Positions 1 to 64,000 of a stretch of DNA of 64,000 nt are shown in pieces. Origin of the DNA: Anaerolineae bacterium (lineage in GTDB: Bacteria; Chloroflexota; Anaerolineae; Anaerolineales; Anaerolineaceae); assembly GCA_013178295.1 (NCBI GenBank), contig JABLWW010000011.1:62001-126000 (forward strand). Reading direction: 5' to 3'. Below the pieces are notes generated by a model. That model was not told where the DNA came from. It saw nothing but the letters and a program-made list of their open reading frames with translations, and ran no database searches. A program made the translations under genes and the position numbers. Position 1 is the first letter of the stretch. Each line of letters begins with the position of its first letter.

Positions 1-833
1 CGGTTGCGGTTGAGTTACCCTACACAGATGTGGATATCCTCAAGAACAACCCCAATGTGGCTGTGAGTGTTGACCCCTCGTTCCAAAATCTGATAGGCAT
101 GTTCAACACCAAAAAACCGCCGCTGGATAATGTCAAGGTACGCCAGGCGCTGGCGTATGCTTTCCCCTACCAGGAAGTGATTGACACGGTTATCGGCGGA
201 TATGGGCGCCAGTCGTACGGCATGGTGCCCTATGGGTTGTGGGGTTGGAGCGACAAGCTGCCGCAGTACAAGACCAATATTGATAAAGCGAAGGAACTGC
301 TGGCTGAGGCAGGTATGGCAGATGGCGGCTTTAAGCTGCTGTTGACCTATACTGCTGGCAACGAGGCCGAAAAGAGCGCTGCGGAGTTGTATAAAGCCGA
401 ACTGGCGAAACTCAACATTGAACTGGAGATTCGTGGTATGCCCTGGGATAGCCAGTGGGAACTTGCCAAGAGCACCGATCTGGCTGCCCGTCAGGATATC
501 TTTGTGATGTATTGGTGGCCAGACCTCCCCAGCCCCTACTCGTTTCTGTTCAGTACCTTCCACAGTGAAGAAGAGCCGCTGTTCAATCTGGCTTACTACT
601 CCAACCCGGAGTTTGATTCTCTGATTGATCAGGCAAATCAATTGACTGCTACTGACTTTGCCAAAGCCGAGTCGATGTTTGTGGAAGCGCAGAAGATATT
701 GCTGGAAGACGCTGCTTCGCTGTTCATCTACGACCGGCAGGATATCTGGGTTACCGTTGGCAATCTCAGAGGGTTCAAGTTTAATCCTGCTTACCCGACG
801 GTTGTTTTCTTCCATGACCTGTACCTTGAGTGA
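1..833 (+). CDS. Peptide/opine-type ABC transporter substrate-binding protein, C-terminal part
   Basis: The reading frame is open from the first bases of the window (codons start at base 3), so this is the 3' part of a gene whose start lies outside. The residues resemble the C-terminal lobe of family 5 (SBP_bac_5, DppA/OppA) binding proteins: a VRQALAYA segment, a hinge-like run followed by a YYSNPEFDSLIDQA segment, and a C-terminal VTVGNLRGFKFNP stretch. Such proteins capture a ligand outside the membrane and hand it to the permease pair. The permease and ATPase genes that follow on the same strand fit this role. The ligand cannot be read from this fragment; peptides are only the family default. 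Confidence 0.9.
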   Translation, partial: VAVELPYTDVDILKNNPNVAVSVDPSFQNLIGMFNTKKPPLDNVKVRQALAYAFPYQEVIDTVIGGYGRQSYGMVPYGLWGWSDKLPQYKTNIDKAKELLAEAGMADGGFKLLLTYTAGNEAEKSAAELYKAELAKLNIELEIRGMPWDSQWELAKSTDLAARQDIFVMYWWPDLPSPYSFLFSTFHSEEEPLFNLAYYSNPEFDSLIDQANQLTATDFAKAESMFVEAQKILLEDAASLFIYDRQDIWVTVGNLRGFKFNPAYPTVVFFHDLYLE

Positions 834-863
834 TTTGCGAGGATAAGACAGCATATCGTGTTC

Positions 864-899
864 CCGAGAAGTATATCGGCTGCCCGGTATACTTCTCGG
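864..899 (+). promoter_or_regulatory. Strong stem-loop between binding-protein and permease genes
   Basis: A 12-bp perfect inverted repeat (864-875 with 888-899) can be extended inward through one G-U and three more pairs to a 16-bp stem with a four-base CTGC loop. It lies 30 bases after the binding-protein stop and 19 before the permease start. There is no clear T-run, so it is better read as an attenuator or 3' mRNA-stabilising hairpin that keeps binding protein in excess than as a full terminator. Confidence 0.6.
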
Positions 900-918
900 A
901 TTTCTATCGGGAGACAGG

Positions 919-1929
919 GTGAAAAAGTTTATTCTCAGGCGTTTGCTGCTGGGCATCATTGTGTTGTTGGGGGTGGCATTGCTGACGTTTTTCCTGGCGC
1001 GTGTGGTTCCTTCGGACCCGGCGGCAAAGTGGGCTGGTCCCCGAGCCACGCCTGAGCAGATTGCGCGCGCCACTATTGAGCTTGGACTGGACAAACCATT
1101 ATATGTGCAGTTTGGAAAGTATTTGCTGGACTTGTTGCAGGGCAATCTTGGATATTCGCTGCGCACGCGCCGCCCGATCACGTTGGAACTGCAAGAAAGC
1201 TTGCCAGCGACTATTGAGTTGGTGCTCATTTCTACCATTGCGGCTGTGTTTGTCGGTATTCCGCTGGGTGTCATCTCTGCCAAGCGCAAGGATCAGCTGA
1301 TTGATCACTTGAGCCGCCTCTTCTCGATTGGGGTAGTCTCTTTGCCCACGTTTTGGATTGGATTGATCTTGCAGCTGGTGTTTTTCCGCGTTTTGGGGCT
1401 TTTCCCGATGGGCGGGCAGCTGAGTACCGAGATTAAGATCACGATGGATATTCCCAAAGTTACCGGGTTTATCATGTTTGATTCGCTGGTTACGGGCAAC
1501 TTCAGGATATTCCTGGATGCGCTCTGGCACATTGTCTTGCCCGGTATTACCATTGGCATGTACCCGGTGGGGTTGGTGGCAAGGATGACGCGCTCGGCGT
1601 TATTGGAGATTCTCAATGAAGATTACATTACTGCGGCGCGTTCATACGGGTTGAGTGAGCGGATTGTTCTTTGGTCGTATGCGTTGAAGAACTCCATCGG
1701 TCCGACCTCAACGGTGGTGGCGCTTTCGATTGGCTATACACTGGTCAACACTTTTTTGACCGAGTCGATTTTCACCTGGCCTGGCATTGGCAACTACATT
1801 GCCTCGGCAGTGATTGGGCTGGACTACCCGGCAATAATGGGCGTTACCATCTTCTCGGCTTTTTCCTATGTGGTGCTTAATCTGATTGCCGATATCATTA
1901 TTGCGCTCGATCCCAGGGTGAGGGTGTAA
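919..1929 (+). CDS. ABC transporter permease, DppB/OppB type
   Basis: Inner-membrane subunit of a dipeptide/oligopeptide-type importer. The 336-residue length and the opening (a hydrophobic segment from about residue 9, then PSDPAAKWAG and a GLDKPLYVQF stretch) are typical of DppB. About six membrane helices can be seen, and the EAA-like cytoplasmic loop that docks the ATPase (around the AARSYGLSERIVLWSYALKN segment) is present. The chosen start is GTG at 919, after a GGGAGACAG ribosome site. It is followed by the second permease with a 9-base gap. Substrate cannot be deduced from the permease. Confidence 0.93.
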   Translation: MKKFILRRLLLGIIVLLGVALLTFFLARVVPSDPAAKWAGPRATPEQIARATIELGLDKPLYVQFGKYLLDLLQGNLGYSLRTRRPITLELQESLPATIELVLISTIAAVFVGIPLGVISAKRKDQLIDHLSRLFSIGVVSLPTFWIGLILQLVFFRVLGLFPMGGQLSTEIKITMDIPKVTGFIMFDSLVTGNFRIFLDALWHIVLPGITIGMYPVGLVARMTRSALLEILNEDYITAARSYGLSERIVLWSYALKNSIGPTSTVVALSIGYTLVNTFLTESIFTWPGIGNYIASAVIGLDYPAIMGVTIFSAFSYVVLNLIADIIIALDPRVRV

Positions 1930-1938
1930 GGGAGGCGA

Positions 1939-2835
1939 GTGGTGAGGTGGTTGTCTGATTTTATCAAGACGTTGCAGCCCACCATACGGGAATGGCGTCT
2001 TTCGTTCTATCTGCTAAACCGCAACTGGCTGCAGCGGGTGGCGCTGATAGTAATTGCTCTGCTGGTTTTGATCGCCATTTTTGCGCCGCTGATTTCGCCC
2101 TATCCTTCACACGCCATCAGCGCTACCAACCCAAAGGATAAACTTCTTCCCCCTTCCTCTCGTTATCTGTTTGGAACCGATGAGCTGGGGCGTGACCTGT
2201 TTTCGCGGGTGATTTTTGGAACGCGCATCTCACTGCAAACGGCTTTGATTGCCGTTGGGCTGGCGCTATTGATTGGTGTGCCGCTGGGCGCCATTGCTGG
2301 TGGGCTGGGCGGAGCTGCGGATGAGATCATCATGCGCATTACCGATATCTTTCTTTCGTTTCCGCCATTGCTTCTGGCAATTGCCATCTCTGCTTTTCTG
2401 GGACCGAGTTTGCAAAATGCCATGCTGGCAATTGCTGTTTCCTGGTGGCCATGGTACACGCGTATCATCCGTGGACAGGCAGTTTCCATCCGTGAGCGCC
2501 AGTTTGTGCGCGCAGCGCGCGCCATTGGGACACCAACCTTTCGCATCATTTTTTCTCATATTTTGCCCAATACCATGGCGCCGGTGATTGTGCAGGCTTC
2601 AATGGATATTGGCGGAGTGATCCTGACGATTGCCGCATTGAGCTTTTTGGGGCTTGGTGCGCAGCCGCCTACCCCCGAGTGGGGTTTATTGATTTCAACC
2701 AGCCGGACGTACTTTCTCAATGCTTGGTGGTATAGCACCTTTCCCGGCATTGCCATTTTTGTTACTGTTCTGGTGTTCAATTTGATTGGTGATGGTGTGC
2801 GCGAGGTGCTTGACCCGCGTACCCGTAAGTTCTGA
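1939..2835 (+). CDS. ABC transporter permease, DppC/OppC type
   Basis: Second membrane subunit, 298 residues, pairing with the DppB-type protein. The N-terminal OppC-N segment holds one membrane helix (roughly residues 30-55) followed by the characteristic FGTDELGRDLFSRVIFGTRIS motif region at about 75-95. The core permease domain ends with a typical QPPTPEWG segment near residue 250 that sits before the last helix. The start is a double GTG at 1939/1942 with GGAGG just upstream. The stop overlaps the region used by the next gene's ribosome site, consistent with one operon. Confidence 0.93.
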   Translation: MVRWLSDFIKTLQPTIREWRLSFYLLNRNWLQRVALIVIALLVLIAIFAPLISPYPSHAISATNPKDKLLPPSSRYLFGTDELGRDLFSRVIFGTRISLQTALIAVGLALLIGVPLGAIAGGLGGAADEIIMRITDIFLSFPPLLLAIAISAFLGPSLQNAMLAIAVSWWPWYTRIIRGQAVSIRERQFVRAARAIGTPTFRIIFSHILPNTMAPVIVQASMDIGGVILTIAALSFLGLGAQPPTPEWGLLISTSRTYFLNAWWYSTFPGIAIFVTVLVFNLIGDGVREVLDPRTRKF

Positions 2836-2845
2836 GGAGATGGTT

Positions 2846-3808
2846 GTGCCGGGTTACTTTGAGATCCAAAATTTATCTGTGGGCTTCAGAACCTTTGAGG
2901 GCGAGCGCAGGGTGCTGGATATTGAACGGTTGGTTATCGGGCGCGGCGAAACCTACGGATTGGTGGGAGAGAGCGGTGCCGGAAAAACAGTGCTGGCTTT
3001 GACCATTTTGGGTTTGCTCCCCAAACCTGCCGCTGTCGTTCATAGCGGCAGCATTTGGTTTGATGGTCAAGACCTGTTGCAGAAAGGGGAGAAGGAACTG
3101 TATGCCCGCTATCGCGGCAAGCGTCTGGCGATGATTTTTCAAGATCCGATGTCCACCCTTAACCCGGTTTTCACTGTCGGACAGCAAATTGCGCGGGTAG
3201 TGGAGAAACAACAGGGTCTGCGCGGGGCAGCGGTGGCAAAGCGGTCGCTGGAGCTCTTGGAAATGGTCAAATTGCCGGATGCGCAAAGCACATTGAAAAA
3301 GTACCCGCATGAACTGAGCGGCGGACAGCGACAGCGTGTGATTATTGCCATTGCGCTTTCGTGCGGAGCGGAATTTCTCATCGCTGATGAGCCAACCCGT
3401 AATCTGGATGTTACCATTCAAGCTGGTATCCTCAAGTTGATTGGCGACCTGCAGAAAGATTTGGGAATCAGTGTGTTGTTTATTGCCAACAATGTGGGCC
3501 TGGTCAACGTTTTTTGTAAAAATGCTGGTATTCTCTATCACGGAAAGCTGGTGGAAGATGGCCCCAGTGAGTTGGTCATACGCGCGGCAAAACATCCCTA
3601 TACCCAAACGCTGATTTCCGCCATACCGCGCGACAAATCTGAGAAACTCAAGTTCGCCAGCACAGTCATTAAACCTGAAGCACAAAGGGGCTGTCCATAT
3701 TATTCGCGTTGCAACCTTGCTGAAAGCATCTGTTTTGATCGGATGCCTATGCTGGAGACTTCTTCTTCAGGACAGAAGGTTGCCTGTTTTATGGCGGAGA
3801 AGCAATAA
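2846..3808 (+). CDS. ABC transporter ATP-binding protein, DppD type, with altered H-loop
   Basis: First ATPase of the importer. With the GTG at 2846 (six bases after GAGGAG) the protein has 320 residues; ATG 2840 is in frame but sits on the ribosome site, and still longer frames run into the previous gene. Walker A GESGAGKT is at 41-48, the Q-loop near 99, the signature LSGGQRQR at 157-164, and Walker B with its glutamate (DEP) at 181-183. The switch region reads IANNVG at 213-218, where relatives have IT-His-D; the catalytic histidine is therefore an asparagine (N215). The D-loop is RNLD rather than TALD. A C-terminal Cys pattern of the OppD/F family (CPYYSRC) is present. Probably works with the intact DppF-type partner. 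Confidence 0.9.
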   Translation: MPGYFEIQNLSVGFRTFEGERRVLDIERLVIGRGETYGLVGESGAGKTVLALTILGLLPKPAAVVHSGSIWFDGQDLLQKGEKELYARYRGKRLAMIFQDPMSTLNPVFTVGQQIARVVEKQQGLRGAAVAKRSLELLEMVKLPDAQSTLKKYPHELSGGQRQRVIIAIALSCGAEFLIADEPTRNLDVTIQAGILKLIGDLQKDLGISVLFIANNVGLVNVFCKNAGILYHGKLVEDGPSELVIRAAKHPYTQTLISAIPRDKSEKLKFASTVIKPEAQRGCPYYSRCNLAESICFDRMPMLETSSSGQKVACFMAEKQ

Positions 3809-3812
3809 AAAT

Positions 3813-4814
3813 ATGAGCACCCCTTTGGTAAAGATAGAAGCACTGAAGAAGTATTTTCCTGTTCGCAGTGATTCCCTGCTGCCGACGCAGAAAAATTGGG
3901 TTAAGGCAGTGGATGGCGTTGATCTGGAGATTCAGCCCGGTGAGGTAATTGGGTTGGTGGGTGAGTCGGGGTGTGGAAAAACGACTTTGGTGAATGTGTT
4001 GTTGCGTCTGGAAGACCCCACAGACGGACGCATTATTTTTGATGGCGTTGATATTACCCGCGTTTCACAGAAAATGTTACAGCGGCAGGTGCGTAAGAAT
4101 ATTCAGATTGTCTTTCAGGACCCATTCTGGTCGCTCAATCCCAGAATGCTGGTCAGAGATGTGGTGGGAGAGCCGCTTACGGTGCATCTTAGGCTTGCGC
4201 AGATGGAATTGATTCAACGCGTTGAGGCTCTTTTGGAAATGGTTGGGCTTTCTACGGATAGCGTGTATAAGTACCCGCATGAGTTTTCTGGTGGGCAGCG
4301 TCAGCGGATTGCGATTGCGCGCGCGCTGGCTCTGGAGCCTAAACTGGTCGTTCTGGACGAGCCGACGTCCTCCATAGATATCCTTTCTCAGGCACAAATC
4401 CTTGACCTGTTGATGCAGTTAAAACAAAGGCTGGGATTGACATATATTCTCATCTCACATGACCTGAGCGTGGTGCATTATATGTCTGACCGGATTGTTG
4501 TCATGTATCTTGGTAAAGTGGTTGAACAGGGTCCTGCAACGGTAGTGTTTAACCATCCTGCCCACCCGTATACGCAGGCGCTTTTCAATGCCTTGCCATC
4601 GTTGGAGATGAATAGCCTGGATGATTTGCAGACGCTGGAAGGTAATGTTCCCAGCGCCATCAACCCGCCTGCCGGTTGCCGCTTTCACACCCGCTGCCCG
4701 CAAGTTATGGAAATTTGTAAGACGGTTGAACCGCAGATGCTTCCTGTCGGGGAGAATCATTCGGCTGCCTGCCATTTACTTTCTTCCGGAGGTTTCAATG
4801 ACGCAAAACTATGA
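3813..4814 (+). CDS. ABC transporter ATP-binding protein, DppF/OppF type
   Basis: Second ATPase, 333 residues, from ATG at 3813 two bases after the upstream stop region. It carries a full set of motifs: GESGCGKTT, a Q-loop in the IQIVFQDPF segment, FSGGQRQRIAIARA, VLDEPTSSID and an intact switch histidine in LISHDLSVV. The C-terminal oligopeptide-transporter extension with CRFHTRCP and two further cysteines is present, as is usual for OppF. It overlaps the next gene by 17 bases, so the enzymes downstream are translationally linked to the transporter. Confidence 0.93.
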   Translation: MSTPLVKIEALKKYFPVRSDSLLPTQKNWVKAVDGVDLEIQPGEVIGLVGESGCGKTTLVNVLLRLEDPTDGRIIFDGVDITRVSQKMLQRQVRKNIQIVFQDPFWSLNPRMLVRDVVGEPLTVHLRLAQMELIQRVEALLEMVGLSTDSVYKYPHEFSGGQRQRIAIARALALEPKLVVLDEPTSSIDILSQAQILDLLMQLKQRLGLTYILISHDLSVVHYMSDRIVVMYLGKVVEQGPATVVFNHPAHPYTQALFNALPSLEMNSLDDLQTLEGNVPSAINPPAGCRFHTRCPQVMEICKTVEPQMLPVGENHSAACHLLSSGGFNDAKL

Positions 4815-5844
4815 ATATGAGTTGAACAGGGCGGCGTATATTCTGGTGAATGAGATGTTTCGTCTTAAGGCTGGTGAAACGCTGGTCATTACAGCAGATA
4901 CGCAGAGCGATATGCGCGTGGTAGATGCGGTCGCTGCCGCAGCTTTCACCGCTGGGGCGCTGCCAATGGTTATCACCCTGCCATCTCCGCTGGGGGTGGG
5001 CAAGGCGGCTGACCCTATGTTGCCGTTGCAGCCGTTGATTGGCGCATTGCTGGGTGCCGACGCATGGGTGGAGTTTAACAAGCAGTGGCTTCTCTACTCA
5101 AGCCCATTTGAGCGTGCGATGGCGGAGAATAAGAAACTGCGTTATATGTGTCTGGTAGAAATGACGGTGGATATGATGGTGCGTCTAATTGGACGCATTG
5201 ATACTGCATTGTTAGCTACGTTTTTACACCATGTGGCGGGCATGACCCAGAAAGCCAGAAACATGCGCATTACGACCCCCGCGGGGAATGACCTGTCTTT
5301 CAAGATGTTATCTGAGCGGGTCGTTGCGTGTGAGGATGGTCTGTGCACGACGCCGGGGATGCATTTTCTTGCCGGGCAGATCAGTTTTATGCCTGACTTT
5401 GATTCTATTTGCGGGACACTGGTTTTCGATGGCACCATTGCTCCGCCCTGTGGTTTTTTGCAACAGCCAGTGGTGTTAGAGGTGGAGAGTGGAGTGGTCA
5501 GGAAGATTCGCGGCGGAAGACAGGCAGATGAGCTGCGCAGCTGGTTGGAACGTTTTGAAGACCCCAATATGTTTCGGGTGGCGCATGGTGCTTATGGGTT
5601 TAATCCAGGCGCCAGACTTTGCGGCAATGTACTTGAGGATGAACGTATTTGGGGTTGTACTGAATGGGGGTTGGGATATTTAAGCCCTCTGGATGCCCCG
5701 CCGCATGGTATCCCGGCAAAGTCTCACATGGATGGCATTTGTCTTAATTCATCTGTATGGCTGGACGATGTTCAGATTTTAGAGAATGGCAACGTGATCC
5801 ACCCGCTGCTCAAGCCAATGGCGGAGCAATTGTTAAGAGGTTAA
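4798..5844 (+). CDS. M29-fold metalloprotein; ligands resemble NicX-type Fe(II) dioxygenase
   Basis: A 348-residue protein of the aminopeptidase T (M29) fold, started at ATG 4798 inside the end of the ATPase gene. Homology tools would call it leucyl aminopeptidase. Aligned by eye with the second M29 protein in this operon, the first metal-binding Glu is Gln (Q194, in AGQISF), the second Glu is His (H263, in AHGAYG), and the C-terminal HxD is kept (H310, D312). Family knowledge: in the M29-like 2,5-dihydroxypyridine dioxygenase NicX iron is held by two His and one Asp with nearly the same numbering. Inference: this may be a mononuclear iron enzyme acting on a nitrogen heterocycle rather than a two-metal peptidase. 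Substrate unknown. Confidence 0.75.
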   Translation: MTQNYEYELNRAAYILVNEMFRLKAGETLVITADTQSDMRVVDAVAAAAFTAGALPMVITLPSPLGVGKAADPMLPLQPLIGALLGADAWVEFNKQWLLYSSPFERAMAENKKLRYMCLVEMTVDMMVRLIGRIDTALLATFLHHVAGMTQKARNMRITTPAGNDLSFKMLSERVVACEDGLCTTPGMHFLAGQISFMPDFDSICGTLVFDGTIAPPCGFLQQPVVLEVESGVVRKIRGGRQADELRSWLERFEDPNMFRVAHGAYGFNPGARLCGNVLEDERIWGCTEWGLGYLSPLDAPPHGIPAKSHMDGICLNSSVWLDDVQILENGNVIHPLLKPMAEQLLRG

Positions 5845-5868
5845 TTTGTCCTGATTGGGAGGTTGACA

Positions 5869-6984
5869 TTGATTACTTTGCAAAAGCAAGACCTGTATGA
5901 CATTCTCTATGGCTGTGCTATTTTGGGTACTGGCGGGGGGGGATCGCTGAAAAAGGGACTGGCACTGATGGATAAGGCGCTGGAAGAGGGCAAGCGTTTT
6001 CGGTTGGTCGGGTTTGATGAGGTTGCAGATGATGCCTGGATTGCTACACCATATATGTGTGGCAGCGTTTCGCCAACCACGCCTGCGATAGAAGCACAGT
6101 ATGCCGACCTGCCACAGTTAAGCGATCCCGAACCTTATCTGGCATACAAAGCCCTGGAAGCGTATTTTGGACGGGAGTTTTACGGGGTCATCTCAACCGA
6201 GCTGGGTGGGGGCAATACGGCGGAGGCTTTTTATGTGGCAGCTTTGCTTGATCGCTATATCATTGACGCTGACCCGGCGGGGAGGTCTGTGCCCGAGCTG
6301 ATTCATTCCACATATTGCATCTATGATTTGCCGATCTATCCGTTAGCTTGCGCCAACGCGTTTGGAGATGTAGCGATCTTTCCTCATGTGGTCAACGATA
6401 CGCGTGCCGAGGCACTGGTGCGCGCCCTGGCGGTTGCCAGTAAGAACCGCATTGGCGTGGCAGACCATCCAGCACAGGCAAAGGTGCTGCGGCAGGCGGT
6501 GATACAGGGGGCAATCACGGATGCATGGAGGATAGGTAAACTGTTTCGCGAGGCGAACGAAAAGGGGGTGCTGGCGTCGGAATATATTGCCCGCCGCGAA
6601 CATGCCTTTTTCCTCTTCCGTGGCACGGTTTCGCGCTGTCATTATGATACGGTAGGAGGTTTCACAGTTGGCGAGGTGTATATTCAGGGGGATGGGGACT
6701 TTATGGGTAGTGAGTATCATATCTGGTACAAAAATGAGCATATTATTGCCTGGCGTGATAACAAAGTGGATGTAACAGTGCCGGATCTGATCTGCGTGTT
6801 TGATGACGAGACCAACCAACCCAATTTGAACCCTTCCTTTCATGTTGGGATGCGTGTTTCAGTGATTGGCTTCCCTGTGCCGCAGCAGTGGCGCACGCCG
6901 CGCGGGTTGGAAATCTTTGGCCCCGCTCATTTTGGGTATCCGCTGCAATATGTGCCCATAGAAGACACACATAAGAGATTGTGA
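5869..6984 (+). CDS. DUF917 (S-methyl-thiohydantoin desulfurase-like) protein
   Basis: A 371-residue protein of the DUF917 family, which is often found beside hydantoinases and thiohydantoin-degrading enzymes. The family's N-terminal glycine-rich GTGGGGS motif lies near residue 22, and a STELGGGNTAEAF motif near residue 110. The C-terminal half has the PDLICVFDDET segment seen in this family. TTG at 5869 is chosen because GGGAGG lies six bases upstream; TTG 5863 is adjacent to that site and less likely. It sits between two M29-fold proteins in a transporter operon, which suggests hydrolytic or ring-opening catabolism of an imported amide or cyclic ureide. The reaction is not known from sequence alone. 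Confidence 0.85.
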   Translation: MITLQKQDLYDILYGCAILGTGGGGSLKKGLALMDKALEEGKRFRLVGFDEVADDAWIATPYMCGSVSPTTPAIEAQYADLPQLSDPEPYLAYKALEAYFGREFYGVISTELGGGNTAEAFYVAALLDRYIIDADPAGRSVPELIHSTYCIYDLPIYPLACANAFGDVAIFPHVVNDTRAEALVRALAVASKNRIGVADHPAQAKVLRQAVIQGAITDAWRIGKLFREANEKGVLASEYIARREHAFFLFRGTVSRCHYDTVGGFTVGEVYIQGDGDFMGSEYHIWYKNEHIIAWRDNKVDVTVPDLICVFDDETNQPNLNPSFHVGMRVSVIGFPVPQQWRTPRGLEIFGPAHFGYPLQYVPIEDTHKRL

Positions 6985-6995
6985 GGAGATTAACA

Positions 6996-8009
6996 ATGAG
7001 TCGTTTTGAAGAACTGCGACCGGCGGCTGTCAACATGCTCAGTTCGAACCTGAATCTGCAACCGGGTGAACGTGTGGGGTTTGTGGTGGATGTTGCTTCC
7101 CCAGTGGACTGGGTGCAATATCCTTACGCGCGTCTCGAAGCGGTTGTCCAGCGGTCTTTGATGGCGAAGAGAATCTTTGAGATGATGGTGGAGGAGTTTC
7201 CTGACAATCGCTTTGGCCTAATTTGCTATCCCTTGACGGGGCAGAGTGGTAAGGAGCCGCCCGATGAAACTGCCCAGCAGATGTTGAACTATGATGTGCT
7301 TGTCATGATGAACACGTATTCTCTCTCCCACACGAATGCCCGTGAACATGCAAGCCGTCAGGGCATCCGCGTTGCCAGTATGCCAGGGGTAGATGCGGCA
7401 ATGTTTGCGCCGGATGGACCAATGGCAGCAGATTACCAGACGATTGCGCGCGAAACGCGCGAATGGGCAGAAATGCTGACGCAAACCTGCCAGGTGCGTA
7501 TTGCTACACCGTTTGGCACAGACCTTTCCTTCAGTCTTGCTGGGCGCAACGGGGATGCCGATACAGGGCTTTTGCATCACAAGGGAGAATTTGGCAACCT
7601 GCCTGGGGGAGAGGCATTCATTGCTCCGCTGGAAGGTACGGCTGTGGGAAAACTGGTTGTCCCAGCGGGGTGGCATCCAGATTTGAAAGAGACAATGACC
7701 TTTGTGTTTGAAAATGGTTATGTTGGTGAGGTGATTGGCGGCGGCGAGGTCGGCGATTACTACCGAGAGCTTTTTGCTTTTGGGGATGAGGCCAAAAAAC
7801 ACCGTCGCAATTGCGCTGAACTGGGTATTGGCACAAACCCGAATGCCAGACGTCCGGACAATGTTCTTGAAGCTGAAAAGATACGTGGCACTGTGCATGT
7901 GGCTGTGGGTGATAATGCGCACATGGGTGGGATGAACGAATCTGACCTGCATGAGGACTTTGTGCTGACACAGCCATCGGTCTGGATGGATGGAAAAAAA
8001 GTGCTTTGA
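6996..8009 (+). CDS. M29-family aminopeptidase (aminopeptidase T-like)
   Basis: A 337-residue member of the M29 family. All expected metal ligands can be found: E206 (GGEAFIAP), E275 (AELGIGTNP), H301 (GTVHVAVG), then H319 and D321 (DLHEDF). It therefore looks like a competent two-metal aminopeptidase or related amidohydrolase, unlike its neighbour at 4798. ATG at 6996 follows GAGGAG with suitable spacing. It is the last gene of the transporter operon; an extended -10 promoter for the thiamine operon begins 12 bases beyond its stop. It probably processes the imported compound in the cytoplasm. Confidence 0.85.
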   Translation: MSRFEELRPAAVNMLSSNLNLQPGERVGFVVDVASPVDWVQYPYARLEAVVQRSLMAKRIFEMMVEEFPDNRFGLICYPLTGQSGKEPPDETAQQMLNYDVLVMMNTYSLSHTNAREHASRQGIRVASMPGVDAAMFAPDGPMAADYQTIARETREWAEMLTQTCQVRIATPFGTDLSFSLAGRNGDADTGLLHHKGEFGNLPGGEAFIAPLEGTAVGKLVVPAGWHPDLKETMTFVFENGYVGEVIGGGEVGDYYRELFAFGDEAKKHRRNCAELGIGTNPNARRPDNVLEAEKIRGTVHVAVGDNAHMGGMNESDLHEDFVLTQPSVWMDGKKVL

Positions 8010-8020
8010 GAGATTGATTC

Positions 8021-8031
8021 TATGATATAAT
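8021..8031 (+). promoter_or_regulatory. Extended -10 promoter of the thiamine operon
   Basis: TGATATAAT (8023-8031) fits an extended -10 element, with no good -35. The predicted start of transcription near 8038 would place the TPP riboswitch at the very 5' end of the mRNA, which is the expected arrangement. Confidence 0.55.
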
Positions 8032-8044
8032 TAGATTAGTAAAA

Positions 8045-8136
8045 TACAACGGGGAGCCCGATAGGGACGGGCTGAGAGGAGGACGACAGTCCTCGACCCG
8101 CAGAACCTGATCCGGATAATGCCGGCGGAGGGACAA
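8045..8136 (+). promoter_or_regulatory. TPP riboswitch (THI element)
   Basis: The conserved TPP aptamer blocks appear in order: GGGGAGCCCG (8051-8060), a closing arm CGGGCTGAGA (8068-8077), a GGAGGA/TCCTC hairpin (8078-8094), GAACCTGATC (8103-8112), GGATAATGCCGGCG (8114-8127) and GGAGGGA (8127-8133). It binds thiamine pyrophosphate. The P1 helix closing the element is weak by eye. The gene it precedes is thiamine pyrophosphokinase, which makes the ligand. Confidence 0.95.
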
Positions 8137-8156
8137 TACAGTAAGTGTTTTCGTGT

Positions 8157-8182
8157 ACACCCTCCCTGGCGGAGGGTGTTTT
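8157..8182 (+). terminator. Riboswitch expression platform: terminator that also holds the ribosome site
   Basis: A 9-bp perfect stem ACACCCTCC/GGAGGGTGT (8157-8165 with 8171-8179) with a 5-base loop is followed by TTTT. The GGAGGG arm is also the only good Shine-Dalgarno sequence for the ATG at 8188. GGAGGG at the end of the aptamer (8127-8132) can pair instead with CCCTCC at 8160-8165, giving a natural antiterminator when TPP is absent. Confidence 0.75.
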
Positions 8183-8187
8183 GTGTT

Positions 8188-8835
8188 ATGAAGCGACAAC
8201 GTGCAGTGCTTTTTGTGAATGGCAATTTGGTTTGCCCGGATAGGGTACGTTCGATGCTGTGTACGGATGACTTTCTGGTGGCGGTGGATGGGGGGCTACG
8301 CCATCTGGTGACTTTGGGGTTAAAACCTCATCTGCTGATAGGTGATTTTGATTCTGTTGCTCCTGACGCCTTGATGCACCTGGAAAGTGCTGGTGTGATG
8401 CTCAAACGTCATCCAGTTGAGAAGGATGAGACAGATCTTGAACTGGCATTGCAGTATGTTGTGGCGGAGGGTTACCGTGAGGTGTTGATTGTCGCCGCAC
8501 TGGGAGGAAGGTTAGACCAGATACTGGGCAATGTTTTTTTGCTGATGTCGCCATCTCTTGAGGGGTGTCGTGTGCGGCTTGTGGATGGGCACGAGGAGGT
8601 TTTTTTGATACGCGCGTGCGAGACGATATATGGCCGCGCCGGTGATGTGGTTTCTCTGCTTCCCTTGCAGGGGGTGGCTGAAGGGGTGACAACCGAGGGT
8701 CTGCAGTACCCATTGCGCCAGGAGACACTACACCCTGCGCGCACGCGCGGTATCAGCAACGTGATGCTGGGTGAGAGGGCAGTCATCAGTCTGAGGAAAG
8801 GGCTGTTGCTGTGCGTTCACACGGAGGTGTGTTGA
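8188..8835 (+). CDS. thiN: Thiamine pyrophosphokinase
   Basis: Transfers pyrophosphate from ATP to thiamine to give TPP. The 215-residue protein shows the family's DGG at the end of the first strand, LIGDFDSV in the ATP/Mg site, KDETDLELAL and the GGRLDQILGN motif, followed by the beta-rich C-terminal thiamine-binding domain. ATG at 8188 is used because it directly follows the riboswitch platform; the longer in-frame start at 8119 lies inside the aptamer and is not plausible. It is the first gene of an operon with a thiamine-type transporter, matching salvage of external thiamine followed by activation. Confidence 0.95.
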   Translation: MKRQRAVLFVNGNLVCPDRVRSMLCTDDFLVAVDGGLRHLVTLGLKPHLLIGDFDSVAPDALMHLESAGVMLKRHPVEKDETDLELALQYVVAEGYREVLIVAALGGRLDQILGNVFLLMSPSLEGCRVRLVDGHEEVFLIRACETIYGRAGDVVSLLPLQGVAEGVTTEGLQYPLRQETLHPARTRGISNVMLGERAVISLRKGLLLCVHTEVC

Positions 8836-8872
8836 AAATAGCAACTGGTAGTTTTTTGTTTGGAGGTGTCTG

Positions 8873-9979
8873 ATGAAAACAAAAATCTTGTTTCTCTTCT
8901 TGATTTCTATCTTTTTGTTGACTGCCTGCGGCGGGCAGCCCACAGAGATGACAGCGATACCCCCGGTCACTGCGACTGAGGCAGTGCCGACGCCCCAAGC
9001 GGGTCAGCAGGAGGAACTGCTGGTTATCACACACGATTCCTTTTCTGTGAGTGAGTGGGTGGCAAAGGAGTTTGAGACTGCCAACAACGCCAAGTTGACC
9101 TTTTTGAAAAGTGGCGATACCGGCTCGGCACTTAACCGCGTCATCCTTTCCAAAGAGAATCCTCAAGCCGATGTTTTCTATGGTGTGGATAACACTTTTC
9201 TGTCGCGGGCGCTGGAAGCGGATATCTTTGAACCGTATGCTTCTCCAATGCTTGAATTGATACCAGCGGAGTTTCAGTTGGATGGGCTGATGCGGGCTTT
9301 GCCGGTAGATTATGGCGATGTCTGTATCAATTATGATAAAGCCTATTTTGCCGAGAAGGGTATTGCGCTGCCGCAATCCCTGCAAAGTCTGACCGACCCG
9401 GTGTATCAAGGGCTATTGGTGGTCCAAAATCCTGCTACTTCTTCGCCTGGATTGGCGTTTCTTTTGGCAACGGTGGCGGAATTTGGAGACCCGGATTTTC
9501 TGGAATACTGGAAAGCGCTGCGCGCCAATGATGTTGTGGTAGTGAATGATTGGGAAACAGCGTATTACACTAATTTCAGCGGGTCTTCGGGAAAGGGCAG
9601 TCAGCCGCTGGTAGTTTCTTATGCAACCAGTCCTGTGGCGGAGGTTGTGTTTGCAGAGCAGGAACTCAAAGAGTCCCCCACGGGGTCAATTGTTGCGCCA
9701 AACACTTGTTTTCGCCAGATTGAGTTTGTGGGCATCTTGAAAGGGACACAAAAACGCGCCCTTGCCGAAAAATTTGTTGACTTTATGCTAGGGCTGACGT
9801 TTCAACAGGATGTACCCTTGCAAATGTTTGTCTATCCAGTCAACCGCGAAGCCAGTATGCCTGAAGCGTTTGTCAAACACGCCCAGATACCCGAGCAGCC
9901 AGCCGTTCTAAGTGTCGAAGAAATCGGTCAGAAACGCGAGGAATGGATTAAAGCCTGGACAGAAGTTGTGTTGAAGTGA
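8873..9979 (+). CDS. thiB: Thiamine ABC transporter substrate-binding lipoprotein
   Basis: A 368-residue exported lipoprotein with a signal sequence and a lipobox LLTAC ending at C19, a Thr/Pro-rich spacer, and then a periplasmic-binding fold of the ThiB/iron-type class. It opens with the characteristic LLVITHDSFSVSEWVAKEFE-like segment, in which ThiB proteins have THDSF, and later has VDYGDVCINYDKAYF. Placement under a TPP riboswitch next to thiamine pyrophosphokinase supports thiamine as ligand. The stop overlaps the permease start by four bases. Confidence 0.93.
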   Translation: MKTKILFLFLISIFLLTACGGQPTEMTAIPPVTATEAVPTPQAGQQEELLVITHDSFSVSEWVAKEFETANNAKLTFLKSGDTGSALNRVILSKENPQADVFYGVDNTFLSRALEADIFEPYASPMLELIPAEFQLDGLMRALPVDYGDVCINYDKAYFAEKGIALPQSLQSLTDPVYQGLLVVQNPATSSPGLAFLLATVAEFGDPDFLEYWKALRANDVVVVNDWETAYYTNFSGSSGKGSQPLVVSYATSPVAEVVFAEQELKESPTGSIVAPNTCFRQIEFVGILKGTQKRALAEKFVDFMLGLTFQQDVPLQMFVYPVNREASMPEAFVKHAQIPEQPAVLSVEEIGQKREEWIKAWTEVVLK

Positions 9980-11661
9980 AACGCAAATCTGCGTATCAGA
10001 CGCTGTTTATTCTGCTTCTTTGGGCACCGCCGCTGGCGTTTGTTGCGATATTCTTCTTTTACCCGCTGGCGGCGGTGCTGCGTGTGGCAGGCGAAGCGGC
10101 TTTTGTTTCCAGTACGCATTCCTTTATGTGGCGAGATGTCCTGCGCCCGCTGGGGTTTACGGTATGGCAAGCAGCGCTTTCCACAGCGCTTACCCTGTTG
10201 ATTGGACTGCCGGGCGCGTATGTGTTTGCGCGCTACACCTTTGCGGGGAAGACGATGTTACGTATCTTAACGACATTACCCTTTATTCTGCCAACGGTGG
10301 TTGTTGCAGCAGCATTTAATGCATTGCTGGGTCCGCGTGGCTGGGTGAATTTGCTCCTGATGGGCATTTTCAAGCTGGAAACACCGCCGCTTACGTTGGT
10401 GAATACGCTTGGGGCAATTTTGCTGGCACATATTTTTTATAATACAACGATTGTGTTGCGGCTGGTGGGCGGCGCCTGGTCTCAACTGGATGAGCGCCTG
10501 GAGCGTGCTGCCCGCAGTCTGGGGGCTTCTTCGTGGCGGGCTTTTTGGGAAGTTACTCTCCCGCTGTTGCGCCCCGCCATCCTCTCTGCGACTCTGCTGG
10601 TTTTTCTGTTCGACTTTACCAGTTTTGGCGTTATTCTGCTGTTGGGAGGGGCGCGCTATACCACGCTTGAGGTGGAGATTTACATCCAGACGATGCACAT
10701 GTTGAATTTACCTCTAGCGGGGTTGCTTTCTTCCGTTCAGCTATTCTGCACGTTGGCGCTAATGCTGCTCTATTCACGGGTGCATGGCAGCCAGACGGTG
10801 GAGCTGATGCCGCGTACGCGCGGCGAGGGGGAGCGCAAGCCCTCGACATGGCGGCAGCGCCTTCTGGTGGGCGGAACGATAGCCCTGTTGTTTGTGTTGC
10901 TAATTTCACCGCTGGCTGCTCTGGTGGCGCGCTCATTTGTCCGCCTGGAAGCTGCACGCGGCGAGCGTTCAGAGGTGCGCAGGGGGCTGACGTTAGTGTA
11001 CTATCGCGAGTTATTTATCAACCGGCGCGCCTCGCTGTTTTATGTCCCCCCTGTAGAGGCGGCGCGCAACTCGCTGGTGTACGCTTCCCTGACAACGGGG
11101 ATTTCGCTTGGTCTGGGCTGCGCGGCAGCTTATGCGCTGACGCGGCGCTTGCGTTTGAATCGCTGGCTTGATTCTGTGCTGATGCTGCCGCTGGGCGCTT
11201 CGGCTGTTACGCTCGGACTGGGTTTTATTCTGGTTTTTAACCGTCCGCCGTTAGACGTGCGCACCTTTCCTCTGCTATTACCTTTTGCCCACAGCCTGGT
11301 AGCATTGCCGTTTGTGGTGCGCACGTTGCAGCCCGCGCTCGTCTCAATTCCGGAAGTATTGCGCCAGGCAGCGGCTGTGTTGGGAGCCTCGCCGTGGCGG
11401 GTATGGTGTGAAGTAGAATTGCCTATCATTGGACGTGCCCTGCTGGTGGCTGCGGTTTTTGCTTTCACGATATCAATGGGCGAATTCGGCGCCACTTCTT
11501 TCCTGGCTCGTCCAGAATATCCCACCCTACCGGTGGCGATTTATCGTTATCTTTCTCAGCCCGGGGCGCTCAACTATGGGCAGGCGCTGGCAATGGCAAC
11601 CCTGCTGATGGCAGTTTGTGGTGCAGGGATACTGGTGATGGAAAAGTCATCTGCTCAGTGA
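9976..11661 (+). CDS. thiP: Thiamine ABC transporter permease, fused two-domain type
   Basis: A 561-residue membrane protein with two binding-protein-dependent permease domains, the usual ThiP/FbpB layout with about twelve membrane helices. Each half has an EAA loop: ERAARSLGASSWRAFWEVTLP in the first and RQAAAVLGASPWRVWCEVELP in the second. The start is GTG at 9976, overlapping the thiB stop in a GTGA arrangement, so translation is coupled. No ATPase gene follows; the next gene is on the opposite strand 30 bases away. The separate ATPase at 22183 is a candidate partner. Confidence 0.92.
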   Translation: MKRKSAYQTLFILLLWAPPLAFVAIFFFYPLAAVLRVAGEAAFVSSTHSFMWRDVLRPLGFTVWQAALSTALTLLIGLPGAYVFARYTFAGKTMLRILTTLPFILPTVVVAAAFNALLGPRGWVNLLLMGIFKLETPPLTLVNTLGAILLAHIFYNTTIVLRLVGGAWSQLDERLERAARSLGASSWRAFWEVTLPLLRPAILSATLLVFLFDFTSFGVILLLGGARYTTLEVEIYIQTMHMLNLPLAGLLSSVQLFCTLALMLLYSRVHGSQTVELMPRTRGEGERKPSTWRQRLLVGGTIALLFVLLISPLAALVARSFVRLEAARGERSEVRRGLTLVYYRELFINRRASLFYVPPVEAARNSLVYASLTTGISLGLGCAAAYALTRRLRLNRWLDSVLMLPLGASAVTLGLGFILVFNRPPLDVRTFPLLLPFAHSLVALPFVVRTLQPALVSIPEVLRQAAAVLGASPWRVWCEVELPIIGRALLVAAVFAFTISMGEFGATSFLARPEYPTLPVAIYRYLSQPGALNYGQALAMATLLMAVCGAGILVMEKSSAQ

Positions 11662-11690
11662 TTGCTGTACGTCGGGGTTTCTGTTGCCCC

Positions 11691-12443
11691 TTATGCCCAC
11701 AGGGTTTCATAGATTTTGCGGGTGATGCGTTGCGGGTTTGACGACTGCCATACCCGCCTGCCAATGGCGACGCCAGCCGCGCCAGCGGCAATGACGTCCC
11801 GCACCATTGTGATCAGTGATTCCTCTGAGTCATTGCCCTGTTTAGGCCCTCCTGCAACGATGATTGGCACCGGGACGGAGGCAACCACCTCGCGGAATTC
11901 TTCCACATTGCCGCAGTAATTAGTTTTGATAATGTCCGCGCCGATTTCCATGCCAATGCGCGCCGCATGGGCGATGGCGTCTGCTTTGTAAGCCCGGTCT
12001 TCGGGCGGCATCATCTCAGCCACTACGGGTACTTCGTAATTATGGCAAGTTTGAATTAACCCAGCCAGCCAGCGGTAAATTTCAATATCTCCCTCGCGTC
12101 CAAAGAAGACGGAGACAGCCACAGCATCCGCGTCCATTTGCAAAGCGGTATCCAGGGATGCAATGGGGGTTTCCTGGGTGCCTTGTTTGCTCAGCCCTGC
12201 GGTCAGACTGACGCGTAGCACGATGCCTGCCGAGAGGGGGATCAGGTCGGCAGTCTGGCGAATAAACCCAGGGCTTGCCAGGATGGCATTTGCTCCCCCA
12301 GCAATGACTTCCTGGACGATGTGGCGGGGGCGGTCTAACCCTTTGACAGGCCCTAGCCAGCCACCATGATCCAGTGGAGATAAGAGACAACGTTTCTTTT
12401 CACCGCTGAGAATTCGATTCATTCTTCTTGTCTTTCCGATCAT
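11691..12443 (-). CDS. DhnA/LacD-class aldolase (class I FBP-aldolase-like)
   Basis: A 250-residue TIM-barrel aldolase of the DhnA group, which includes archaeal-type fructose-bisphosphate aldolase and LsrF. The N-terminal LDHGG motif (D25, H26) and the Schiff-base lysine K173 in IIKTNYCG are present, as is the phosphate-binding VAGGPKQG and a late GVAIGRRVWQ segment. ATG at 12443 follows AAGGAG. It is the last gene of the sugar operon and probably cleaves the phosphorylated product of the upstream kinase. The true substrate is unknown; FBP is not implied because the operon has its own kinase and dehydrogenase. Confidence 0.85.
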   Translation of the reverse strand: MIGKTRRMNRILSGEKKRCLLSPLDHGGWLGPVKGLDRPRHIVQEVIAGGANAILASPGFIRQTADLIPLSAGIVLRVSLTAGLSKQGTQETPIASLDTALQMDADAVAVSVFFGREGDIEIYRWLAGLIQTCHNYEVPVVAEMMPPEDRAYKADAIAHAARIGMEIGADIIKTNYCGNVEEFREVVASVPVPIIVAGGPKQGNDSEESLITMVRDVIAAGAAGVAIGRRVWQSSNPQRITRKIYETLWA

Positions 12444-12516
12444 AATAACTCCTTGGTGTGTATAAGGTGTATCTATCTAGATTCGGCTGTGGTTAAACGG
12501 ATTTGTTTGGTCTCTT

Positions 12517-13989
12517 TCAGTGAAAGATAAGCTCCTTGCTAATAAAACTCGCAAGGCGGCAATATTGTTCGTAAAGATCATTATATTTCTGTGTGTGTTG
12601 CCAGTCTGGGGTAATCAGAAGGGGTTGTGAAAAGGTCTTCGCCAATGCCTGGTCAAAGGGGGTGTTGTCCAACGCCTGACGGGCGTAGGCATATAATCCG
12701 CGGGTTACGGTCTCTTGCCCGCTGTATACCAACACGGGCAGATGACATACATCTGCGATGATGTGTGCCAGACCGGGGATTGTCGCTCCGCCGCCGGATA
12801 AGGCAATTTCCTGCAGAGGCACACCTGTTTCTCTAAAGATATCTATCAGATAACGCAACCCGAAAGCAACGCCTTCCATGACAGCGCGCAAGATGTGCGC
12901 CCGCTGATGTGTCAGGCTGAGACCGTGTAGCGTGCCCCGTATGGAATCGCTCCAAAAGGGGCTGCGCTCCCCAGAGAGAAAGGGCAGGAACACCAGGTTA
13001 TCTGCGCCAGGAGGTGTTTGTAGCGCTTCTTTGATGGCATCTGCAAAGGCAAAGGTTTCATCATACAGCGTTTTGTATGCCCATTGGATGGCAGCGCCTG
13101 AGGTGGAGGATACGCCGCCCAGCAGGGGATAGGGGAGAAGGGGATAGATGTATATGCGCTCTTTCGGGTCGGAGAAGACTTGTCCTTCGATCAGTGGGTA
13201 AAAGACCATTGAGGAGCTGCCCAGGGAACAAAACAGGCGTCCTATTGCTGCTGGTGCCCCTGTTACCAGTGCCAGGACATCGCCAGCGCCAACCAGCACG
13301 CGTGTGCTAGGCGATATTCCCAGCGCTTTTGCCATTTCTGGGAGCAGCTTGCCTGCATCGTCTGTGGGGTAGCAAAGCGGTGGGAGGATGGCAGCCGAAA
13401 AACCGGTGTATGCCAGACGGTCTTTTGCCCAACGCATTGTGTTCCAGTCCAGCAGCGCCGCTCCGCCTGCCTCGGTAAAATCTGTAAGCAATTTTCCCGT
13501 CAGGCGGTAGCGCAGAAAGTCTTTGGCAAAGAGCAGGCTATGCGTTCGGGCGACGATGTCTGGATGGTTGCGGGATAGCCAGAGCAGTTTAGGGAGTGTA
13601 TAGGTGGAATTGAGATGATAAGGCGGCAGGCAGAACTGGTGTTGAAGCTCGGCGGTCTCGGATATTGCCCGGCGGTCGAGCCATAAGATTGTGGGGGGGA
13701 TTACCTCCCCATTTTCATCGAGCAGCACAGCTGTGTGCATTTGCCCGGTGAGGGCAATCACGTTGATTTGATCAAGCCCTTGCACAGTTTGTTTGAGTTG
13801 TTTTGAGACGGCTAGCAGAGACTGCCACCAAGTGTGTGGGTCAGCTTCTGCCCATTCGGGTTGAGGAGAGGTGAAGGCATAGCTTTGGGTAGCCATGCCC
13901 AGCACTTTGCCCTCCTGGTCGAAGATGACTCCCTTAAGGGAGGAGGTGCCCACGTCAATTGCAAACAAAAAGGGCAAAGACAGCCTCAC
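12517..13989 (-). CDS. FGGY-family carbohydrate kinase (xylulokinase/LsrK-like)
   Basis: A 490-residue sugar kinase with the two-lobed FGGY fold. Visible motifs are DVGTSSLKG near the N-terminus (phosphate 1), ILWLDRRA, GAGDVLALVTG carrying the likely catalytic Asp, and ALSGGGATIPG for adenosine binding. It should phosphorylate a ketose, polyol or related compound with ATP. The start overlaps the dehydrogenase stop by four bases, so the dehydrogenase product is likely its substrate. The exact sugar cannot be assigned; xylulose is only the nearest familiar label. Confidence 0.88.
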   Translation of the reverse strand: MRLSLPFLFAIDVGTSSLKGVIFDQEGKVLGMATQSYAFTSPQPEWAEADPHTWWQSLLAVSKQLKQTVQGLDQINVIALTGQMHTAVLLDENGEVIPPTILWLDRRAISETAELQHQFCLPPYHLNSTYTLPKLLWLSRNHPDIVARTHSLLFAKDFLRYRLTGKLLTDFTEAGGAALLDWNTMRWAKDRLAYTGFSAAILPPLCYPTDDAGKLLPEMAKALGISPSTRVLVGAGDVLALVTGAPAAIGRLFCSLGSSSMVFYPLIEGQVFSDPKERIYIYPLLPYPLLGGVSSTSGAAIQWAYKTLYDETFAFADAIKEALQTPPGADNLVFLPFLSGERSPFWSDSIRGTLHGLSLTHQRAHILRAVMEGVAFGLRYLIDIFRETGVPLQEIALSGGGATIPGLAHIIADVCHLPVLVYSGQETVTRGLYAYARQALDNTPFDQALAKTFSQPLLITPDWQHTQKYNDLYEQYCRLASFISKELIFH

Positions 13990-15026
13990 GCGCTTTCTCC
14001 ATTGACCTCGATCATCACTTTTAGCCCCTGACGGCTCTTTACTAACTGAAAACCCTCCCCCAGTTTTTCAAGAGGCAGCAAATGGCTGATAAGAGAAGCC
14101 GTGTCCACCTGACCATTTTCGATGAATGACAGGGCGCGTGCCATATCGTCCTGGGTGCTGTCTGCTGATCCGGTGAGGATAAATTCCCCATAATGAATCA
14201 GGTTGGGGTCAATGTGGAGTTCATCTTTTGGATAAATACCGGCGAAGATATTCAGCCGTCCACCAGGAGCGAGAAGCGGGATGGCTTGCTCCACCAGACG
14301 TGAGGAGCCCACGGTAATCACTGCCGCATCCACCCCCCAGCCATGCGTGATATCTTTGACGAATTGCTCCAGGTTTTCAACTTCGGGGTTGACGACCCAT
14401 TCTGCGCCCAATGTTTGCGCTTTTTGCAGCCGTTCGGGGATGGGGTCTGAAACGATGACCTGCGCCCCAAAAGCGCGGGCAACCTGCAGGTGCATTAACC
14501 CGATGGGACCGGCGCCCGCAACCAGCTCTATCTCGCCCGGGTACAGTCTGAGCATATCCTGTCCGCGGGTTACACAGGCTAAAGGCTCCATGAAAGCGGC
14601 TGCTTTCATGCTGGTTGTCTTACGTAGCGGGAAGATATTCCTGTGCGGCAGGCATATATAATCGGCATAGGCGCCGCGAAACTGCTGGAATGTGGGGCGC
14701 TGGCAGCGGTTTGACCTGCCACTGCGGCAGGCGCGGCACGTGCCGCACTTGACGATCATATCTGCACATACAGGCTGCCCTATCTCCAGATGTTTGACGT
14801 TTTTGCCCAGCGCAGCGACATATCCCGAAAGCTCGTGTCCCAGAACGCGTGGGAATTTGACCGAAGAAGAAAGACCGGAATAGGCGCGCACGTCCCAGGG
14901 GCAGATCGCGGCAAAAGCCACTTTGACCAAAACCTCATCATCTTGCGGTTCGTAAATGGGGACGCGCCGCAGTTCCAGTTGATTGGGTTGTTCACACCAC
15001 ATGACTCGCATGGTATTTTCTGTCAT
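13986..15026 (-). CDS. Zinc-dependent medium-chain dehydrogenase (sorbitol/threonine DH type)
   Basis: A 346-residue MDR enzyme that oxidises an alcohol of a polyol or sugar using NAD(P). Catalytic-zinc residues C42, H64 and E65 and the later E147 are present. The structural-zinc loop has four cysteines at 94, 97, 100 and 108. The nucleotide site GAGPIG is at 171-176. ATG at 15026 has AGGAG eight bases upstream; ATG 15011 is a weaker choice. The position between amidohydrolase and kinase suggests an oxidation step that yields a ketone to be phosphorylated. Confidence 0.9.
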   Translation of the reverse strand: MTENTMRVMWCEQPNQLELRRVPIYEPQDDEVLVKVAFAAICPWDVRAYSGLSSSVKFPRVLGHELSGYVAALGKNVKHLEIGQPVCADMIVKCGTCRACRSGRSNRCQRPTFQQFRGAYADYICLPHRNIFPLRKTTSMKAAAFMEPLACVTRGQDMLRLYPGEIELVAGAGPIGLMHLQVARAFGAQVIVSDPIPERLQKAQTLGAEWVVNPEVENLEQFVKDITHGWGVDAAVITVGSSRLVEQAIPLLAPGGRLNIFAGIYPKDELHIDPNLIHYGEFILTGSADSTQDDMARALSFIENGQVDTASLISHLLPLEKLGEGFQLVKSRQGLKVMIEVNGESA

Positions 15027-15028
15027 TG

Positions 15029-16216
15029 TTATTGCTCCTGTGAGTATAGATTTCCGTCAATATAGATTGCGGCAATATCAGCGGGTGTGGCGCGATGCAC
15101 AATGGCACTGACCACATCTTGCTGATATGTCAGGTTCGGGGTGTTGAGATCAAAAACGATAAAACAAGCGCGTTTTCCAGGCTTCAGGCTGCCCAGTTCG
15201 TTCTCAAGTTTGAGAATGCGTGCCCCTTCGATAGTGGCGGCTTTTAGTATCTTATGAGACTGGATGATAGCAGGGTTCAAATTTTTGCCGCGTGTCATCC
15301 GCGAGGCGTAATCCATCTCGCGCAGCATATCCGGAGCCGTGAACATCATATTATCGCTGCCCAGACCAAAACGCAGTCCCATCTGTGCCCAGTTTGCCAG
15401 GTCTGGCAGTCCATCGCCAAGTATTCCATTGCTGCGCGGACATGCCACAGCGGACACCCCAGCGTTGAGCATTTTGGCGATCTCTTCAGGCGGCGTATGG
15501 GTTAGATGAACCAGAAAATTAGGCTGCCATTCCAACAGACGTGCAGCCTGCCCCTTGCCGGTTGTCTGGCGGGAAAGCCTTTCGCTGGGCAAGTCCTCGC
15601 TGGCATGTGCGGCGAAAAGCCTGTTGGGATACTCCTGGCGCAGCTTTTTCAACAGGCGGGGGGGATATGAGGTTACATCACGCACACCCAATCCATCTGC
15701 TTCTTCTAGCAGGCTGTGGGCTTCCTGCTCAAGGGAAGCCTCACTGGCTGTGGCATTTTCCTGCATTCTGCCCAGGACGATGACGCGTATGGGTAGCCCA
15801 TGCGCCGCCTGGCGCAGCGCCCGCACTCCATCTAATCCCTGTTCGCGGAAATCAGCGGCGGCAATGATGCCATTCCGCAACATCTCCTGTAATCCATGCC
15901 GCATCATTTCGATGTGAGTCTCGCTGCTTAGCGAGCGGAGAAACTTGTGTTTGAGACCATCTGAACGGGTAACGACCTGATCCAGAGGCAGCCCAACTCC
16001 CAGTTCCTTGGCGCCGCTATCGCCAACGTGGGTATGTGCGTTGATAAACATGGGGCAAAGCAGCTTGCCGCGCATGTCTATCACATTTTCTTCCGATGAA
16101 ATGGGATTTCCGATGAATACAATGCTGCCATTCTCGACCAGCAGGTAACAATCTTGCTGCACGGTCAGATCATCTCCTGCAAGCACACAGGTGGCATGGA
16201 AAGCAGTGCGTGTCAT
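15029..16216 (-). CDS. Amidohydrolase (cytosine/adenosine deaminase-like)
   Basis: A 395-residue metal-dependent hydrolase of the chlorohydrolase/MTA-SAH deaminase group. The HxH pair (H61, H63) in NAHTHVGD, H204 with E207 in AAHASED, a following His in LVHLTH (237 or 240) and D288 in LGSDNM complete the metal and proton-transfer set. A small composite beta-domain formed by both ends (LLVENGSIVFIG and SLKPGKRACFIVFD) is typical. It is an unusual member of a sugar operon; it suggests that the imported compound carries an amino or amide group removed before oxidation and phosphorylation. Confidence 0.88.
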   Translation of the reverse strand: MTRTAFHATCVLAGDDLTVQQDCYLLVENGSIVFIGNPISSEENVIDMRGKLLCPMFINAHTHVGDSGAKELGVGLPLDQVVTRSDGLKHKFLRSLSSETHIEMMRHGLQEMLRNGIIAAADFREQGLDGVRALRQAAHGLPIRVIVLGRMQENATASEASLEQEAHSLLEEADGLGVRDVTSYPPRLLKKLRQEYPNRLFAAHASEDLPSERLSRQTTGKGQAARLLEWQPNFLVHLTHTPPEEIAKMLNAGVSAVACPRSNGILGDGLPDLANWAQMGLRFGLGSDNMMFTAPDMLREMDYASRMTRGKNLNPAIIQSHKILKAATIEGARILKLENELGSLKPGKRACFIVFDLNTPNLTYQQDVVSAIVHRATPADIAAIYIDGNLYSQEQ

Positions 16217-16222
16217 CCTATG

Positions 16223-17050
16223 TTACCCTTTTGTTGCCCCCATCGTCAGCCCCTGAACGAAGTAACGGTTGAGGAAAAGCGAAATGATCACAGCAGGGAT
16301 GATAGCAAAGACCGAGAGGGCCGCCATGCGTCCCCAGCTGACATCCACCGCGCTGAAGGAAGCCAGAATGCCGAGCGGGATGGTTTTGGTCTTTGGAGAT
16401 GTGAGCATCAAAGCAAAGAGAAAGTCGTTCCACGTGTAGATAATGCAGTACAAGGCTGATGAAACAATGCCGGGAATGGAAAGCGGCAATGCCACCTGGA
16501 GAAAGGCGGTGAAGTGTGAAGCGCCATCCACCAGCGCTGCCTCTTCCATTTCTTTGGGCACATCCTTGAAATAGCTGCGCATCATCCAGACGACAAATGA
16601 GGCGTCAAAGACAGTATCCAGGATGATCACAGCCCAGTAACTGCCAATCAGCCCGATATCACGCATGATTAGATAAAAGGGGATGAGCATGGCGACCGGA
16701 GGCACCATCAGCAAAATCAGAAAAAAGAATGAAGACATATTCAGAAGCTTTGATTTTGCGCGTGCAATGGCATAGCCAGCTGGGACGCCCAGCAGCAGCG
16801 AAAGCGAGGTTGCTCCAACGGTGATGATCAAACTGTTCTTGATAAACATCAGCGTTTTGGTGTTTTCCAGTTCGACGCGGAAGTTTTTGAGCGTGGCATC
16901 AAAGAAGAACCACTGCGGTGGCAGGGTGAATGCATCCCGTCCGTATTTGAGGGATGTTGTTACCAACCAGTAGATCGGAATCATAAACAAGATAAAGACA
17001 AGTATGCTTAGTGCAGTGAGTAGTATTTTTTCGAGCTGTTTTCGTTTCAT
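16223..17050 (-). CDS. Carbohydrate ABC transporter permease, MalG type
   Basis: A CUT1-family membrane subunit with about six helices. The N-terminus has the usual hydrophobic segment ending in PIYWLVTTSLK, and the EAA loop near the middle reads EEAALVDGASHFTAFLQVALP. The ATG at 17050 gives the usual KR-rich MalG start with a GAAGGG site ten bases upstream; in-frame ATG 17071 and TTG 17092, overlapping the previous gene, are alternatives. It ends VQGLTMGATKG, the standard MalG tail. It pairs with the MalF-type protein; the ATPase is not in this operon and is probably a shared MsmX-like protein elsewhere. Confidence 0.9.
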   Translation of the reverse strand: MKRKQLEKILLTALSILVFILFMIPIYWLVTTSLKYGRDAFTLPPQWFFFDATLKNFRVELENTKTLMFIKNSLIITVGATSLSLLLGVPAGYAIARAKSKLLNMSSFFFLILLMVPPVAMLIPFYLIMRDIGLIGSYWAVIILDTVFDASFVVWMMRSYFKDVPKEMEEAALVDGASHFTAFLQVALPLSIPGIVSSALYCIIYTWNDFLFALMLTSPKTKTIPLGILASFSAVDVSWGRMAALSVFAIIPAVIISLFLNRYFVQGLTMGATKG

Positions 17051-17072
17051 ATCAACAGTGCCCTTCTGCATT

Positions 17073-17978
17073 TCATAGCTGCTGGCGCTCAAGCACCATC
17101 ACGTAAATCACAGAGAGAATGCCCACGATGAACAACAGGATATTTGCCAGCGCGGCAGCATATCCCATATCGAAGAAGGTCATACCGACCTTGTAAATCT
17201 GAAAGTTCAGCACGGTTGTTTCTGTTCCCGGCCCGCCTGCGGTGGTGGCGTAGATAATGTCAAAGACTTTGAAAGACTGCATGGTGCGCAGCAACAACGC
17301 CACAAGAAAAGTCGGCTTTAGTAGTGGCAAAGTGATATAGATAAAGCTCTGTAAACGACTGGCGCCGTCCACAATTGCGGCTTCGTATGGTTCGCTGGGC
17401 AGGCTTTTTAATCCGGCAAGGAAGATGAACATAATCAGCGGTGTCCATTGCCAGACATCCACCAGAATAACTGCGGGCATGGCAATGCCTGACTCGACCA
17501 ACGGGCCGCGCCCGGGGTTGACGCCGAGCAATTTGACATAATAGGGTATCACGCCAAAGTCAACGTTATAGAGGGCTTTCCACACCAGACCGACCACCAG
17601 CGGAGGGAGCGCCATGGGCATAAGCAGAAATGAGCGGATCAGGTGAGCCATGCGGGTCTCGGCTGCCAGCAGTAGGGCAATTGCCAGCCCCAGGATGATT
17701 TCCAGGGTGACTGTCCCACCGACGAAGATCAACGTTGTTTTGATCGAGCCGATAACAATCGGGTCGTTTGCGGAGCGGAGATAATTTGCCAGTCCGATAA
17801 ATGTGCGCACCTGATTCGGATCTGTCAGCCGGTATTTGTAGAAGCTGATACCAAATGAGAACAACAATGGATAGACAGCAATCACAGCGACAAAAATCAG
17901 CAGGGGGAAAAGCATCCAGAAGTAAGCTCCATCACCGGCAAGAAAGCGGCGATACACAGTTACCAAACGATTGTTCAA
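17073..17978 (-). CDS. Carbohydrate ABC transporter permease, MalF type
   Basis: Partner permease of the CUT1 importer, about 301 residues. TTG at 17978 is selected because AAGGAG lies exactly six bases upstream and the protein then starts LNNRLVTVYRRF; the longer open frame to 18077 runs back through a hairpin and codes for an unlikely charged leader. The EAA loop reads YEAAIVDGASRLQSFIYITLP. The last codons overlap the alternative upstream starts of the MalG gene. The hairpin just before it probably lowers its expression relative to the binding protein. Confidence 0.9.
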   Translation of the reverse strand: MNNRLVTVYRRFLAGDGAYFWMLFPLLIFVAVIAVYPLLFSFGISFYKYRLTDPNQVRTFIGLANYLRSANDPIVIGSIKTTLIFVGGTVTLEIILGLAIALLLAAETRMAHLIRSFLLMPMALPPLVVGLVWKALYNVDFGVIPYYVKLLGVNPGRGPLVESGIAMPAVILVDVWQWTPLIMFIFLAGLKSLPSEPYEAAIVDGASRLQSFIYITLPLLKPTFLVALLLRTMQSFKVFDIIYATTAGGPGTETTVLNFQIYKVGMTFFDMGYAAALANILLFIVGILSVIYVMVLERQQL

Positions 17979-17996
17979 AAAACTCTCCTTTTCAGA

Positions 17997-18033
17997 GGAT
18001 TCCCCCCGCTCTTTGAAGAACAGGGGGGAATCC
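17997..18033 (-). promoter_or_regulatory. Stem-loop between sugar-binding-protein and permease genes
   Basis: An 11-bp perfect inverted repeat GGATTCCCCCC/GGGGGGAATCC (17997-18007 with 18023-18033) with a 15-base loop lies 68 bases downstream of the binding-protein stop and just before the permease ribosome site. It lacks a T-run immediately after the stem on the transcribed strand, so partial attenuation or mRNA protection is more likely than complete termination. Confidence 0.6.
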
Positions 18034-18100
18034 GATTGGTTTTTAATCTGCTTGCGCCTCGTTTTCAGACAGGGCACAGTTGATAAAAAAGTGGACGGAG

Positions 18101-19510
18101 TTACTGCCAGTTTTGCTCGATTTGTGCCTGTGCAGCGTCCAGCGCCTCTTTGGCAGATACTTTGCCTACCAGGAAGGCGTTGACGTGGGTGCCCAGAGCG
18201 TCCTGGATGATGCTGTACTGCGGGATGCGCGGGCGGTAATCGCCGTCGCCTTTCTGGAAGGATTCGAGCATAATGGGCATCCAGGGCAGCTTTTCAACAA
18301 TGGCGGGATCCTGCATGGTGCTGGTGCGCAGTGGTGGACCGCGATGGAGGACCCATTCTTTCTGAACGTCGGGGGAAGCGAGCCACTTGATGAATTCCCA
18401 GGCGGCTTCCTGTTTAACCTTTTCTGAATCGGCATTGATGCCAATTCCCCAGCCGCCAAAGCCATACTTGGGTTCCATGCCTTTTGAGACGGGAGCGTAG
18501 GTGATATCCACCTTGCCGACCACTTTGGACATTTCGGGGTCTTCATAGTCGTTACGTGAAATGCTCCAACCTTCCATCATGGCAACTTTGCCTTCGCGGA
18601 ATGCGGTTTCGCGCTGATCCCACCAGTAATCGGCTCCGCCAGGCGGGGCGTATGCGAACAGACTGCCAAAGAATTCCAGTATTTTGACATTTTCTTCGGT
18701 GTTGACCGCCACCTTGCCGTCCTTATCCAGGATAGAACCACCGTGTTGCTGGACGAATGCCATGTAATCCTGCGCCCCGGCGCTGCCTGCACCCAACAGA
18801 GCAATCCCGTAGAAATCGTTTGCTGGGTCGTTGAGTGCTTTTGCGGTCTCAAGCAATTCTTCCTGGGTGGTGGGCGGCTTCAAGCCTTTGGATTCAAAGA
18901 CATCTTTGCGGTAGTTCAACACGTTGGCATAGCCGCCTAGCGGGAAAGCCGCATAGGTGCCCTGATACTCGCCCTGTGTCCACATGACAGGCAGGATGTC
19001 ATCCATCATCAGAGCGTCTTTGTCTCTTTCCATGAAGTCGTTGAGCGGCAGGGTATATTTGTTGACGGCATATTCGCCTGACCAGACGATATCAACGGTC
19101 ATGAGATCGTACTGGGCGGTGTGTCCGACGAAGTCGGCGGTCAACTTCTGGTAGAGGTCAACGTAGCCCAGTTCGTCCATGGTAATGTTAATGCCAGTCT
19201 GCTCCTTGAATTTTGGGATCAGGTAACGGAATGCCTGCACATATTGATCGGTCATGGAAGCCAGGGTTAGCTCCACACCATCGTAAGACTTGGCAGGTGC
19301 AGCAGGCTCAGTGGGGGCAGCAGGCTCAGCGGGGGCAGCTGGCTCAGTGGGTGCGGCGGGGGCAGCAGGTTCGGCAGGCGCAGCTGGCTCAGTGGGTGGC
19401 GGCGGGGGGGCTTCGGTAGCCTGCGGCTGGGGAGCGCACTGAATGCTACTGAGCATCATTGAGACAAGCACAACAACCAGTAGACTTAATCTTAATACTT
19501 TTTTAGACAT
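18101..19510 (-). CDS. Extracellular carbohydrate-binding protein of CUT1 ABC importer
   Basis: A family 1 solute-binding protein of 469 residues. It has a signal sequence and a cysteine at 25 that could carry lipid, although SIQC is not an ideal lipobox. A low-complexity spacer of repeated Pro-Ala/Glu-Thr units (roughly residues 30-75) tethers the binding domain. The globular part has the GYANVLNYRKDVFESKG and EFIKWLASPDVQKEW segments typical of sugar-binding proteins. ATG at 19510 is chosen because AAGGAG is well placed; the longer frame to 19570 is unlikely. It follows the GntR gene by 146 bases with no clear terminator between, so both may be one transcript. Confidence 0.92.
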   Translation of the reverse strand: MSKKVLRLSLLVVVLVSMMLSSIQCAPQPQATEAPPPPPTEPAAPAEPAAPAAPTEPAAPAEPAAPTEPAAPAKSYDGVELTLASMTDQYVQAFRYLIPKFKEQTGINITMDELGYVDLYQKLTADFVGHTAQYDLMTVDIVWSGEYAVNKYTLPLNDFMERDKDALMMDDILPVMWTQGEYQGTYAAFPLGGYANVLNYRKDVFESKGLKPPTTQEELLETAKALNDPANDFYGIALLGAGSAGAQDYMAFVQQHGGSILDKDGKVAVNTEENVKILEFFGSLFAYAPPGGADYWWDQRETAFREGKVAMMEGWSISRNDYEDPEMSKVVGKVDITYAPVSKGMEPKYGFGGWGIGINADSEKVKQEAAWEFIKWLASPDVQKEWVLHRGPPLRTSTMQDPAIVEKLPWMPIMLESFQKGDGDYRPRIPQYSIIQDALGTHVNAFLVGKVSAKEALDAAQAQIEQNWQ

Positions 19511-19656
19511 TGGAGAATCTCCTTTTCCTCGCATTTTTTGAATAGATTTTTGAAGATGTGTGGGGGTCAAGCATGCTTTTTTGTCTCTGCGTAAGCCTCC
19601 TTTCTTTAGCTATCTTGATCGACTCTGGCAGGATTTTTGACGATCTGGTAACCTGC

Positions 19657-20388
19657 TTACCGTTCAAGATGGATTGAATATTTGTAGCGCTCGCCGCTGT
19701 TGATGACCTGGGCATATTCGACAGGAACATGATTGATGGTGTAGGCTATCCCTTCTACGACCAGAAGCGGTGTGCCGACCGCTATTTGCAGCAACGCGGC
19801 ACGCTCCTCGTTTGCCAGGGTTGCCTCAATGGTTTTGTCGGTTTCAAGCAGACGCACTCCCTTGCTTTCTAACAATGCCCAGAGCGAAGTGGTGGGTGTT
19901 AGTTCTTCTTCACGGATGGTGATGCCGGGTGGCAGCTTAAGGTATGAGATATTGATGGCAATTGGCATCTCGTCGGCGTAGCGCAAACGGTGAATATACA
20001 GGAGTTTCTCTTCGGTGGTGCGGTCGAAGAACTCAGCGATGTGGGCAGGGGGAAGACGATACTCGAATTTGAGCAATTGAGAGGTGACGCGCTTGCCGCG
20101 TTCCTGCATGTCTTGGGTAAAGCTTGACATGCGAGTTAATTGACGGTTGATTTTGGTACGCAGAATGAAAGTGCCTTTGCCTGCAATACGCTGAATGTAC
20201 CCGCCATGCTCCATTTCGTGCATAGCGCGCCGCACCGTGGCGCGGCTGACCTGATATTTGGCGGCTAGCTCGATTTCTGTGGGGATGGGTTTGTCAATTG
20301 GAAAAACGCCGCTTTCAAAGTGCTCCATCAGTTGTTGCTTGAGCTGGTGATAAAGCGGAACGGGGGAGGCGCGGTCTAGCATTTCCAT
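19657..20388 (-). CDS. GntR-family transcriptional regulator (HutC/UTRA type)
   Basis: A 243-residue regulator with an N-terminal winged helix (about 1-75; PIPTEIELAAKYQVSRATVRRAM is the recognition part) and a C-terminal UTRA ligand-binding domain (about 95-240). Such proteins bind small sugar-phosphate or amino-acid-like effectors and release the operator. It is the first gene after a consensus promoter overlapped by a nested palindrome, and directly precedes the sugar-import operon, so it is the likely self-regulating repressor of that operon. Confidence 0.93.
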   Translation of the reverse strand: MEMLDRASPVPLYHQLKQQLMEHFESGVFPIDKPIPTEIELAAKYQVSRATVRRAMHEMEHGGYIQRIAGKGTFILRTKINRQLTRMSSFTQDMQERGKRVTSQLLKFEYRLPPAHIAEFFDRTTEEKLLYIHRLRYADEMPIAINISYLKLPPGITIREEELTPTTSLWALLESKGVRLLETDKTIEATLANEERAALLQIAVGTPLLVVEGIAYTINHVPVEYAQVINSGERYKYSIHLER

Positions 20389-20402
20389 AGGGGGAGCATC
20401 CT

Positions 20403-20434
20403 AAATGTTAGAATGTTCGAACATTACAACATTT
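20403..20434 (-). promoter_or_regulatory. Nested palindromic operator, probable GntR site
   Basis: A perfect 14-bp palindrome AATGTTCGAACATT (20412-20425) is flanked by AAATGTT (20403-20409) and its complement AACATTT (20428-20434). This gives four AATGTT half-sites arranged symmetrically over 32 bp. It lies immediately downstream of the -10 of the gntR promoter, across the predicted transcription start and leader, where a bound dimer pair would block transcription. Confidence 0.7.
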
Positions 20435-20463
20435 ATTATAGAGATACCCAGCTAAAATGTCAA
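20435..20463 (-). promoter_or_regulatory. Consensus sigma-70-type promoter of gntR and the sugar operon
   Basis: On the minus strand TTGACA (20463-20458) and TATAAT (20440-20435) are both perfect and are separated by exactly 17 bases. It is the strongest promoter by sequence in the window along with that of the PadR gene at 22013. Confidence 0.85.
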
Positions 20464-20533
20464 ATTAATTTAAGATTCGAGCACAGATTTATTCCAAGAG
20501 CAGCCGTTTGTGTGGCAGTGTGCAGATACCTGT

Positions 20534-20575
20534 ATGCCTGACCGGGAAGGAATTTTCAGAGCCCCGGTCAGGCAT
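20534..20575. repeat. 13-bp inverted repeat in the space between gntR and the HAAS gene
   Basis: ATGCCTGACCGGG (20534-20546) is matched perfectly by its complement at 20563-20575 with a 16-base loop. It lies 33 bases after the HAAS gene stop and may act as a 3' hairpin for that transcript, but no T-run follows on the minus strand and only a short TTT on the plus strand. Confidence 0.45.
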
Positions 20576-20607
20576 TTATGGTGGCAAGTATTGGGGGGTG
20601 GTGAATT

Positions 20608-21654
20608 CTACAGCTTTGGGCTTTCGAGAAGCGCGCTTTTGATGAATTTTCGATACAGCGGCTGCACCAGTTCTACCAGCGTTACAACTAGAATAATAGT
20701 CAGAATCATGCGGGTTAGCAGCACCAGACCGCTTTCTGCCTGTGCAGCGGTGATGGTATCCAGATTGAGCTTTTCAAAAAGTGCCAGGGTTTCGGCAGAG
20801 AAAGATACCAGCGGCTTGCCGATGAGCATCAGGAGAGCTAGCAAGATTGTGTATATGTCTAGCGCCACGGCAAAACCACGCGTCAGAGGCTGCCACCCGC
20901 CCTGTCTGAGCACCAGGAAGCATTGGAAGATTGACAATGTCCAGAGAAGCGTCAGCCAGGGTAAATAACTGTAAAACGCAGCAGAAAGCACAGGGATAAA
21001 CAGCCACTTGCCATCAAAGAAGGTGTAAAGCCCAACGTGGTTGATATACACGTTAAAAATGATGATGGCAAGCAGGTTAACAATAATTTCCGCAATCAGC
21101 GATCCCAGCTTAAAGCTTTCGGGTGGAGCAGGTATTTCGAGCTTGCGCGGGTCCCAATCTTCCAGTTCTTTGATGATGGCGCGCTGCTTGTTTTCGGGAA
21201 GCGAGCGCTGGATGATCCAGAATGCAATACTCAATGCACCAAGCCCTGTGAGCACCCCACTGATCAAATTGCCCAGACCGTCGAGAATGGCTAAACCAAC
21301 ATCTGTGGGATTTGGATCGGTGCGGACAAGCGAAAGAGCGGTTGTTACCAGGATGACAATCAAGACCACCAGAAAGAGGATCCTGACGGCATTGAGAAAG
21401 TGTGGATACAGCGAGGGACCAACCAGGTATTGGGGGGGCAAATAGCTGGCAGCAACGCGCTGCGGTGGCCCATACTCCTTTAGCAGGTTGACCACCATGT
21501 CTTCATCTGCCTGGCGGCCCTCTTTTTGTGCGCGGTCTTCCAGCGTATCCTCTAAAAGTGAACGAATTTCCTGTTGGATGTCGCTGCGATGTTTTTCGGG
21601 AAGATGATTGCCAACTTCGGCGATGTAACGATCGAGTAATTCTTTAGGTTGCAT
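20608..21654 (-). CDS. HAAS-domain integral membrane protein
   Basis: A 348-residue protein with an N-terminal alpha-helical HAAS signalling/permease-prefix domain (about 1-75; LLDRYIAEVGNHLPEKHRSDIQQEI) followed by several membrane helices in the remainder. Family knowledge: these proteins are usually encoded beside a PadR regulator and serve membrane-stress or signalling roles that are poorly defined. It starts 12 bases after the PadR stop, so the pair is one transcription unit. No enzymatic motif was recognised. Confidence 0.85.
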   Translation of the reverse strand: MQPKELLDRYIAEVGNHLPEKHRSDIQQEIRSLLEDTLEDRAQKEGRQADEDMVVNLLKEYGPPQRVAASYLPPQYLVGPSLYPHFLNAVRILFLVVLIVILVTTALSLVRTDPNPTDVGLAILDGLGNLISGVLTGLGALSIAFWIIQRSLPENKQRAIIKELEDWDPRKLEIPAPPESFKLGSLIAEIIVNLLAIIIFNVYINHVGLYTFFDGKWLFIPVLSAAFYSYLPWLTLLWTLSIFQCFLVLRQGGWQPLTRGFAVALDIYTILLALLMLIGKPLVSFSAETLALFEKLNLDTITAAQAESGLVLLTRMILTIILVVTLVELVQPLYRKFIKSALLESPKL

Positions 21655-21666
21655 GTTGACCTTTCC

Positions 21667-21993
21667 TTACAAAAGATTATCAATAGTATTTGTGAGTTTT
21701 TTCCACTCCTCTTTGAGCTTTGAAAGCAATCTTTTGCCGTTGTCATTCAAAGTGTAGTATCGTCGTGGGCGTGGGTCATCAATGCGCCAGCTGGATACCA
21801 GCAGCCCTTGTGCCTCTAGACGCCGCAGGAGCGGGTAAAGGGTGCCTTGATCGATCTCCAGGCCATTGTCTGCCAGCGTCTTCATCAGCGAATAGCCATA
21901 TTGCTCGCTTTGCAGCTGGCTCATCACTGCCAAAATGAGCGCGCCACGGCGCAATTCCAGAACAAAATTTTCCAGTGTTTGATTCTCGTCCAT
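21667..21993 (-). CDS. PadR-family transcriptional regulator (short type)
   Basis: A 108-residue winged-helix regulator. The PadR core is clear: LILAVMSQLQSEQYGYSLMKTL, then GTLYPLLRRLEAQGLL and RRYYTLNDNGKRLL. ATG at 21993 is preceded by GAGG at good spacing; the long frame back to 22206 crosses the promoter and is not used. It probably represses itself and the HAAS membrane protein behind it. Confidence 0.93.
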   Translation of the reverse strand: MDENQTLENFVLELRRGALILAVMSQLQSEQYGYSLMKTLADNGLEIDQGTLYPLLRRLEAQGLLVSSWRIDDPRPRRYYTLNDNGKRLLSKLKEEWKKLTNTIDNLL

Positions 21994-22012
21994 GTCATAT
22001 CCTCTATAGCAC

Positions 22013-22041
22013 ATTATACTATGCGACACATTATATGTCAA
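22013..22041 (-). promoter_or_regulatory. Consensus promoter of padR-HAAS with TATAATGTG repeats
   Basis: TTGACA (22041-22036) and TATAAT (22018-22013) are perfect on the minus strand with a 17-base spacer. TATAATGTG occurs twice (within the spacer and at the -10), and an imperfect inverted copy lies just upstream at about 22050-22060. These repeats overlap the promoter and are candidate PadR binding half-sites. Confidence 0.75.
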
Positions 22042-22182
22042 TACCATAAATATAATATGTAGTCTCGTTTGCGGGTTGGCGAAATTGACTGCGTATTGTA
22101 TCCGCCAGATGGATGGGTAATCGATGTAGATGATTAGCGGGAAATACGGGGTTGTGGTAGGATTCTGGTTTGGAGTTTCAGG

Positions 22183-23256
22183 ATGCTTGAGGTGCGCAAT
22201 ATTCACAAGACCTATGAGGGCAGACCGCTTCTATGCGGTGTGTCTTTCAGCGTAGATGTAGGGGAGACGGTTTGTCTGCTGGGAGCTTCGGGCAGCGGGA
22301 AAAGCACTCTGCTCTCGATTATTGCCGGATTGGAAACAGCTGAAGATGGTAAGGTGCTTTGGGATGGGCAAGACCTGACAAATGTCTCGGCGCACCAGCG
22401 TAATTTTGGGTTGATGTTTCAGGAATATGCGCTTTTTCCACACCGCAATGTGGAAGAGAATGTGGCGTTTGGGCTGCGCATGCAGGGTTTACCACCCAGT
22501 GAGGTACAACTGCGTGTGAGGGAAGCCCTGGCACAGGTCAACTTGCTGGCTTTTGCGCGGCGGCGTGTTACGGATTTATCCGGTGGCGAACAGCAGCGTG
22601 TGGCGCTGGCGCGTGCCCTGGCGCCGCGCCCGCGCCTGCTAATGCTGGATGAGCCTTTGGGTGCACTTGACCGCAACCTGCGCGAGCAGCTGATGGAAGA
22701 ACTGCGCGGCGTCCTTCACACGACAAAGATACCTGCGATCTATGTTACCCATGATCAGGAAGAAGCTTTTACCATTGCCGACCGCTTGGTGTTACTTCAC
22801 GAGGGGGTCGTTGCACAATCGGGCACACCCCATGAAGTCTACAATCGCCCGGCTTCGTCATGGGTGGCGCGGTTTTTGGGGCTTTCTAACCTGGTCTCCG
22901 GCGAAGTGCTTGGTCTTGAACCGCTTGAGGTGCGCACCATCCTGGGTGTGTTGCGCTGCACTTGTGATTGCCTTGCAGATTTGGGGGCTGGCAACCAGGT
23001 TACGTTACTTTTACGCCCTTCTGGCGCCAGCTTGCAGCCGCAATCGGAGTGGGCAAATCGGGTGGAAGCGGTTGTTGAGGATGTTGTTTTTCGCGGCGAG
23101 GGGTTTCGCTGTGATGTGCGTAGTGCGGACGGACAGCTACTGCGTTTTTACCTTGACCGACCAGTGGAGATAGGAGCTCGGCTGGTGATGTACATACAGC
23201 CCGAATCAGTGTTTTGTCTGCGTGAGGAGCAAAAAGATGTTGTTGAGAGAGCATAG
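22183..23256 (+). CDS. ABC transporter ATP-binding protein, FbpC/PotA/ThiQ class
   Basis: A 357-residue ATPase with [34 protein letters not shown] and VTHDQEEA, all intact, and a C-terminal TOBE-like regulatory domain (about 270-345). The class serves iron, polyamine, molybdate or thiamine importers. No permease or binding protein lies next to it, whereas the thiamine-type ThiB/ThiP pair 10 kb upstream lacks an ATPase; supplying that transporter is a reasonable inference. ATG 22183 follows GGAG by seven bases. It overlaps the DUF402 gene. Confidence 0.9.
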   Translation: MLEVRNIHKTYEGRPLLCGVSFSVDVGETVCLLGASGSGKSTLLSIIAGLETAEDGKVLWDGQDLTNVSAHQRNFGLMFQEYALFPHRNVEENVAFGLRMQGLPPSEVQLRVREALAQVNLLAFARRRVTDLSGGEQQRVALARALAPRPRLLMLDEPLGALDRNLREQLMEELRGVLHTTKIPAIYVTHDQEEAFTIADRLVLLHEGVVAQSGTPHEVYNRPASSWVARFLGLSNLVSGEVLGLEPLEVRTILGVLRCTCDCLADLGAGNQVTLLLRPSGASLQPQSEWANRVEAVVEDVVFRGEGFRCDVRSADGQLLRFYLDRPVEIGARLVMYIQPESVFCLREEQKDVVERA

Positions 23257-23719
23257 CAATATATCTGAGGTGATTGTCATCAAGTGCAACATTGAAGGGA
23301 AAGAGATCTGGCGTTATCCTGGTCTTATCTTGAAACGCGGGGTCAACACAATGGTCATTGAGGCTTACTTCAACCGCAATGATTTGCTTTTCCATGGCAT
23401 GTTGCTGGGGCGGGGCGACCGTTTTGTGGAGGCGTACTACACGGATCGCTGGTATAACATCTTTGAGGTGCATGACCGTGTGGATGACCATTTGAAGGGC
23501 TGGTATTGTAATGTCGCCCGCCCGGCAGTGTTTGTGAATGGGGTGATCCGCTATGTTGATCTGGCGCTGGATTTGCTGGTATTCCCGGATGGACGTCAGT
23601 TTGTGCTGGATGAGGATGAATTCGCGGCGTTGCCAATAGATGCCGAAACGCGCAGCCAGGCAATCCGAGCGCTGGAAGACTTGAAGACGCTGTTGCAAAC
23701 GCCGCCTTCACTTGTTTGA
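23237..23719 (+). CDS. DUF402 domain protein
   Basis: A 160-residue protein of the DUF402 (FomD-like/ribonuclease-associated) family. The core barrel has the FNRNDLLFHGM, EVHDRVDDHLKGWYCNVARP and VDLALDLLVFPDG segments; the last carries the acidic DxDLxV-type signature seen in nucleotide-hydrolysing relatives. ATG 23237 is used with GAGGAG seven bases upstream; it lies inside the end of the ATPase gene, so the two are co-translated. Family members include nucleoside diphosphatases and RNA-linked proteins; the role here is unknown. Confidence 0.8.
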   Translation: MLLREHSNISEVIVIKCNIEGKEIWRYPGLILKRGVNTMVIEAYFNRNDLLFHGMLLGRGDRFVEAYYTDRWYNIFEVHDRVDDHLKGWYCNVARPAVFVNGVIRYVDLALDLLVFPDGRQFVLDEDEFAALPIDAETRSQAIRALEDLKTLLQTPPSLV

Positions 23720-23840
23720 TGCTCTGACAACCTGACAACAACGGGATTAATTTGCGTTACAATTGTGTACAGTGTGGCATTACGCCGTTAAGATATGGTG
23801 CACACATCTGTTTACCAGTTATCGCGCGTTGAGGTGTGTT

Positions 23841-24989
23841 ATGTCGGCTTATGACGTGGTGGTTATTGGCGGGGGTTTTCTGGGGCTTTCCACAGCCTAT
23901 CATCTGGGCAAGGCTGGGGCAAAGGTTTTGCTTTTGGAGGCGCGCGATATTGCCAGTGGTACTTCAGGGGCTTGCTCAGGTAGGGCGCAGGTAAGTGAAG
24001 GACATTTGGATGCGTTGAATATTCGTCTCATTGTGGAAGGGATGGAGCGCTTTAATACGCTGGAAGAGGAGCTGGGTTTGGGGTTTGAATGGCACCGTGT
24101 GGGCTGTTTGTGTCTGATCAAGGAGGGTCAGCAGCATTTGTGGAATGCCTGGAATGAACGTGCGGCTGTTTTGGGCAAGGCGGGCATTGAGGTGGAGATG
24201 CTGGATGCGCACAGCGTCAAAGAAGCGGAGCCGCATTTAAATATAAATGGCTTGATGGGGGCAGCGCTGTCCACCGAAGGACTACTTAACCCCTTTCTTT
24301 TTTGCTGGGCGTATGCCTGCGCTGCTCAGCGATATGGCGTGGTTCTGCGGGCACATTGTCCAGTTACAGATATACAGATTGCCGGAAGGCAAGTCGTTGG
24401 GGTAACTGCGAATGGCGAGCGGTTTGTCTGCGGGAAGGCGGCGGTTATGTGTGGGGCATGGACGCCGCAGGTAACCCGTCTGGCGGGTGTGGATGTCCCC
24501 ATTAAACACACGCATGCTGAAGCCTACATCTCTGAGGCGCTCCCCCCGCTGTTACGTAATACAATCGCCTTGGCAGATTTCTACGAGACGATTCATGGGA
24601 AACCCAGGGCAATCTCGGTGGGCGTCAGCCAGCACGAAAATGGGACGCTGGTGGTGACTGAAGCGGTTACGATGTGCGAGGAGATTCACGGTTGGGTGAG
24701 TGCCTGGGGCTTGGGTGGCATGGCGTCTGACCTCATCCGCTTCTTTCCGGTTCTTGGGCGTTCACGCATGTTGCGCAGCTGGGGCAGACCTACTTCCTTC
24801 GCCCCTGATGAAGAGCCGTTGATTGGATGGCTGCCGCAGCTGGATAATCTCTATGTTGCCTCAAGCATGGTAGAAACGATTACCGCTGTGCCGTTGATCA
24901 GCGAGTGGATGGCAAAGGACATTCTGGGGGAAGAATTGCCTGTATCACTGGATATTTTCTCACCAGCGCGTTTTTACCAGCCTGCATAA
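23841..24989 (+). CDS. FAD-dependent amine/D-amino-acid oxidoreductase (DadA-like), copy 1
   Basis: A 382-residue flavoprotein of the DAO/DadA group. The N-terminal Rossmann motif VVIGGGFLG with the downstream acidic LLLEA binds FAD; a GTSGACSGR loop follows, where many family members have GTS-xxN. A late SWGRPTSF..DEEPLIGWLP segment is the usual C-terminal FAD contact. It probably oxidises an amino or imino acid and passes electrons to an unknown acceptor. ATG at 23841 has GAGG seven bases before it. A close paralogue of the same length lies 17 bases downstream. Confidence 0.9.
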   Translation: MSAYDVVVIGGGFLGLSTAYHLGKAGAKVLLLEARDIASGTSGACSGRAQVSEGHLDALNIRLIVEGMERFNTLEEELGLGFEWHRVGCLCLIKEGQQHLWNAWNERAAVLGKAGIEVEMLDAHSVKEAEPHLNINGLMGAALSTEGLLNPFLFCWAYACAAQRYGVVLRAHCPVTDIQIAGRQVVGVTANGERFVCGKAAVMCGAWTPQVTRLAGVDVPIKHTHAEAYISEALPPLLRNTIALADFYETIHGKPRAISVGVSQHENGTLVVTEAVTMCEEIHGWVSAWGLGGMASDLIRFFPVLGRSRMLRSWGRPTSFAPDEEPLIGWLPQLDNLYVASSMVETITAVPLISEWMAKDILGEELPVSLDIFSPARFYQPA

Positions 24990-25006
24990 AGAGAGAGAAG
25001 TTTGAT

Positions 25007-26155
25007 ATGAATGTGTATGATGTTATCGTAATTGGTGGAGGCTTTATTGGTGTATCCTCGGCGTATCATCTGGCGAGGCTGGGGTCGCGTGTGTTGCTTT
25101 TGGAAGCGTATGATATTGCCAGCGGCACTTCTGGCGCCTGCTCAGGGCGTACACAGGTTAACGAAGGGCATCTGGATGACCTCAATCTATTTCTCATCCG
25201 CGAAGGCTATAAACGACATCAGACTCTTTCTGAGGAACTGGGGATGCCCACCGACTGGCATCCTTTGGGGTATTTGTGTCTGGTTAAAGAGGGGCAGGAT
25301 CACCTTTGGACATCCTGGAGCGAGCGGGCGGTAGCCCTGAGCAAAGCGGGCATCCCCACGGAAATGCTGGATGTGAAAAGCGTGCAAGAGGCTGAGCCAA
25401 AGCTTAATACCGATGGTGTGATGGGTGCGGCATTTTCTGTGGAAGGGGTGCTCAACCCGTTCAGGCTGTGCTATGCGTATGTGGAAGCTGCCAAGCGTTT
25501 TGGTGCTGAAGTGCGCGCCTATACCCCGGTAACTGCTTTTGAAATCGAGGGGCAGCGGGTGGTTTCGGTGGTGGCAGGCAAAGAGCGTTTTTCGGCGGGG
25601 GTGGTGGCAGTGATGTGCGGCGCCTGGACGCCAACGGTAACGCGGCTGGCGGGTATTGAGGTGCCCATTCAACACACAGCAGCCGAGGCGTTTATCACCG
25701 AGCCTCTGCCTCCGCTGATTAACAACACCATTGGGCTGGCTGACTTTTACGAAACCATTCATGGCAAGGGAAAGGCAGTGAGTTTTGGCGTCAGTCCGCA
25801 TCTGGAAGGCTCACTGCTGGTGGGTGAGGCGGTTACAATGACCAGCGAACTTCATCGGCGGGTTACCTCGTGGGGGGTATCGCTTGTTGCGGCTGAGCTG
25901 GCGCATTACTTTCCCACACTGGGACATTTTTCCATTATCCGCTCTTGGGGAAGGCCAACATCCTTCACTCCGGATGAGGAACCCATAATTGGCTGGCTGC
26001 CCGGATTGGACAATCTCTATACAGCTTCTTGCATGATTGAGACGATTACCAAAGTGCCGCTGATGGGGGAGTATATAGCGCAGGATATTCGCCAGGAGCG
26101 TGTTTCCATCCCGTTCGAGCGTTTTTCACCGCTGCGCTTTGCCGCGCAGCGTTAA
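25007..26155 (+). CDS. FAD-dependent amine/D-amino-acid oxidoreductase (DadA-like), copy 2
   Basis: Exactly the same length (382 residues) as the preceding protein and clearly similar along its whole length by eye, with shared segments such as DIASGTSGACSGR, KEGQ-HLW, MCGAWTP and RSWGRPTSF. It retains the FAD motif VIGGGFIG. This is a tandem duplication that has diverged, most likely to handle related substrates or to form a heteromeric enzyme. ATG 25007 follows GAGAGAAG. No transporter or regulator adjoins to reveal the substrate. Confidence 0.9.
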   Translation: MNVYDVIVIGGGFIGVSSAYHLARLGSRVLLLEAYDIASGTSGACSGRTQVNEGHLDDLNLFLIREGYKRHQTLSEELGMPTDWHPLGYLCLVKEGQDHLWTSWSERAVALSKAGIPTEMLDVKSVQEAEPKLNTDGVMGAAFSVEGVLNPFRLCYAYVEAAKRFGAEVRAYTPVTAFEIEGQRVVSVVAGKERFSAGVVAVMCGAWTPTVTRLAGIEVPIQHTAAEAFITEPLPPLINNTIGLADFYETIHGKGKAVSFGVSPHLEGSLLVGEAVTMTSELHRRVTSWGVSLVAAELAHYFPTLGHFSIIRSWGRPTSFTPDEEPIIGWLPGLDNLYTASCMIETITKVPLMGEYIAQDIRQERVSIPFERFSPLRFAAQR

Positions 26156-26158
26156 TGG

Positions 26159-26899
26159 TTATTGCAGTTTTTTCTCCGGTTCAAAAGCGTCAAACTCGGC
26201 GAGAACTTCGGCACGCCGGTGTTCCACGTATTGCTCGAGCTTTTGCAACATCTCTCCTTCTGGCGCGGTCTGGATGCCCATCCGCCAGAAACCCTGCATG
26301 GGAAAATCTGCGAGGTAGCGGATCTGCCCAATCAAATGGTACTCCTGTGGTGTCGCTTGCATGTCTGGCAGGCTGAAATCCATTTGGACACAGTCTCCTT
26401 CAGCAAATGCCTCGGGGTCGAGTGTGGGAAATTTAAGCCCTGCTCCGCCAATTGAAATATCCTGTATTTCTCCCCGCCATTCCTTGCCCTCTCTGGAGAG
26501 GTTCAACACCTGTGTGAAGGTGCGGTCTCTGGGGACAGCCCGAACGCTGGCGCGCTTGCCAAAATTGGGTGAGGCGAATTCAAAGTCGTGTAACAGGACG
26601 CGGCGGCGGGCGATCTGGAGATCAAGGGCATGTGCCAGAATCGGCTGCGGCAGACTATCTGCCATGATGAATACGTTACGTAGATAATGGATGCAGATAA
26701 GCTGGTGGGGGTGGGTGACGAGGGTCGCAATTTTGGAGACTTTTTCGACAAACTGCGCCGGGTGTGAAAAAGGGATACCCTTGTATGTGTTTAACAGGGT
26801 AACCTCTGTCTTGCTTTCTGCCAGCTGGCGTATAGTTTCTAGAGCAGTTTCCACCGCTTGCCTCCCGCACTTTTTTAACCGAAGTGTTTCTTCATTCAA
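26159..26899 (-). CDS. PilZ-domain protein (probable c-di-GMP receptor)
   Basis: A 246-residue protein whose C-terminal half is a PilZ barrel: an RxxxR motif (R116, R120 in RASVR) and a DxSxxG motif (D147, S149, G152 in DISIGGAG), both needed for cyclic-di-GMP binding. The N-terminal 105 residues resemble the YcgR-type flanking domain but are not diagnostic. TTG 26899 is the start given by the open frame, with AGG a few bases upstream; it overlaps the sortase-fusion stop by eight bases, so the two are probably coupled. This suggests that surface display and c-di-GMP signalling are linked. Confidence 0.82.
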   Translation of the reverse strand: MNEETLRLKKCGRQAVETALETIRQLAESKTEVTLLNTYKGIPFSHPAQFVEKVSKIATLVTHPHQLICIHYLRNVFIMADSLPQPILAHALDLQIARRRVLLHDFEFASPNFGKRASVRAVPRDRTFTQVLNLSREGKEWRGEIQDISIGGAGLKFPTLDPEAFAEGDCVQMDFSLPDMQATPQEYHLIGQIRYLADFPMQGFWRMGIQTAPEGEMLQKLEQYVEHRRAEVLAEFDAFEPEKKLQ

Positions 26900-29024
26900 T
26901 CTTAACCTGAACAGCCCGTACCAGCAGCCGTGAGGAATAGCTCTGGGTAAGGATGCTATAGTCTTTACATGTGATCAGGGTTAGCCAGGGCTGATCCTCG
27001 TGGGTAATTGCCTGGATGGCGGAAGGAGAAACCACCTGCAACGTGCGCACTTCGTAGATGTACCGTTGCCCCCAGGCGCTGATGATCACCTGATCGCCCC
27101 ACGAGAGGGTACCCAGGCTGGCAAAGGGGCCAGGTTGCCCGTTGGAGAGATAGGCATGGGCAGTGATCGCGCTGTTGCCAGTCCAGCTTGGGAAGGCTGT
27201 GCCCTCCAGGTATCCGGCGGCGTTGCCCAGCCAGGTTAGATCCCAGCCGCCATTGCTTTGCGGCACGCCCACGATGGGGATATTGACATTCAGTCGGGGA
27301 ATTTGCAGAAACATCCCATCGCTGCTATGGTAAGCCTTGTCGGCTGGCTGTGCATCCAAATGTGTTATCACACCTGGCGCAAAACCGGTGACGGGAAGGA
27401 AGGCTGGCATACCCTGATACAGGTATGGGGTTGCACCCAATCTGGTGATTGAAAATTGCAGTCCAGCTGTGCCCGCCTTTGCATTGACAACGCGCGGCTG
27501 GCTGTCGCTGCTGCTTGCTACGATAGCCGTTCCCCCATTCTCATCAGTGACCGCGCTTGGATCGCTCAGGGTAACATACGCATAGTCTGGTGTATCGAAG
27601 AAAACAGTCCAGCCGGATAGGGGGTTGCCAAAGGCATTGAGCACGCGTACTTCCAGCCTGCTGCCGGTAACACCGTTGCGGGTGGTCTGCGATTTGGGGA
27701 CAGAGCCGGTGAGCAGGGGATAAGCGTTGTACTCGAATGCACCGATGTCGCAGACATTTACTGAAGCCAGACCACGTTGATCTCGATGAGGGCATGTGGC
27801 GGGGTTGCCGTTATCAATTGCTGGGCTTCCGTCCAGCAGAGCCATCGTATTCGTTGGCCCGCCGTTGTCCTCAAGCACTCCTAACAAAGGGTCTTTGCCA
27901 AATAGAGATCCTACACCACCGGCTTTGGAAAAGCCACAGGAGTCGCCGCTGTCCAGGTTGTTGCCGCCGTTTTCGATGATAGCCTTTCCGCCGCCCTCTT
28001 CCTTCTGGACGCAGTTTTCTCCCCAGTAACTATGCGCCAGGATTGTGTTTTTGAGAACGACCTTAGCGGTTGTCAGTGTGTTGCCCATCCCATCCACTTT
28101 GTTGGAAATGGCGATGCTGTTGTTGGAGAATGTGGCGTTGAGAATTTCGGTGGTGATGCGGTCGCCAAGAAAAGCCCAGTTGAAGAGCGCTCCGCCGTCA
28201 TTTGCCCGGTTGTTATAAAAGGTGCTGGCTGTGATGGAGAGGGGCGTGTTGTTGTAAATTGCGCCGCCATTTTGCCGGGCGTTGTTGTTTGCAAATGTGC
28301 TGCGGCTGATTTCTGCCCGCTCGCCGATCAGGTAAATGCCACCACCGTCTTTCCAGGCAACGTTGTCCACAAAGGTGCTGTTTTCAATGGTGAGGGTGTT
28401 GTAGAAAGTGGCGTAGAAGTACAGGCCGGCGCCGTTGCGGGCGCTGTTATCAGCGATGCGCACGTTGCGCAGGTATAGCGAGGCGTATGAACGGATACCA
28501 CCGCCATCCGTATCGCCCTCAGCGTAGCCATCTTGAATGGCGAGATTATTCAGTGAAAGGGTGAATGGCGAGTAAAAATCGGGGGTGTGGAACACGCGGT
28601 CTGCACCGCGTGTGGTGATGATGGTGTGATCCGGACCTTCACCGTTGACGGTCAGGTGACCGCCAGAACTGAGAATATCCAGATCGCCGCTTCGGTTGCT
28701 ATCATCTCCTGGGTCGCCGCGCAGTTCATATACGCCAGCGGGAAGGTTAATAACATCGCCACCGGGAGAAGCATTGGCGCGGTTGATCGCCCCGCGCAAT
28801 GAGCAATCATCCGGGGCGGAGGTGCAGGCGCTCAATCCACCATCGTCAACCAGGGTATCTACGTAAAAGCCTGTGAGCGGTAGCAACCCTTCTCTGGGCT
28901 TGTTTGGCTCGCCTGCGGCAATGACATTGCTGGACTGATCACATGGAGCCAGCCACAGCGTTGTTGCCAGCAGTATGGGCAAGAAGTATCTCAGGAGGGA
29001 ATGGTTGTGATTGGATTTTTGCAT
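26892..29024 (-). CDS. Beta-helix surface protein fused to a C-terminal sortase domain
   Basis: A 710-residue exported protein. After a signal sequence (about 1-37) comes LPLTG at 48-52, then a CSLRGAI-type right-handed beta-helix with repeated Asn/Gly-rich turns (about 70-400) ending in IGAFEYN, then an Ig-like domain (about 420-525), a second LPVTG at 543-547, and a sortase catalytic domain (about 570-710). The sortase triad is visible as H623 (ITAHAYL), C686 (TLITC) and R699. Sortases cleave LPxTG-type signals and join proteins to the envelope; here enzyme, likely signals and an adhesin-like body share one chain. Spontaneous or self-directed anchoring is an inference. Confidence 0.88.
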   Translation of the reverse strand: MQKSNHNHSLLRYFLPILLATTLWLAPCDQSSNVIAAGEPNKPREGLLPLTGFYVDTLVDDGGLSACTSAPDDCSLRGAINRANASPGGDVINLPAGVYELRGDPGDDSNRSGDLDILSSGGHLTVNGEGPDHTIITTRGADRVFHTPDFYSPFTLSLNNLAIQDGYAEGDTDGGGIRSYASLYLRNVRIADNSARNGAGLYFYATFYNTLTIENSTFVDNVAWKDGGGIYLIGERAEISRSTFANNNARQNGGAIYNNTPLSITASTFYNNRANDGGALFNWAFLGDRITTEILNATFSNNSIAISNKVDGMGNTLTTAKVVLKNTILAHSYWGENCVQKEEGGGKAIIENGGNNLDSGDSCGFSKAGGVGSLFGKDPLLGVLEDNGGPTNTMALLDGSPAIDNGNPATCPHRDQRGLASVNVCDIGAFEYNAYPLLTGSVPKSQTTRNGVTGSRLEVRVLNAFGNPLSGWTVFFDTPDYAYVTLSDPSAVTDENGGTAIVASSSDSQPRVVNAKAGTAGLQFSITRLGATPYLYQGMPAFLPVTGFAPGVITHLDAQPADKAYHSSDGMFLQIPRLNVNIPIVGVPQSNGGWDLTWLGNAAGYLEGTAFPSWTGNSAITAHAYLSNGQPGPFASLGTLSWGDQVIISAWGQRYIYEVRTLQVVSPSAIQAITHEDQPWLTLITCKDYSILTQSYSSRLLVRAVQVKIE

Positions 29025-29094
29025 TGAGCGACCGGCAAAAGAGATCTCGGGTTAGTTTATAGCAGTATCAGCTTTGAGGTGTAGGAATGTCTTT

Positions 29095-30288
29095 TTATTG
29101 CTCGAAGGTTACTGTGGCAGTCATGTTCCAACGCAGGCGTTCGTCCTGCTGGTCAAGGGCGATGGTTACCTTGTAGGTGATGTCGCCCTGAACATTTTTG
29201 CCCAGCGCCTGAATTTTCTTGACGCTGCCGCTTATCTCTAAGTCCGGGATGGCATCGAAGGTTACTGTTACTGGTAAGCCGACTGCTACCTTGACGATGT
29301 TAAGCTCGGTAAGATCGCTGGTCTCCACTTCAAATTCAGAGAAATCTGCCAGAATAACGCGGGAGGTGCCCGGCGCAGCTTGTTCACCTACTTTGAGGTT
29401 ATTTTCAACAATCACGCCGTCGAAAGGCGCAATCAGTTTGATGTCCTCCAAAGCTGCTTTAGCGGCAGCCAGCGCATTTTCGGCATTCTTGAGGCGTGCC
29501 TCTGCCAGCGCAAGGGCGTCGGGATCGGGCCCATTCTTGATCTTCTCCAAATCACGTTTAGCCGCCTCGACCTCTTTCAGCGCCACATCATAGTTGCCCT
29601 GTGCTACGTTCTTCTCGAACTCATCTGGCAGGTCTTTCAGATAGTTGAGGTTTGCCAGGGCTTTATCGAGACGTTTGCGGGCGTCGGAGAGTACCGTCAG
29701 CGCGTAGGCGCGGTTGACATCGTCCTCCGCAAGGTTGCTGAATCCGTTGTATACCTCTTCTGCTTTTTTGACAGCGTCCTGAGCAAGAATGTACTCTGCC
29801 TCAGCGGTTTGGATAGACCAGTCAGAAGCGCGGCGGTAACTTTTCCACTCCAGCCGCTTACGGGCATCATCCAGGGCTTTTTCTGCCTGTGCCAGACGCA
29901 GTTCTGCCGCCGCCAGAGCGCTGGGATGGTTTTCGTAAAGGTCGTCGAGTGCCTGCTGAGCTGCGATGCGCTCGGCTTCCGCCTGGGCGACGGCAGCCTC
30001 CAGCCGCTCTTGGCCTTTGAGGCGGGCAATGATCTCACCCTGTTTAACTTCCTCGCCTTCGTGTGCCAGGATTTCAGCGACAATGCCAGGGGCAACGAAG
30101 CTGAGGGTGGCGTATTGTACTGGGACAACTGATCCTTCGGCGACTGGACCGCTGGCTGGCTGTACTGCTGCCAGGGTTGGTGTTGGCGTCGGCGCAGCTT
30201 GCCCTTGACAGCTGACCAGAGTAAAGACCAGGCTCAAGGATGCAACCCATAACATGGTCTTCTTTAAGATGCGTGTGTATGTATCCAT
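29095..30288 (-). CDS. HlyD/MacA-type efflux adaptor lipoprotein
   Basis: A 397-residue lipoprotein (lipobox LVSC, C27) followed by a Pro/Thr spacer. It shows the adaptor layout: first half of a biotinyl-lipoyl domain (VAEILAHEGEEVKQGEIIARL), a long Ala/Glu/Lys-rich coiled-coil hairpin (about 105-265), the second lipoyl half (IAPFDGVIVENNLKVGEQA) and a beta-barrel end. Such proteins link a MacB/FtsX-type permease to the envelope. It is the last gene of the export cluster on this strand. ATG 30288 is preferred over the longer frame to 30372. Confidence 0.9.
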   Translation of the reverse strand: MDTYTRILKKTMLWVASLSLVFTLVSCQGQAAPTPTPTLAAVQPASGPVAEGSVVPVQYATLSFVAPGIVAEILAHEGEEVKQGEIIARLKGQERLEAAVAQAEAERIAAQQALDDLYENHPSALAAAELRLAQAEKALDDARKRLEWKSYRRASDWSIQTAEAEYILAQDAVKKAEEVYNGFSNLAEDDVNRAYALTVLSDARKRLDKALANLNYLKDLPDEFEKNVAQGNYDVALKEVEAAKRDLEKIKNGPDPDALALAEARLKNAENALAAAKAALEDIKLIAPFDGVIVENNLKVGEQAAPGTSRVILADFSEFEVETSDLTELNIVKVAVGLPVTVTFDAIPDLEISGSVKKIQALGKNVQGDITYKVTIALDQQDERLRWNMTATVTFEQ

Positions 30289-30462
30289 GTGTTGTTCTTT
30301 CCTCGCTTCTAAAGAGCTTTTGAAAAGCTCGTACAGTCTGTATACGCAAAAAGTGCTATTTGGATTATACATTATCTTTTATTTTGCTAACCTTCTGTCG
30401 GGCTAATTTTACGCCCGATTTTGAGGGTGTGGTTAACAAGCGGTTAACTTCGCCAGCAGGAG

Positions 30463-31185
30463 TTACCAGATTCCTGGGAACAGGCGGTAGTGGGTCTTGC
30501 GGGTGTATTCGGCATAGCCAGCCAGTTCTTGGATCAGCGTGCGGTCTTCGAGAGAGGTGCGCACAACAGTAAAGATGATAGTAATAAGCGAGGGGATGAA
30601 TGCCCAAAGTGAACCTAACAGGATTGGAAGTGCTAGATTGCTAACAATACCCCCGGCGTAACCCGGGTGGCGCACCAGGCGATAGGGGCCACTGCTGATC
30701 ACCCGATGCCCGCGCTCATGTTGGATGCGCACATACGCTGAAAAGTAGGAATTCTCTGCCATTGCCCAGATCGAAAACATGAGCGACAGCGCCAGAATGA
30801 CCCCAGCCAACCACTGCCAGCCTACGGCGGGCGGCGTACTCCAGCCAAAACGTCTATCCAATCCGGCGACCAGCAAACCAATCGATGGGAATACAAACAC
30901 CATAAAAAACACCAGTGGCTTGTCCCAGGATTTGACATTCTCTTTGTCTGCTGCTGCGGCACGCTCAACGAGCAGTTCCGGGTGGATAAAAAGCACCACA
31001 ATTCGGCTGGTGATGACGCTCAGCGTGTAAAGGATAAAAAATACCCATGCCTGCAGCCAGTTCCAATCCCAGGAGACCAATAGAGGAATCAGGGGAATAA
31101 GGGCTGAAAAAAGGATCATTCCGATTGCTGACTTTGGGTTGATTTTGATCTTCTCATCTTTATTAATTGGGGATTGCGTGCTCAT
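30463..31185 (-). CDS. Isoprenylcysteine carboxyl methyltransferase (ICMT)-like membrane protein
   Basis: A 240-residue protein with about five membrane helices. The C-terminal half carries the ICMT/PEMT signature: GPYRLVRHPGYAGG, then SLEDRTLIQELAGYAEYTRKT, which binds S-adenosylmethionine and forms the active site. It is predicted to methylate a lipid-like or terminal carboxyl group at the membrane. ATG 31185 has GGAG eight bases upstream. It sits between the permease and adaptor of an export cluster, so the exported molecule may be methylated, though bacterial ICMT-like proteins vary widely in substrate. Confidence 0.85.
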   Translation of the reverse strand: MSTQSPINKDEKIKINPKSAIGMILFSALIPLIPLLVSWDWNWLQAWVFFILYTLSVITSRIVVLFIHPELLVERAAAADKENVKSWDKPLVFFMVFVFPSIGLLVAGLDRRFGWSTPPAVGWQWLAGVILALSLMFSIWAMAENSYFSAYVRIQHERGHRVISSGPYRLVRHPGYAGGIVSNLALPILLGSLWAFIPSLITIIFTVVRTSLEDRTLIQELAGYAEYTRKTHYRLFPGIW

Positions 31186-31216
31186 CAAAGGGTCTCCTTA
31201 AATTGACATAGGCAAA

Positions 31217-33616
31217 TTATTCATACGCCAGTACTTCGCGCACGGTCAGACGGGAAGCGCCGCGCGCCGGTAGATAGCTTGCCAGGGCGCTGAGAGTGAT
31301 GATCAATAGTAACCATACCCACAGACCTGCCATTGAGTAAGTGAAGGTCAATGGCTGTCCGATGAGGGCTGTTCCAGTGGCGCTGCTCAATGCTTTGCTG
31401 ATGGGGGCAGCCAGCAGGGCAGAAAATATCCAGCTTAACCCTCCGATGCTGATGCCTTCGAGGATAAAGACCCAGGCAACCCCTATGTTGGCAGCCCCAA
31501 TTGCGCGCAGGATGCCAATCTCACGGGTGCGTTCGAGGACATTAATGCTCATGGTTCCCATCAACCCCAGCCCGCCGACAAGCGCCAGCAGAACTGCCAT
31601 AAAGAGGAGCAAACTGGTGATGATGCCAAACATTGCCTCAGCTTCCGAACGTTCTTCCTGCATGGTTGTTGCGGCGTTGATACTGATGCCAACCTGCTCA
31701 AAATGTTTCTCAAGAGCTTTACCGACGGCGTCAATATACTGCGGATGTCGGTTAGACGTTTTAACCAGCACTGTCTCGGCATATCCCACGTTGTTGGTGA
31801 TTCTCAGGGCATAGTCGTTCGATGTATAAGCCATTGGCAATGAAAAGCCCATGCTGATCCCCACCACTTGAAAGTGGTGCTTTTTCCCATTCACCTTGAG
31901 CACAATCTTATCACCGATTTTTATGTCCGGTTCCTCTTTAATCAACGTGGACGAAACCACCACCGCGTTCTCGTCCTCTGGGAGCAGCCAGCGTCCCTGG
32001 AAGATGGTGGGGGAAGCAGCCAGACCTTTGCCGATATGTGGTGCAAAAAGATAAATTGGGACGCTTTCGCTGTCATCTGGGCGGATGCGGCGTGCCGGGA
32101 ACATAGACCAGCTGTCCACTTCTTCAACACCGGGAACGCGCCAAGCTTCTTGGGTCACTCTTTCCGTGCGGTAGGGGCGGGTGAGGTTAATCATGACGTC
32201 AAATCCCCACATTGCCATCAAATCGTCCACAGTGCGCATGAGTGAGGCGCGGATGGTGAACACACTGATAAAAATGGCGCCAGCCAGGGTAAGGGTAAAA
32301 AGGGTTAACAGCAAACGCCCTTTGGATCGAAATGTGTTGCGTATCGAGAGAAGTAAAGACCGTCTGACTGTGTAGCGCGCAAACCAGAGGTTTGAACCGC
32401 TGAGCAGGTGTTCAATAATATCTCTTTTGGGTTGCACGGTTGCGCCATAGCTGCTCATTGCTTCGGCAGCCGAGATGCGCAGGTTTGCCAAAAAGGGGTA
32501 AATGGAAGCCAGAAGAGGGACAAGAAGTCCGACGGCGATTTGTATCAGGTAGGAGGACACCGGGATATACATCTGGTTGAGGTCGAAGTTGAACAGAGAA
32601 GCCATCAGGGCGCTGAGGGTGCGTGCACCTGTAATGCTTAACGGGATGGCAAGCATGAGTGCCACAAGCCCATAGAACAATACCAGCGTCAGATACAGGC
32701 GCATGATTTGTACGGTGGTTGCACCCACAGCCTTCATCACGCCAATTTGCCGCTTTTGCTGCGTGAGTAGTGCGGAGATGGTATTGATAATCAGAAACGC
32801 ACTGAGAAACAGAGCCAGCATTCCCAAAACGCCCATCAGCATCAAGATTGCCTGCAAGACGTCATCCAGGGGTAATTGACCGGGTTCGGCGGTCATACTG
32901 ATGGGGATAACATAACCGGCGCGCTCGGCTTTGTCTTTAATTTCGTTAATCAACTCCTGTACAGCCTTTTTGTCTTCTTTTTTGACTGCCACTACCTGGA
33001 GTTCGTTATAGCCATATTCTTCTCCAAACCACTTGAGCGTTTCTGTACTAATATATCCGTAGGGGGTGCCATCAATTTGTGCCGGGAGCTGTGCCATATC
33101 GTGGGTGGTTCCGGCAATGCGCATCGTGCGTAGCTTTTCGTTGGGCAATTTGATGGTAATGGTGTCGCCAATGCGGGCGTGGATGACATTTAGTGCAACC
33201 CGTTCGATTAGAATCTCTTTGTTGGGAGGGGGGAAAGCACCCTCCTGTGGAAAAATTTTGTTTACGCGCATGTTCTGGTAATCATCCACAGCGTAAATGG
33301 TGATGTTTGTCCAGTCACCGTCATTCACCTTGATGCGGGCACTGATCATTCGCCGCGCGTCCACCTCTTCCACACCCGGCATCGAGCGCACGGATTGGAT
33401 GAAATCGCTGTCGAAAGGCTGAACAGTGCGAATGACTCCGCTGGAAGGGTTGATCTGTGCAAATGCCTTCGCCATTTCGACCGAAAGAATGTAGCGGGCG
33501 CTGGCGATGGTGCCAACGGCGAAAAGCCCAACCATGATGGAAAGAATGATCAAGACAGTACGTGTCTTGTTGCTCAGCAGGTCGTTGATCACTTTGTGCC
33601 ACTGGGCTGCCATCAT
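31217..33616 (-). CDS. ABC transporter permease, FtsX/MacB family, duplicated form
   Basis: A 799-residue permease with the duplicated FtsX layout: an N-terminal membrane helix, an extracytoplasmic MacB-PCD domain (about 45-250), three helices around 265-375, then a second helix and a second extracytoplasmic domain (about 435-660) with three more helices up to the C-terminus. The ending, PARGASRLTVREVLAYE, is the conserved tail of this family. These proteins act by mechanotransmission to move lipids, toxins or lipoproteins. The start overlaps the ATPase stop (ATGATG), so it pairs with the adjacent ATPases. Confidence 0.9.
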   Translation of the reverse strand: MMAAQWHKVINDLLSNKTRTVLIILSIMVGLFAVGTIASARYILSVEMAKAFAQINPSSGVIRTVQPFDSDFIQSVRSMPGVEEVDARRMISARIKVNDGDWTNITIYAVDDYQNMRVNKIFPQEGAFPPPNKEILIERVALNVIHARIGDTITIKLPNEKLRTMRIAGTTHDMAQLPAQIDGTPYGYISTETLKWFGEEYGYNELQVVAVKKEDKKAVQELINEIKDKAERAGYVIPISMTAEPGQLPLDDVLQAILMLMGVLGMLALFLSAFLIINTISALLTQQKRQIGVMKAVGATTVQIMRLYLTLVLFYGLVALMLAIPLSITGARTLSALMASLFNFDLNQMYIPVSSYLIQIAVGLLVPLLASIYPFLANLRISAAEAMSSYGATVQPKRDIIEHLLSGSNLWFARYTVRRSLLLSIRNTFRSKGRLLLTLFTLTLAGAIFISVFTIRASLMRTVDDLMAMWGFDVMINLTRPYRTERVTQEAWRVPGVEEVDSWSMFPARRIRPDDSESVPIYLFAPHIGKGLAASPTIFQGRWLLPEDENAVVVSSTLIKEEPDIKIGDKIVLKVNGKKHHFQVVGISMGFSLPMAYTSNDYALRITNNVGYAETVLVKTSNRHPQYIDAVGKALEKHFEQVGISINAATTMQEERSEAEAMFGIITSLLLFMAVLLALVGGLGLMGTMSINVLERTREIGILRAIGAANIGVAWVFILEGISIGGLSWIFSALLAAPISKALSSATGTALIGQPLTFTYSMAGLWVWLLLIITLSALASYLPARGASRLTVREVLAYE

Positions 33617-34329
33617 TTGCCATCCTCCGCTTCCCTGATCATCTCGCCGTCTGCCAGGACGATGTGCCGTGAGGCTATTCTGGCAGTGTCCTCATCGTGT
33701 GTGACCACGATCACCGTTTTGCCGTTGGCTGCAAGGTGTTCAAAGACTTGCAGCACGCTGTCAGCGGTGACAGAGTCGAGGCTGCCGGTGGGCTCATCAG
33801 CCGCCAGTATCGGGGGATCGTTTGCCATGGCGCGCGCAATTGCCACACGCTGCTGCTGACCGCCGGAGATGGCTGAGGGTGGTTTATGGGCGTGTTCGGC
33901 AATTCCCATTTGCTCCAGGAGAAACATTGCCCGCTCGCGGCGTTCCTTGAGCGTACCCTGACGCGCAAAATCCATTGGAAGCATCACGTTTTGTACAAGC
34001 GTCAGAGTGGGCAGCAACTCAAAGCTCTGGAATACGACCCCGATATGTCTTCCTCTCCAGCGGGCGGCTTGTTCGGGGTTTAACTGATGCACTGGCACAT
34101 CTTCGACCCATATCTCACCGGATGTGAGCCGATCGAGACCGGTGATCATGTTGATCAGCGTGGTCTTTCCGGCGCCGGATTTTCCAGTGATAACGATGAA
34201 TTCGCCTGAATGGAGTTCCAGGTTAATCCCTTTGAGCGCGGTAACTTCTCCAGCGATGCCATTGTATTTTTTGACCACCTGCCGCAGGCGAATGAGAGGA
34301 CTCTGTAGCTGGAGATGATTTGTCTTCAT
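33613..34329 (-). CDS. ABC transporter ATP-binding protein, LolD/MacB type (second ATPase)
   Basis: A 238-residue ATPase with [34 protein letters not shown] and VTHDEDTA; the QLNPEQAARWRGRHIGVVFQ segment is typical of the LolD/MacB class. It overlaps the permease start by four bases and the first ATPase by four bases. Having two ATPase genes with one duplicated permease suggests a heterodimeric motor. Confidence 0.9.
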   Translation of the reverse strand: MKTNHLQLQSPLIRLRQVVKKYNGIAGEVTALKGINLELHSGEFIVITGKSGAGKTTLINMITGLDRLTSGEIWVEDVPVHQLNPEQAARWRGRHIGVVFQSFELLPTLTLVQNVMLPMDFARQGTLKERRERAMFLLEQMGIAEHAHKPPSAISGGQQQRVAIARAMANDPPILAADEPTGSLDSVTADSVLQVFEHLAANGKTVIVVTHDEDTARIASRHIVLADGEMIREAEDGK

Positions 34330-35162
34330 CGGACTGCCTCGCTGGCAGAGGGCGGTATGGCAACGTTAGGAACGTGGGTTGCGTTGCCGATATTTTTGCA
34401 AAGGTGTTGCGGTGTGTGATTTGTGTATTCCCCCACGATCCGTCCATCGGCGAGCGCAACCGTACGAAAAGCCCGCCGTGCAAGGTCGTTATCGTGCGTT
34501 ACCATCACGATGGTCATTCCCTCTTTGGCAAGCGCTTCAAAAAGCGAGAAGACCTGATTGGCGGTTTTCCAATCTAAGTTGCCTGTGGGCTCGTCGGCGA
34601 CAAGAAGAAGGGGAGAATTTGCCAGAGCGCGGGCGATGGCAACACGTTGTTGCTGCCCCCCTGAAAGAGCTTTGGGTAGGTGATGGGCGTACTCTGCCAT
34701 TCCCATTTGTTGGAGGAGTTGCAGGGCGCGTTCGGGTCGCTCGCGCATGGGGTAGTGCTGACCATAATCCATTGCCAGCAGCAGGTTTTCTATGGCAGTC
34801 AATGTGGGCAGAAGTTGAAAAAACTGAAAAATAATTCCGATGGAGCGGCCGCGCCAGATGGCAATTTGCTCCTCGCTCAGCGTGTGCAGCGCTGTTCCAG
34901 CGACCCAAACCTCACCTGAAGTCGGACGATCAATACCGGTAATCATGTTGATCAATGTGGATTTTCCGCTGCCAGATTTGCCGATGATAGAAACAAACTC
35001 GCCGGGATGGATGCACAGATCAATGCCTTTCAGAGCGGTGAACCTTCCAGCTGCACTTTCGTACGTTTTGAACACCTGATGCAGTTGCACAACATACCCA
35101 TTGATATGATCGTTGTTTTGTTTGTTATGATTACCGTTGCGCTTGGCGTTGACCCTGAACAT
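34326..35162 (-). CDS. ABC transporter ATP-binding protein, LolD/MacB type (first ATPase)
   Basis: A 278-residue ATPase with intact [34 protein letters not shown] and VTHDNDLA. It closely resembles its downstream partner and carries a basic, Asn-rich 25-residue N-terminal leader that the partner lacks; the C-terminus also has about 40 extra residues. ATG 35162 follows AGG by eight bases and lies four bases after the stop of the small conserved gene, so that small gene is probably part of the operon. Confidence 0.9.
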
Positions 35163-35166
35163 TTTG

Positions 35167-35502
35167 TTACCTGTTTTTTAGTTGATATGATGGGTGATAA
35201 TTTTGCCGGTCTTGCGGGTTATCTTTGGGCATCTCTTTACCCTGATCAAATGACAGGCTTTCTCTTGTTGAGGGATATGGGACGGGTTCTGTGGCGGAGC
35301 AGTTCACGGATAGCAATTCCAGCCCCAGGTCGCGCATGCGGTCGAGAATGCCATAGACCATTGCATAATCTGGTAATGTGCCACAAAGCTCGCTGATACC
35401 TTCGCTGGTATTGTTGCAGATGGACAGCCCACAAAACCACTCTGACCAGTGGCAGGAGAGCGCGCCGCGTATGCGGAAGGTACATCTGATTTGCGTTTGC
35501 AT
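35167..35502 (-). CDS. Small conserved hypothetical protein heading the export operon
   Basis: A 111-residue protein that I recognise only as a member of a widespread small family with a pattern like WS-WF-GL-I, then G-L-D-A-V-GIL-R-RDLGL-LLSV; the segments CHWSEWFCGLSI, LCGTLPDYAMVYGIL and RMRDLGLELLSV match it. The function of the family is not known to me. The C-terminal 40 residues look poorly structured. It ends four bases before the first ATPase gene and has two inverted repeats upstream, consistent with an operon leader gene. The frame overlaps no other good gene. Confidence 0.65.
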   Translation of the reverse strand: MQTQIRCTFRIRGALSCHWSEWFCGLSICNNTSEGISELCGTLPDYAMVYGILDRMRDLGLELLSVNCSATEPVPYPSTRESLSFDQGKEMPKDNPQDRQNYHPSYQLKNR

Positions 35503-35507
35503 GATTC

Positions 35508-35553
35508 AGTATCCTGGTTGAGGATACTATCAGCAAGGATGATTTGTCATCCT
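35508..35553 (-). promoter_or_regulatory. Pair of inverted repeats upstream of the export operon
   Basis: AGTATCC/GGATACT (35508-35514 with 35522-35528) and AGGATGA/TCATCCT (35536-35542 with 35547-35553) lie side by side just upstream of the start at 35502. A further AGGATGA copy is at about 35580. They look like operator half-sites; the regulator is unknown, and no clear promoter was found among them. Confidence 0.45.
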
Positions 35554-35606
35554 CCAAAAGTATGATTTACCCCTGCGTGGAGGATGATTTTGGGCGGCAA
35601 TAACCT

Positions 35607-36422
35607 CTAGGAGGGTATTTCTGCGATTCCGAAAATAGAAATCTGCCTGAGCAGACCTATATTTTCAAGTTCGTCTGAAGACGGGGTGATTACCTGACCC
35701 TCCTCTATTGCCCCCAGCCGCATGACCTGCTGCGGGCGGTTGGCAGCAAGCCAGGCGGTATACGCTGCAACCAGGGCGTTGAGTTCCTTTAACTCATAAA
35801 CCAGATTCACGGGGAGATTGCCATGCAGCAACCGGTGACTGGTAACCTCTTCAAAGAAAGTCATTGGGTCTTTGATCCCCAATCCGCAGTTGTACAGAAT
35901 CATCTGACGCTGCAGACGTCCTTCCAGGGTATGCCCTTCGAGCAGGGTGTTGCCTGCCAGGGCATAGAAGCTGGTTTCTGCCTGGATTTCCATCCATTGC
36001 TGTGGATTCTCATTATGCGGGTAAGGACTGAAACCACATTCTTGTAATGCCTGATAGAGGCCAAAACCAAGATGCATCCAGGTGGGGCAGTCTGCAGAGG
36101 CTTCGGGGGTGCGTGGGGTGCGGATACCGCGCCGCCGAAGCTCGTATTCCAGAACGCGTAAATTGGTCCAGTGTCCAGGTGTGGGTGGTGGGTTGAGAGT
36201 TTTGCGCACCTCCGTCATTTTCATCAACCCTTTGTTTGTCCTGGAGGGAGCGTTCACTGCCACAAAGGCATGGGGGAACATGGCAATCCACTTTTGCACA
36301 TCTGCCAGTTCGCCGTGTTTGAGATCGGTGACCTGCAAACGCACATTCACGGCGCAGAAAGTGAACGGGGTGCGCTCGTTGACAATACTGATTCCCAGAC
36401 AGGTATCCGGTTTAACAGTCAT
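35607..36422 (-). CDS. DUF429 family protein (RNase H-fold, predicted nuclease)
   Basis: A 271-residue protein of the DUF429 family. The opening strand (CLGISIVNERTPFTFCAVN), followed by VAVNAPS near residue 55, and the TWMHLGFGLYQAL and AETSFYALAGN segments are the family hallmarks; the usual catalytic Asp of the first strand (GIDxA) reads GISIV here, so activity is uncertain. It is divergent from the CBS gene with 248 bases between. No operon partner is evident. Confidence 0.75.
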   Translation of the reverse strand: MTVKPDTCLGISIVNERTPFTFCAVNVRLQVTDLKHGELADVQKWIAMFPHAFVAVNAPSRTNKGLMKMTEVRKTLNPPPTPGHWTNLRVLEYELRRRGIRTPRTPEASADCPTWMHLGFGLYQALQECGFSPYPHNENPQQWMEIQAETSFYALAGNTLLEGHTLEGRLQRQMILYNCGLGIKDPMTFFEEVTSHRLLHGNLPVNLVYELKELNALVAAYTAWLAANRPQQVMRLGAIEEGQVITPSSDELENIGLLRQISIFGIAEIPS

Positions 36423-36670
36423 GACATTATCAGTTTAGCGTAGAATTTCGGGTTGCGCAACAGATAATTCGCATTTTTACATTTTTTGCCATAAACCTGT
36501 GGCTGGCTCTGTGGGGAAGATAGATGATGGTGTGGAGTTTAATGGAAATTGAAACAACAGCGCCCCAAGCGGCGGCTTATTGAGTATATAATGTGAAGGG
36601 TCAGTCTGGTGCGTAGATTTTTCCACAGGGTTGATTGCTCTGGTTTTCTTCTGTCTTTAAGTGAGGTGCT

Positions 36671-37153
36671 ATGAAAATCTCCGACTGTATGAAAACAAAG
36701 GTGATTGTTATCAAGCCAGAAAACACAATGCAGGATGCCATTGACCTCCTGATTAAACACCATATCGGCATGTTGCCGGTGGTTGATGATGACAACAAAC
36801 TGGTCGGCGTGCTCAGTTTGCGCACAGTGCTTTCAACTGTCATGCCGGATTTTATTAAACTGCTGGATGATTTCCATTTTGTACGTGATTTTGGCGCAGT
36901 GGAGAACCGCAAACCCAGCCGCGAAGATTTATCACGCCGTGTGGGTGAGATCATGGACAAACCCATCAGCGTAAAAGCGGATAGCAGCCTGATTTATGCG
37001 GTCGCCATGTTGCGTCAGGGTGATCTGTCAGACATCTCCGTTACCGATGCCGAGAATCATCTGATTGGCATTGCCTCACGTGTTGATATCGGCACTGCCG
37101 TCATGCGCAGTTGGCAGGAGAATGCGCGTTCACAAGATGTTTTACCTAAATAA
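36671..37153 (+). CDS. Two-CBS-domain regulatory protein
   Basis: A 160-residue protein made almost only of two CBS repeats: one at 1-60 (CMKTKVIVIKPENTMQDAIDLLIKHHIGMLPVVDDDNKLVGVLS) and one at about 95-150 (IMDKPISVKADSSL). CBS pairs bind adenosine nucleotides and sense energy state. It lies 17 bases before an ion-transporter-superfamily permease, so it probably regulates that membrane protein. A TATAAT-like element lies at 36587-36592 in the upstream space but has no convincing -35. Confidence 0.85.
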   Translation: MKISDCMKTKVIVIKPENTMQDAIDLLIKHHIGMLPVVDDDNKLVGVLSLRTVLSTVMPDFIKLLDDFHFVRDFGAVENRKPSREDLSRRVGEIMDKPISVKADSSLIYAVAMLRQGDLSDISVTDAENHLIGIASRVDIGTAVMRSWQENARSQDVLPK

Positions 37154-37170
37154 AAAGAAAGACCAAGACA

Positions 37171-38463
37171 ATGTTGCCAGTCATAGCCTCATCTTTGATA
37201 TTCATTGCTGCGTTGGTTTTTATCTTTAGCGAAAAAGTTAACCGCACGATTGTTGCTATCTTTGGCGCCGTTCTGATGGTGTTTATTGGGCAGATGTTTG
37301 GCTTTTATGATCAGGACAAAGCCATTCAAGCCATTGACTATAACACCATCGGGCTGTTGCTGGGCATGATGACGCTGGTCGCGCTTCTGGAGCCGACCGG
37401 ATTCTTTCGGTATCTTGCGATCTGGGTAGGACGTTTTTCGCGCGGGAAACCTTTTGCGTTGCTGATCATGCTTGGCACAGTAACCACCCTGGTTTCTATG
37501 TTTTTGGACAATGTTACTACCGTTGTATTGATTGCCCCGGTAACCATTCTCATCTGCGAAATTCTGGGGGTGAACCCGCGCCCAATGTTGATGGCAGAAG
37601 CGTTGCTATCTGATACTGGCGGCGCAGCGACATTGGTGGGCGATCCGCCAAATATTCTTATTGCCTCTGCTGCAAACTTCTCGTTCAACAGCTTTCTCAC
37701 CCACGCTCTGCCCATTGTGGCAGTCTCCTGGATCGCTGCTTTGTTTCTTCTCAAGTTGATGTTTGCCGATGAACTGGTGCAGAGCGAGACGTCCGAAACG
37801 GAAGCTTTGATGAAGCTTAACCCGCAGGAAGCGCTTAAGGATGGCAAAACTGCCCGCAGGGTGCTTATTGTGATTGCCCTGGCGATTGTGCTGTTCCTGT
37901 TGGAGGAACTGCTTGAAATTTCACCAGCGCTGGTTGCACTGGGCAGCGCGGCGTTAGGTCTGTTGTGGGTGCGCCCTGACATCAATGAGATTTTCAAGAA
38001 GATAGAGTGGTCTGTTTTGGTATTTTTTGCTGCCCTGTTTGTGATGGTGGGAGGGATGCGGTCGGCAGGCGTCCTTGAGAGCATCGGTGGGTTTATTGTG
38101 CAGATTGCTGATATCCCTTCTATCTGGCTGGGGCTAATTTTGCTGTGGGCAGTGGCTTCGCTCTCGGCATTTGTGGATAATGTGCCTGTTACCATTGCGC
38201 TTATTCCCATCATCCAGCAACTGGGGCAGTCTGGCATCAACATAGCTCCGCTTTGGTGGGCGCTGGTTTTTGGCGCCGGGTTTGGCGGCAATGGCACCAT
38301 CATCGGCTCATCCGCCAACATATTTGTTGCCACGATTTCTGAGCGCACCCGTTACCCAATCACCTCCAGCCTGTGGTTAAAGCGCGGCTTGCCGGTGATG
38401 ATCACAACCTGTCTGGTTGCCAGTATTATTTTTCTTGTCATTGGCTTCACCATTGGCTGGTAG
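37171..38463 (+). CDS. ArsB/NhaD/SLC13-family ion permease
   Basis: A 430-residue membrane protein with about eleven helices. It has the duplicated ion-transporter-superfamily motifs: LDNVTTVVLIAPV and GGAATLVGDPPNIL in the first half, and FVDNVPVTIALIPI with GFGGNGTIIGSSANI in the second. The family exports arsenite or exchanges Na+/H+ or dicarboxylates. No arsenic gene (arsA, arsC, arsR) is near, so an Na+/H+ or anion role controlled by the adjoining CBS protein is more plausible than arsenic resistance. Confidence 0.85.
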   Translation: MLPVIASSLIFIAALVFIFSEKVNRTIVAIFGAVLMVFIGQMFGFYDQDKAIQAIDYNTIGLLLGMMTLVALLEPTGFFRYLAIWVGRFSRGKPFALLIMLGTVTTLVSMFLDNVTTVVLIAPVTILICEILGVNPRPMLMAEALLSDTGGAATLVGDPPNILIASAANFSFNSFLTHALPIVAVSWIAALFLLKLMFADELVQSETSETEALMKLNPQEALKDGKTARRVLIVIALAIVLFLLEELLEISPALVALGSAALGLLWVRPDINEIFKKIEWSVLVFFAALFVMVGGMRSAGVLESIGGFIVQIADIPSIWLGLILLWAVASLSAFVDNVPVTIALIPIIQQLGQSGINIAPLWWALVFGAGFGGNGTIIGSSANIFVATISERTRYPITSSLWLKRGLPVMITTCLVASIIFLVIGFTIGW

Positions 38464-38560
38464 CAGGCGCTAATGCCGCTCCGTTGGCTGCGTTTCCATA
38501 TACGGCGTGGTTCAGCACGGCGGCCTCGCTCCGTATCTATAAGAAAAGCTTGCTTTACAG

Positions 38561-38577
38561 AAACAGCGGGCTGTTTT
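38561..38577 (+). terminator. Weak intrinsic terminator after the ArsB/NhaD gene
   Basis: AAACAG/CTGTTT (38561-38566 with 38571-38576) with a four-base loop ends in TTTT. The stem is short, so this is tentative. Confidence 0.35.
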
Positions 38578-38590
38578 GCGAAATTGCCTC

Positions 38591-38619
38591 TTGACAAACA
38601 TATATGACTGTACTAATAT
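38591..38619 (+). promoter_or_regulatory. Promoter of the PadR-flavodoxin-Fe-S operon
   Basis: TTGACA at 38591-38596 is perfect, followed by a 17-base spacer and TAATAT at 38614-38619. The predicted start is about 40 bases before the PadR ATG. Confidence 0.8.
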
Positions 38620-38623
38620 ATGT
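38598..38623 (+). promoter_or_regulatory. Probable PadR operator inside the promoter
   Basis: ACATATAT (38598-38605) and ATATATGT (38616-38623) form a perfect 8-bp inverted repeat with a 10-base centre. It covers the spacer and the -10, so binding would block RNA polymerase. PadR family operators commonly are ATGT/ACAT inverted repeats with about this spacing. Confidence 0.7.
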
Positions 38624-38665
38624 GTGATTATATATAATACTATTCTCATATAGGATTAAACATCT

Positions 38666-39295
38666 ATGTCTTTAGAACATGCAATCCTTGGTTTTTTAAA
38701 CTATGGGCCGCTTTCAGGGTATGACCTAAAAAAAGTGTTCGACACCTCCGTACAGCATTTCTGGTCTGCTGATCAGAGCCAGATTTACCGCACACTGGCG
38801 CGTATGGCAGAAAATGGGTGGACAAGGGTCGAAACTGTACCGCAGGAGAATCGCCCTGACCGCAAGGTGTATCACATCACAGACGAAGGCCGCGCTGAAC
38901 TGCGCCGTTGGCTGACTACTCCGTTGCCGCCTGAGGAGAACCGCAGCGCTCCGCTTGTCCAGGTCTTTTTTGCCGGGCAGCTCTCGGATGAAGAGGTACT
39001 GCACATCTTCAAGCCAGCGGCGGAGCAGATGCGTCAGGTCTTGCAGATTTATGGGCAGGTGCCGGTTATCTTCGAGGAGCATATTCGCAGGGAATATGCC
39101 CATAAGGTACACTCGCCGCGCGACTTCTTTTTCTGGATGCTAACGCTGGAATGCGGTGTGGTCAATGCCCGCGCTATGCTCTCCTGGATGGAAAGTGTTA
39201 TCGAGCGCATCGAAAACCGGGATTACACCATATCTAAAGAGCTAATACCCAACCTGAAGGAGCTGAAAGATGAAGATTACGATACTGAACGGTAA
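38666..39295 (+). CDS. PadR-family transcriptional regulator (long, Vir-alpha-C type)
   Basis: A 209-residue PadR protein with the winged helix (ILGFLNYGPLSGYDLKK, QSQIYRTLARMAENGW, HITDEGRAELRRWL) and a C-terminal helical dimerisation domain (about 90-190). It is first in an operon of redox proteins and probably represses its own promoter through the inverted repeat at 38598. Family members respond to phenolic acids or other small molecules. Its last codons overlap the next gene's start by 26 bases. Confidence 0.93.
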   Translation: MSLEHAILGFLNYGPLSGYDLKKVFDTSVQHFWSADQSQIYRTLARMAENGWTRVETVPQENRPDRKVYHITDEGRAELRRWLTTPLPPEENRSAPLVQVFFAGQLSDEEVLHIFKPAAEQMRQVLQIYGQVPVIFEEHIRREYAHKVHSPRDFFFWMLTLECGVVNARAMLSWMESVIERIENRDYTISKELIPNLKELKDEDYDTER

Positions 39296-39821
39296 TCCTG
39301 ATTTGTCCAATCGTGACTTTGACCGATATTTGGAGACGTTGCAAGAGGCGCTGGAGGATGGCGGGCACGCGGTTACCTGCATGACGTTGCGTGATCTTAA
39401 CCTTCACTATTGTAATGGCTGTTTTGGCTGTTGGGTGAAGACACCCGGCGAGTGTCTTGCGCGTGATGATTCGGGCGGGGTGCGTCGTGCGGTTATTGGC
39501 TCAGACCTGACGGTTTTTGCTTCTCCGCTGGTGATGGGGTTTGTCAGCGCTCTGACAAAGAAGATGATGGACAAAATGATTCCGCTTCTTCACCCGTATA
39601 TTGTCTTTGATCGCGGTGAGATGCATCATCTGGCGCGTTACAAGCGTTACCCGCAACTTGGGCTGCTTTTGCAAAAGACGATCGGCAGTGATGATGAAGA
39701 CCTAGCGTTGGCCAGTGAAATTGTCAGCCGCACTGCTATCAATTTCAAATCTAAATTGTGTTTTACAAAGCTGATAGAGGAACCCATCCAGGAGGTAGTC
39801 AATGAAATTAACCATATTTAA
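39270..39821 (+). CDS. Flavodoxin-fold NAD(P)H/FMN oxidoreductase
   Basis: A 183-residue flavodoxin-like protein (NADPH-dependent FMN reductase/iron-sulfur flavoprotein group). The strand-loop ITILNGNPD binds the FMN phosphate, and NLHYCNGCFGCW with three cysteines resembles the compact Cys cluster of iron-sulfur flavoproteins such as Isf, although a fourth Cys lies further on in CLARDD. FASPLVMGFVSALTKKMMDKM is the expected second flavin loop. It overlaps the PadR gene and the second flavodoxin gene, so all are one translation unit. Confidence 0.87.
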   Translation: MKITILNGNPDLSNRDFDRYLETLQEALEDGGHAVTCMTLRDLNLHYCNGCFGCWVKTPGECLARDDSGGVRRAVIGSDLTVFASPLVMGFVSALTKKMMDKMIPLLHPYIVFDRGEMHHLARYKRYPQLGLLLQKTIGSDDEDLALASEIVSRTAINFKSKLCFTKLIEEPIQEVVNEINHI

Positions 39822-40467
39822 CGGATCGCCGCGCGGGCAAAACAGCAATACCAACCTGTTGCTTGAACAGTTCTTGCGGGGTTTTTGCGAAACACCCGGA
39901 AACAGCTATGAGGTCTATCACCTCAACCAGATTGCCAAACATGAAGAATTTGTTCAGGCGTATGCAAATGCCGAAGCCGTCTTGATTGGGTTTCCCCTTT
40001 ATACAGATGGGATGCCCGGTGTGGTCAAGGAATTCGTTGACCGCCTTCAGCCGTTTGTAGGACGGGAAGGCAACCCGGCGATGGGGTTTCTTGTTCAGTC
40101 GGGTTTCATCGAGTCATTGCACTCGCGGTATGTAGAGAAATATCTCAGAAAACTGGCGCAGCGGCTTGGGGCGCGCTATATCGGTACAATTGTCAAAGGC
40201 GGGTTGGAGGGCATTCGTATGCAGCCGCCGAACATGACACGCAAGCTTTTTGCCTGCTTTGAAGAGATTGGCAGGGTATATGCGCAGACAGGCAGCTTTG
40301 ATCCCCATTTGTTGCGGCGGCTTGCCAAACCGGAGCGTATCTCGCCTTTGCTGATCCCATTTATCTGGCTTCTCTCTCTCACTGGGCTGACCAACTTTTA
40401 CTGGGATATGATGCTCAAAGAGAATAAAGCCTACGATCGGCGTTTTGCACAACCCTATTGTGAATAG
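39802..40467 (+). CDS. NAD(P)H-dependent flavodoxin-fold oxidoreductase
   Basis: A 221-residue flavodoxin-fold protein with the FMN loop FNGSPRGQNSNT at the N-terminus and AVLIGFPLYTDGMPGVVKEFVDRL for the second loop. Unlike its neighbour it has no CxxCxxC cluster. A C-terminal segment (about 180-205) includes a hydrophobic stretch LLIPFIWLLSLTGLTNF that may lie on or in the membrane. It starts with overlap to the previous gene. Together with the Fe-S membrane protein that follows, it suggests electron delivery from NAD(P)H to the membrane. Confidence 0.85.
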   Translation: MKLTIFNGSPRGQNSNTNLLLEQFLRGFCETPGNSYEVYHLNQIAKHEEFVQAYANAEAVLIGFPLYTDGMPGVVKEFVDRLQPFVGREGNPAMGFLVQSGFIESLHSRYVEKYLRKLAQRLGARYIGTIVKGGLEGIRMQPPNMTRKLFACFEEIGRVYAQTGSFDPHLLRRLAKPERISPLLIPFIWLLSLTGLTNFYWDMMLKENKAYDRRFAQPYCE

Positions 40468-40514
40468 GGATTGGATGTTTGTTTAACGTTATGTTTACTG
40501 AGGATGTAAGAAAA

Positions 40515-41255
40515 ATGAAAAGGATTTCCAAACGTCAATTTGTTCGCCGCGCAATCATCTTTGCTGCCTTTTTGCTTTTTCCGTTGTTCTACAACTTCTT
40601 GTCGCCCTATCTGATAATCAATGGCGCCTTTGAGGGAGTGGTCAATGGAAGCGCTCTGACCTTTTCTGTTTTGTTTCTCTCGTCGCTGCTTGTTGGGCGG
40701 GCGTGGTGCGCCTGGGCTTGCCCGGCGGGAGGTCTTGCCGAAGCCTGTATCTATTATGTGCGCGATAAGAAAACTGGTCAAAAAGGCAACTGGATTAAGT
40801 GGGCTATCTGGATTCCGTGGATGGGGCTGATCATCGCCGGCTTTGTCACTGCTGGCGGAATACACTCGGTCAACCCAATTCATTTGGTAGGCTCGGTCAT
40901 TTCGGCTAAAGATTTGCCCAGTTATATCATTTACTACTTTGTTGCCGGCACGATTTTTGTTCTCTCGTTGACGGCTGGCAATCGCGCCTTCTGCCATTAT
41001 GCTTGCTGGATGGCACCTTTTATGATTATCGGGCGCAAGCTGCGCAATCTGGCAAAGTACCCTAGCTTGCGCCTGGTGGTTGAGCCGGAGAAATGTACTG
41101 ACTGTAAGCAGTGTGTGCGTAGTTGCCCGATGAGTCTGGATGTCAATGAGCTGGTCGCCAGAGGAGATATGGAACACAGCGAGTGTATCCTGTGTGGCAA
41201 TTGTGTTGATACCTGTCACCAGGGTGTAATCCGCTATTCATTTTCAAAAGGCTAG
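40515..41255 (+). CDS. NapH-like 4Fe-4S integral membrane protein
   Basis: A 246-residue protein with about four membrane helices, a CAWACP motif in the membrane part, and a C-terminal domain with two ferredoxin-type clusters (CTDCKQCVRSCP and CILCGNCVDTCH). It resembles NapH and the polyferredoxin-like parts of NosR, which pass electrons across or to the membrane. ATG 40515 gives a Lys/Arg-rich start; ATG 40491 is an alternative. It is last in the PadR operon, and a second NapH-like protein is at 56026. The electron acceptor is unknown. Confidence 0.87.
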   Translation: MKRISKRQFVRRAIIFAAFLLFPLFYNFLSPYLIINGAFEGVVNGSALTFSVLFLSSLLVGRAWCAWACPAGGLAEACIYYVRDKKTGQKGNWIKWAIWIPWMGLIIAGFVTAGGIHSVNPIHLVGSVISAKDLPSYIIYYFVAGTIFVLSLTAGNRAFCHYACWMAPFMIIGRKLRNLAKYPSLRLVVEPEKCTDCKQCVRSCPMSLDVNELVARGDMEHSECILCGNCVDTCHQGVIRYSFSKG

Positions 41256-41272
41256 AATTTTTTGTCGCTGTC

Positions 41273-41306
41273 TCAAAGCGCCTGTTTTCTCAGACTGGCG
41301 CTTTGA
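41273..41306 (+). terminator. Hairpin after the Fe-S operon
   Basis: TCAAAGCGCC/GGCGCTTTGA is a perfect 10-bp stem (41273-41282 with 41297-41306) with a 14-base loop, 18 bases after the stop. There is no T-run behind it, so factor-independent termination is uncertain. Confidence 0.4.
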
Positions 41307-41408
41307 AAGCATTCCCGCACACTTTGAATATAATATTCGTATAATGATTAACAAGCGGCAATAGGATGCCCTTTGTCTGTATTTGTTAGAAAAGGAGACC
41401 AAGAAAAA

Positions 41409-42080
41409 ATGGAAATAGAAGTCCTTTTTCGTCCTTCGTATTCGTTGGGAGTTGTTAAGCTCAGCCCTGGTGAAAAAATTCGTGCTGACGCTGGCGCTAT
41501 GGTGAGTATGCAGAATGTGTCTATAGAAACCAGGATGGAAGGCGGGTTGCTCAAATCGTTGGGACGCTCATTGTTGGGAGGGGAAAGCCTTTTTCAGAAC
41601 ACTTTTGTAGCTTCTCCCAGCGGTGGGGAGGTCACCCTGGCGCCGGATTTGCCGGGCGATGTCTTCTTCATCGAGATGCACAATGAGACCCTGCTTGTTC
41701 AGTCTGGCTCTTACCTGGCATCAGAAAGCGGCATTGAGTTAAGTACCAAGCTGAGCGGCAAAGGCTTTATGGCGGGCGAGGGAATCACCATGCTTGAAGT
41801 TAAAGGCACGGGCAAACTGTTGCTTTCCTCGTATGGTGCAATCTATGAGAAAAATCTGGCGGTTGGCGAGAAATACACTGTCGATTCATCGCACCTGGTA
41901 GCCTTTAATGCCAATCTGGAAGTTGCCACAAAGGCTGTTGGCAGCCTCAAATCCACCCTTTTTAGCGGTGAAGGGCTGGTGGTTGAGTTTACCGGCCCTG
42001 GCAGGCTGATGATGCAGACCCGGTCACAGCAGGCTTTTCTGAACTGGTTGATACCGCACCTTCCGACCAAAAGCAGTTAG
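41409..42080 (+). CDS. TIGR00266/AIM24 family protein
   Basis: A 223-residue all-beta protein of the AIM24-related family. Internal pseudo-repeats are visible (GAMVSMQNVSIETRMEGG, TLLVQSGSYLASESGIELSTK and VDSSHLVAFNANLEVATK), each beginning with a turn rich in G and S, as in the published trimeric barrel proteins of this group. Function is not established. ATG 41409 follows GGAG by ten bases; the frame to 41373 is not needed. It is a single-gene unit convergent with the oxidoreductase at 42136. Confidence 0.85.
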   Translation: MEIEVLFRPSYSLGVVKLSPGEKIRADAGAMVSMQNVSIETRMEGGLLKSLGRSLLGGESLFQNTFVASPSGGEVTLAPDLPGDVFFIEMHNETLLVQSGSYLASESGIELSTKLSGKGFMAGEGITMLEVKGTGKLLLSSYGAIYEKNLAVGEKYTVDSSHLVAFNANLEVATKAVGSLKSTLFSGEGLVVEFTGPGRLMMQTRSQQAFLNWLIPHLPTKSS

Positions 42081-42112
42081 CCTGTAAGAATAACTCGCAG
42101 GGGATTGCCTGG

Positions 42113-42135
42113 GCGCTCGCACGCCTTGTGAGCGC
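42113..42135. terminator. Hairpin between convergent genes
   Basis: GCGCTC/GAGCGC (42113-42118 with 42130-42135) extends by three more pairs including one G-U to a 9-bp stem with a five-base loop. It abuts the stop of the minus-strand gene and is 32 bases after the plus-strand stop, so it could serve both. No T-run. Confidence 0.4.
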
Positions 42136-44448
42136 TTAGATATTTATTCCCAGCAGGTAGCCTGCCTTGACGGCTTCGAAGATGCGCCCGATCTCAAAGC
42201 AGTCTCCGATTAAATGGATTTCCGCAGCGGTGTGTGCCTGGACGCAGCTTTCGTAGAGCATTGTGTTGGGCACTAAGCCGGTTGCCAACACAATAAGGTC
42301 TGCCGCTAAAATCTGTTCCTGCCATTTTTCCTGAATGGGTTTTGCCAGAGGGTTGTCAATATTGGCGGGTAAGATGGGATTCCATGTATTGTAAGGGTTT
42401 GGGACAGTTGGGGAAACATTCCGTTCGATGATGACTTTTCCTGCTTCTATCCTCTTCACAAAGGCGCAGTTTAACAGCGAGACACCAGATTTTTCAAGCA
42501 GATGAATCAGATGCGTGCGGTTGGCAGTCGTGACGTCCGGCATGATATATGGCAGTTTTTCAACCACGTTGACGCTTTTCCCCATTTCTGCTGCCAGCCA
42601 GTGCGCAATCTCGCAGCCCACTGAACCGCCGCCGATGACCAAAATGTTTTGGGCGTCTTCAGCCAGTCTGGGCTGCTCAAAGAGATCTATTGCTTGCACG
42701 ATCTTTGCCCCGTTGATTCCCGGAATGGATGGTGCAGTCAGCTTCCCGCCAGTGGCAATTACCAGGGCATCAAATTTCTCCTTTGCCAAATTCTCCAGCC
42801 CAGCTTCAACACCCAGCTGTAGTTTGAGTGCATAGTCCTTTTTTGTCTGCTCAATTGCGGTTTCTAGATAGCAAAGATAGTTCCCGACCTCGTACTTGGT
42901 TGTGGGGACGCAGCCCGGCAGCATCATCCCGCCGATCCGGTTGCGTTTTTCGTACAGATGCACCTGATGTCCCCGTTTGGCGGCAGTAATAGAAAAAATT
43001 ATCCCTGCAGGTCCTGCCCCCACTACGCCAATTTTCTTGATATGTTCGGCTGGCGGAGGAGTTTTTGCCAGTATGTCCTCAAAGCCGGTGCGAGGGTTGA
43101 CGGCGCATTGAACGTGGGTGCCTTTGACAAAGCCTTTGAGACAGGCTTCCTGATCGCCAATGCAGGGGCGGATCGAGGCGACCCTGCCGGCATAGGCTTT
43201 GGCTGCCCAGTTGGCATCTGCCAGAAGCGGGCGTCCAAGCATGACCATATCGCAGTCGCCGCGCCGCAGCGCAGTTTCTGCCAGGTCGGGGTATCCCAAT
43301 TTGCCTACCCCTGCAACTGGTACCTCTATTCCCCGATTGGACTTTAGTTGTATGGACGCAAAGTACTCCTTAACCAGTCTGGAGACTGCAAGATAACAGC
43401 CTGGGGGCATACTGCTGGGGGGGTGTGGCAGCCACCAGTTATCGTACACACCCAAATCCACGTCAAAAGCATCCACTCCCGCACGCACCAGGTTTACCAT
43501 GTATTCCAATGTTTCTGCTACCTGACGCTCGTTGCGAAACTTCCTCAGACTGTTGACCGTCTGCATGCGCCTGCCATAGACGGCGTGAAGCGCTGGCGAA
43601 AGACCAATACGATACATGATGGGATACTCTGCGCCAACCTTCTTGCGAATGGCTTTTACAAGTTCGACGCCAAAGCGTTGTTTGTCGGCGTAAAGCCCAA
43701 TAAGGCGGCGGTTGAAGGAGGGGTTGGTCATCTGGTCGAGCAGGTAACCTTCATGTCCGTGTAGATAAACCCCATCAATGCCTAACTCTTTTGCATCTGC
43801 CGCGGCCTGTGCTGTGCGGCGAATGATGGCGCGGCATTCCAAGTCGAGCAGGGGGCGGCATGGAACAGCGGGGAGATAAAAATTGGGGTTCCACGAGGCT
43901 GAGACAGGCAATTGTAGTTTGGTTAACACGGTGAGAGGCGATCCTACTCTCCCCAGCCCTGGCGAGAGCTGGACAAAGAAGCGCGCGCCGCTGCTGTGAA
44001 TATTTTCAACCAGTGTGCGCCAGCCGGAGTAGGTGAAACGCGAACGGTCTATACGCGGGAACAGGCTCTGCTCGCCGGGTTCGGTTAGGGTGGGGTCTAT
44101 CCCTTGCCCTGTGGGAGTGAGGCCTGAGGTGATTAAGCCCACACCGCCTTCTGCCCGTTCGCTGAGATAGGCGATCATCTTCGGTGATGGACGTCCGCTT
44201 TCTTCTGCCATGTACACATTGCCGATGGGTGCCATGACGATGCGATTCTTGATTTTGAGATCGTTGATGTAGAAGGGAGAGAAAAGAGCATGATATGGAT
44301 AAAGATTTGCGCTCATGCGCGCTGGTTCAACGCCGCTTGCTTTTTCAAACCAGGTGTCCAATGTATCAATAAGTTCGGTGATAAAATTATGATGGTTATC
44401 CATGTTTTGTCCGTCAGTTTCTGTTGGTGGTTTCTGTTTCATATCCAC
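42136..44448 (-). CDS. Old-yellow-enzyme/2,4-dienoyl-CoA reductase-type flavoprotein
   Basis: A 770-residue multidomain oxidoreductase: an N-terminal FMN TIM barrel (about 45-420; NRIVMAPIG, YLHGHEGYLLDQ), a cluster-binding linker, then an FAD domain (GVVGAGPAGI, about 470-600) with an inserted NAD(P) domain (VIGGGSVGCEIAHWL). Relatives hold a 4Fe-4S cluster with Cys-x2-Cys-x3-Cys-x11-Cys; here the linker is CIGDQEAC followed 11 residues later by Cys, so the second ligand is Asp (codon 43153-43155). The start is uncertain: GTG 44448, ATG 44442, ATG 44403 or ATG 44316. It probably reduces an enone or enoyl compound. Confidence 0.87.
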   Translation of the reverse strand: MDMKQKPPTETDGQNMDNHHNFITELIDTLDTWFEKASGVEPARMSANLYPYHALFSPFYINDLKIKNRIVMAPIGNVYMAEESGRPSPKMIAYLSERAEGGVGLITSGLTPTGQGIDPTLTEPGEQSLFPRIDRSRFTYSGWRTLVENIHSSGARFFVQLSPGLGRVGSPLTVLTKLQLPVSASWNPNFYLPAVPCRPLLDLECRAIIRRTAQAAADAKELGIDGVYLHGHEGYLLDQMTNPSFNRRLIGLYADKQRFGVELVKAIRKKVGAEYPIMYRIGLSPALHAVYGRRMQTVNSLRKFRNERQVAETLEYMVNLVRAGVDAFDVDLGVYDNWWLPHPPSSMPPGCYLAVSRLVKEYFASIQLKSNRGIEVPVAGVGKLGYPDLAETALRRGDCDMVMLGRPLLADANWAAKAYAGRVASIRPCIGDQEACLKGFVKGTHVQCAVNPRTGFEDILAKTPPPAEHIKKIGVVGAGPAGIIFSITAAKRGHQVHLYEKRNRIGGMMLPGCVPTTKYEVGNYLCYLETAIEQTKKDYALKLQLGVEAGLENLAKEKFDALVIATGGKLTAPSIPGINGAKIVQAIDLFEQPRLAEDAQNILVIGGGSVGCEIAHWLAAEMGKSVNVVEKLPYIMPDVTTANRTHLIHLLEKSGVSLLNCAFVKRIEAGKVIIERNVSPTVPNPYNTWNPILPANIDNPLAKPIQEKWQEQILAADLIVLATGLVPNTMLYESCVQAHTAAEIHLIGDCFEIGRIFEAVKAGYLLGINI

Positions 44449-44498
44449 ACATTATAATGGGAGATTGTTCCCAATCTTCGCCGGATAAGAGCAACGTA

Positions 44499-45509
44499 AT
44501 GAGATTTTCTTCGCGTTTTACAAAGATTGCCGCTTATGCATTCGTTGTCGTTGCGCTGTTGACAGCCTGCTCTGCACGCGCCTCAACTGAGAAACCGGTC
44601 ATGCGGATTGGCTATTTGCCGATCACCCATGCAGCGCTGCCGCTTATCGTCTATACCCAAACCCAGGGACAGATGGACACATTTCAGCTTGAGATGATCC
44701 GTTTTTCAAGCTGGCCGGAGATGGCGGAAGCGATACAGGCTGGCAAAATTGATGGCGGAGGATCAATTCTCAGCAGCCTGGCGCTTAAAATTGCTTCAAA
44801 CGGCGTGCCCTTTCAATCTGTTTTGATGACTGTCCGTGATGGAAATGTCATGGTGGTCAGCCAGCAGATTGACAGCGCTGATGATCTCAGAGGAAAAACG
44901 ATTGCGATCCCTTCACGCTTTTCCTCTCACTATGTTGCGCTGCATCAGTATCTGACGGAACACGGCATTGATCCCGTTACGGATGTACAAACGCCCGAAA
45001 TGGCGCCCAGTGATATGCTGCAGGCGCTGGCTTCGGGAAGCATTGATGGTTTTATTGTGGCGGAACCCTTTGGGTCGCTGGCAGAAACACTGCAAATCGG
45101 TAAAATCTTTTTCTTATCTAAAGATTATGATGCACCTGGTTTCCGCGAGGATGAGTGCATCATTGGTATCCGCAGCGAGTTTATTGAGCGGCACCCCGAA
45201 GCTGTGCAGGAATTTGTTGAGCGGCTCATTCAAGCGGGGATATGGACGGAAGAGAACCCCAGAGATGCAGCCGAATTACTGCAACCGTATCTTGGACAGC
45301 AGGCGGATGTCATTGCACGCTCGTTTATTGAGCCTTCAGGGAGAACGAGCTTTATTGACCTGTACCCGCGCCGTGAGGAGTATGTCGCCTTTCAGGATTA
45401 TCTGCTTAAGCTCAAGTTGATTGACCGCCGCGTGGATATTGAGCACTTTGTCGAGGAACGTTTTGCCGAGCAGGCATATCAGAAGCTTGGGTTGAAAAAG
45501 CCAGAATGA
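44499..45509 (+). CDS. SsuA/TauA/NMT1-like ABC substrate-binding lipoprotein
   Basis: A 336-residue lipoprotein (lipobox LLTAC, C24) with the binding-domain start MRIGYLPITHAALPLIVYTQ, typical of nitrate/sulfonate/taurine/thiamine-precursor binding proteins. The segments GGSILSSLALKIASNG and DGFIVAEPFGSLAE mark the ligand pocket in this group. ATG 44499 is used; the longer frame to 44424 lies across the -10-like TATAAT at 44453-44458. It is followed by permease and ATPase genes with overlaps, giving a complete importer. The ligand could be a sulfonate, nitrate-like anion or a pyrimidine precursor. Confidence 0.9.
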   Translation: MRFSSRFTKIAAYAFVVVALLTACSARASTEKPVMRIGYLPITHAALPLIVYTQTQGQMDTFQLEMIRFSSWPEMAEAIQAGKIDGGGSILSSLALKIASNGVPFQSVLMTVRDGNVMVVSQQIDSADDLRGKTIAIPSRFSSHYVALHQYLTEHGIDPVTDVQTPEMAPSDMLQALASGSIDGFIVAEPFGSLAETLQIGKIFFLSKDYDAPGFREDECIIGIRSEFIERHPEAVQEFVERLIQAGIWTEENPRDAAELLQPYLGQQADVIARSFIEPSGRTSFIDLYPRREEYVAFQDYLLKLKLIDRRVDIEHFVEERFAEQAYQKLGLKKPE

Positions 45510-46288
45510 CCCTTCCAAAATCGAATCGGACGTTGCGTATATTACTGCCCTACTTGACGCTGGTATTTGTACTTGCGCTCTGGCAGCTGGTCGCCTCGCT
45601 GGGCTGGTTCTTGCCCGCGCTTTTTCCTTCTCCTGTGGATGTGTGGCATGCGACTGTTGAAATGTGGCAGAGTGGAAGTTTGTTTAAGCATGTCTCCGCC
45701 AGCCTGATGCGCGTTTTCTTGGGGTATTTACTTTCCGTGCTGGTTGCCGTTCCATTCGGGTTTATTCTTGGGCAATACCGCTTGTTGCATGATGCCCTTA
45801 CCCCGCTGGTGCAGATATTGCGGCCTATTTCGCCGATTGCCTGGATACCCCTAGCGATCCTGTGGTTTGGAATCGGAAATAAGCCGGCCATTTTCATCAT
45901 TTTTATCACCGTGTTCTTCCCTACCCTGTTGACTTCTGCGGCTGCGGTGCGCAATATTGACCCTCTGATTATTAAGTCGGCGGTCAATCTTGGCGCCCGT
46001 AACCGCGATATTCTGGTCAAGGTGGTGCTACCGGCAACGTTTCCCAGCATTGTCATTGGTTTGCGGGTTACCCTGGGCATTGCATGGATGATCATTGTGG
46101 CAGCCGAGATGGTTGGGATGCAGTCGGGTTTAGGGTTTATGATTCTGGACGCCAGAAATTTTCTACGCATTGACCGTGTGGTATCGGGGATGGTCATTGT
46201 GGGGTTGATTGGATTCATTCTTGATCGGGGGATGGTTTTTGTTGAGAATGTCATTCGTGTCAAATGGGGATATCAGTCTTCCTTTTGA
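45506..46288 (+). CDS. SsuC/TauC-like ABC transporter permease
   Basis: A 260-residue membrane protein with about six helices. The N-terminal region has WQLVASLGWFLPALFPSPVDVW, the common opening of SsuC/NrtB permeases, and the EAA loop reads SAVNLGARNRDILVKVVLPATFPSI. It overlaps the binding-protein stop by four bases. The partner ATPase starts 22 bases after its stop. Confidence 0.92.
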   Translation: MTLPKSNRTLRILLPYLTLVFVLALWQLVASLGWFLPALFPSPVDVWHATVEMWQSGSLFKHVSASLMRVFLGYLLSVLVAVPFGFILGQYRLLHDALTPLVQILRPISPIAWIPLAILWFGIGNKPAIFIIFITVFFPTLLTSAAAVRNIDPLIIKSAVNLGARNRDILVKVVLPATFPSIVIGLRVTLGIAWMIIVAAEMVGMQSGLGFMILDARNFLRIDRVVSGMVIVGLIGFILDRGMVFVENVIRVKWGYQSSF

Positions 46289-46310
46289 CACAAACCGTTT
46301 TGAAGAGACC

Positions 46311-47063
46311 ATGCCTGTGAATAAAATTATCGTTGAAGATGTAAGCAAGTCCTACCCGATCGAACACGGGGAAAAAAATCGTGTACTAGAGAATATTAAC
46401 CTGGCTGTCAGAGAGAAAGAGTTTCTTTGCCTTGTTGGTCCTAGCGGGTGTGGGAAGACGACGTTGATTAATATCCTTGCCGGGTTTTTATCCCCAGATA
46501 GTGGGCGCGTCCTGATTGATGGGCAGACAATCACAAGACCAAATCCCAAATATGTGGCGGTCTTCCAGGATTATGGGCTTTTTCCCTGGCGCACTGTGCT
46601 TAAGAATATCAAATTCGGGCTTGAAATTCAGAAGGTTCCCACAGAAAAGCAGGATGAAATTGCCCGCTCCATCATTGATCTTGTTCAGCTGACAGGGTTT
46701 GAGAACAGACATCCGTTTGAGCTATCCGGCGGGATGAAACAGCGTGTGGCGCTTGCCAGAAGCCTGGCAGTTAACCCGGAGATTGTGTTTCTAGACGAGC
46801 CTTTCAATGCGTTGGATTCTGTTATGCGGACGAAGTTCCAAAATGACATTACAACGATCTGGCAGCAACAACAGAAAACGATCATTTTGGTCACGCATGA
46901 CGTGGAGGAAGCCGTGTATTTAAGCGATCGGGTGGCGGTCATGTGCCCGTTGCCTGGGCGGATTAAAGAGGTGATTGAAGTTGACTTGCCCAGACCGCGC
47001 GACCGCCGCGACAAGGCTTTTCACTGCCTTAAGCACGATGTTCTCAAAGCAATGTCTGAGTAG
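46311..47063 (+). CDS. SsuB/TauB-like ABC transporter ATP-binding protein
   Basis: A 250-residue ATPase with GPSGCGKTT, a Q-loop in VAVFQDYGLFPWRTV (typical of the nitrate/sulfonate group), LSGGMKQRVALARS, FLDEPFNALD and VTHDVEEAVYLSDR, all intact. ATG 46311 is preferred, as the longer frame to 46209 lies inside the permease gene. GTG 46317 is another possible start. It completes the three-gene importer and faces the converging thioredoxin/CcdA gene. Confidence 0.92.
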   Translation: MPVNKIIVEDVSKSYPIEHGEKNRVLENINLAVREKEFLCLVGPSGCGKTTLINILAGFLSPDSGRVLIDGQTITRPNPKYVAVFQDYGLFPWRTVLKNIKFGLEIQKVPTEKQDEIARSIIDLVQLTGFENRHPFELSGGMKQRVALARSLAVNPEIVFLDEPFNALDSVMRTKFQNDITTIWQQQQKTIILVTHDVEEAVYLSDRVAVMCPLPGRIKEVIEVDLPRPRDRRDKAFHCLKHDVLKAMSE

Positions 47064-47096
47064 GCGGGCACTTCTGCCGCGATCAGATGTCCTGGT

Positions 47097-48512
47097 TTAG
47101 TGGTGTCTGTGTCCAGGTTTTCGGCGGCGCGACTGGCTTTTTTCGCTGCCAATCCAGATGCCGTAGCGGGGGAGAACGACGCGGTGCACCAGCAGCACCA
47201 GCAATGTGGCAGCAAAGGCAATTGAAAAGACGATCAGCGAATTGCTTAGGCTGTTCAAGAGACTGGGTTTGATTAACATGACTGCCGCCAGGGTGAGCAT
47301 TAACATACCGCCAATCAGTTTAAGAATGCGTCCGTGTTTCTCTTCCAGTTTGCTGGATTTGAGCGTGAACACAGCGGTAAAGAAAATAGCCAGCTCATCG
47401 AGCTGATAGACCAGCATGTACAGGATGAGTAAGAAAACAAAGGTCGCTGCGGTGACTTTCTGTGATACCAGCAGGTTTGTCCAGAGAACGGGGAAGCCAG
47501 CTGTGCAGGAAAATTCTACCAGCGAAACACCAGCCGACATCACCACAGTAGCGCCAGCCAGACCCCAGAATGACTGACTGGCATCCATCAGCCTGCGAAT
47601 CCGCTGAAAGATGCCCGGCTTTTTGTCATCTGCAATGGTAAAAGAGATACCCTCTTTATACCAAAAGTAGTCCTTAATATTGACCAGTGCGAAGAACAGA
47701 GCAATAAGTGAAACCAGCACCTGCACCCAGCCGATAAAGCTGACCACTTTCAAAACGCTGAATAGCCCGGCAATGAAAAGGGCATAAACCAGTGCGGTGA
47801 CTGTAAGGAAGATCAAACCGATGATGATCACTTTTTTGCGTGAGCCGCTGTGGAGCGTAAGCGCCAGCAACATCGTCAGCACCCATATTGAACAGGGATT
47901 GAACCCATCCACAAAGGAGATCAGAAGCGTGCTGATTGTGAGCGATTGCTGGTCGAGGTTGATTCTGCCAAACAATGGGAGATCAATCTGATGGACATTG
48001 GGGTCGAGCGCTGTTTTCTCTGTCTCAGGGCTGGTACTGGTGGATGGGGTAGGCTCGACGGCAGGCGGGTTATGTTCTTCCAGGGAGTTCGCCTGGATGC
48101 CTGCTGGTGGTGTCAGTCCTTGACCAGCGTCCGGGCACCCATTCAGAAGGCATTCAGTGACGGTGGCTTCCACTTCTTCGCCGATAATTTTGCTAAAACC
48201 TGACCAATACTTCTTCCCAATAAAAGTGGTTGGGACGCCTCTTGGTTCAAAGCCAAATTTTTGTCCCATCTGGAACAGGTAATCGCGGTTTGCATCTATG
48301 TTCCAGACTTCATACGCCCGCACCTCGATTTCGGGGTGCTTTTGCATCAACCCGATCAAAAACGGTTCCATTTCGGCGCAGTGAGGGCAGCCATCTCCCC
48401 AGAAGAAGTAAATAACGACCGGGTTTTGCGCGCGGGCAGAGGAAAAAACGCCGACAAGTGCCAGCACAAGCATCAAGAGTGTAGCGATAAGAAGGGTTCT
48501 CTTTTGAAACAT
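47097..48512 (-). CDS. Thioredoxin-like domain fused to a CcdA/DsbD-type membrane domain
   Basis: A 471-residue protein. After a signal sequence (about 1-28) comes an extracytoplasmic thioredoxin-fold domain with CPHC at 42-45 and a cis-Pro segment VPTTFIG; a linker rich in Pro/Thr/Ser (about 140-185) follows, then about seven to eight membrane helices. The membrane part has FNPC and FSCTAGFP, matching the redox cysteines of CcdA/DsbD. It should move reducing power outward to a substrate thiol. Domain order is reversed relative to classical DsbD, whose thioredoxin end is C-terminal. ATG 48512 is chosen, with ATG 48524 possible. Confidence 0.85.
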   Translation of the reverse strand: MFQKRTLLIATLLMLVLALVGVFSSARAQNPVVIYFFWGDGCPHCAEMEPFLIGLMQKHPEIEVRAYEVWNIDANRDYLFQMGQKFGFEPRGVPTTFIGKKYWSGFSKIIGEEVEATVTECLLNGCPDAGQGLTPPAGIQANSLEEHNPPAVEPTPSTSTSPETEKTALDPNVHQIDLPLFGRINLDQQSLTISTLLISFVDGFNPCSIWVLTMLLALTLHSGSRKKVIIIGLIFLTVTALVYALFIAGLFSVLKVVSFIGWVQVLVSLIALFFALVNIKDYFWYKEGISFTIADDKKPGIFQRIRRLMDASQSFWGLAGATVVMSAGVSLVEFSCTAGFPVLWTNLLVSQKVTAATFVFLLILYMLVYQLDELAIFFTAVFTLKSSKLEEKHGRILKLIGGMLMLTLAAVMLIKPSLLNSLSNSLIVFSIAFAATLLVLLVHRVVLPRYGIWIGSEKSQSRRRKPGHRHH

Positions 48513-48552
48513 GGTGGCTATCATACCATAAAAGTGGTCTCTTCTCAATTTG

Positions 48553-50028
48553 TCATGCTTCCACAAGAACCATGCGGCCCTGCTGATCCATTGCATAGCG
48601 GATAGGACCCTGAGGGACATGGGGATCAATTTCGATCCGTTTTTGATCCATAGCTTCCCATATCAGTTGGAAAGGCGTTTTGCCAGTAGCCCATTTTTCG
48701 ACGATGACCACACCGTGACCGGCGAGAATAGCGAAGACAAGCTGGCGCGGATCGTCGGGATGTTGCAGCGCTTCGGAACGTGCAAAGGCGGACATGATGC
48801 CAGCTGCTTGTGCATGTGTGGAGCAGGAAACCGGAAAGTGATAGTACGGTGCGTCTAGATAAATATGTTCCACAAGCTGCGGGTCAAAAGATTTTATTCC
48901 TCGATGTCCATGCAATTTTGAGCGCGCCACTGGCACATCCTTTTTGGCAAAAGGCGCTGTTTGTAGTGTGATATGTGGCAGGTAGTTGTCCATGCCGATC
49001 ATCTCTACAGCCTCTGACGATGGGGGATCATTGCGTTTGCCTTCCACATGCCGTAGAAGCGCGCCGCAACCATTCTGGCGCATGGCGACAACGACTGCCA
49101 GTTCGTTGTCGCTCAGGTTATCCTTTTCTACTGGTCTGGCGCTGCCTGTAACGGTGGTGATCAATGCCCCCAACTGTGGCTCCCAGGTGGCAAAGCACCC
49201 CTCGCTGTATTGACTGGCGATAGCCTGGTTGAGCAAGGGTACGTTGACCAGATTGCCGACTTCGACCATGCGCGTAAAAAATTGCCTGCGTCCCAGTTCT
49301 TTCCCAGCCAAACGCATTGCCTCCGGGGTGCTGAGCGATTGCCATACGGCTTGTGTGATTGGTTCGCCGATGACCTGATGCTGTGTTATCTCGTGTGTGC
49401 TGACTGCTGTAACCATGCGCAGCACCAGGTCTTCGTAGAATTGCTCACCGTCAGCCTCATATTCTGTCCGTGGGTGAGCGCCAACGAGGTCGAAGGTGTA
49501 AGCCTCTTCGATCTGCTTCTCACCGATAATCAAGATCACACGGATGCTCATGGTTTGTGATTGGAGCAAGCGCACCAGCGAGAGAATCGCCCCGGCACGC
49601 TTACCCTGCTCGTGCAGGGTGAGGTAAGCACTCTCTGCCAAACCGGGGAATTGATAATCCGCCGGGTCTGGCTGGCTTTTTGCCGCCGCTTTTTCAAATT
49701 GCTCTAATAAAGCGGCAAATTGTGCGCGGTTCATCTGCACCAGAGTAAAAACGGTAGGGTGATGTTTCAATCCATGCAGACGCTTTGCAACAAACATAGG
49801 AGCTTCGCGCCAGTTCACTGGTTGATTGAAATCTGCCGTAGTGATCCAAATGTCCACTTCGTCTTGTGGTGTCTCCAGAAGAATGTGCCCCTGTTTGTTG
49901 AACTGCTCTTTGAGGCGTATGAGCGCTTCCTCAAGCAGTCCGCCTCTGATTTTTGGCTGGATCACCACCCGCGCTTGTTTTAGCCATGAATGTTTTATTC
50001 TGGGTAAGTGGGCGGTTATGCTTTCCAT
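48553..50028 (-). CDS. Unrecognised 491-residue cytosolic protein, coupled to SDR
   Basis: I do not recognise the family. The protein has no signal or membrane segment. It has a mixed composition, with an N-terminal half that includes EVDIWITTADFN and a TLHEQGKRAGAILSLV helix, a middle with repeated acidic loops (AHPRTEYEADGEQFYEDL), and a C-terminal part with IGMDNYLPHITL and an extended PYYHFPVSCSTHAQAAGIM segment. It starts 13 bases after the SDR stop with AGAGG suitably placed, so the two are co-expressed. The in-frame extension to 50199 lies inside the SDR gene and is not used. Confidence 0.75.
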   Translation of the reverse strand: MESITAHLPRIKHSWLKQARVVIQPKIRGGLLEEALIRLKEQFNKQGHILLETPQDEVDIWITTADFNQPVNWREAPMFVAKRLHGLKHHPTVFTLVQMNRAQFAALLEQFEKAAAKSQPDPADYQFPGLAESAYLTLHEQGKRAGAILSLVRLLQSQTMSIRVILIIGEKQIEEAYTFDLVGAHPRTEYEADGEQFYEDLVLRMVTAVSTHEITQHQVIGEPITQAVWQSLSTPEAMRLAGKELGRRQFFTRMVEVGNLVNVPLLNQAIASQYSEGCFATWEPQLGALITTVTGSARPVEKDNLSDNELAVVVAMRQNGCGALLRHVEGKRNDPPSSEAVEMIGMDNYLPHITLQTAPFAKKDVPVARSKLHGHRGIKSFDPQLVEHIYLDAPYYHFPVSCSTHAQAAGIMSAFARSEALQHPDDPRQLVFAILAGHGVVIVEKWATGKTPFQLIWEAMDQKRIEIDPHVPQGPIRYAMDQQGRMVLVEA

Positions 50029-50041
50029 ACTTTGCAAACCT

Positions 50042-50827
50042 CTAATTGTCTTCCCAACCCTCCAGGTGAAACAAGCGTACTGTCCAATCGGCAATTGCCG
50101 GGAAGAAGAAGTTGAGCATGTTAAGAATGTGGACTTGCGCGGGTAACAAAAGGCGGCTTCTGCGGCGCTCGATGCCTTTGAGGATAGCTTGTGCCACAAC
50201 TATGGGGGGGATTTTGGCGGAAATAGGTGAAAACGAGAGATTGGCGATCATTGAGGTGTCAATACGACCAGGATAGACAGCCATTAGGGAAATGCCGCTG
50301 CCATGCAACTCTTGGCGCAGAACTTCTGCCAGCCCGCTCATGGCGGATTTGGCAGCTACATAGGGAGCATCGGGCGGGATGGGCGTTTTTACATCCATGG
50401 TCAGTATCAAAACGATATGACCGCTGTTGCGTGAACGCATGTGCGGCAGGACGGAAATAACCTGATACAGATTTCCATAGAAGTTGACGGCCATGGACTG
50501 TTGCATGATCTCAGGTGTTAGTTTGTCCACTGGGCAGCGAATATACTGCCCGGCGTTGGCAATCAAGATGTCCACCTGCTGCCAGTGGTCAAGCGTTGCT
50601 TGAATCAAGCGTTCGACCTGTTCCTGCTGGGTAATGTCGGTTGGTACGACCAGCGCCTGGCCACCGGACCGGGTAATTTCATCAGCAAGCTGCTCCAGTG
50701 CTTCAGCCGAGCGTGCTGCCAGAACCACCCGCGCGCCTTTGGATGCCAACAAACGAGCTATCTCGCGCCCCAGCCCGCGCGATGCGCCGGTAACAATTGC
50801 GACCTTATTGAGAAAAAAATTCCTCAT
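50042..50827 (-). CDS. Short-chain dehydrogenase/reductase
   Basis: A 261-residue classical SDR with the cofactor motif TGASRGLG (13-20), NAG (91-93) and the active-site Y156-x3-K160. The position of the usual catalytic serine, 13 residues before the tyrosine, is a threonine (T143). The last 40 residues (from about 220) include a hydrophobic, aromatic segment (ILNMLNFFFPAIADW) that may hold it at the membrane. It is first of a two-gene unit with an unknown protein; the substrate is not predictable. Start ATG 50827. Confidence 0.88.
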   Translation of the reverse strand: MRNFFLNKVAIVTGASRGLGREIARLLASKGARVVLAARSAEALEQLADEITRSGGQALVVPTDITQQEQVERLIQATLDHWQQVDILIANAGQYIRCPVDKLTPEIMQQSMAVNFYGNLYQVISVLPHMRSRNSGHIVLILTMDVKTPIPPDAPYVAAKSAMSGLAEVLRQELHGSGISLMAVYPGRIDTSMIANLSFSPISAKIPPIVVAQAILKGIERRRSRLLLPAQVHILNMLNFFFPAIADWTVRLFHLEGWEDN

Positions 50828-51012
50828 GGCGCACTACCCCTTTTCTGAACGGTAAAGCTAACTGATTATACTCAAAATGAGTGTGGAAAATGGCCTGTAA
50901 TTACCGGGATTTTACAACAGGCAAAGGCACTGGGCTACACATTTTGAAAAGACTGTGATATTCTAATCTTAATAACGTAGCCGAAAATAGATTTCACTTA
51001 CCCGCAATAGCC

Positions 51013-53103
51013 ATGAACGGAAAACCGGCAATTCAACGAAACGTAAAGTGGGAGGGGGATATCCTGTTTGTTTTGTTGTTGTCCCTGACTTTGGCGCTGG
51101 GCGTTTTTCTGCGTTTCTATCGGCTTGCTCATGGGAGCTATGGCAATCAGTACTATGCTGCTACCGTGCAGAGTATGCTGACCTCCTGGCATAATTTCTT
51201 TTTTGCTTCTTTTGAACCGTTGGGGTCGGTAACGGTGGATAAGCCCCCGTTGGGGTTTTGGGTGCAGGCTGTCTTTGCTTATTTTCTTGGGTTTAGCGGC
51301 TTTGCACTTGCCTTGCCTCAGGCGCTGTCGGGTGTATTTTCTATCCTCACAGTTTTTTCCCTTGTGCGCCGCCCCTTTGGTAATTGGGCTGGGCTGGCTG
51401 CTGCGCTTGCTCTGGCTGTTTTCCCGGTGGTTGTATCCACTGAGCGCAACAACACCATTGATGGTCAGCTTATTTTTGTTTTACTTCTGGCGGCATGGAT
51501 GTTTCTCAAGTCGGTATATACAGGTAAGGCACGTTATCTTTATATTGGTGGGTTTTTAGTGGGGTTGGGCTTTAACATCAAGATGTTGCAGGCACTTTTG
51601 CCATTGCCTGGTTTTTGTGCTGTGTACTTTTTTATTGCGCCGCAATCTTGGTGGAAGCGTCTACAGCATCTGATTGGCATGGGGGTGGTTCTTGTGGTTG
51701 TTTCGCTTTCCTGGGCGTTAGTTGTTGACTTGACACCGCCGGATATGCGCCCGTACGTTGGGAGCAGTACAAATAATTCTGTCTTGGAATTAATCACCGG
51801 ACATAATGGTATTGCCCGTTTAATCCGGCGCGAGCCTGTCAACAGAGATGGCAAAGTGCCATCTGCGCCTGTTCCGCCAGTGCAAAGCCTACCCCAACAA
51901 TCGGGGCTTGCACCGCAACCGCCGTCTCCACAGTCGGGCACTGCACCGCAGCCACCGTCTCCGCAGTCGGGCATTGCACCGCAGTTGCCTCCTCCGCAGT
52001 CGGGCATTGCACCGCAGTTGCCTCCTCCACAGTCGGCTTCTATGCCCCCGCTTGGTAGAGGCGGTGGTCCTCTCGATGAGGTAGGAGAACCTGGTGTTTT
52101 GCGTCTCTTTCGTGCTCCGTTGTTTTATGAAGGCGGCTGGCTGATTGCGCTGGTTCTGCCGGGTATGTTTCTTATTCTTACACAGATTGGCTGGAAACCT
52201 TTGCGGAGAGACCAGCTTGCGTCTGTGATTCTTTGGGCGGGGTGGTTTTTCCCGTCGGCAATTTACATGAGCTTTACGTCTGGTATTATGCATGCCTATT
52301 ATCTCGTCATGTTGGGTGCGCCTGTCGCCGCGCTGACTGGGATGACGCTTTGGGCTATGGCTGGACTTTGCGAAAAACACTCATGGGCTGGGTGGGTTCT
52401 TAATGCAATTCTTGTGCTTTGTGTTGTGATTTTGCAGATATATCATTTGCGCACTTATGCCGTATATGTCTTTGCAGTTGGGGTAGTGGCGCTGTTTCTG
52501 TATTTACTGGGTGTTATCCTGCTTTTTCCTCCAAGCCGCTCTTTTGCCGCCATGTTCCCAAAAATTGGGTTGGGTGCTTTGCTCTGTGCGATGTTAGTCG
52601 CTCCAGGTTTGTGGTCTTTGTTGACTGCGTTCAACCCGTCGCCGGAGGACAATCTGCCCCGTTCTGGCCCGATGGCGCGTGGACAAGCACAAGACAGACC
52701 TTTGCCGCTGGCGCAACAAAGCACAGATCCCTTGCTTCAGTTCCTCCTGGCAAACGCGCCGATTGATGGCTACCTGGTTGCCACGCTTAATGCAAAAGAA
52801 GCCGCGCCGCTTATGCTTATCACCCATCGGGCGGTGCTTACCTTTGGAGGGTTTTCGGGAGGGGATAATGTGGTGGATGTTACTAAGCTGGAGGAACTGG
52901 TGAAGACCGGCAGACTGAAATATGTGCTTTGGCGTGTAGCAGGGGATCAAAAAGCAGAGATTGGCAGCTGGTTGTCAAGAGAATGCCGCGTGGTGGAACT
53001 CGTCGGATGGCGTATGGAAAATCCCCCACCCCTGCCTGCGGGTCCCGGCAGCCAGCCCGGCGCCCCACCGCAAAAGCCAATACTTTATGAATGTGTGCCC
53101 TGA
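51013..53103 (+). CDS. GT39-like (YkcA/B-type) membrane glycosyltransferase
   Basis: A 696-residue protein with a GT-C fold: about ten or more membrane helices, and the extracytoplasmic loop signature SVTVDKPPLGFW near residue 75 (catalytic Asp), preceded by YGNQYYAATVQSM. It should transfer a sugar from a polyprenyl-phosphate donor on the outer face. A Pro/Gln/Ser-rich insert (about residues 280-350) interrupts the central loop and holds 4 repeats of 11 residues. A C-terminal globular tail follows, with a second Pro/Gly-rich end. It is divergent from the SDR gene; no partner gene adjoins. Confidence 0.88.
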   Translation: MNGKPAIQRNVKWEGDILFVLLLSLTLALGVFLRFYRLAHGSYGNQYYAATVQSMLTSWHNFFFASFEPLGSVTVDKPPLGFWVQAVFAYFLGFSGFALALPQALSGVFSILTVFSLVRRPFGNWAGLAAALALAVFPVVVSTERNNTIDGQLIFVLLLAAWMFLKSVYTGKARYLYIGGFLVGLGFNIKMLQALLPLPGFCAVYFFIAPQSWWKRLQHLIGMGVVLVVVSLSWALVVDLTPPDMRPYVGSSTNNSVLELITGHNGIARLIRREPVNRDGKVPSAPVPPVQSLPQQSGLAPQPPSPQSGTAPQPPSPQSGIAPQLPPPQSGIAPQLPPPQSASMPPLGRGGGPLDEVGEPGVLRLFRAPLFYEGGWLIALVLPGMFLILTQIGWKPLRRDQLASVILWAGWFFPSAIYMSFTSGIMHAYYLVMLGAPVAALTGMTLWAMAGLCEKHSWAGWVLNAILVLCVVILQIYHLRTYAVYVFAVGVVALFLYLLGVILLFPPSRSFAAMFPKIGLGALLCAMLVAPGLWSLLTAFNPSPEDNLPRSGPMARGQAQDRPLPLAQQSTDPLLQFLLANAPIDGYLVATLNAKEAAPLMLITHRAVLTFGGFSGGDNVVDVTKLEELVKTGRLKYVLWRVAGDQKAEIGSWLSRECRVVELVGWRMENPPPLPAGPGSQPGAPPQKPILYECVP
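51898..52029 (+). repeat. In-gene minisatellite, four 33-bp units
   Basis: Four tandem 33-base units (51898-51930, 51931-51963, 51964-51996, 51997-52029) and the start of a fifth encode QSG-x-APQ-x-P-x-P. The last two full units differ at a single base. Unit length is a multiple of three, so copy-number change keeps the reading frame. All lie inside the extracytoplasmic loop of the glycosyltransferase. Confidence 0.92.
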
Positions 53104-53164
53104 GGGCGTTGGCTAACACTAGGGGTGTAATGAATAAGGGTAGCACACTTGAGCACCCCGGTTT

Positions 53165-53193
53165 TTGCATTTTTGCCTGGGTTGATGTATTAT
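53165..53193 (+). promoter_or_regulatory. Promoter of the kinase-receptor gene
   Basis: TTGCAT (53165-53170), a 17-base spacer and TATTAT (53188-53193) form a good sigma-70-like promoter about 55 bases upstream of the ATG at 53255. Confidence 0.6.
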
Positions 53194-53254
53194 CATTTTA
53201 TGCGTGCAGATGCACCGCTTTCTGCCTGATCTGTGCGTTTTGAGGAGTTTTCCA

Positions 53255-55549
53255 ATGCAGGATTTATCAGGACGATCAGTTGGTCGTTATCGCATTGTGG
53301 AGAAATTGGGGGCTGGGGGGATGGCGGTGGTATATAAGGCATACGATACGCGCCTGGAGCGTGATGTTGCTGTCAAACTGATCCGTCTGGAGGCCTTTCC
53401 GCCAGAAGTGGTTGAACACATGCTAAAACGCTTTGAGCGAGAAGCCAAAGCCCTGGCGCGTATGGATCATCCCAATATCGTGCCTGTTTATGATTATGGT
53501 GAATATGAAGGAGCTCCATATTTGGTGATGCGCTTTGTGCAGGGGGGAACGTTGAAAAGCCGCACTGGCAAACCAGTTCACTATCAGGAGGCAGCCCGTT
53601 TGCTGGTGCCCATCGCCCGTGCCCTGGATTTTGCTCACCGCCAGAATATTGTGCATCGGGATGTCAAACCAGCCAACATTTTACTCACGACCAGCGGTGA
53701 ACCAATGCTGTCTGATTTTGGCATTGCCAAAATCCTCGAAACTGGTGAGGCAGCCACGCTGACCGGCACCGGCGGGGGGGTGGGTACGCCGGAATACATG
53801 GCGCCGGAACAGTGGCTTAACCAGATTAGCCCTCAGACGGATATCTACGCGTTGGGTGTGGTGCTGTATGAACTGGTTACCGGATGCAAACCGTACACTG
53901 CCGATACCCCTGCAGGGGTGCTGCTTAAGCAGGCGAGTGAACCTTTGCCTTCCCCGCGCAACTTTGTACAGGACTTGCCAAAGGCGGTTGAGGAAGTGCT
54001 CTACAAAGCGCTGGCAAAAAAGCCTGAGGAGCGTTATCTCTCTATGCAGGATTTTGCCGCCGCGTTGGAACTTCTTGCTCGAGGAGTGGCGCAGGGGGAA
54101 ACGGCTACAGAAATGTCTTCCGAGACGCCCGTTGCCACAACACAAATTTTGGAGGACAGTACAGTGACCCTGGATGACCGGGCTTCTTCCCTGATGCCTT
54201 TCCTTGCTCAATCTGCGTCTTTACCGGAAAGCCCGCAGCACGCGGTAGTGCCGCATGCACAGCAAGCCAAAAGGAAGTTGTCGAAATGGCTGCTCTATGG
54301 TGGTCTGGGTATCATCGGTTTATGTGTCCTGGCGGGCGCTATATGGGCGGCGATTAACCTGTTCCCTGCTCTGATGGCAAATATCACTCAGAAAACGCCT
54401 CTACCATCTGCTGATCTTATTACACCAGCTGCCCAAATGGATACAGAAGATCAGCCTGTGGCAACTGTGCCTGTGGAGGCAGCGCCATCACGTGACGAAC
54501 TGAAAATAGCCGTCCTAGCGCCGCTCAGCGGTGCGGTGCCGAGTTTTGGCGTCTCGACCCGCGATGGCGTTCAGATGGCAATTGATGAGTGGAATGACAG
54601 GGGTGGTGTATTGGGAAAGAAAATAGTGCCTATGGTTATGGACAGTCAGTGTGCTCCTGATCCGGCAGTGCAGGCAATCCATGCCGCTATTGACGATGGG
54701 GTGCGCTTTGTTATTGGTGAGGTCTGCTCCGTCGCATCGATTCCTGTCGCTGAAATAGCCAATGGGGCGGGTGTGTTGCAGATCAGCCCAACCTCGACCA
54801 ACCCGGGTGTGACGGTGGATGCCAACGGAAAAACGAGGGCTTTTGTGTATCGTGCCTGTTTCATTGATCCGTATCAAGGGAACGTTATGGCAAGGTTTGC
54901 TTTTGATTATCTCAATGTGCGTTCGGCTTTTGTTCTTCGAGATGTTGAGAATGCCTATGTGGTTGGGCTGGCAGACTCGTTTGCGCAGAGCTTTTCTCAG
55001 ATGGGAGGAAAGGTTGTGGGTGAAGCAGCCTACACCGCAGCTGATACTGATTTCAATACGATACTTGGAGAGGTCGCTGCCGCCAAACCGGAAGTTATCT
55101 ATCTGCCCGATTACTATAACATTGCTAATTTGGTTGGGGCGCAGGCAAAGAAGCGGGGCATTTGGGTGCCTTTTCTTGGTGGGGACGGCTGGGATTCGGA
55201 AGACCTGGATTTAAAAGCTGTACAGGGGGGATACTTCACCAACCATTTTGCCCCAGAAGACCCGCGCGGTGAGGTGCAAGAGTTTGTCAAAAAATATACC
55301 GACCGCTACCACAAGCCGCCGGACGCGCTTGCTGCCCTGGCGTATGATACAGCTAACCTGATGCTGATCGCCATCCAGAAAACCGGGAGTGATGATCCGC
55401 GACAGGTTGCAGAGATGTTGCAACCGATGGAATTCTACGGTGTTACGGGTGCCATCCGTTTTGACGATCAGCATAACCCGCAGAAATCGGCAGTGATCAT
55501 GAAAGTGCGCGACGATGGGGTGCATTTTGAAATGATTGTGAACCCATGA
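53255..55549 (+). CDS. Transmembrane Ser/Thr kinase fused to a LivJ-type periplasmic binding domain
   Basis: A 764-residue receptor-like kinase. The kinase domain (about 8-275) is complete: GAGGMAVV loop, K41, H134-R135-D136 with N141, DFG at 154-156, GTPEYMAPEQ. A juxtamembrane spacer (275-340) leads to one helix (about 345-370), then an outside linker and a type 1 periplasmic-binding domain of the branched-chain amino acid/ureide class (about 415-764) with ISPTSTNPG and FAFDYL. Family knowledge: bacterial kinases usually carry PASTA or other sensors; a transporter-type ligand domain on a kinase is unusual. ATG 53255 follows GAGGAG. It should sense a small molecule outside and phosphorylate proteins inside. 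Confidence 0.92.
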   Translation: MQDLSGRSVGRYRIVEKLGAGGMAVVYKAYDTRLERDVAVKLIRLEAFPPEVVEHMLKRFEREAKALARMDHPNIVPVYDYGEYEGAPYLVMRFVQGGTLKSRTGKPVHYQEAARLLVPIARALDFAHRQNIVHRDVKPANILLTTSGEPMLSDFGIAKILETGEAATLTGTGGGVGTPEYMAPEQWLNQISPQTDIYALGVVLYELVTGCKPYTADTPAGVLLKQASEPLPSPRNFVQDLPKAVEEVLYKALAKKPEERYLSMQDFAAALELLARGVAQGETATEMSSETPVATTQILEDSTVTLDDRASSLMPFLAQSASLPESPQHAVVPHAQQAKRKLSKWLLYGGLGIIGLCVLAGAIWAAINLFPALMANITQKTPLPSADLITPAAQMDTEDQPVATVPVEAAPSRDELKIAVLAPLSGAVPSFGVSTRDGVQMAIDEWNDRGGVLGKKIVPMVMDSQCAPDPAVQAIHAAIDDGVRFVIGEVCSVASIPVAEIANGAGVLQISPTSTNPGVTVDANGKTRAFVYRACFIDPYQGNVMARFAFDYLNVRSAFVLRDVENAYVVGLADSFAQSFSQMGGKVVGEAAYTAADTDFNTILGEVAAAKPEVIYLPDYYNIANLVGAQAKKRGIWVPFLGGDGWDSEDLDLKAVQGGYFTNHFAPEDPRGEVQEFVKKYTDRYHKPPDALAALAYDTANLMLIAIQKTGSDDPRQVAEMLQPMEFYGVTGAIRFDDQHNPQKSAVIMKVRDDGVHFEMIVNP

Positions 55550-55603
55550 TTGGCTGGGAGGGGTTGTTTTTTGCCCTCTTTCCCCAAGAATAAAGGAGTG
55601 TGC

Positions 55604-56011
55604 ATGTCAACCGTAAAACTGATTCAATACGAAGAAGCCTCTGCCGAAGTGCGAGCCGTGTTTGATGACATCAAAAAGACACGCAATGTAGAAGATGTCA
55701 ACAACTTTTGGAAAGCGCTTGCCAATCACCCGGATACGCTCAAGCGTACCTGGCAAACCCTGAAAGAGGTGATGCAGCCGGGCGAACTGGATGCCCTGAC
55801 CAAAGAGCTGATTTACCTGGCGGTGTCCATTGCCAACAAATGCAACTACTGTGTGCATTCGCATACCGCTTCGGCATTCAAAAAAGGGATGAGCGCTGCG
55901 CAATATCAAGAATTTCTTGCGGTCGTGGGCATGGCACACGAGACCAACGGTCTGGCAATTGCGATGGATGTCCCTATTGATGCGCAGTTTCTGGTAGGTG
56001 ACGAGGAATAG
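55604..56011 (+). CDS. AhpD-like carboxymuconolactone decarboxylase family protein
   Basis: A 135-residue all-helical protein of the CMD/AhpD superfamily. The redox motif C80-x2-C83-x3-H87 within KCNYCVHSH is intact, so it can be a thiol peroxidase-like reductase rather than a decarboxylase. ATG 55604 is preceded by AAGGAG. It lies 54 bases after the kinase receptor gene and may be co-transcribed with it. Confidence 0.9.
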   Translation: MSTVKLIQYEEASAEVRAVFDDIKKTRNVEDVNNFWKALANHPDTLKRTWQTLKEVMQPGELDALTKELIYLAVSIANKCNYCVHSHTASAFKKGMSAAQYQEFLAVVGMAHETNGLAIAMDVPIDAQFLVGDEE

Positions 56012-56025
56012 TTATATCTTAATCC

Positions 56026-56979
56026 TCAGGGGCTCTTTCTTGTATCTGTTGCGGGAAGTTTGTTTCTGCGCCGGTCTATTTTGAATGTGGCGTTAAGGAC
56101 TCCTTTTGGGCATGCATCTGCACACTGCAGGCACAAGATGCACTCGCTGGAAAGCACCCTTTGGTTGGAGCGGATATATTCCGACACGTTAATATCCATA
56201 GGGCAGGCACGCGAGCACAGCCCGCAATCTGTGCACTTGTTGGCATCCCCCGAAATTTTGAGCAGGGCGTAGCGGCTGGGAAGTTTTTGCAAACAGGGTA
56301 TTGGGCAGAGTACCTTACAAAAAGCGCGGTTGTCGCGGAGCGCAAATGCCAGAATGCCAGCCGAGAGGTAGTACAGTATATTCCCGCCTAGCAGCCAGTA
56401 TAGCTCAGTTAAGCTTTGAGATTCCACGCGGTGCCCTGCTCCCAACCAGAAGATTAACACCAGTGCCAGGCTCAGGAAAAAATGGGCGTAACGTATCCAG
56501 CCCCATTTTTCTGCCAGCCCGCTTTTAGGGCTGCGCTGATAGGGCAGCAAGTCCAGGAGCATTGCTGTCCAGCACGACCAGCCGCACCAGCCACGGTTGA
56601 AGATAAGAGGACCTGCCACCTTGGCGACCAGATAATGGATCACTGAACCGGCGAACAACCCGCTCAACAGATAAAAGAAGAATCCTTCGATTTGCATGTT
56701 CTCCCGCTGGACAAGGCCAAGGAAGATTAACATATATGACCCGACCAGGAATTGTGCCAGACGCCGCCCCCAGTGTCTGCGGCGGCGCGGAAGCGCTGTA
56801 TACACGCCAATCCCAAGGCTAACGGCTAAACCGATGTAACCAAAATTGAAGAGATAAAAAGTTTTGCCACTTGTTCGCCACAGAACAACGGCTATGATCC
56901 AAAAGACAAGAGCAAGGACAATAGGAATCGCAAAATCGGATAAACGAGAGCGTTTTATTTCAGACATAAGAAATATCAT
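56026..56979 (-). CDS. NapH/NosR-like 4Fe-4S integral membrane protein, second copy
   Basis: A 317-residue membrane protein with about seven helices, a CGWSC motif inside a helix, an FCKVLCP motif, and a C-terminal two-cluster ferredoxin domain (CTDCGLCSRACP, CILCLQCADACP). It belongs to the same broad class as the protein at 40515 but is longer by two helices. It probably carries electrons between membrane and soluble carriers. ATG 56979 and ATG 56967 are both possible. It converges on the AhpD-like gene and has no partner on its strand here. Confidence 0.85.
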   Translation of the reverse strand: MIFLMSEIKRSRLSDFAIPIVLALVFWIIAVVLWRTSGKTFYLFNFGYIGLAVSLGIGVYTALPRRRRHWGRRLAQFLVGSYMLIFLGLVQRENMQIEGFFFYLLSGLFAGSVIHYLVAKVAGPLIFNRGWCGWSCWTAMLLDLLPYQRSPKSGLAEKWGWIRYAHFFLSLALVLIFWLGAGHRVESQSLTELYWLLGGNILYYLSAGILAFALRDNRAFCKVLCPIPCLQKLPSRYALLKISGDANKCTDCGLCSRACPMDINVSEYIRSNQRVLSSECILCLQCADACPKGVLNATFKIDRRRNKLPATDTRKSP

Positions 56980-57198
56980 TGTTAGTCTCTTGTATCATTG
57001 CTGAAAGGGGACCTTCCGGTTTATCACTGATAAATTGCTCATACTTCTGCTGTCTGGACGCAATTATAGTAGGGTTAAGCGTATGTGTATTAACAGCAGA
57101 TTAAAAATATTTTTGCAGCTTTATTTGAATCGTTTTCAGAAAGCCATGCTATACTAATCTTAAGCAGATCATATTTCTCATAAACAGTGGAGGAAAAG

Positions 57199-57354
57199 AT
57201 GATTAAATCATGGCTGGATGGTGAAATTGTCTGGTTGGAGTTTGAAGGAGAATCCCTTGCAGGTGAACTTATTGTAGAAACGTCCAAGTGGCTTCGAGAA
57301 AACCCGCGTAGCTATATGGGGCTTTTTCAATACAGCGCGAACCTGTTTTTTTAA
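57199..57354 (+). CDS. Small 51-residue acidic protein
   Basis: ATG 57199 follows an excellent GGAGGAAAAG ribosome site at normal spacing, and the frame runs 51 codons to TAA. The protein is acidic in its first half and rich in Trp/Phe (three Trp, several Phe), with MIKSWLDGEIVWLEFEGES at the start and LRENPRSYMGLF later. No signal or membrane segment is obvious. It lies before the lipoprotein gene in a stretch that would otherwise be empty. I do not recognise a family; the ribosome site and length argue for a real gene. Confidence 0.6.
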   Translation: MIKSWLDGEIVWLEFEGESLAGELIVETSKWLRENPRSYMGLFQYSANLFF

Positions 57355-57395
57355 GATATAATAATCCAAAGCAGGAATGACCGGAGGGTAGCAAA

Positions 57396-58430
57396 ATGAA
57401 AAGAGTCAAACAAAGGATGATTGCTCTGGCGGGCGTGCTGCTGGTTACGCTTGGTTGTACGCTAACTCTGCCCGGCGTGCCGATTTCGTCCTCTTATGAC
57501 CTGACGAAGTCGGCATCCGAGATTCAGGCTACTGCCCAGGCTTTGCAGCAGCTTCAGGCGACTCTGGAAGCCGCCAGCCAGAATATGTCTCAGGGTGCGC
57601 CTACTCCGATTGCCTCGTATACTCCCCTACCCACCTTTACAATTGGCGCTCCGGCGGAGCCTGCTGCGCCGCCGACCGAAGAACCTCCAACAGCTGTTCC
57701 TGTCCGAGATATGCAAGAGCGTATTCGCAGTGCCAATGTGCTGATTTTTGAGGATATTTGGGATGACCCGGAGCTGGCAGGCAATCGTCGGGTTAGTATG
57801 GCGGTGAGGGCAATGGGCTTTTCCGGCGGTAAGGTTGTCAATGTTGGCGATGCGCTTGGGGATTTTAAAGCACACCTCAATAGTAGCACTCCCTGGGATT
57901 TGATTGTCGTGTCAGCTGAATCCCGCGCGGATGTCAAAGGAGAATTTTGGGATTACATGCTGACGCATGTCAACAATAACGTGGCGCTGGTGGCTGAGGT
58001 CTGGTATCTCGACAAAATCAATTTGGGGAGGATTTCCCCTCTGATGAGTCAGTGTGGCATTTCTTTGCACAAAAACTGGGAGCGTGACCCGGCAAAGTAT
58101 GATCAATTGGACTATTCCATTCTCTTGCTTGATCCTTCTCATCCTATCTTTAATACCCCAAATGCGGGTATCTCGCTGGTTACCCCGAATATTCACTGGT
58201 TTTACGATGCTGGCGACTTGCTGAAACTGGGCACAGGCGGGGATGCCAGACTTTTGGCTGGTATTTATCAAGACCGCCCATCTGATTATGGTGTGATTGC
58301 CGAATGCATGGGGGGCAGGGTCATTTTCCAGACGTTCTCCACCCATGATTATCGCCAGGATAAGACAGTACCCTTGTGGCAAAATTATATGACATACACG
58401 TTAACCAAACACTTTGAAGTAGTCCCATAG
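57396..58430 (+). CDS. Lipoprotein with unidentified C-terminal domain
   Basis: A 344-residue lipoprotein (lipobox VTLGC, C21). A helical, Gln/Ala-rich coiled-coil-like segment (about 35-65) and a Pro/Thr-rich spacer (about 68-100) precede a globular domain of about 240 residues. Its strand-rich start ANVLIFEDI, then PWDLIVVSAESR, and later GVIAECMGGRVIFQTFSTHDYRQD resemble, loosely, the glutamine-amidotransferase-like fold of ThuA/DUF4350 proteins; no catalytic Cys is in the expected place. ATG 57396 follows GGAGGG. Function unknown. Confidence 0.75.
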   Translation: MKRVKQRMIALAGVLLVTLGCTLTLPGVPISSSYDLTKSASEIQATAQALQQLQATLEAASQNMSQGAPTPIASYTPLPTFTIGAPAEPAAPPTEEPPTAVPVRDMQERIRSANVLIFEDIWDDPELAGNRRVSMAVRAMGFSGGKVVNVGDALGDFKAHLNSSTPWDLIVVSAESRADVKGEFWDYMLTHVNNNVALVAEVWYLDKINLGRISPLMSQCGISLHKNWERDPAKYDQLDYSILLLDPSHPIFNTPNAGISLVTPNIHWFYDAGDLLKLGTGGDARLLAGIYQDRPSDYGVIAECMGGRVIFQTFSTHDYRQDKTVPLWQNYMTYTLTKHFEVVP

Positions 58431-58452
58431 TCCTTGGCAGGAGCCTCGGTAG

Positions 58453-58944
58453 ATGAAAACTCTTCTCATTATGCGACATGCAAAATCCAGCTGGAAGGAA
58501 AAGGATATTCCTGACCACGATCGCCCGCTGAAAAAACGCGGCAGGAAGAGCGCTGCGGTGATGGGCAAATTGATCAAAGAAATGGAGCTTGTCCCCGAGA
58601 AAATTCTCTCCTCAACTGCTGAGCGCGCTAGAAAAACGGCGGAAATTTTAATAGAGGGGATGAATTTTGAAGGGGAGGTGGAATACCTGCCAGCATTGTA
58701 CATGGCGGAGCCGGAAGTTATTGCCGAGATTCTATCCGCTTTGCCTGATGAACTCGAGAGGGTGATGGTGGTAGGGCACAACCCAGGGCTGGAAGGGCTG
58801 GTGCAAATGCTGTGTGGTCAGGTCGTGTCGCTTCCAACGGCTACGCTGGCTTACGTTGTTATTCCCATTAAAAAATGGGAAGAGTTAAAGGGAGACCTGA
58901 AGGGCGACCTGGTCAACATTTACGCAGCAACAGAAAAAGTGTAA
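58453..58944 (+). CDS. sixA: SixA-type histidine phosphatase
   Basis: A 163-residue histidine phosphatase with the RHG signature in LIMRHAKSSW (catalytic H9), the RARKTAEIL segment, and a late VVGHNPGLE with the second active-site histidine. Proteins of this size without further domains are the SixA group, which act on phosphohistidine. It starts 22 bases after the lipoprotein stop and ends just before the S9 peptidase; the three genes are probably one transcript. Confidence 0.9.
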   Translation: MKTLLIMRHAKSSWKEKDIPDHDRPLKKRGRKSAAVMGKLIKEMELVPEKILSSTAERARKTAEILIEGMNFEGEVEYLPALYMAEPEVIAEILSALPDELERVMVVGHNPGLEGLVQMLCGQVVSLPTATLAYVVIPIKKWEELKGDLKGDLVNIYAATEKV

Positions 58945-58945
58945 C

Positions 58946-60829
58946 ATGCCGCGCTTGCAGCCCTTTGGTCTTTGGCAGAGTCCTGTTTCCGCTGCTGCTG
59001 TAGCCAGAAAATTGCGGCTGGATGACGTTCAATGGAATGATGAGGACGCAACACTGGTTTGGTTGGAAGGACGCTCAGGCAAAGGCGTTCTGGTGGCGCG
59101 TGGCGAAGAGGGAGCGACCCGCGATGTAACCGATGAACACAATGTGCGCGCCGGGGTGGGATATGGGGGAGGGGACTTTACCATCTCTCAGGGAGTTGTC
59201 ATCTATGCTGCCAGCGATGGATGTCTGTATCGCCGTTCGCTGGGCTATGGTGTGCCCAAGCCAATTACCCCTTCCTACGGCAAAGCCGCTGCTCCAAAGT
59301 TATCGCCTGATGGGCGCTGGGTGGTGTATGTTTTCTCGGATGGTGAAAACGATTGTCTGGCACTGGCGGGTGTTGAAGGCAAAGATTGGCCTGTCAAACT
59401 GGCACAGGGGTCTGATTTTTACATGCAGCCTGCTTGGCATCCGGATGGGCAGCATCTGGCGTGGATCGAATGGGATTTTCCCAATATGCCATGGGATTCC
59501 ACCCGGCTTAAGCTGGGGAAACTTGAAGACAGCTTGCCTCGTTTAGCGGAAGAGGCGGTTCTTGCCGATCAGGCTGGTGTTCCGGTCAGCCAGCCGCAGT
59601 TTTCCCCCGATGGACGCTGGTTGAGCTATATTCGCGGGGAGGGTGAGTGGGATCATTTGGAATTGTTGGATTTGCAAAGCGGTGAGACACACGCCTTGAT
59701 CAAACGCGCCCGGCAGGTGCTTGCGCTGCCGGCCTGGATACAGGGACAGCGTTCATACGGCTGGAGTCACGATTCGCGGCGAATATTTTATATTAATGCG
59801 TATGGCGGACGTGCGACACTATGGTCGCTCAAGATATCGGATGGAAGTATAGAGCAAATTGATGTTGCCCCTTACACCTGGATTTCGCAGATCAGTGTTT
59901 CTAGGGTGGATGACAGGGTGGCGTTTATTGCTTCTGCGCCAGCTATCCCCGATCGTGTCGTTCATTGGGATGGACATCGCCTGTATGTGGATAGTTATAG
60001 CGATCCAGAGAACTTTGATCCGAGTTTTTTCTCTTTACCCAGTGAGATTACCTGGCAGGCACCTGACGGTACAGCGGTTTATGCCAATTTTTATCCACCG
60101 ACGAACCCGGATTTCTGTGCTGAGGGTTTTCCCCCAGCGATTGTCTTTGTTCATGGAGGCCCGACTTCGATACAGCCGGTCAATTATCTATCCGAGAGGG
60201 TCTATTTTACCAGTCGCGGCTATGCCTGGCTGGAACTGAATTACCGCGGCAGTGCCTGTTACGGGCGTTCCTATGAGCGTGCGCTCTATCATCGCTGGGG
60301 AGATGCTGATACTGAGGATGCAGCTGGTGCAGCGCATACGCTTGCAGACAAGAAACTGGCAGATGCCGGGCGGTTGGTTCTGCGCGGCGGCAGTGCTGGT
60401 GGCTATCTTGTTCTTAATGCCCTTGTCCGCTATCCCGGATTATTTAAGGCAGGTATTTGCCTATATGGTGTCAGCAACCTATTTGCCCTTAACATGGATA
60501 CCCACAAATTTGAAAGACGGTATAACGATAAATTGGTAGGAGTTCTTCCTGAGGCGGCAGACCGTTTTCATGCCTGGTCACCCTGTTTTCATGCGGAGCG
60601 CATCAAGGATGCTTTAGCGGTCTTTCAGGGCAGCGAGGACAAGGTCGTGCCGCCGAATCAATCGGAAGAAATTGTCAATGCCCTGCGCAAGTACAATGTT
60701 CCGCATATTTATCGCCTGTATGAAGGCGAGGGGCATGGTTTTCGCAAAGCAGAGACCATCACAGATTATCTTCAGCAGACTGAGCGATTTCTCCAGCAAT
60801 ATGTGCTGTTTGCGCCGCAAAGCCGTTGA
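58946..60829 (+). CDS. S9-family prolyl oligopeptidase-like peptidase
   Basis: A 627-residue peptidase with an N-terminal beta-propeller (about 20-370; repeated PDGRW- and SPDG-type blades) and a C-terminal alpha/beta-hydrolase (about 385-627). The catalytic Ser is in GGSAGGY, the Asp in QGSEDKVVP and the His in GEGHGF. No signal peptide is apparent, so it acts in the cytoplasm, probably removing dipeptides or acyl groups from short peptides. ATG 58946 lies one base after the sixA stop. Confidence 0.92.
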   Translation: MPRLQPFGLWQSPVSAAAVARKLRLDDVQWNDEDATLVWLEGRSGKGVLVARGEEGATRDVTDEHNVRAGVGYGGGDFTISQGVVIYAASDGCLYRRSLGYGVPKPITPSYGKAAAPKLSPDGRWVVYVFSDGENDCLALAGVEGKDWPVKLAQGSDFYMQPAWHPDGQHLAWIEWDFPNMPWDSTRLKLGKLEDSLPRLAEEAVLADQAGVPVSQPQFSPDGRWLSYIRGEGEWDHLELLDLQSGETHALIKRARQVLALPAWIQGQRSYGWSHDSRRIFYINAYGGRATLWSLKISDGSIEQIDVAPYTWISQISVSRVDDRVAFIASAPAIPDRVVHWDGHRLYVDSYSDPENFDPSFFSLPSEITWQAPDGTAVYANFYPPTNPDFCAEGFPPAIVFVHGGPTSIQPVNYLSERVYFTSRGYAWLELNYRGSACYGRSYERALYHRWGDADTEDAAGAAHTLADKKLADAGRLVLRGGSAGGYLVLNALVRYPGLFKAGICLYGVSNLFALNMDTHKFERRYNDKLVGVLPEAADRFHAWSPCFHAERIKDALAVFQGSEDKVVPPNQSEEIVNALRKYNVPHIYRLYEGEGHGFRKAETITDYLQQTERFLQQYVLFAPQSR

Positions 60830-60871
60830 TGGCTGTGAAAGATTAAGCCTCAGGTAACGCCCGGTTTTTTC

Positions 60872-60901
60872 TAGACGGTTATGACAAAGTTGTGATATAC
60901 T
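60872..60901 (+). promoter_or_regulatory. Promoter of rpsB-tsf
   Basis: TAGACG (60872-60877), an 18-base spacer and TATACT (60896-60901) give a plausible promoter with a leader of about 115 bases to rpsB. The leader has several purine-rich tracts but no fold was assigned. Confidence 0.5.
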
Positions 60902-61023
60902 TGGGCGGCTCTCGAAAGGAGCAAAAACACACGCTTCAAGATCAGTTGCCGGCGTGCTGCCATGGCGGTGGGAAACTGAAGTGAAAGAAGCGGAGGAAAA
61001 AACGCAAAAGGAGTTATTAAAGG

Positions 61024-61953
61024 ATGGCAAATGTAATTTCAATGAAAGCCCTGTTGGAAAGCGGTGTGCATTTTGGACACCGTACCAACAAGTGGCACCC
61101 CCTGATGAAGCCTTACATCTTTACAGAGCGTAATGGCATTCACATTATTGATTTACAACAGACGGTCAAAGCACTTAACGCTGCATATAACCTTGTGCGC
61201 GATACTGTAGCAGAAGGCGGTGTTTTGCTGTTTGTTGGCACCAAGCGGCAAGCGCAGGACACTATTCGCGAAGAAGCGATCCGCTGCGGCATGCCGTATG
61301 TAGTTGAGCGTTGGCTGGGCGGCACCCTGACTAACTGGGTTACCATTTACCAGCGCATCATGGAGTTAGAGCGCCTTGAACGCATGCGCGATAACGGAGA
61401 CCTCAATCGCCTGACCAAAAAAGAAGCTCTGTTAATCGAGCGGGAGATTAACCGTTTGCAGATTCGTCTGAGCGGCATCCGTGCCATGAACAAGACGCCG
61501 GATTTGATCTTTATGATAGATGTGAGCCGCGAAGCCACTGCCCTGCACGAAGCCAATCTCAAAGGTATTCCGGTGATTGCTCTGGTGGATACAAACTGCG
61601 ACCCGCGTGGTGTTGATTATGTCATTCCCTCCAACGACGATGCCATTCGCGCGATCAAGCTTCTGGTTGGCAAAATAGCCGATGCTGTTTTGGAAGGGAA
61701 GGCGATGCGCAAGGATGAGTTGGGTGCTATGGAGATGCCTGAACCTGGTATTTCCGTACGTCCAGGTATTGCAGCGCGCATCAGTGTTGATGAGTACGAA
61801 GATCTGGGCGATGAAGACCTGCTGGGCGCAGCCACGTTGGCAAAGCTGGGCGGTGTTAAGCCGCCAATTGCTGTCAAGGGGATAACAGAGGATGATGAGG
61901 AAGACATCGCTCTAGACATTATTGAAGAAGATTTAGACGAGGATGAGGCATAG
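61024..61953 (+). CDS. rpsB: 30S ribosomal protein S2
   Basis: A 309-residue S2 protein of the small ribosomal subunit. Typical segments are the opening [51 protein letters not shown], and [15 protein letters not shown]-like text near residue 180. The last about 60 residues are an acidic Asp/Glu-rich extension that is absent from short S2 proteins such as that of E. coli. ATG 61024 follows AAGGAG. It is followed by tsf, the normal bacterial order. Confidence 0.98.
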
Positions 61954-62014
61954 CTTGATCCCAAAAACAGGTAACTGTGTCAGGGACGACAAGCTGCAAA
62001 TATAGGAGTAAAAC

Positions 62015-63398
<1,384 letters not shown>

Positions 63399-63406
63399 CC
63401 TGTCTG

Positions 63407-64000
63407 TTATGCACGACTGATAGCCAGAGCGCCTGCGTTGCCGCGCATAAAGTCTTCCAGCGTGGCGGCCGTGACTTTGTGTGGAGCGTGGCGACCGGGG
63501 TCATGCACCGTAAACAGTTTGCGGTTGGGGTCATATTCTGTGATGACCACATAATGTTCGGTTGCGCCGCCTGGGGCGATTGCGCTGTCAACGTCACTGT
63601 CGCCGGTCCACGGCAGGGGAGTTTTATCCTCAAATGTGCCGCTTACAATCACTTTGGCGCCGTTCGCAACAGCTCTTTGAATATCCAGAGCGGTTGGCGA
63701 TAACCATTCTGTGCTGGCACCTGCCAGGCGAGCGCCCTGAAGCAACTCGGGAAAATAGGTGTATGTGCTGTGTTCTTTTTCCGAGCGATACCCGGCTTCT
63801 GTTATGCCGTCCCGATCGCTGTCCAGCACCATGATGCGGCGTGCCAGGTCTACCAGTTCGCCATCTGTAGAGTTTGCTGTCTCACCGGGTAATTGCAGTC
63901 CCAAAGCCCTGAGCGCCATGACCAGCGAGGCTGGTCCGCAGTTTGCGTTGGCGCCATCTCCGCCGACCTGTTTCTCGACTGCAAACTGGTTGATGTGCAA
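63407..64000 (-). CDS. C39-like cysteine peptidase, partial
   Basis: The frame is open to the right edge of the window, so the N-terminus is missing. What is visible resembles a papain-like C39 peptidase domain: the catalytic Cys in NANCGPASLVMAL, the His in TEHYVVITEYDP, and an Asp in VHDPGRH. There is no ABC-transporter part in the visible segment, so it is probably a stand-alone peptidase_C39_2 protein, perhaps with a signal or wall-binding domain upstream. It ends nine bases after the pyrH stop on the opposite strand. Substrate is unknown. Confidence 0.8.
   Translation of the reverse strand: MHINQFAVEKQVGGDGANANCGPASLVMALRALGLQLPGETANSTDGELVDLARRIMVLDSDRDGITEAGYRSEKEHSTYTYFPELLQGARLAGASTEWLSPTALDIQRAVANGAKVIVSGTFEDKTPLPWTGDSDVDSAIAPGGATEHYVVITEYDPNRKLFTVHDPGRHAPHKVTAATLEDFMRGNAGALAISRA

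Follow-up and report, generated by a model that had tools for sequence, protein, structure and literature searches.

To our knowledge, known sortase systems place the enzyme and its substrate on separate chains, with a tail that keeps the substrate in the membrane. Engineered sortase fusions that carry an LPETG site cut themselves (PMC11561820), and in STEPL (Warden-Rothman 2013, as described in PMC11561820) a protein of interest is fused with sortase, released, and ligated to Gly nucleophiles. His-srtA/BISOP is an engineered self-cleaving fusion with the sortase placed first (PMC2901362). The lid of GBS SrtC superposes on the LPAT peptide that SrtA binds as substrate, and its proline is similarly placed; this lid has been termed a pseudo-substrate and was proposed to regulate the enzyme (PMC3493515). 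The open-licence literature on natural sortase fusions and on sortases of Chloroflexi/Anaerolineae yielded engineered fusions alone, and no natural case was described there.

We analysed a stretch of 64,000 nucleotides (the window) from a 3.95 Mb genome of an Anaerolineae bacterium. It encodes a 710-aa protein in which a sortase domain follows an LPxTG motif in the same chain, and a preliminary description had drawn attention to this protein and to a second LPxTG motif near its N-terminus.

Results

Layout of the protein and its neighbours

The features of the locus are as follows; all lie on the minus strand.

26892..29024, minus: 710-aa secreted protein with a C-terminal LPxTGF-sortase module (ORF list, Pfam, NCBIfam)
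28914..29024, minus: signal peptide, residues about 1-37 (from sequence)
28866..28883, minus: N-terminal LPLTGF, residues 48-53 (ORF and DNA pattern)
27894..28868, minus: CSLREA start and parallel beta-helix body, about residues 53-377 (TIGR04214, Chlam_PMP, homologues)
27726..27893, minus: choice-of-anchor Q domain, residues 378-433 (NF041518, E 5.3e-24)
27465..27704, minus: Big_1 Ig-like domain, residues 441-520 (PF02369, E 1.7e-9)
27381..27398, minus: conserved, putative cis sorting motif LPVTGF, residues 543-548, inside LPVTGFAPG (ORF, DNA pattern, family conservation)
within 27381..27398, minus: predicted cut site between T546 and G547
27309..27380, minus: linker, residues 549-572 (APGVITHLDAQPADKAY...), of near-constant length across the family
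26907..27308, minus: sortase domain, residues 573-706 (PF04203, E 3.5e-21)
27156-27158, minus: catalytic H623
26967-26969, minus: catalytic C686
26928-26930, minus: catalytic R699
26159..26899, minus: PilZ-domain protein (c-di-GMP type), with an 8-nt overlap between its start and the sortase stop

The preliminary description, a sortase with its own LPxTG motifs and a beta-helix body, agreed with the ORF, both motifs and the sortase domain. LPLTG lies after the signal sequence and LPVTG before the sortase domain, as had been claimed, and each is followed by Phe, which the DNA pattern also recovered. C686 is the catalytic Cys, as that description had assigned it. The CSLREA match (NCBIfam TIGR04214) at residues 53-84 was below cut-off, as were the weak Chlam_PMP beta-helix repeats (Pfam). 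Inspection of the sequence showed no membrane segment besides the signal peptide, including the region after the sortase, and signal-like segments were found in most relatives as well.

The sortase domain scored 75.7 bits with PF04203 (cut-off 26.6) and 50.9 bits with TIGR01076 (cut-off 39.35), and it has the catalytic set of the superfamily: His, Cys (in TLxTC) and Arg. It reached 61.2 bits with the class C model NF033745, under that model's cut-off of 160, and was likewise under the cut-off for each of classes D, E, F and GN. The nearest solved sortases, by sequence and fold, are the class C pilus enzymes. A C-terminal TM-like tail was found in none of 76 modules, most of which end 24-36 residues after the Cys.

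The 8-nt overlap suggests translational coupling, and the PilZ and sortase genes are probably co-translated. The PilZ gene was rejected as a conserved partner, since none of the other fetched loci gave a match to it. Positions 29095-35162 (minus), which lie upstream of the sortase gene and are read in the same direction, encode an HlyD-like fusion protein, a methyltransferase-like membrane protein, a MacB/FtsX permease and two ABC ATPases.

Conservation of the two LPxTG motifs

A search for the sortase domain in 301 genomes of the phylum Chloroflexota set a group of close relatives (E below 1e-36) clearly apart; almost all were from the same order, and most lay in ORFs of 0.5-3.8 kaa. Forty sortase modules were chosen by sortase homology alone, with a query that ran from F548 on, so that LPVTG was excluded from the selection. 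The motif columns of these modules were L/I 36/39, P 40/40, T 38/39, G 38/39 and F 39/39, followed by A (32/40) and P (34/39); the x position varied freely (R 9, A 8, V 7, S 4, others). In the same 40 modules the catalytic columns were H 40/40, C 40/40 and R 39/40. That is, the P, T, G and F of the motif are conserved to the same degree as the catalytic His and Cys. Ahead of the motif, conservation drops to background, with linkers that are Gly-rich or acidic, and the distance from [LI]PxTGF(AP) to the first sortase strand is 21-25 residues in nearly all modules. Every synonymous codon is in use for the motif P, T, G and F, and conservation therefore acts on the protein.

The reverse test gave a similar picture. 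Of 151 genomes searched in the order, 65 contained the DNA pattern [LF]PxTGF[AT]P, which was commoner than the reversed control. Among 40 fetched pattern loci, 36, from many families, had the motif in frame and then a sortase that closes the protein some 170 residues further on, giving 39 motif copies altogether. The remaining four were unrelated frames with no sortase. Later homology matches brought the variants LPQTGFPAG, LPLTGFPPK, LPGTGYAPG and PKTGFPRG, each with a sortase after it. At a chance density of 5.6e-5 per residue, four LPxTG are expected in the 71,925 residues of the full-length relatives; 32 were observed, only 5 of them outside the C-terminal module.

The N-terminal motif fared differently. 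Sixteen homologues cover that stretch, and none has LPxTG ahead of the CSLR box (0/16); they read a signal peptide and then roughly ATFTVTxTADxND. An N-terminal LPxTG is also absent from nearly all other module-bearing proteins, and 101 genomes of the family yielded no whole-length orthologue of the 710-aa protein. By composition LPxTG is expected about 0.04 times per 710 residues, so the presence of LPLTGF is unusual. We rejected LPLTGF 48-53 as a second functional site, since it is conserved in 0/16 homologues, and consider it probably incidental and private to this protein.

The two motifs are of unequal standing, LPVTGF before the sortase being family-wide and near-invariant across the alignments. 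The processing of its own chain that had been proposed for both motifs is well supported for LPVTGF by this conservation before the sortase, and lacks support for LPLTGF, which the homologues lack. Non-conservation, which the preliminary description had named as refuting its proposal, was seen for LPLTGF but not for LPVTGF. That both motifs are chance or structural sequence with no sorting role is scarcely credible: such a reading holds well for LPLTGF, absent in 16/16 homologues, but for the C-terminal motif it is excluded in practice by the column conservation, the reverse motif search and the synonymous codons.

Family and bodies

The window's genome has four sortases. One stands alone (G000:C12) and has an N-terminal membrane helix; three are C-terminal on larger proteins, namely the 710-aa LPVTGF protein and two others, of 2630 aa (LPRTGFAPG) and 702 aa (APSTGF). 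Relatives put this genome in Chloroflexota, probably in Anaerolineales; the best named one is Ornatilinea apprima, which carries a locus of the family (L005). On the tree all 81 fused modules fell in one clade (support 0.79) together with a single stand-alone member, from genome G276. By this tree the LPxTGF-sortase module forms one clade in Anaerolineales (Chloroflexota), placed at the end of surface proteins of about 0.7-3.8 kaa that bear signal peptides. The G276 sortase (L027/L070, G276:C75) is without fusion or signal peptide, and its motif is the degenerate LPASAARSR, which reads as a natural loss of the motif in an unfused clade member. Five other stand-alone sortases of the phylum, whose sequences were inspected in full, also lack the motif. 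Relatives were absent from viral contigs, and one scan of genome contigs, in a sample that barely covers other phyla, found three loci, all Chloroflexota.

The bodies ahead of the module vary, and include DUF11 arrays, beta-helices, Big domains and one protein kinase. A role for the beta-helix in the mechanism was rejected on account of this variation. The kinase (locus L049, G176:C1:1008500-1013000, ORF 1049-3439, plus strand) has a cytoplasmic Ser/Thr kinase domain, then a membrane helix, and beyond it an exterior part that ends in LPRTGFAPG-sortase.

This variety bears on whether the modules cross-link copies, with the Thr of one chain joined either to a lysine of a second chain or to that chain's freed Gly N-terminus so as to form fibres or a coat instead of attaching to the wall. 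The nearest class is the pilus-polymerising class C, each genome has several module copies, and one body (L055) gave a weak match to the pilin backbone PF16569. Bodies as unlike as a beta-helix, a kinase and DUF11 arrays are too diverse for one polymer, however, and we hold cross-linking to be quite improbable.

Exchange with classical sorting signals

In a classical signal, the LPxTG pentapeptide of a secreted protein is found close to its C-terminus, and LPVTGF 543-548 lies in such a place, after the surface domains. The hydrophobic helix and positive tail that belong behind it are missing in the 710-aa protein; the sortase domain stands there instead, with no TM. This accords with the early view that such a one-chain arrangement falls outside classical sortase systems.

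Homologous bodies were found with either ending. Among CSLREA bodies, L113 ends in LPATGF-sortase and L112 in LPATGAPIG-TM-RRRR; among the DUF11 giants, L157, L158 and L167 end in the module and L165 in IPTTG-TM-RFRKEG. Both endings therefore occupy the position of the sorting signal, and from these comparisons the module takes the place of the classical LPxTG-TM-Arg tail where the bodies are homologous. The sole LPXTG-anchor match in the window's genome is ALPNTGFMDEFG-TM-RRLRTQR. This one recognised classical signal (ALPNTGFMDE-TM-RRLRTQR) also has LPxTGF, which makes LPxTGF plausible as a motif for sorting in these bacteria.

The stand-alone membrane sortase could act in trans, cutting LPxTGF, anchoring the body and freeing the fused sortase, whose activity would serve other substrates or be secondary. 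Since the same genome encodes both this sortase, with its TM anchor, and a classical protein with LPNTGF, the enzyme probably recognises LPxTGF. Yet the motif is tied to fused sortases with intact catalytic residues and is lost in the sole unfused clade member, and no TM or positive tail would hold the substrate for a membrane sortase. We regard cutting in trans as highly improbable, a shade more so than cross-linking.

A conserved protein of about 200 aa (L086 at G000:C12:231796, L076, L077, L079, L080) has the classical end LPxTG[F/L]..GLPG-TM-RRLR, and in L086 an N-terminal TM as well; it is probably the substrate of the stand-alone enzyme. Eight loci (L088, L093, L097, L098, L100, L115, L162, L163) encode secreted proteins with a short (V/I/L)(Y/F/W)LP(L/I/N/S)(V/L/I)xK/R tail, which in many Anaerolineales proteins looks like a separate C-terminal signal on like bodies.

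The motif and the class C lid

A profile alignment that is gap-free before the first strand pairs F548-A549-P550-G551 with the class C lid of 24rr (L64-D65-P66-F67). The DP-aromatic lid itself is missing ahead of the barrel, where F-A-P-G aligns with the L-D-P-F of 24rr. The motif segment thus aligns with a lid that overlays LPAT, which would tether LPxTG where the chain can reach the active site. An AlphaFold model of motif plus sortase, built from only four sequences, had a pLDDT of 57.9 (about 30 at the motif) and was too poor to judge docking.

The same alignment is consistent with an inhibitory lid or pseudo-substrate like the class C DPF/W/Y, which would stay uncut in the active site until a partner displaces it, the enzyme acting in trans while tethered to its body. 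LPxTGF occupies the chain segment that forms the lid in class C, the class closest to this sortase in both sequence and fold, and published lids overlay LPAT and were proposed as regulators (PMC3493515); the conserved FAPG and following residues would equally fit a lid that is never cut. But class C lids retain just DP-aromatic, whereas here there is a full recognition motif with a free x, as in real substrates. The genome has one protein of the LPXTG-anchor type against three fused sortases, and a lid leaves the alternation with LPxTG-TM tails unexplained. We consider such a lid unlikely, although it is the strongest competitor of self-sorting.

Discussion

Taken together, the strict LPxTG, the intact catalytic residues, the motif loss in the unfused member, the exchange with classical signals and the engineered fusions make a real substrate in cis the best reading. 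With the sortase directly behind its own cutting signal, each protein probably processes or anchors itself. We propose, with a probability of roughly 0.6, that the C-terminal about 168 residues (LPxTGFAPG, fixed linker and sortase barrel) are a self-contained self-sorting cassette. It is about equally probable that they represent a widespread, apparently undescribed one-chain system of Anaerolineales. In such a system the C-terminal sortase would cut its own conserved LPxTG-F and link the body covalently, in place of membrane-tail signals and of a sortase on another chain. The preliminary description, as far as sequence can tell, appears right in outline in seeing a natural, conserved sortase and sorting signal in one chain for LPVTGF, and unsupported for LPLTGF.

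In Sec export the C-terminus leaves the cell last. The enzyme would therefore appear at the membrane with the body already outside, and a retention tail could be dispensable. In the proposed mechanism the body would be exported first via Sec and the sortase would emerge last, at the membrane face, where it would bind the LPxTG of its own linker or of a neighbouring copy. C686 would attack the T546-G547 bond and hold the body as a thioester. This thioester would end by hydrolysis or by transfer to an amine, either that of a cell-wall precursor or a lysine or the N-terminus of another surface protein, and a free sortase beginning G-F-A-P-G would be shed. The cassette would thus stand in for LPxTG, transmembrane helix and positive tail, and for a separate sortase. 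Within this model we infer the T-G cleavage, the action in cis rather than between copies, and the acceptor. MraY is present in the genome, so a lipid-linked cell-wall precursor is available and may, at a guess, be the acceptor. Wall anchoring would make little sense for the L049 kinase fusion, which counts against the cassette; wall anchoring cannot be what the module serves throughout the family.

If the cassette is real, a natural fusion of enzyme and substrate would be a new way of building the bacterial surface, and evolution would have arrived at the same design as the STEPL purification tool, which engineers invented separately. It could also give a ready-made single-chain ligase with a short linker. 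The family also prompts one to ask by what means a little-studied phylum anchors giant surface proteins that have no retention tails.

Four known systems invite comparison. STEPL and BISOP are alike in joining protein, LPxTG site and sortase in one chain, but they are man-made and Ca2+-dependent, whereas the Anaerolineales module is natural, family-wide and class C-like, with a fixed short linker. The class C pilus sortases (24rr, 2xwg, GBS SrtC) are the closest class, with a cis motif in or beside the lid segment; the module differs in scoring 61 against 160 bits, in having no TM by the domain, in carrying LPxTGFAPG for DP-aromatic, and in being fused to cargo. The classical LPXTG-TM-positive tail (TIGR01167) shares the pentapeptide with a free x and the C-terminal place on homologous bodies, but has a TM helix and positive tail where the module has the enzyme itself. 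Lastly, the 710-aa body contains the domain of the choice-of-anchor Q proteins (NF041518), which are named for their varied anchors, and differs from them in that its alternative anchor would be a catalytic domain.
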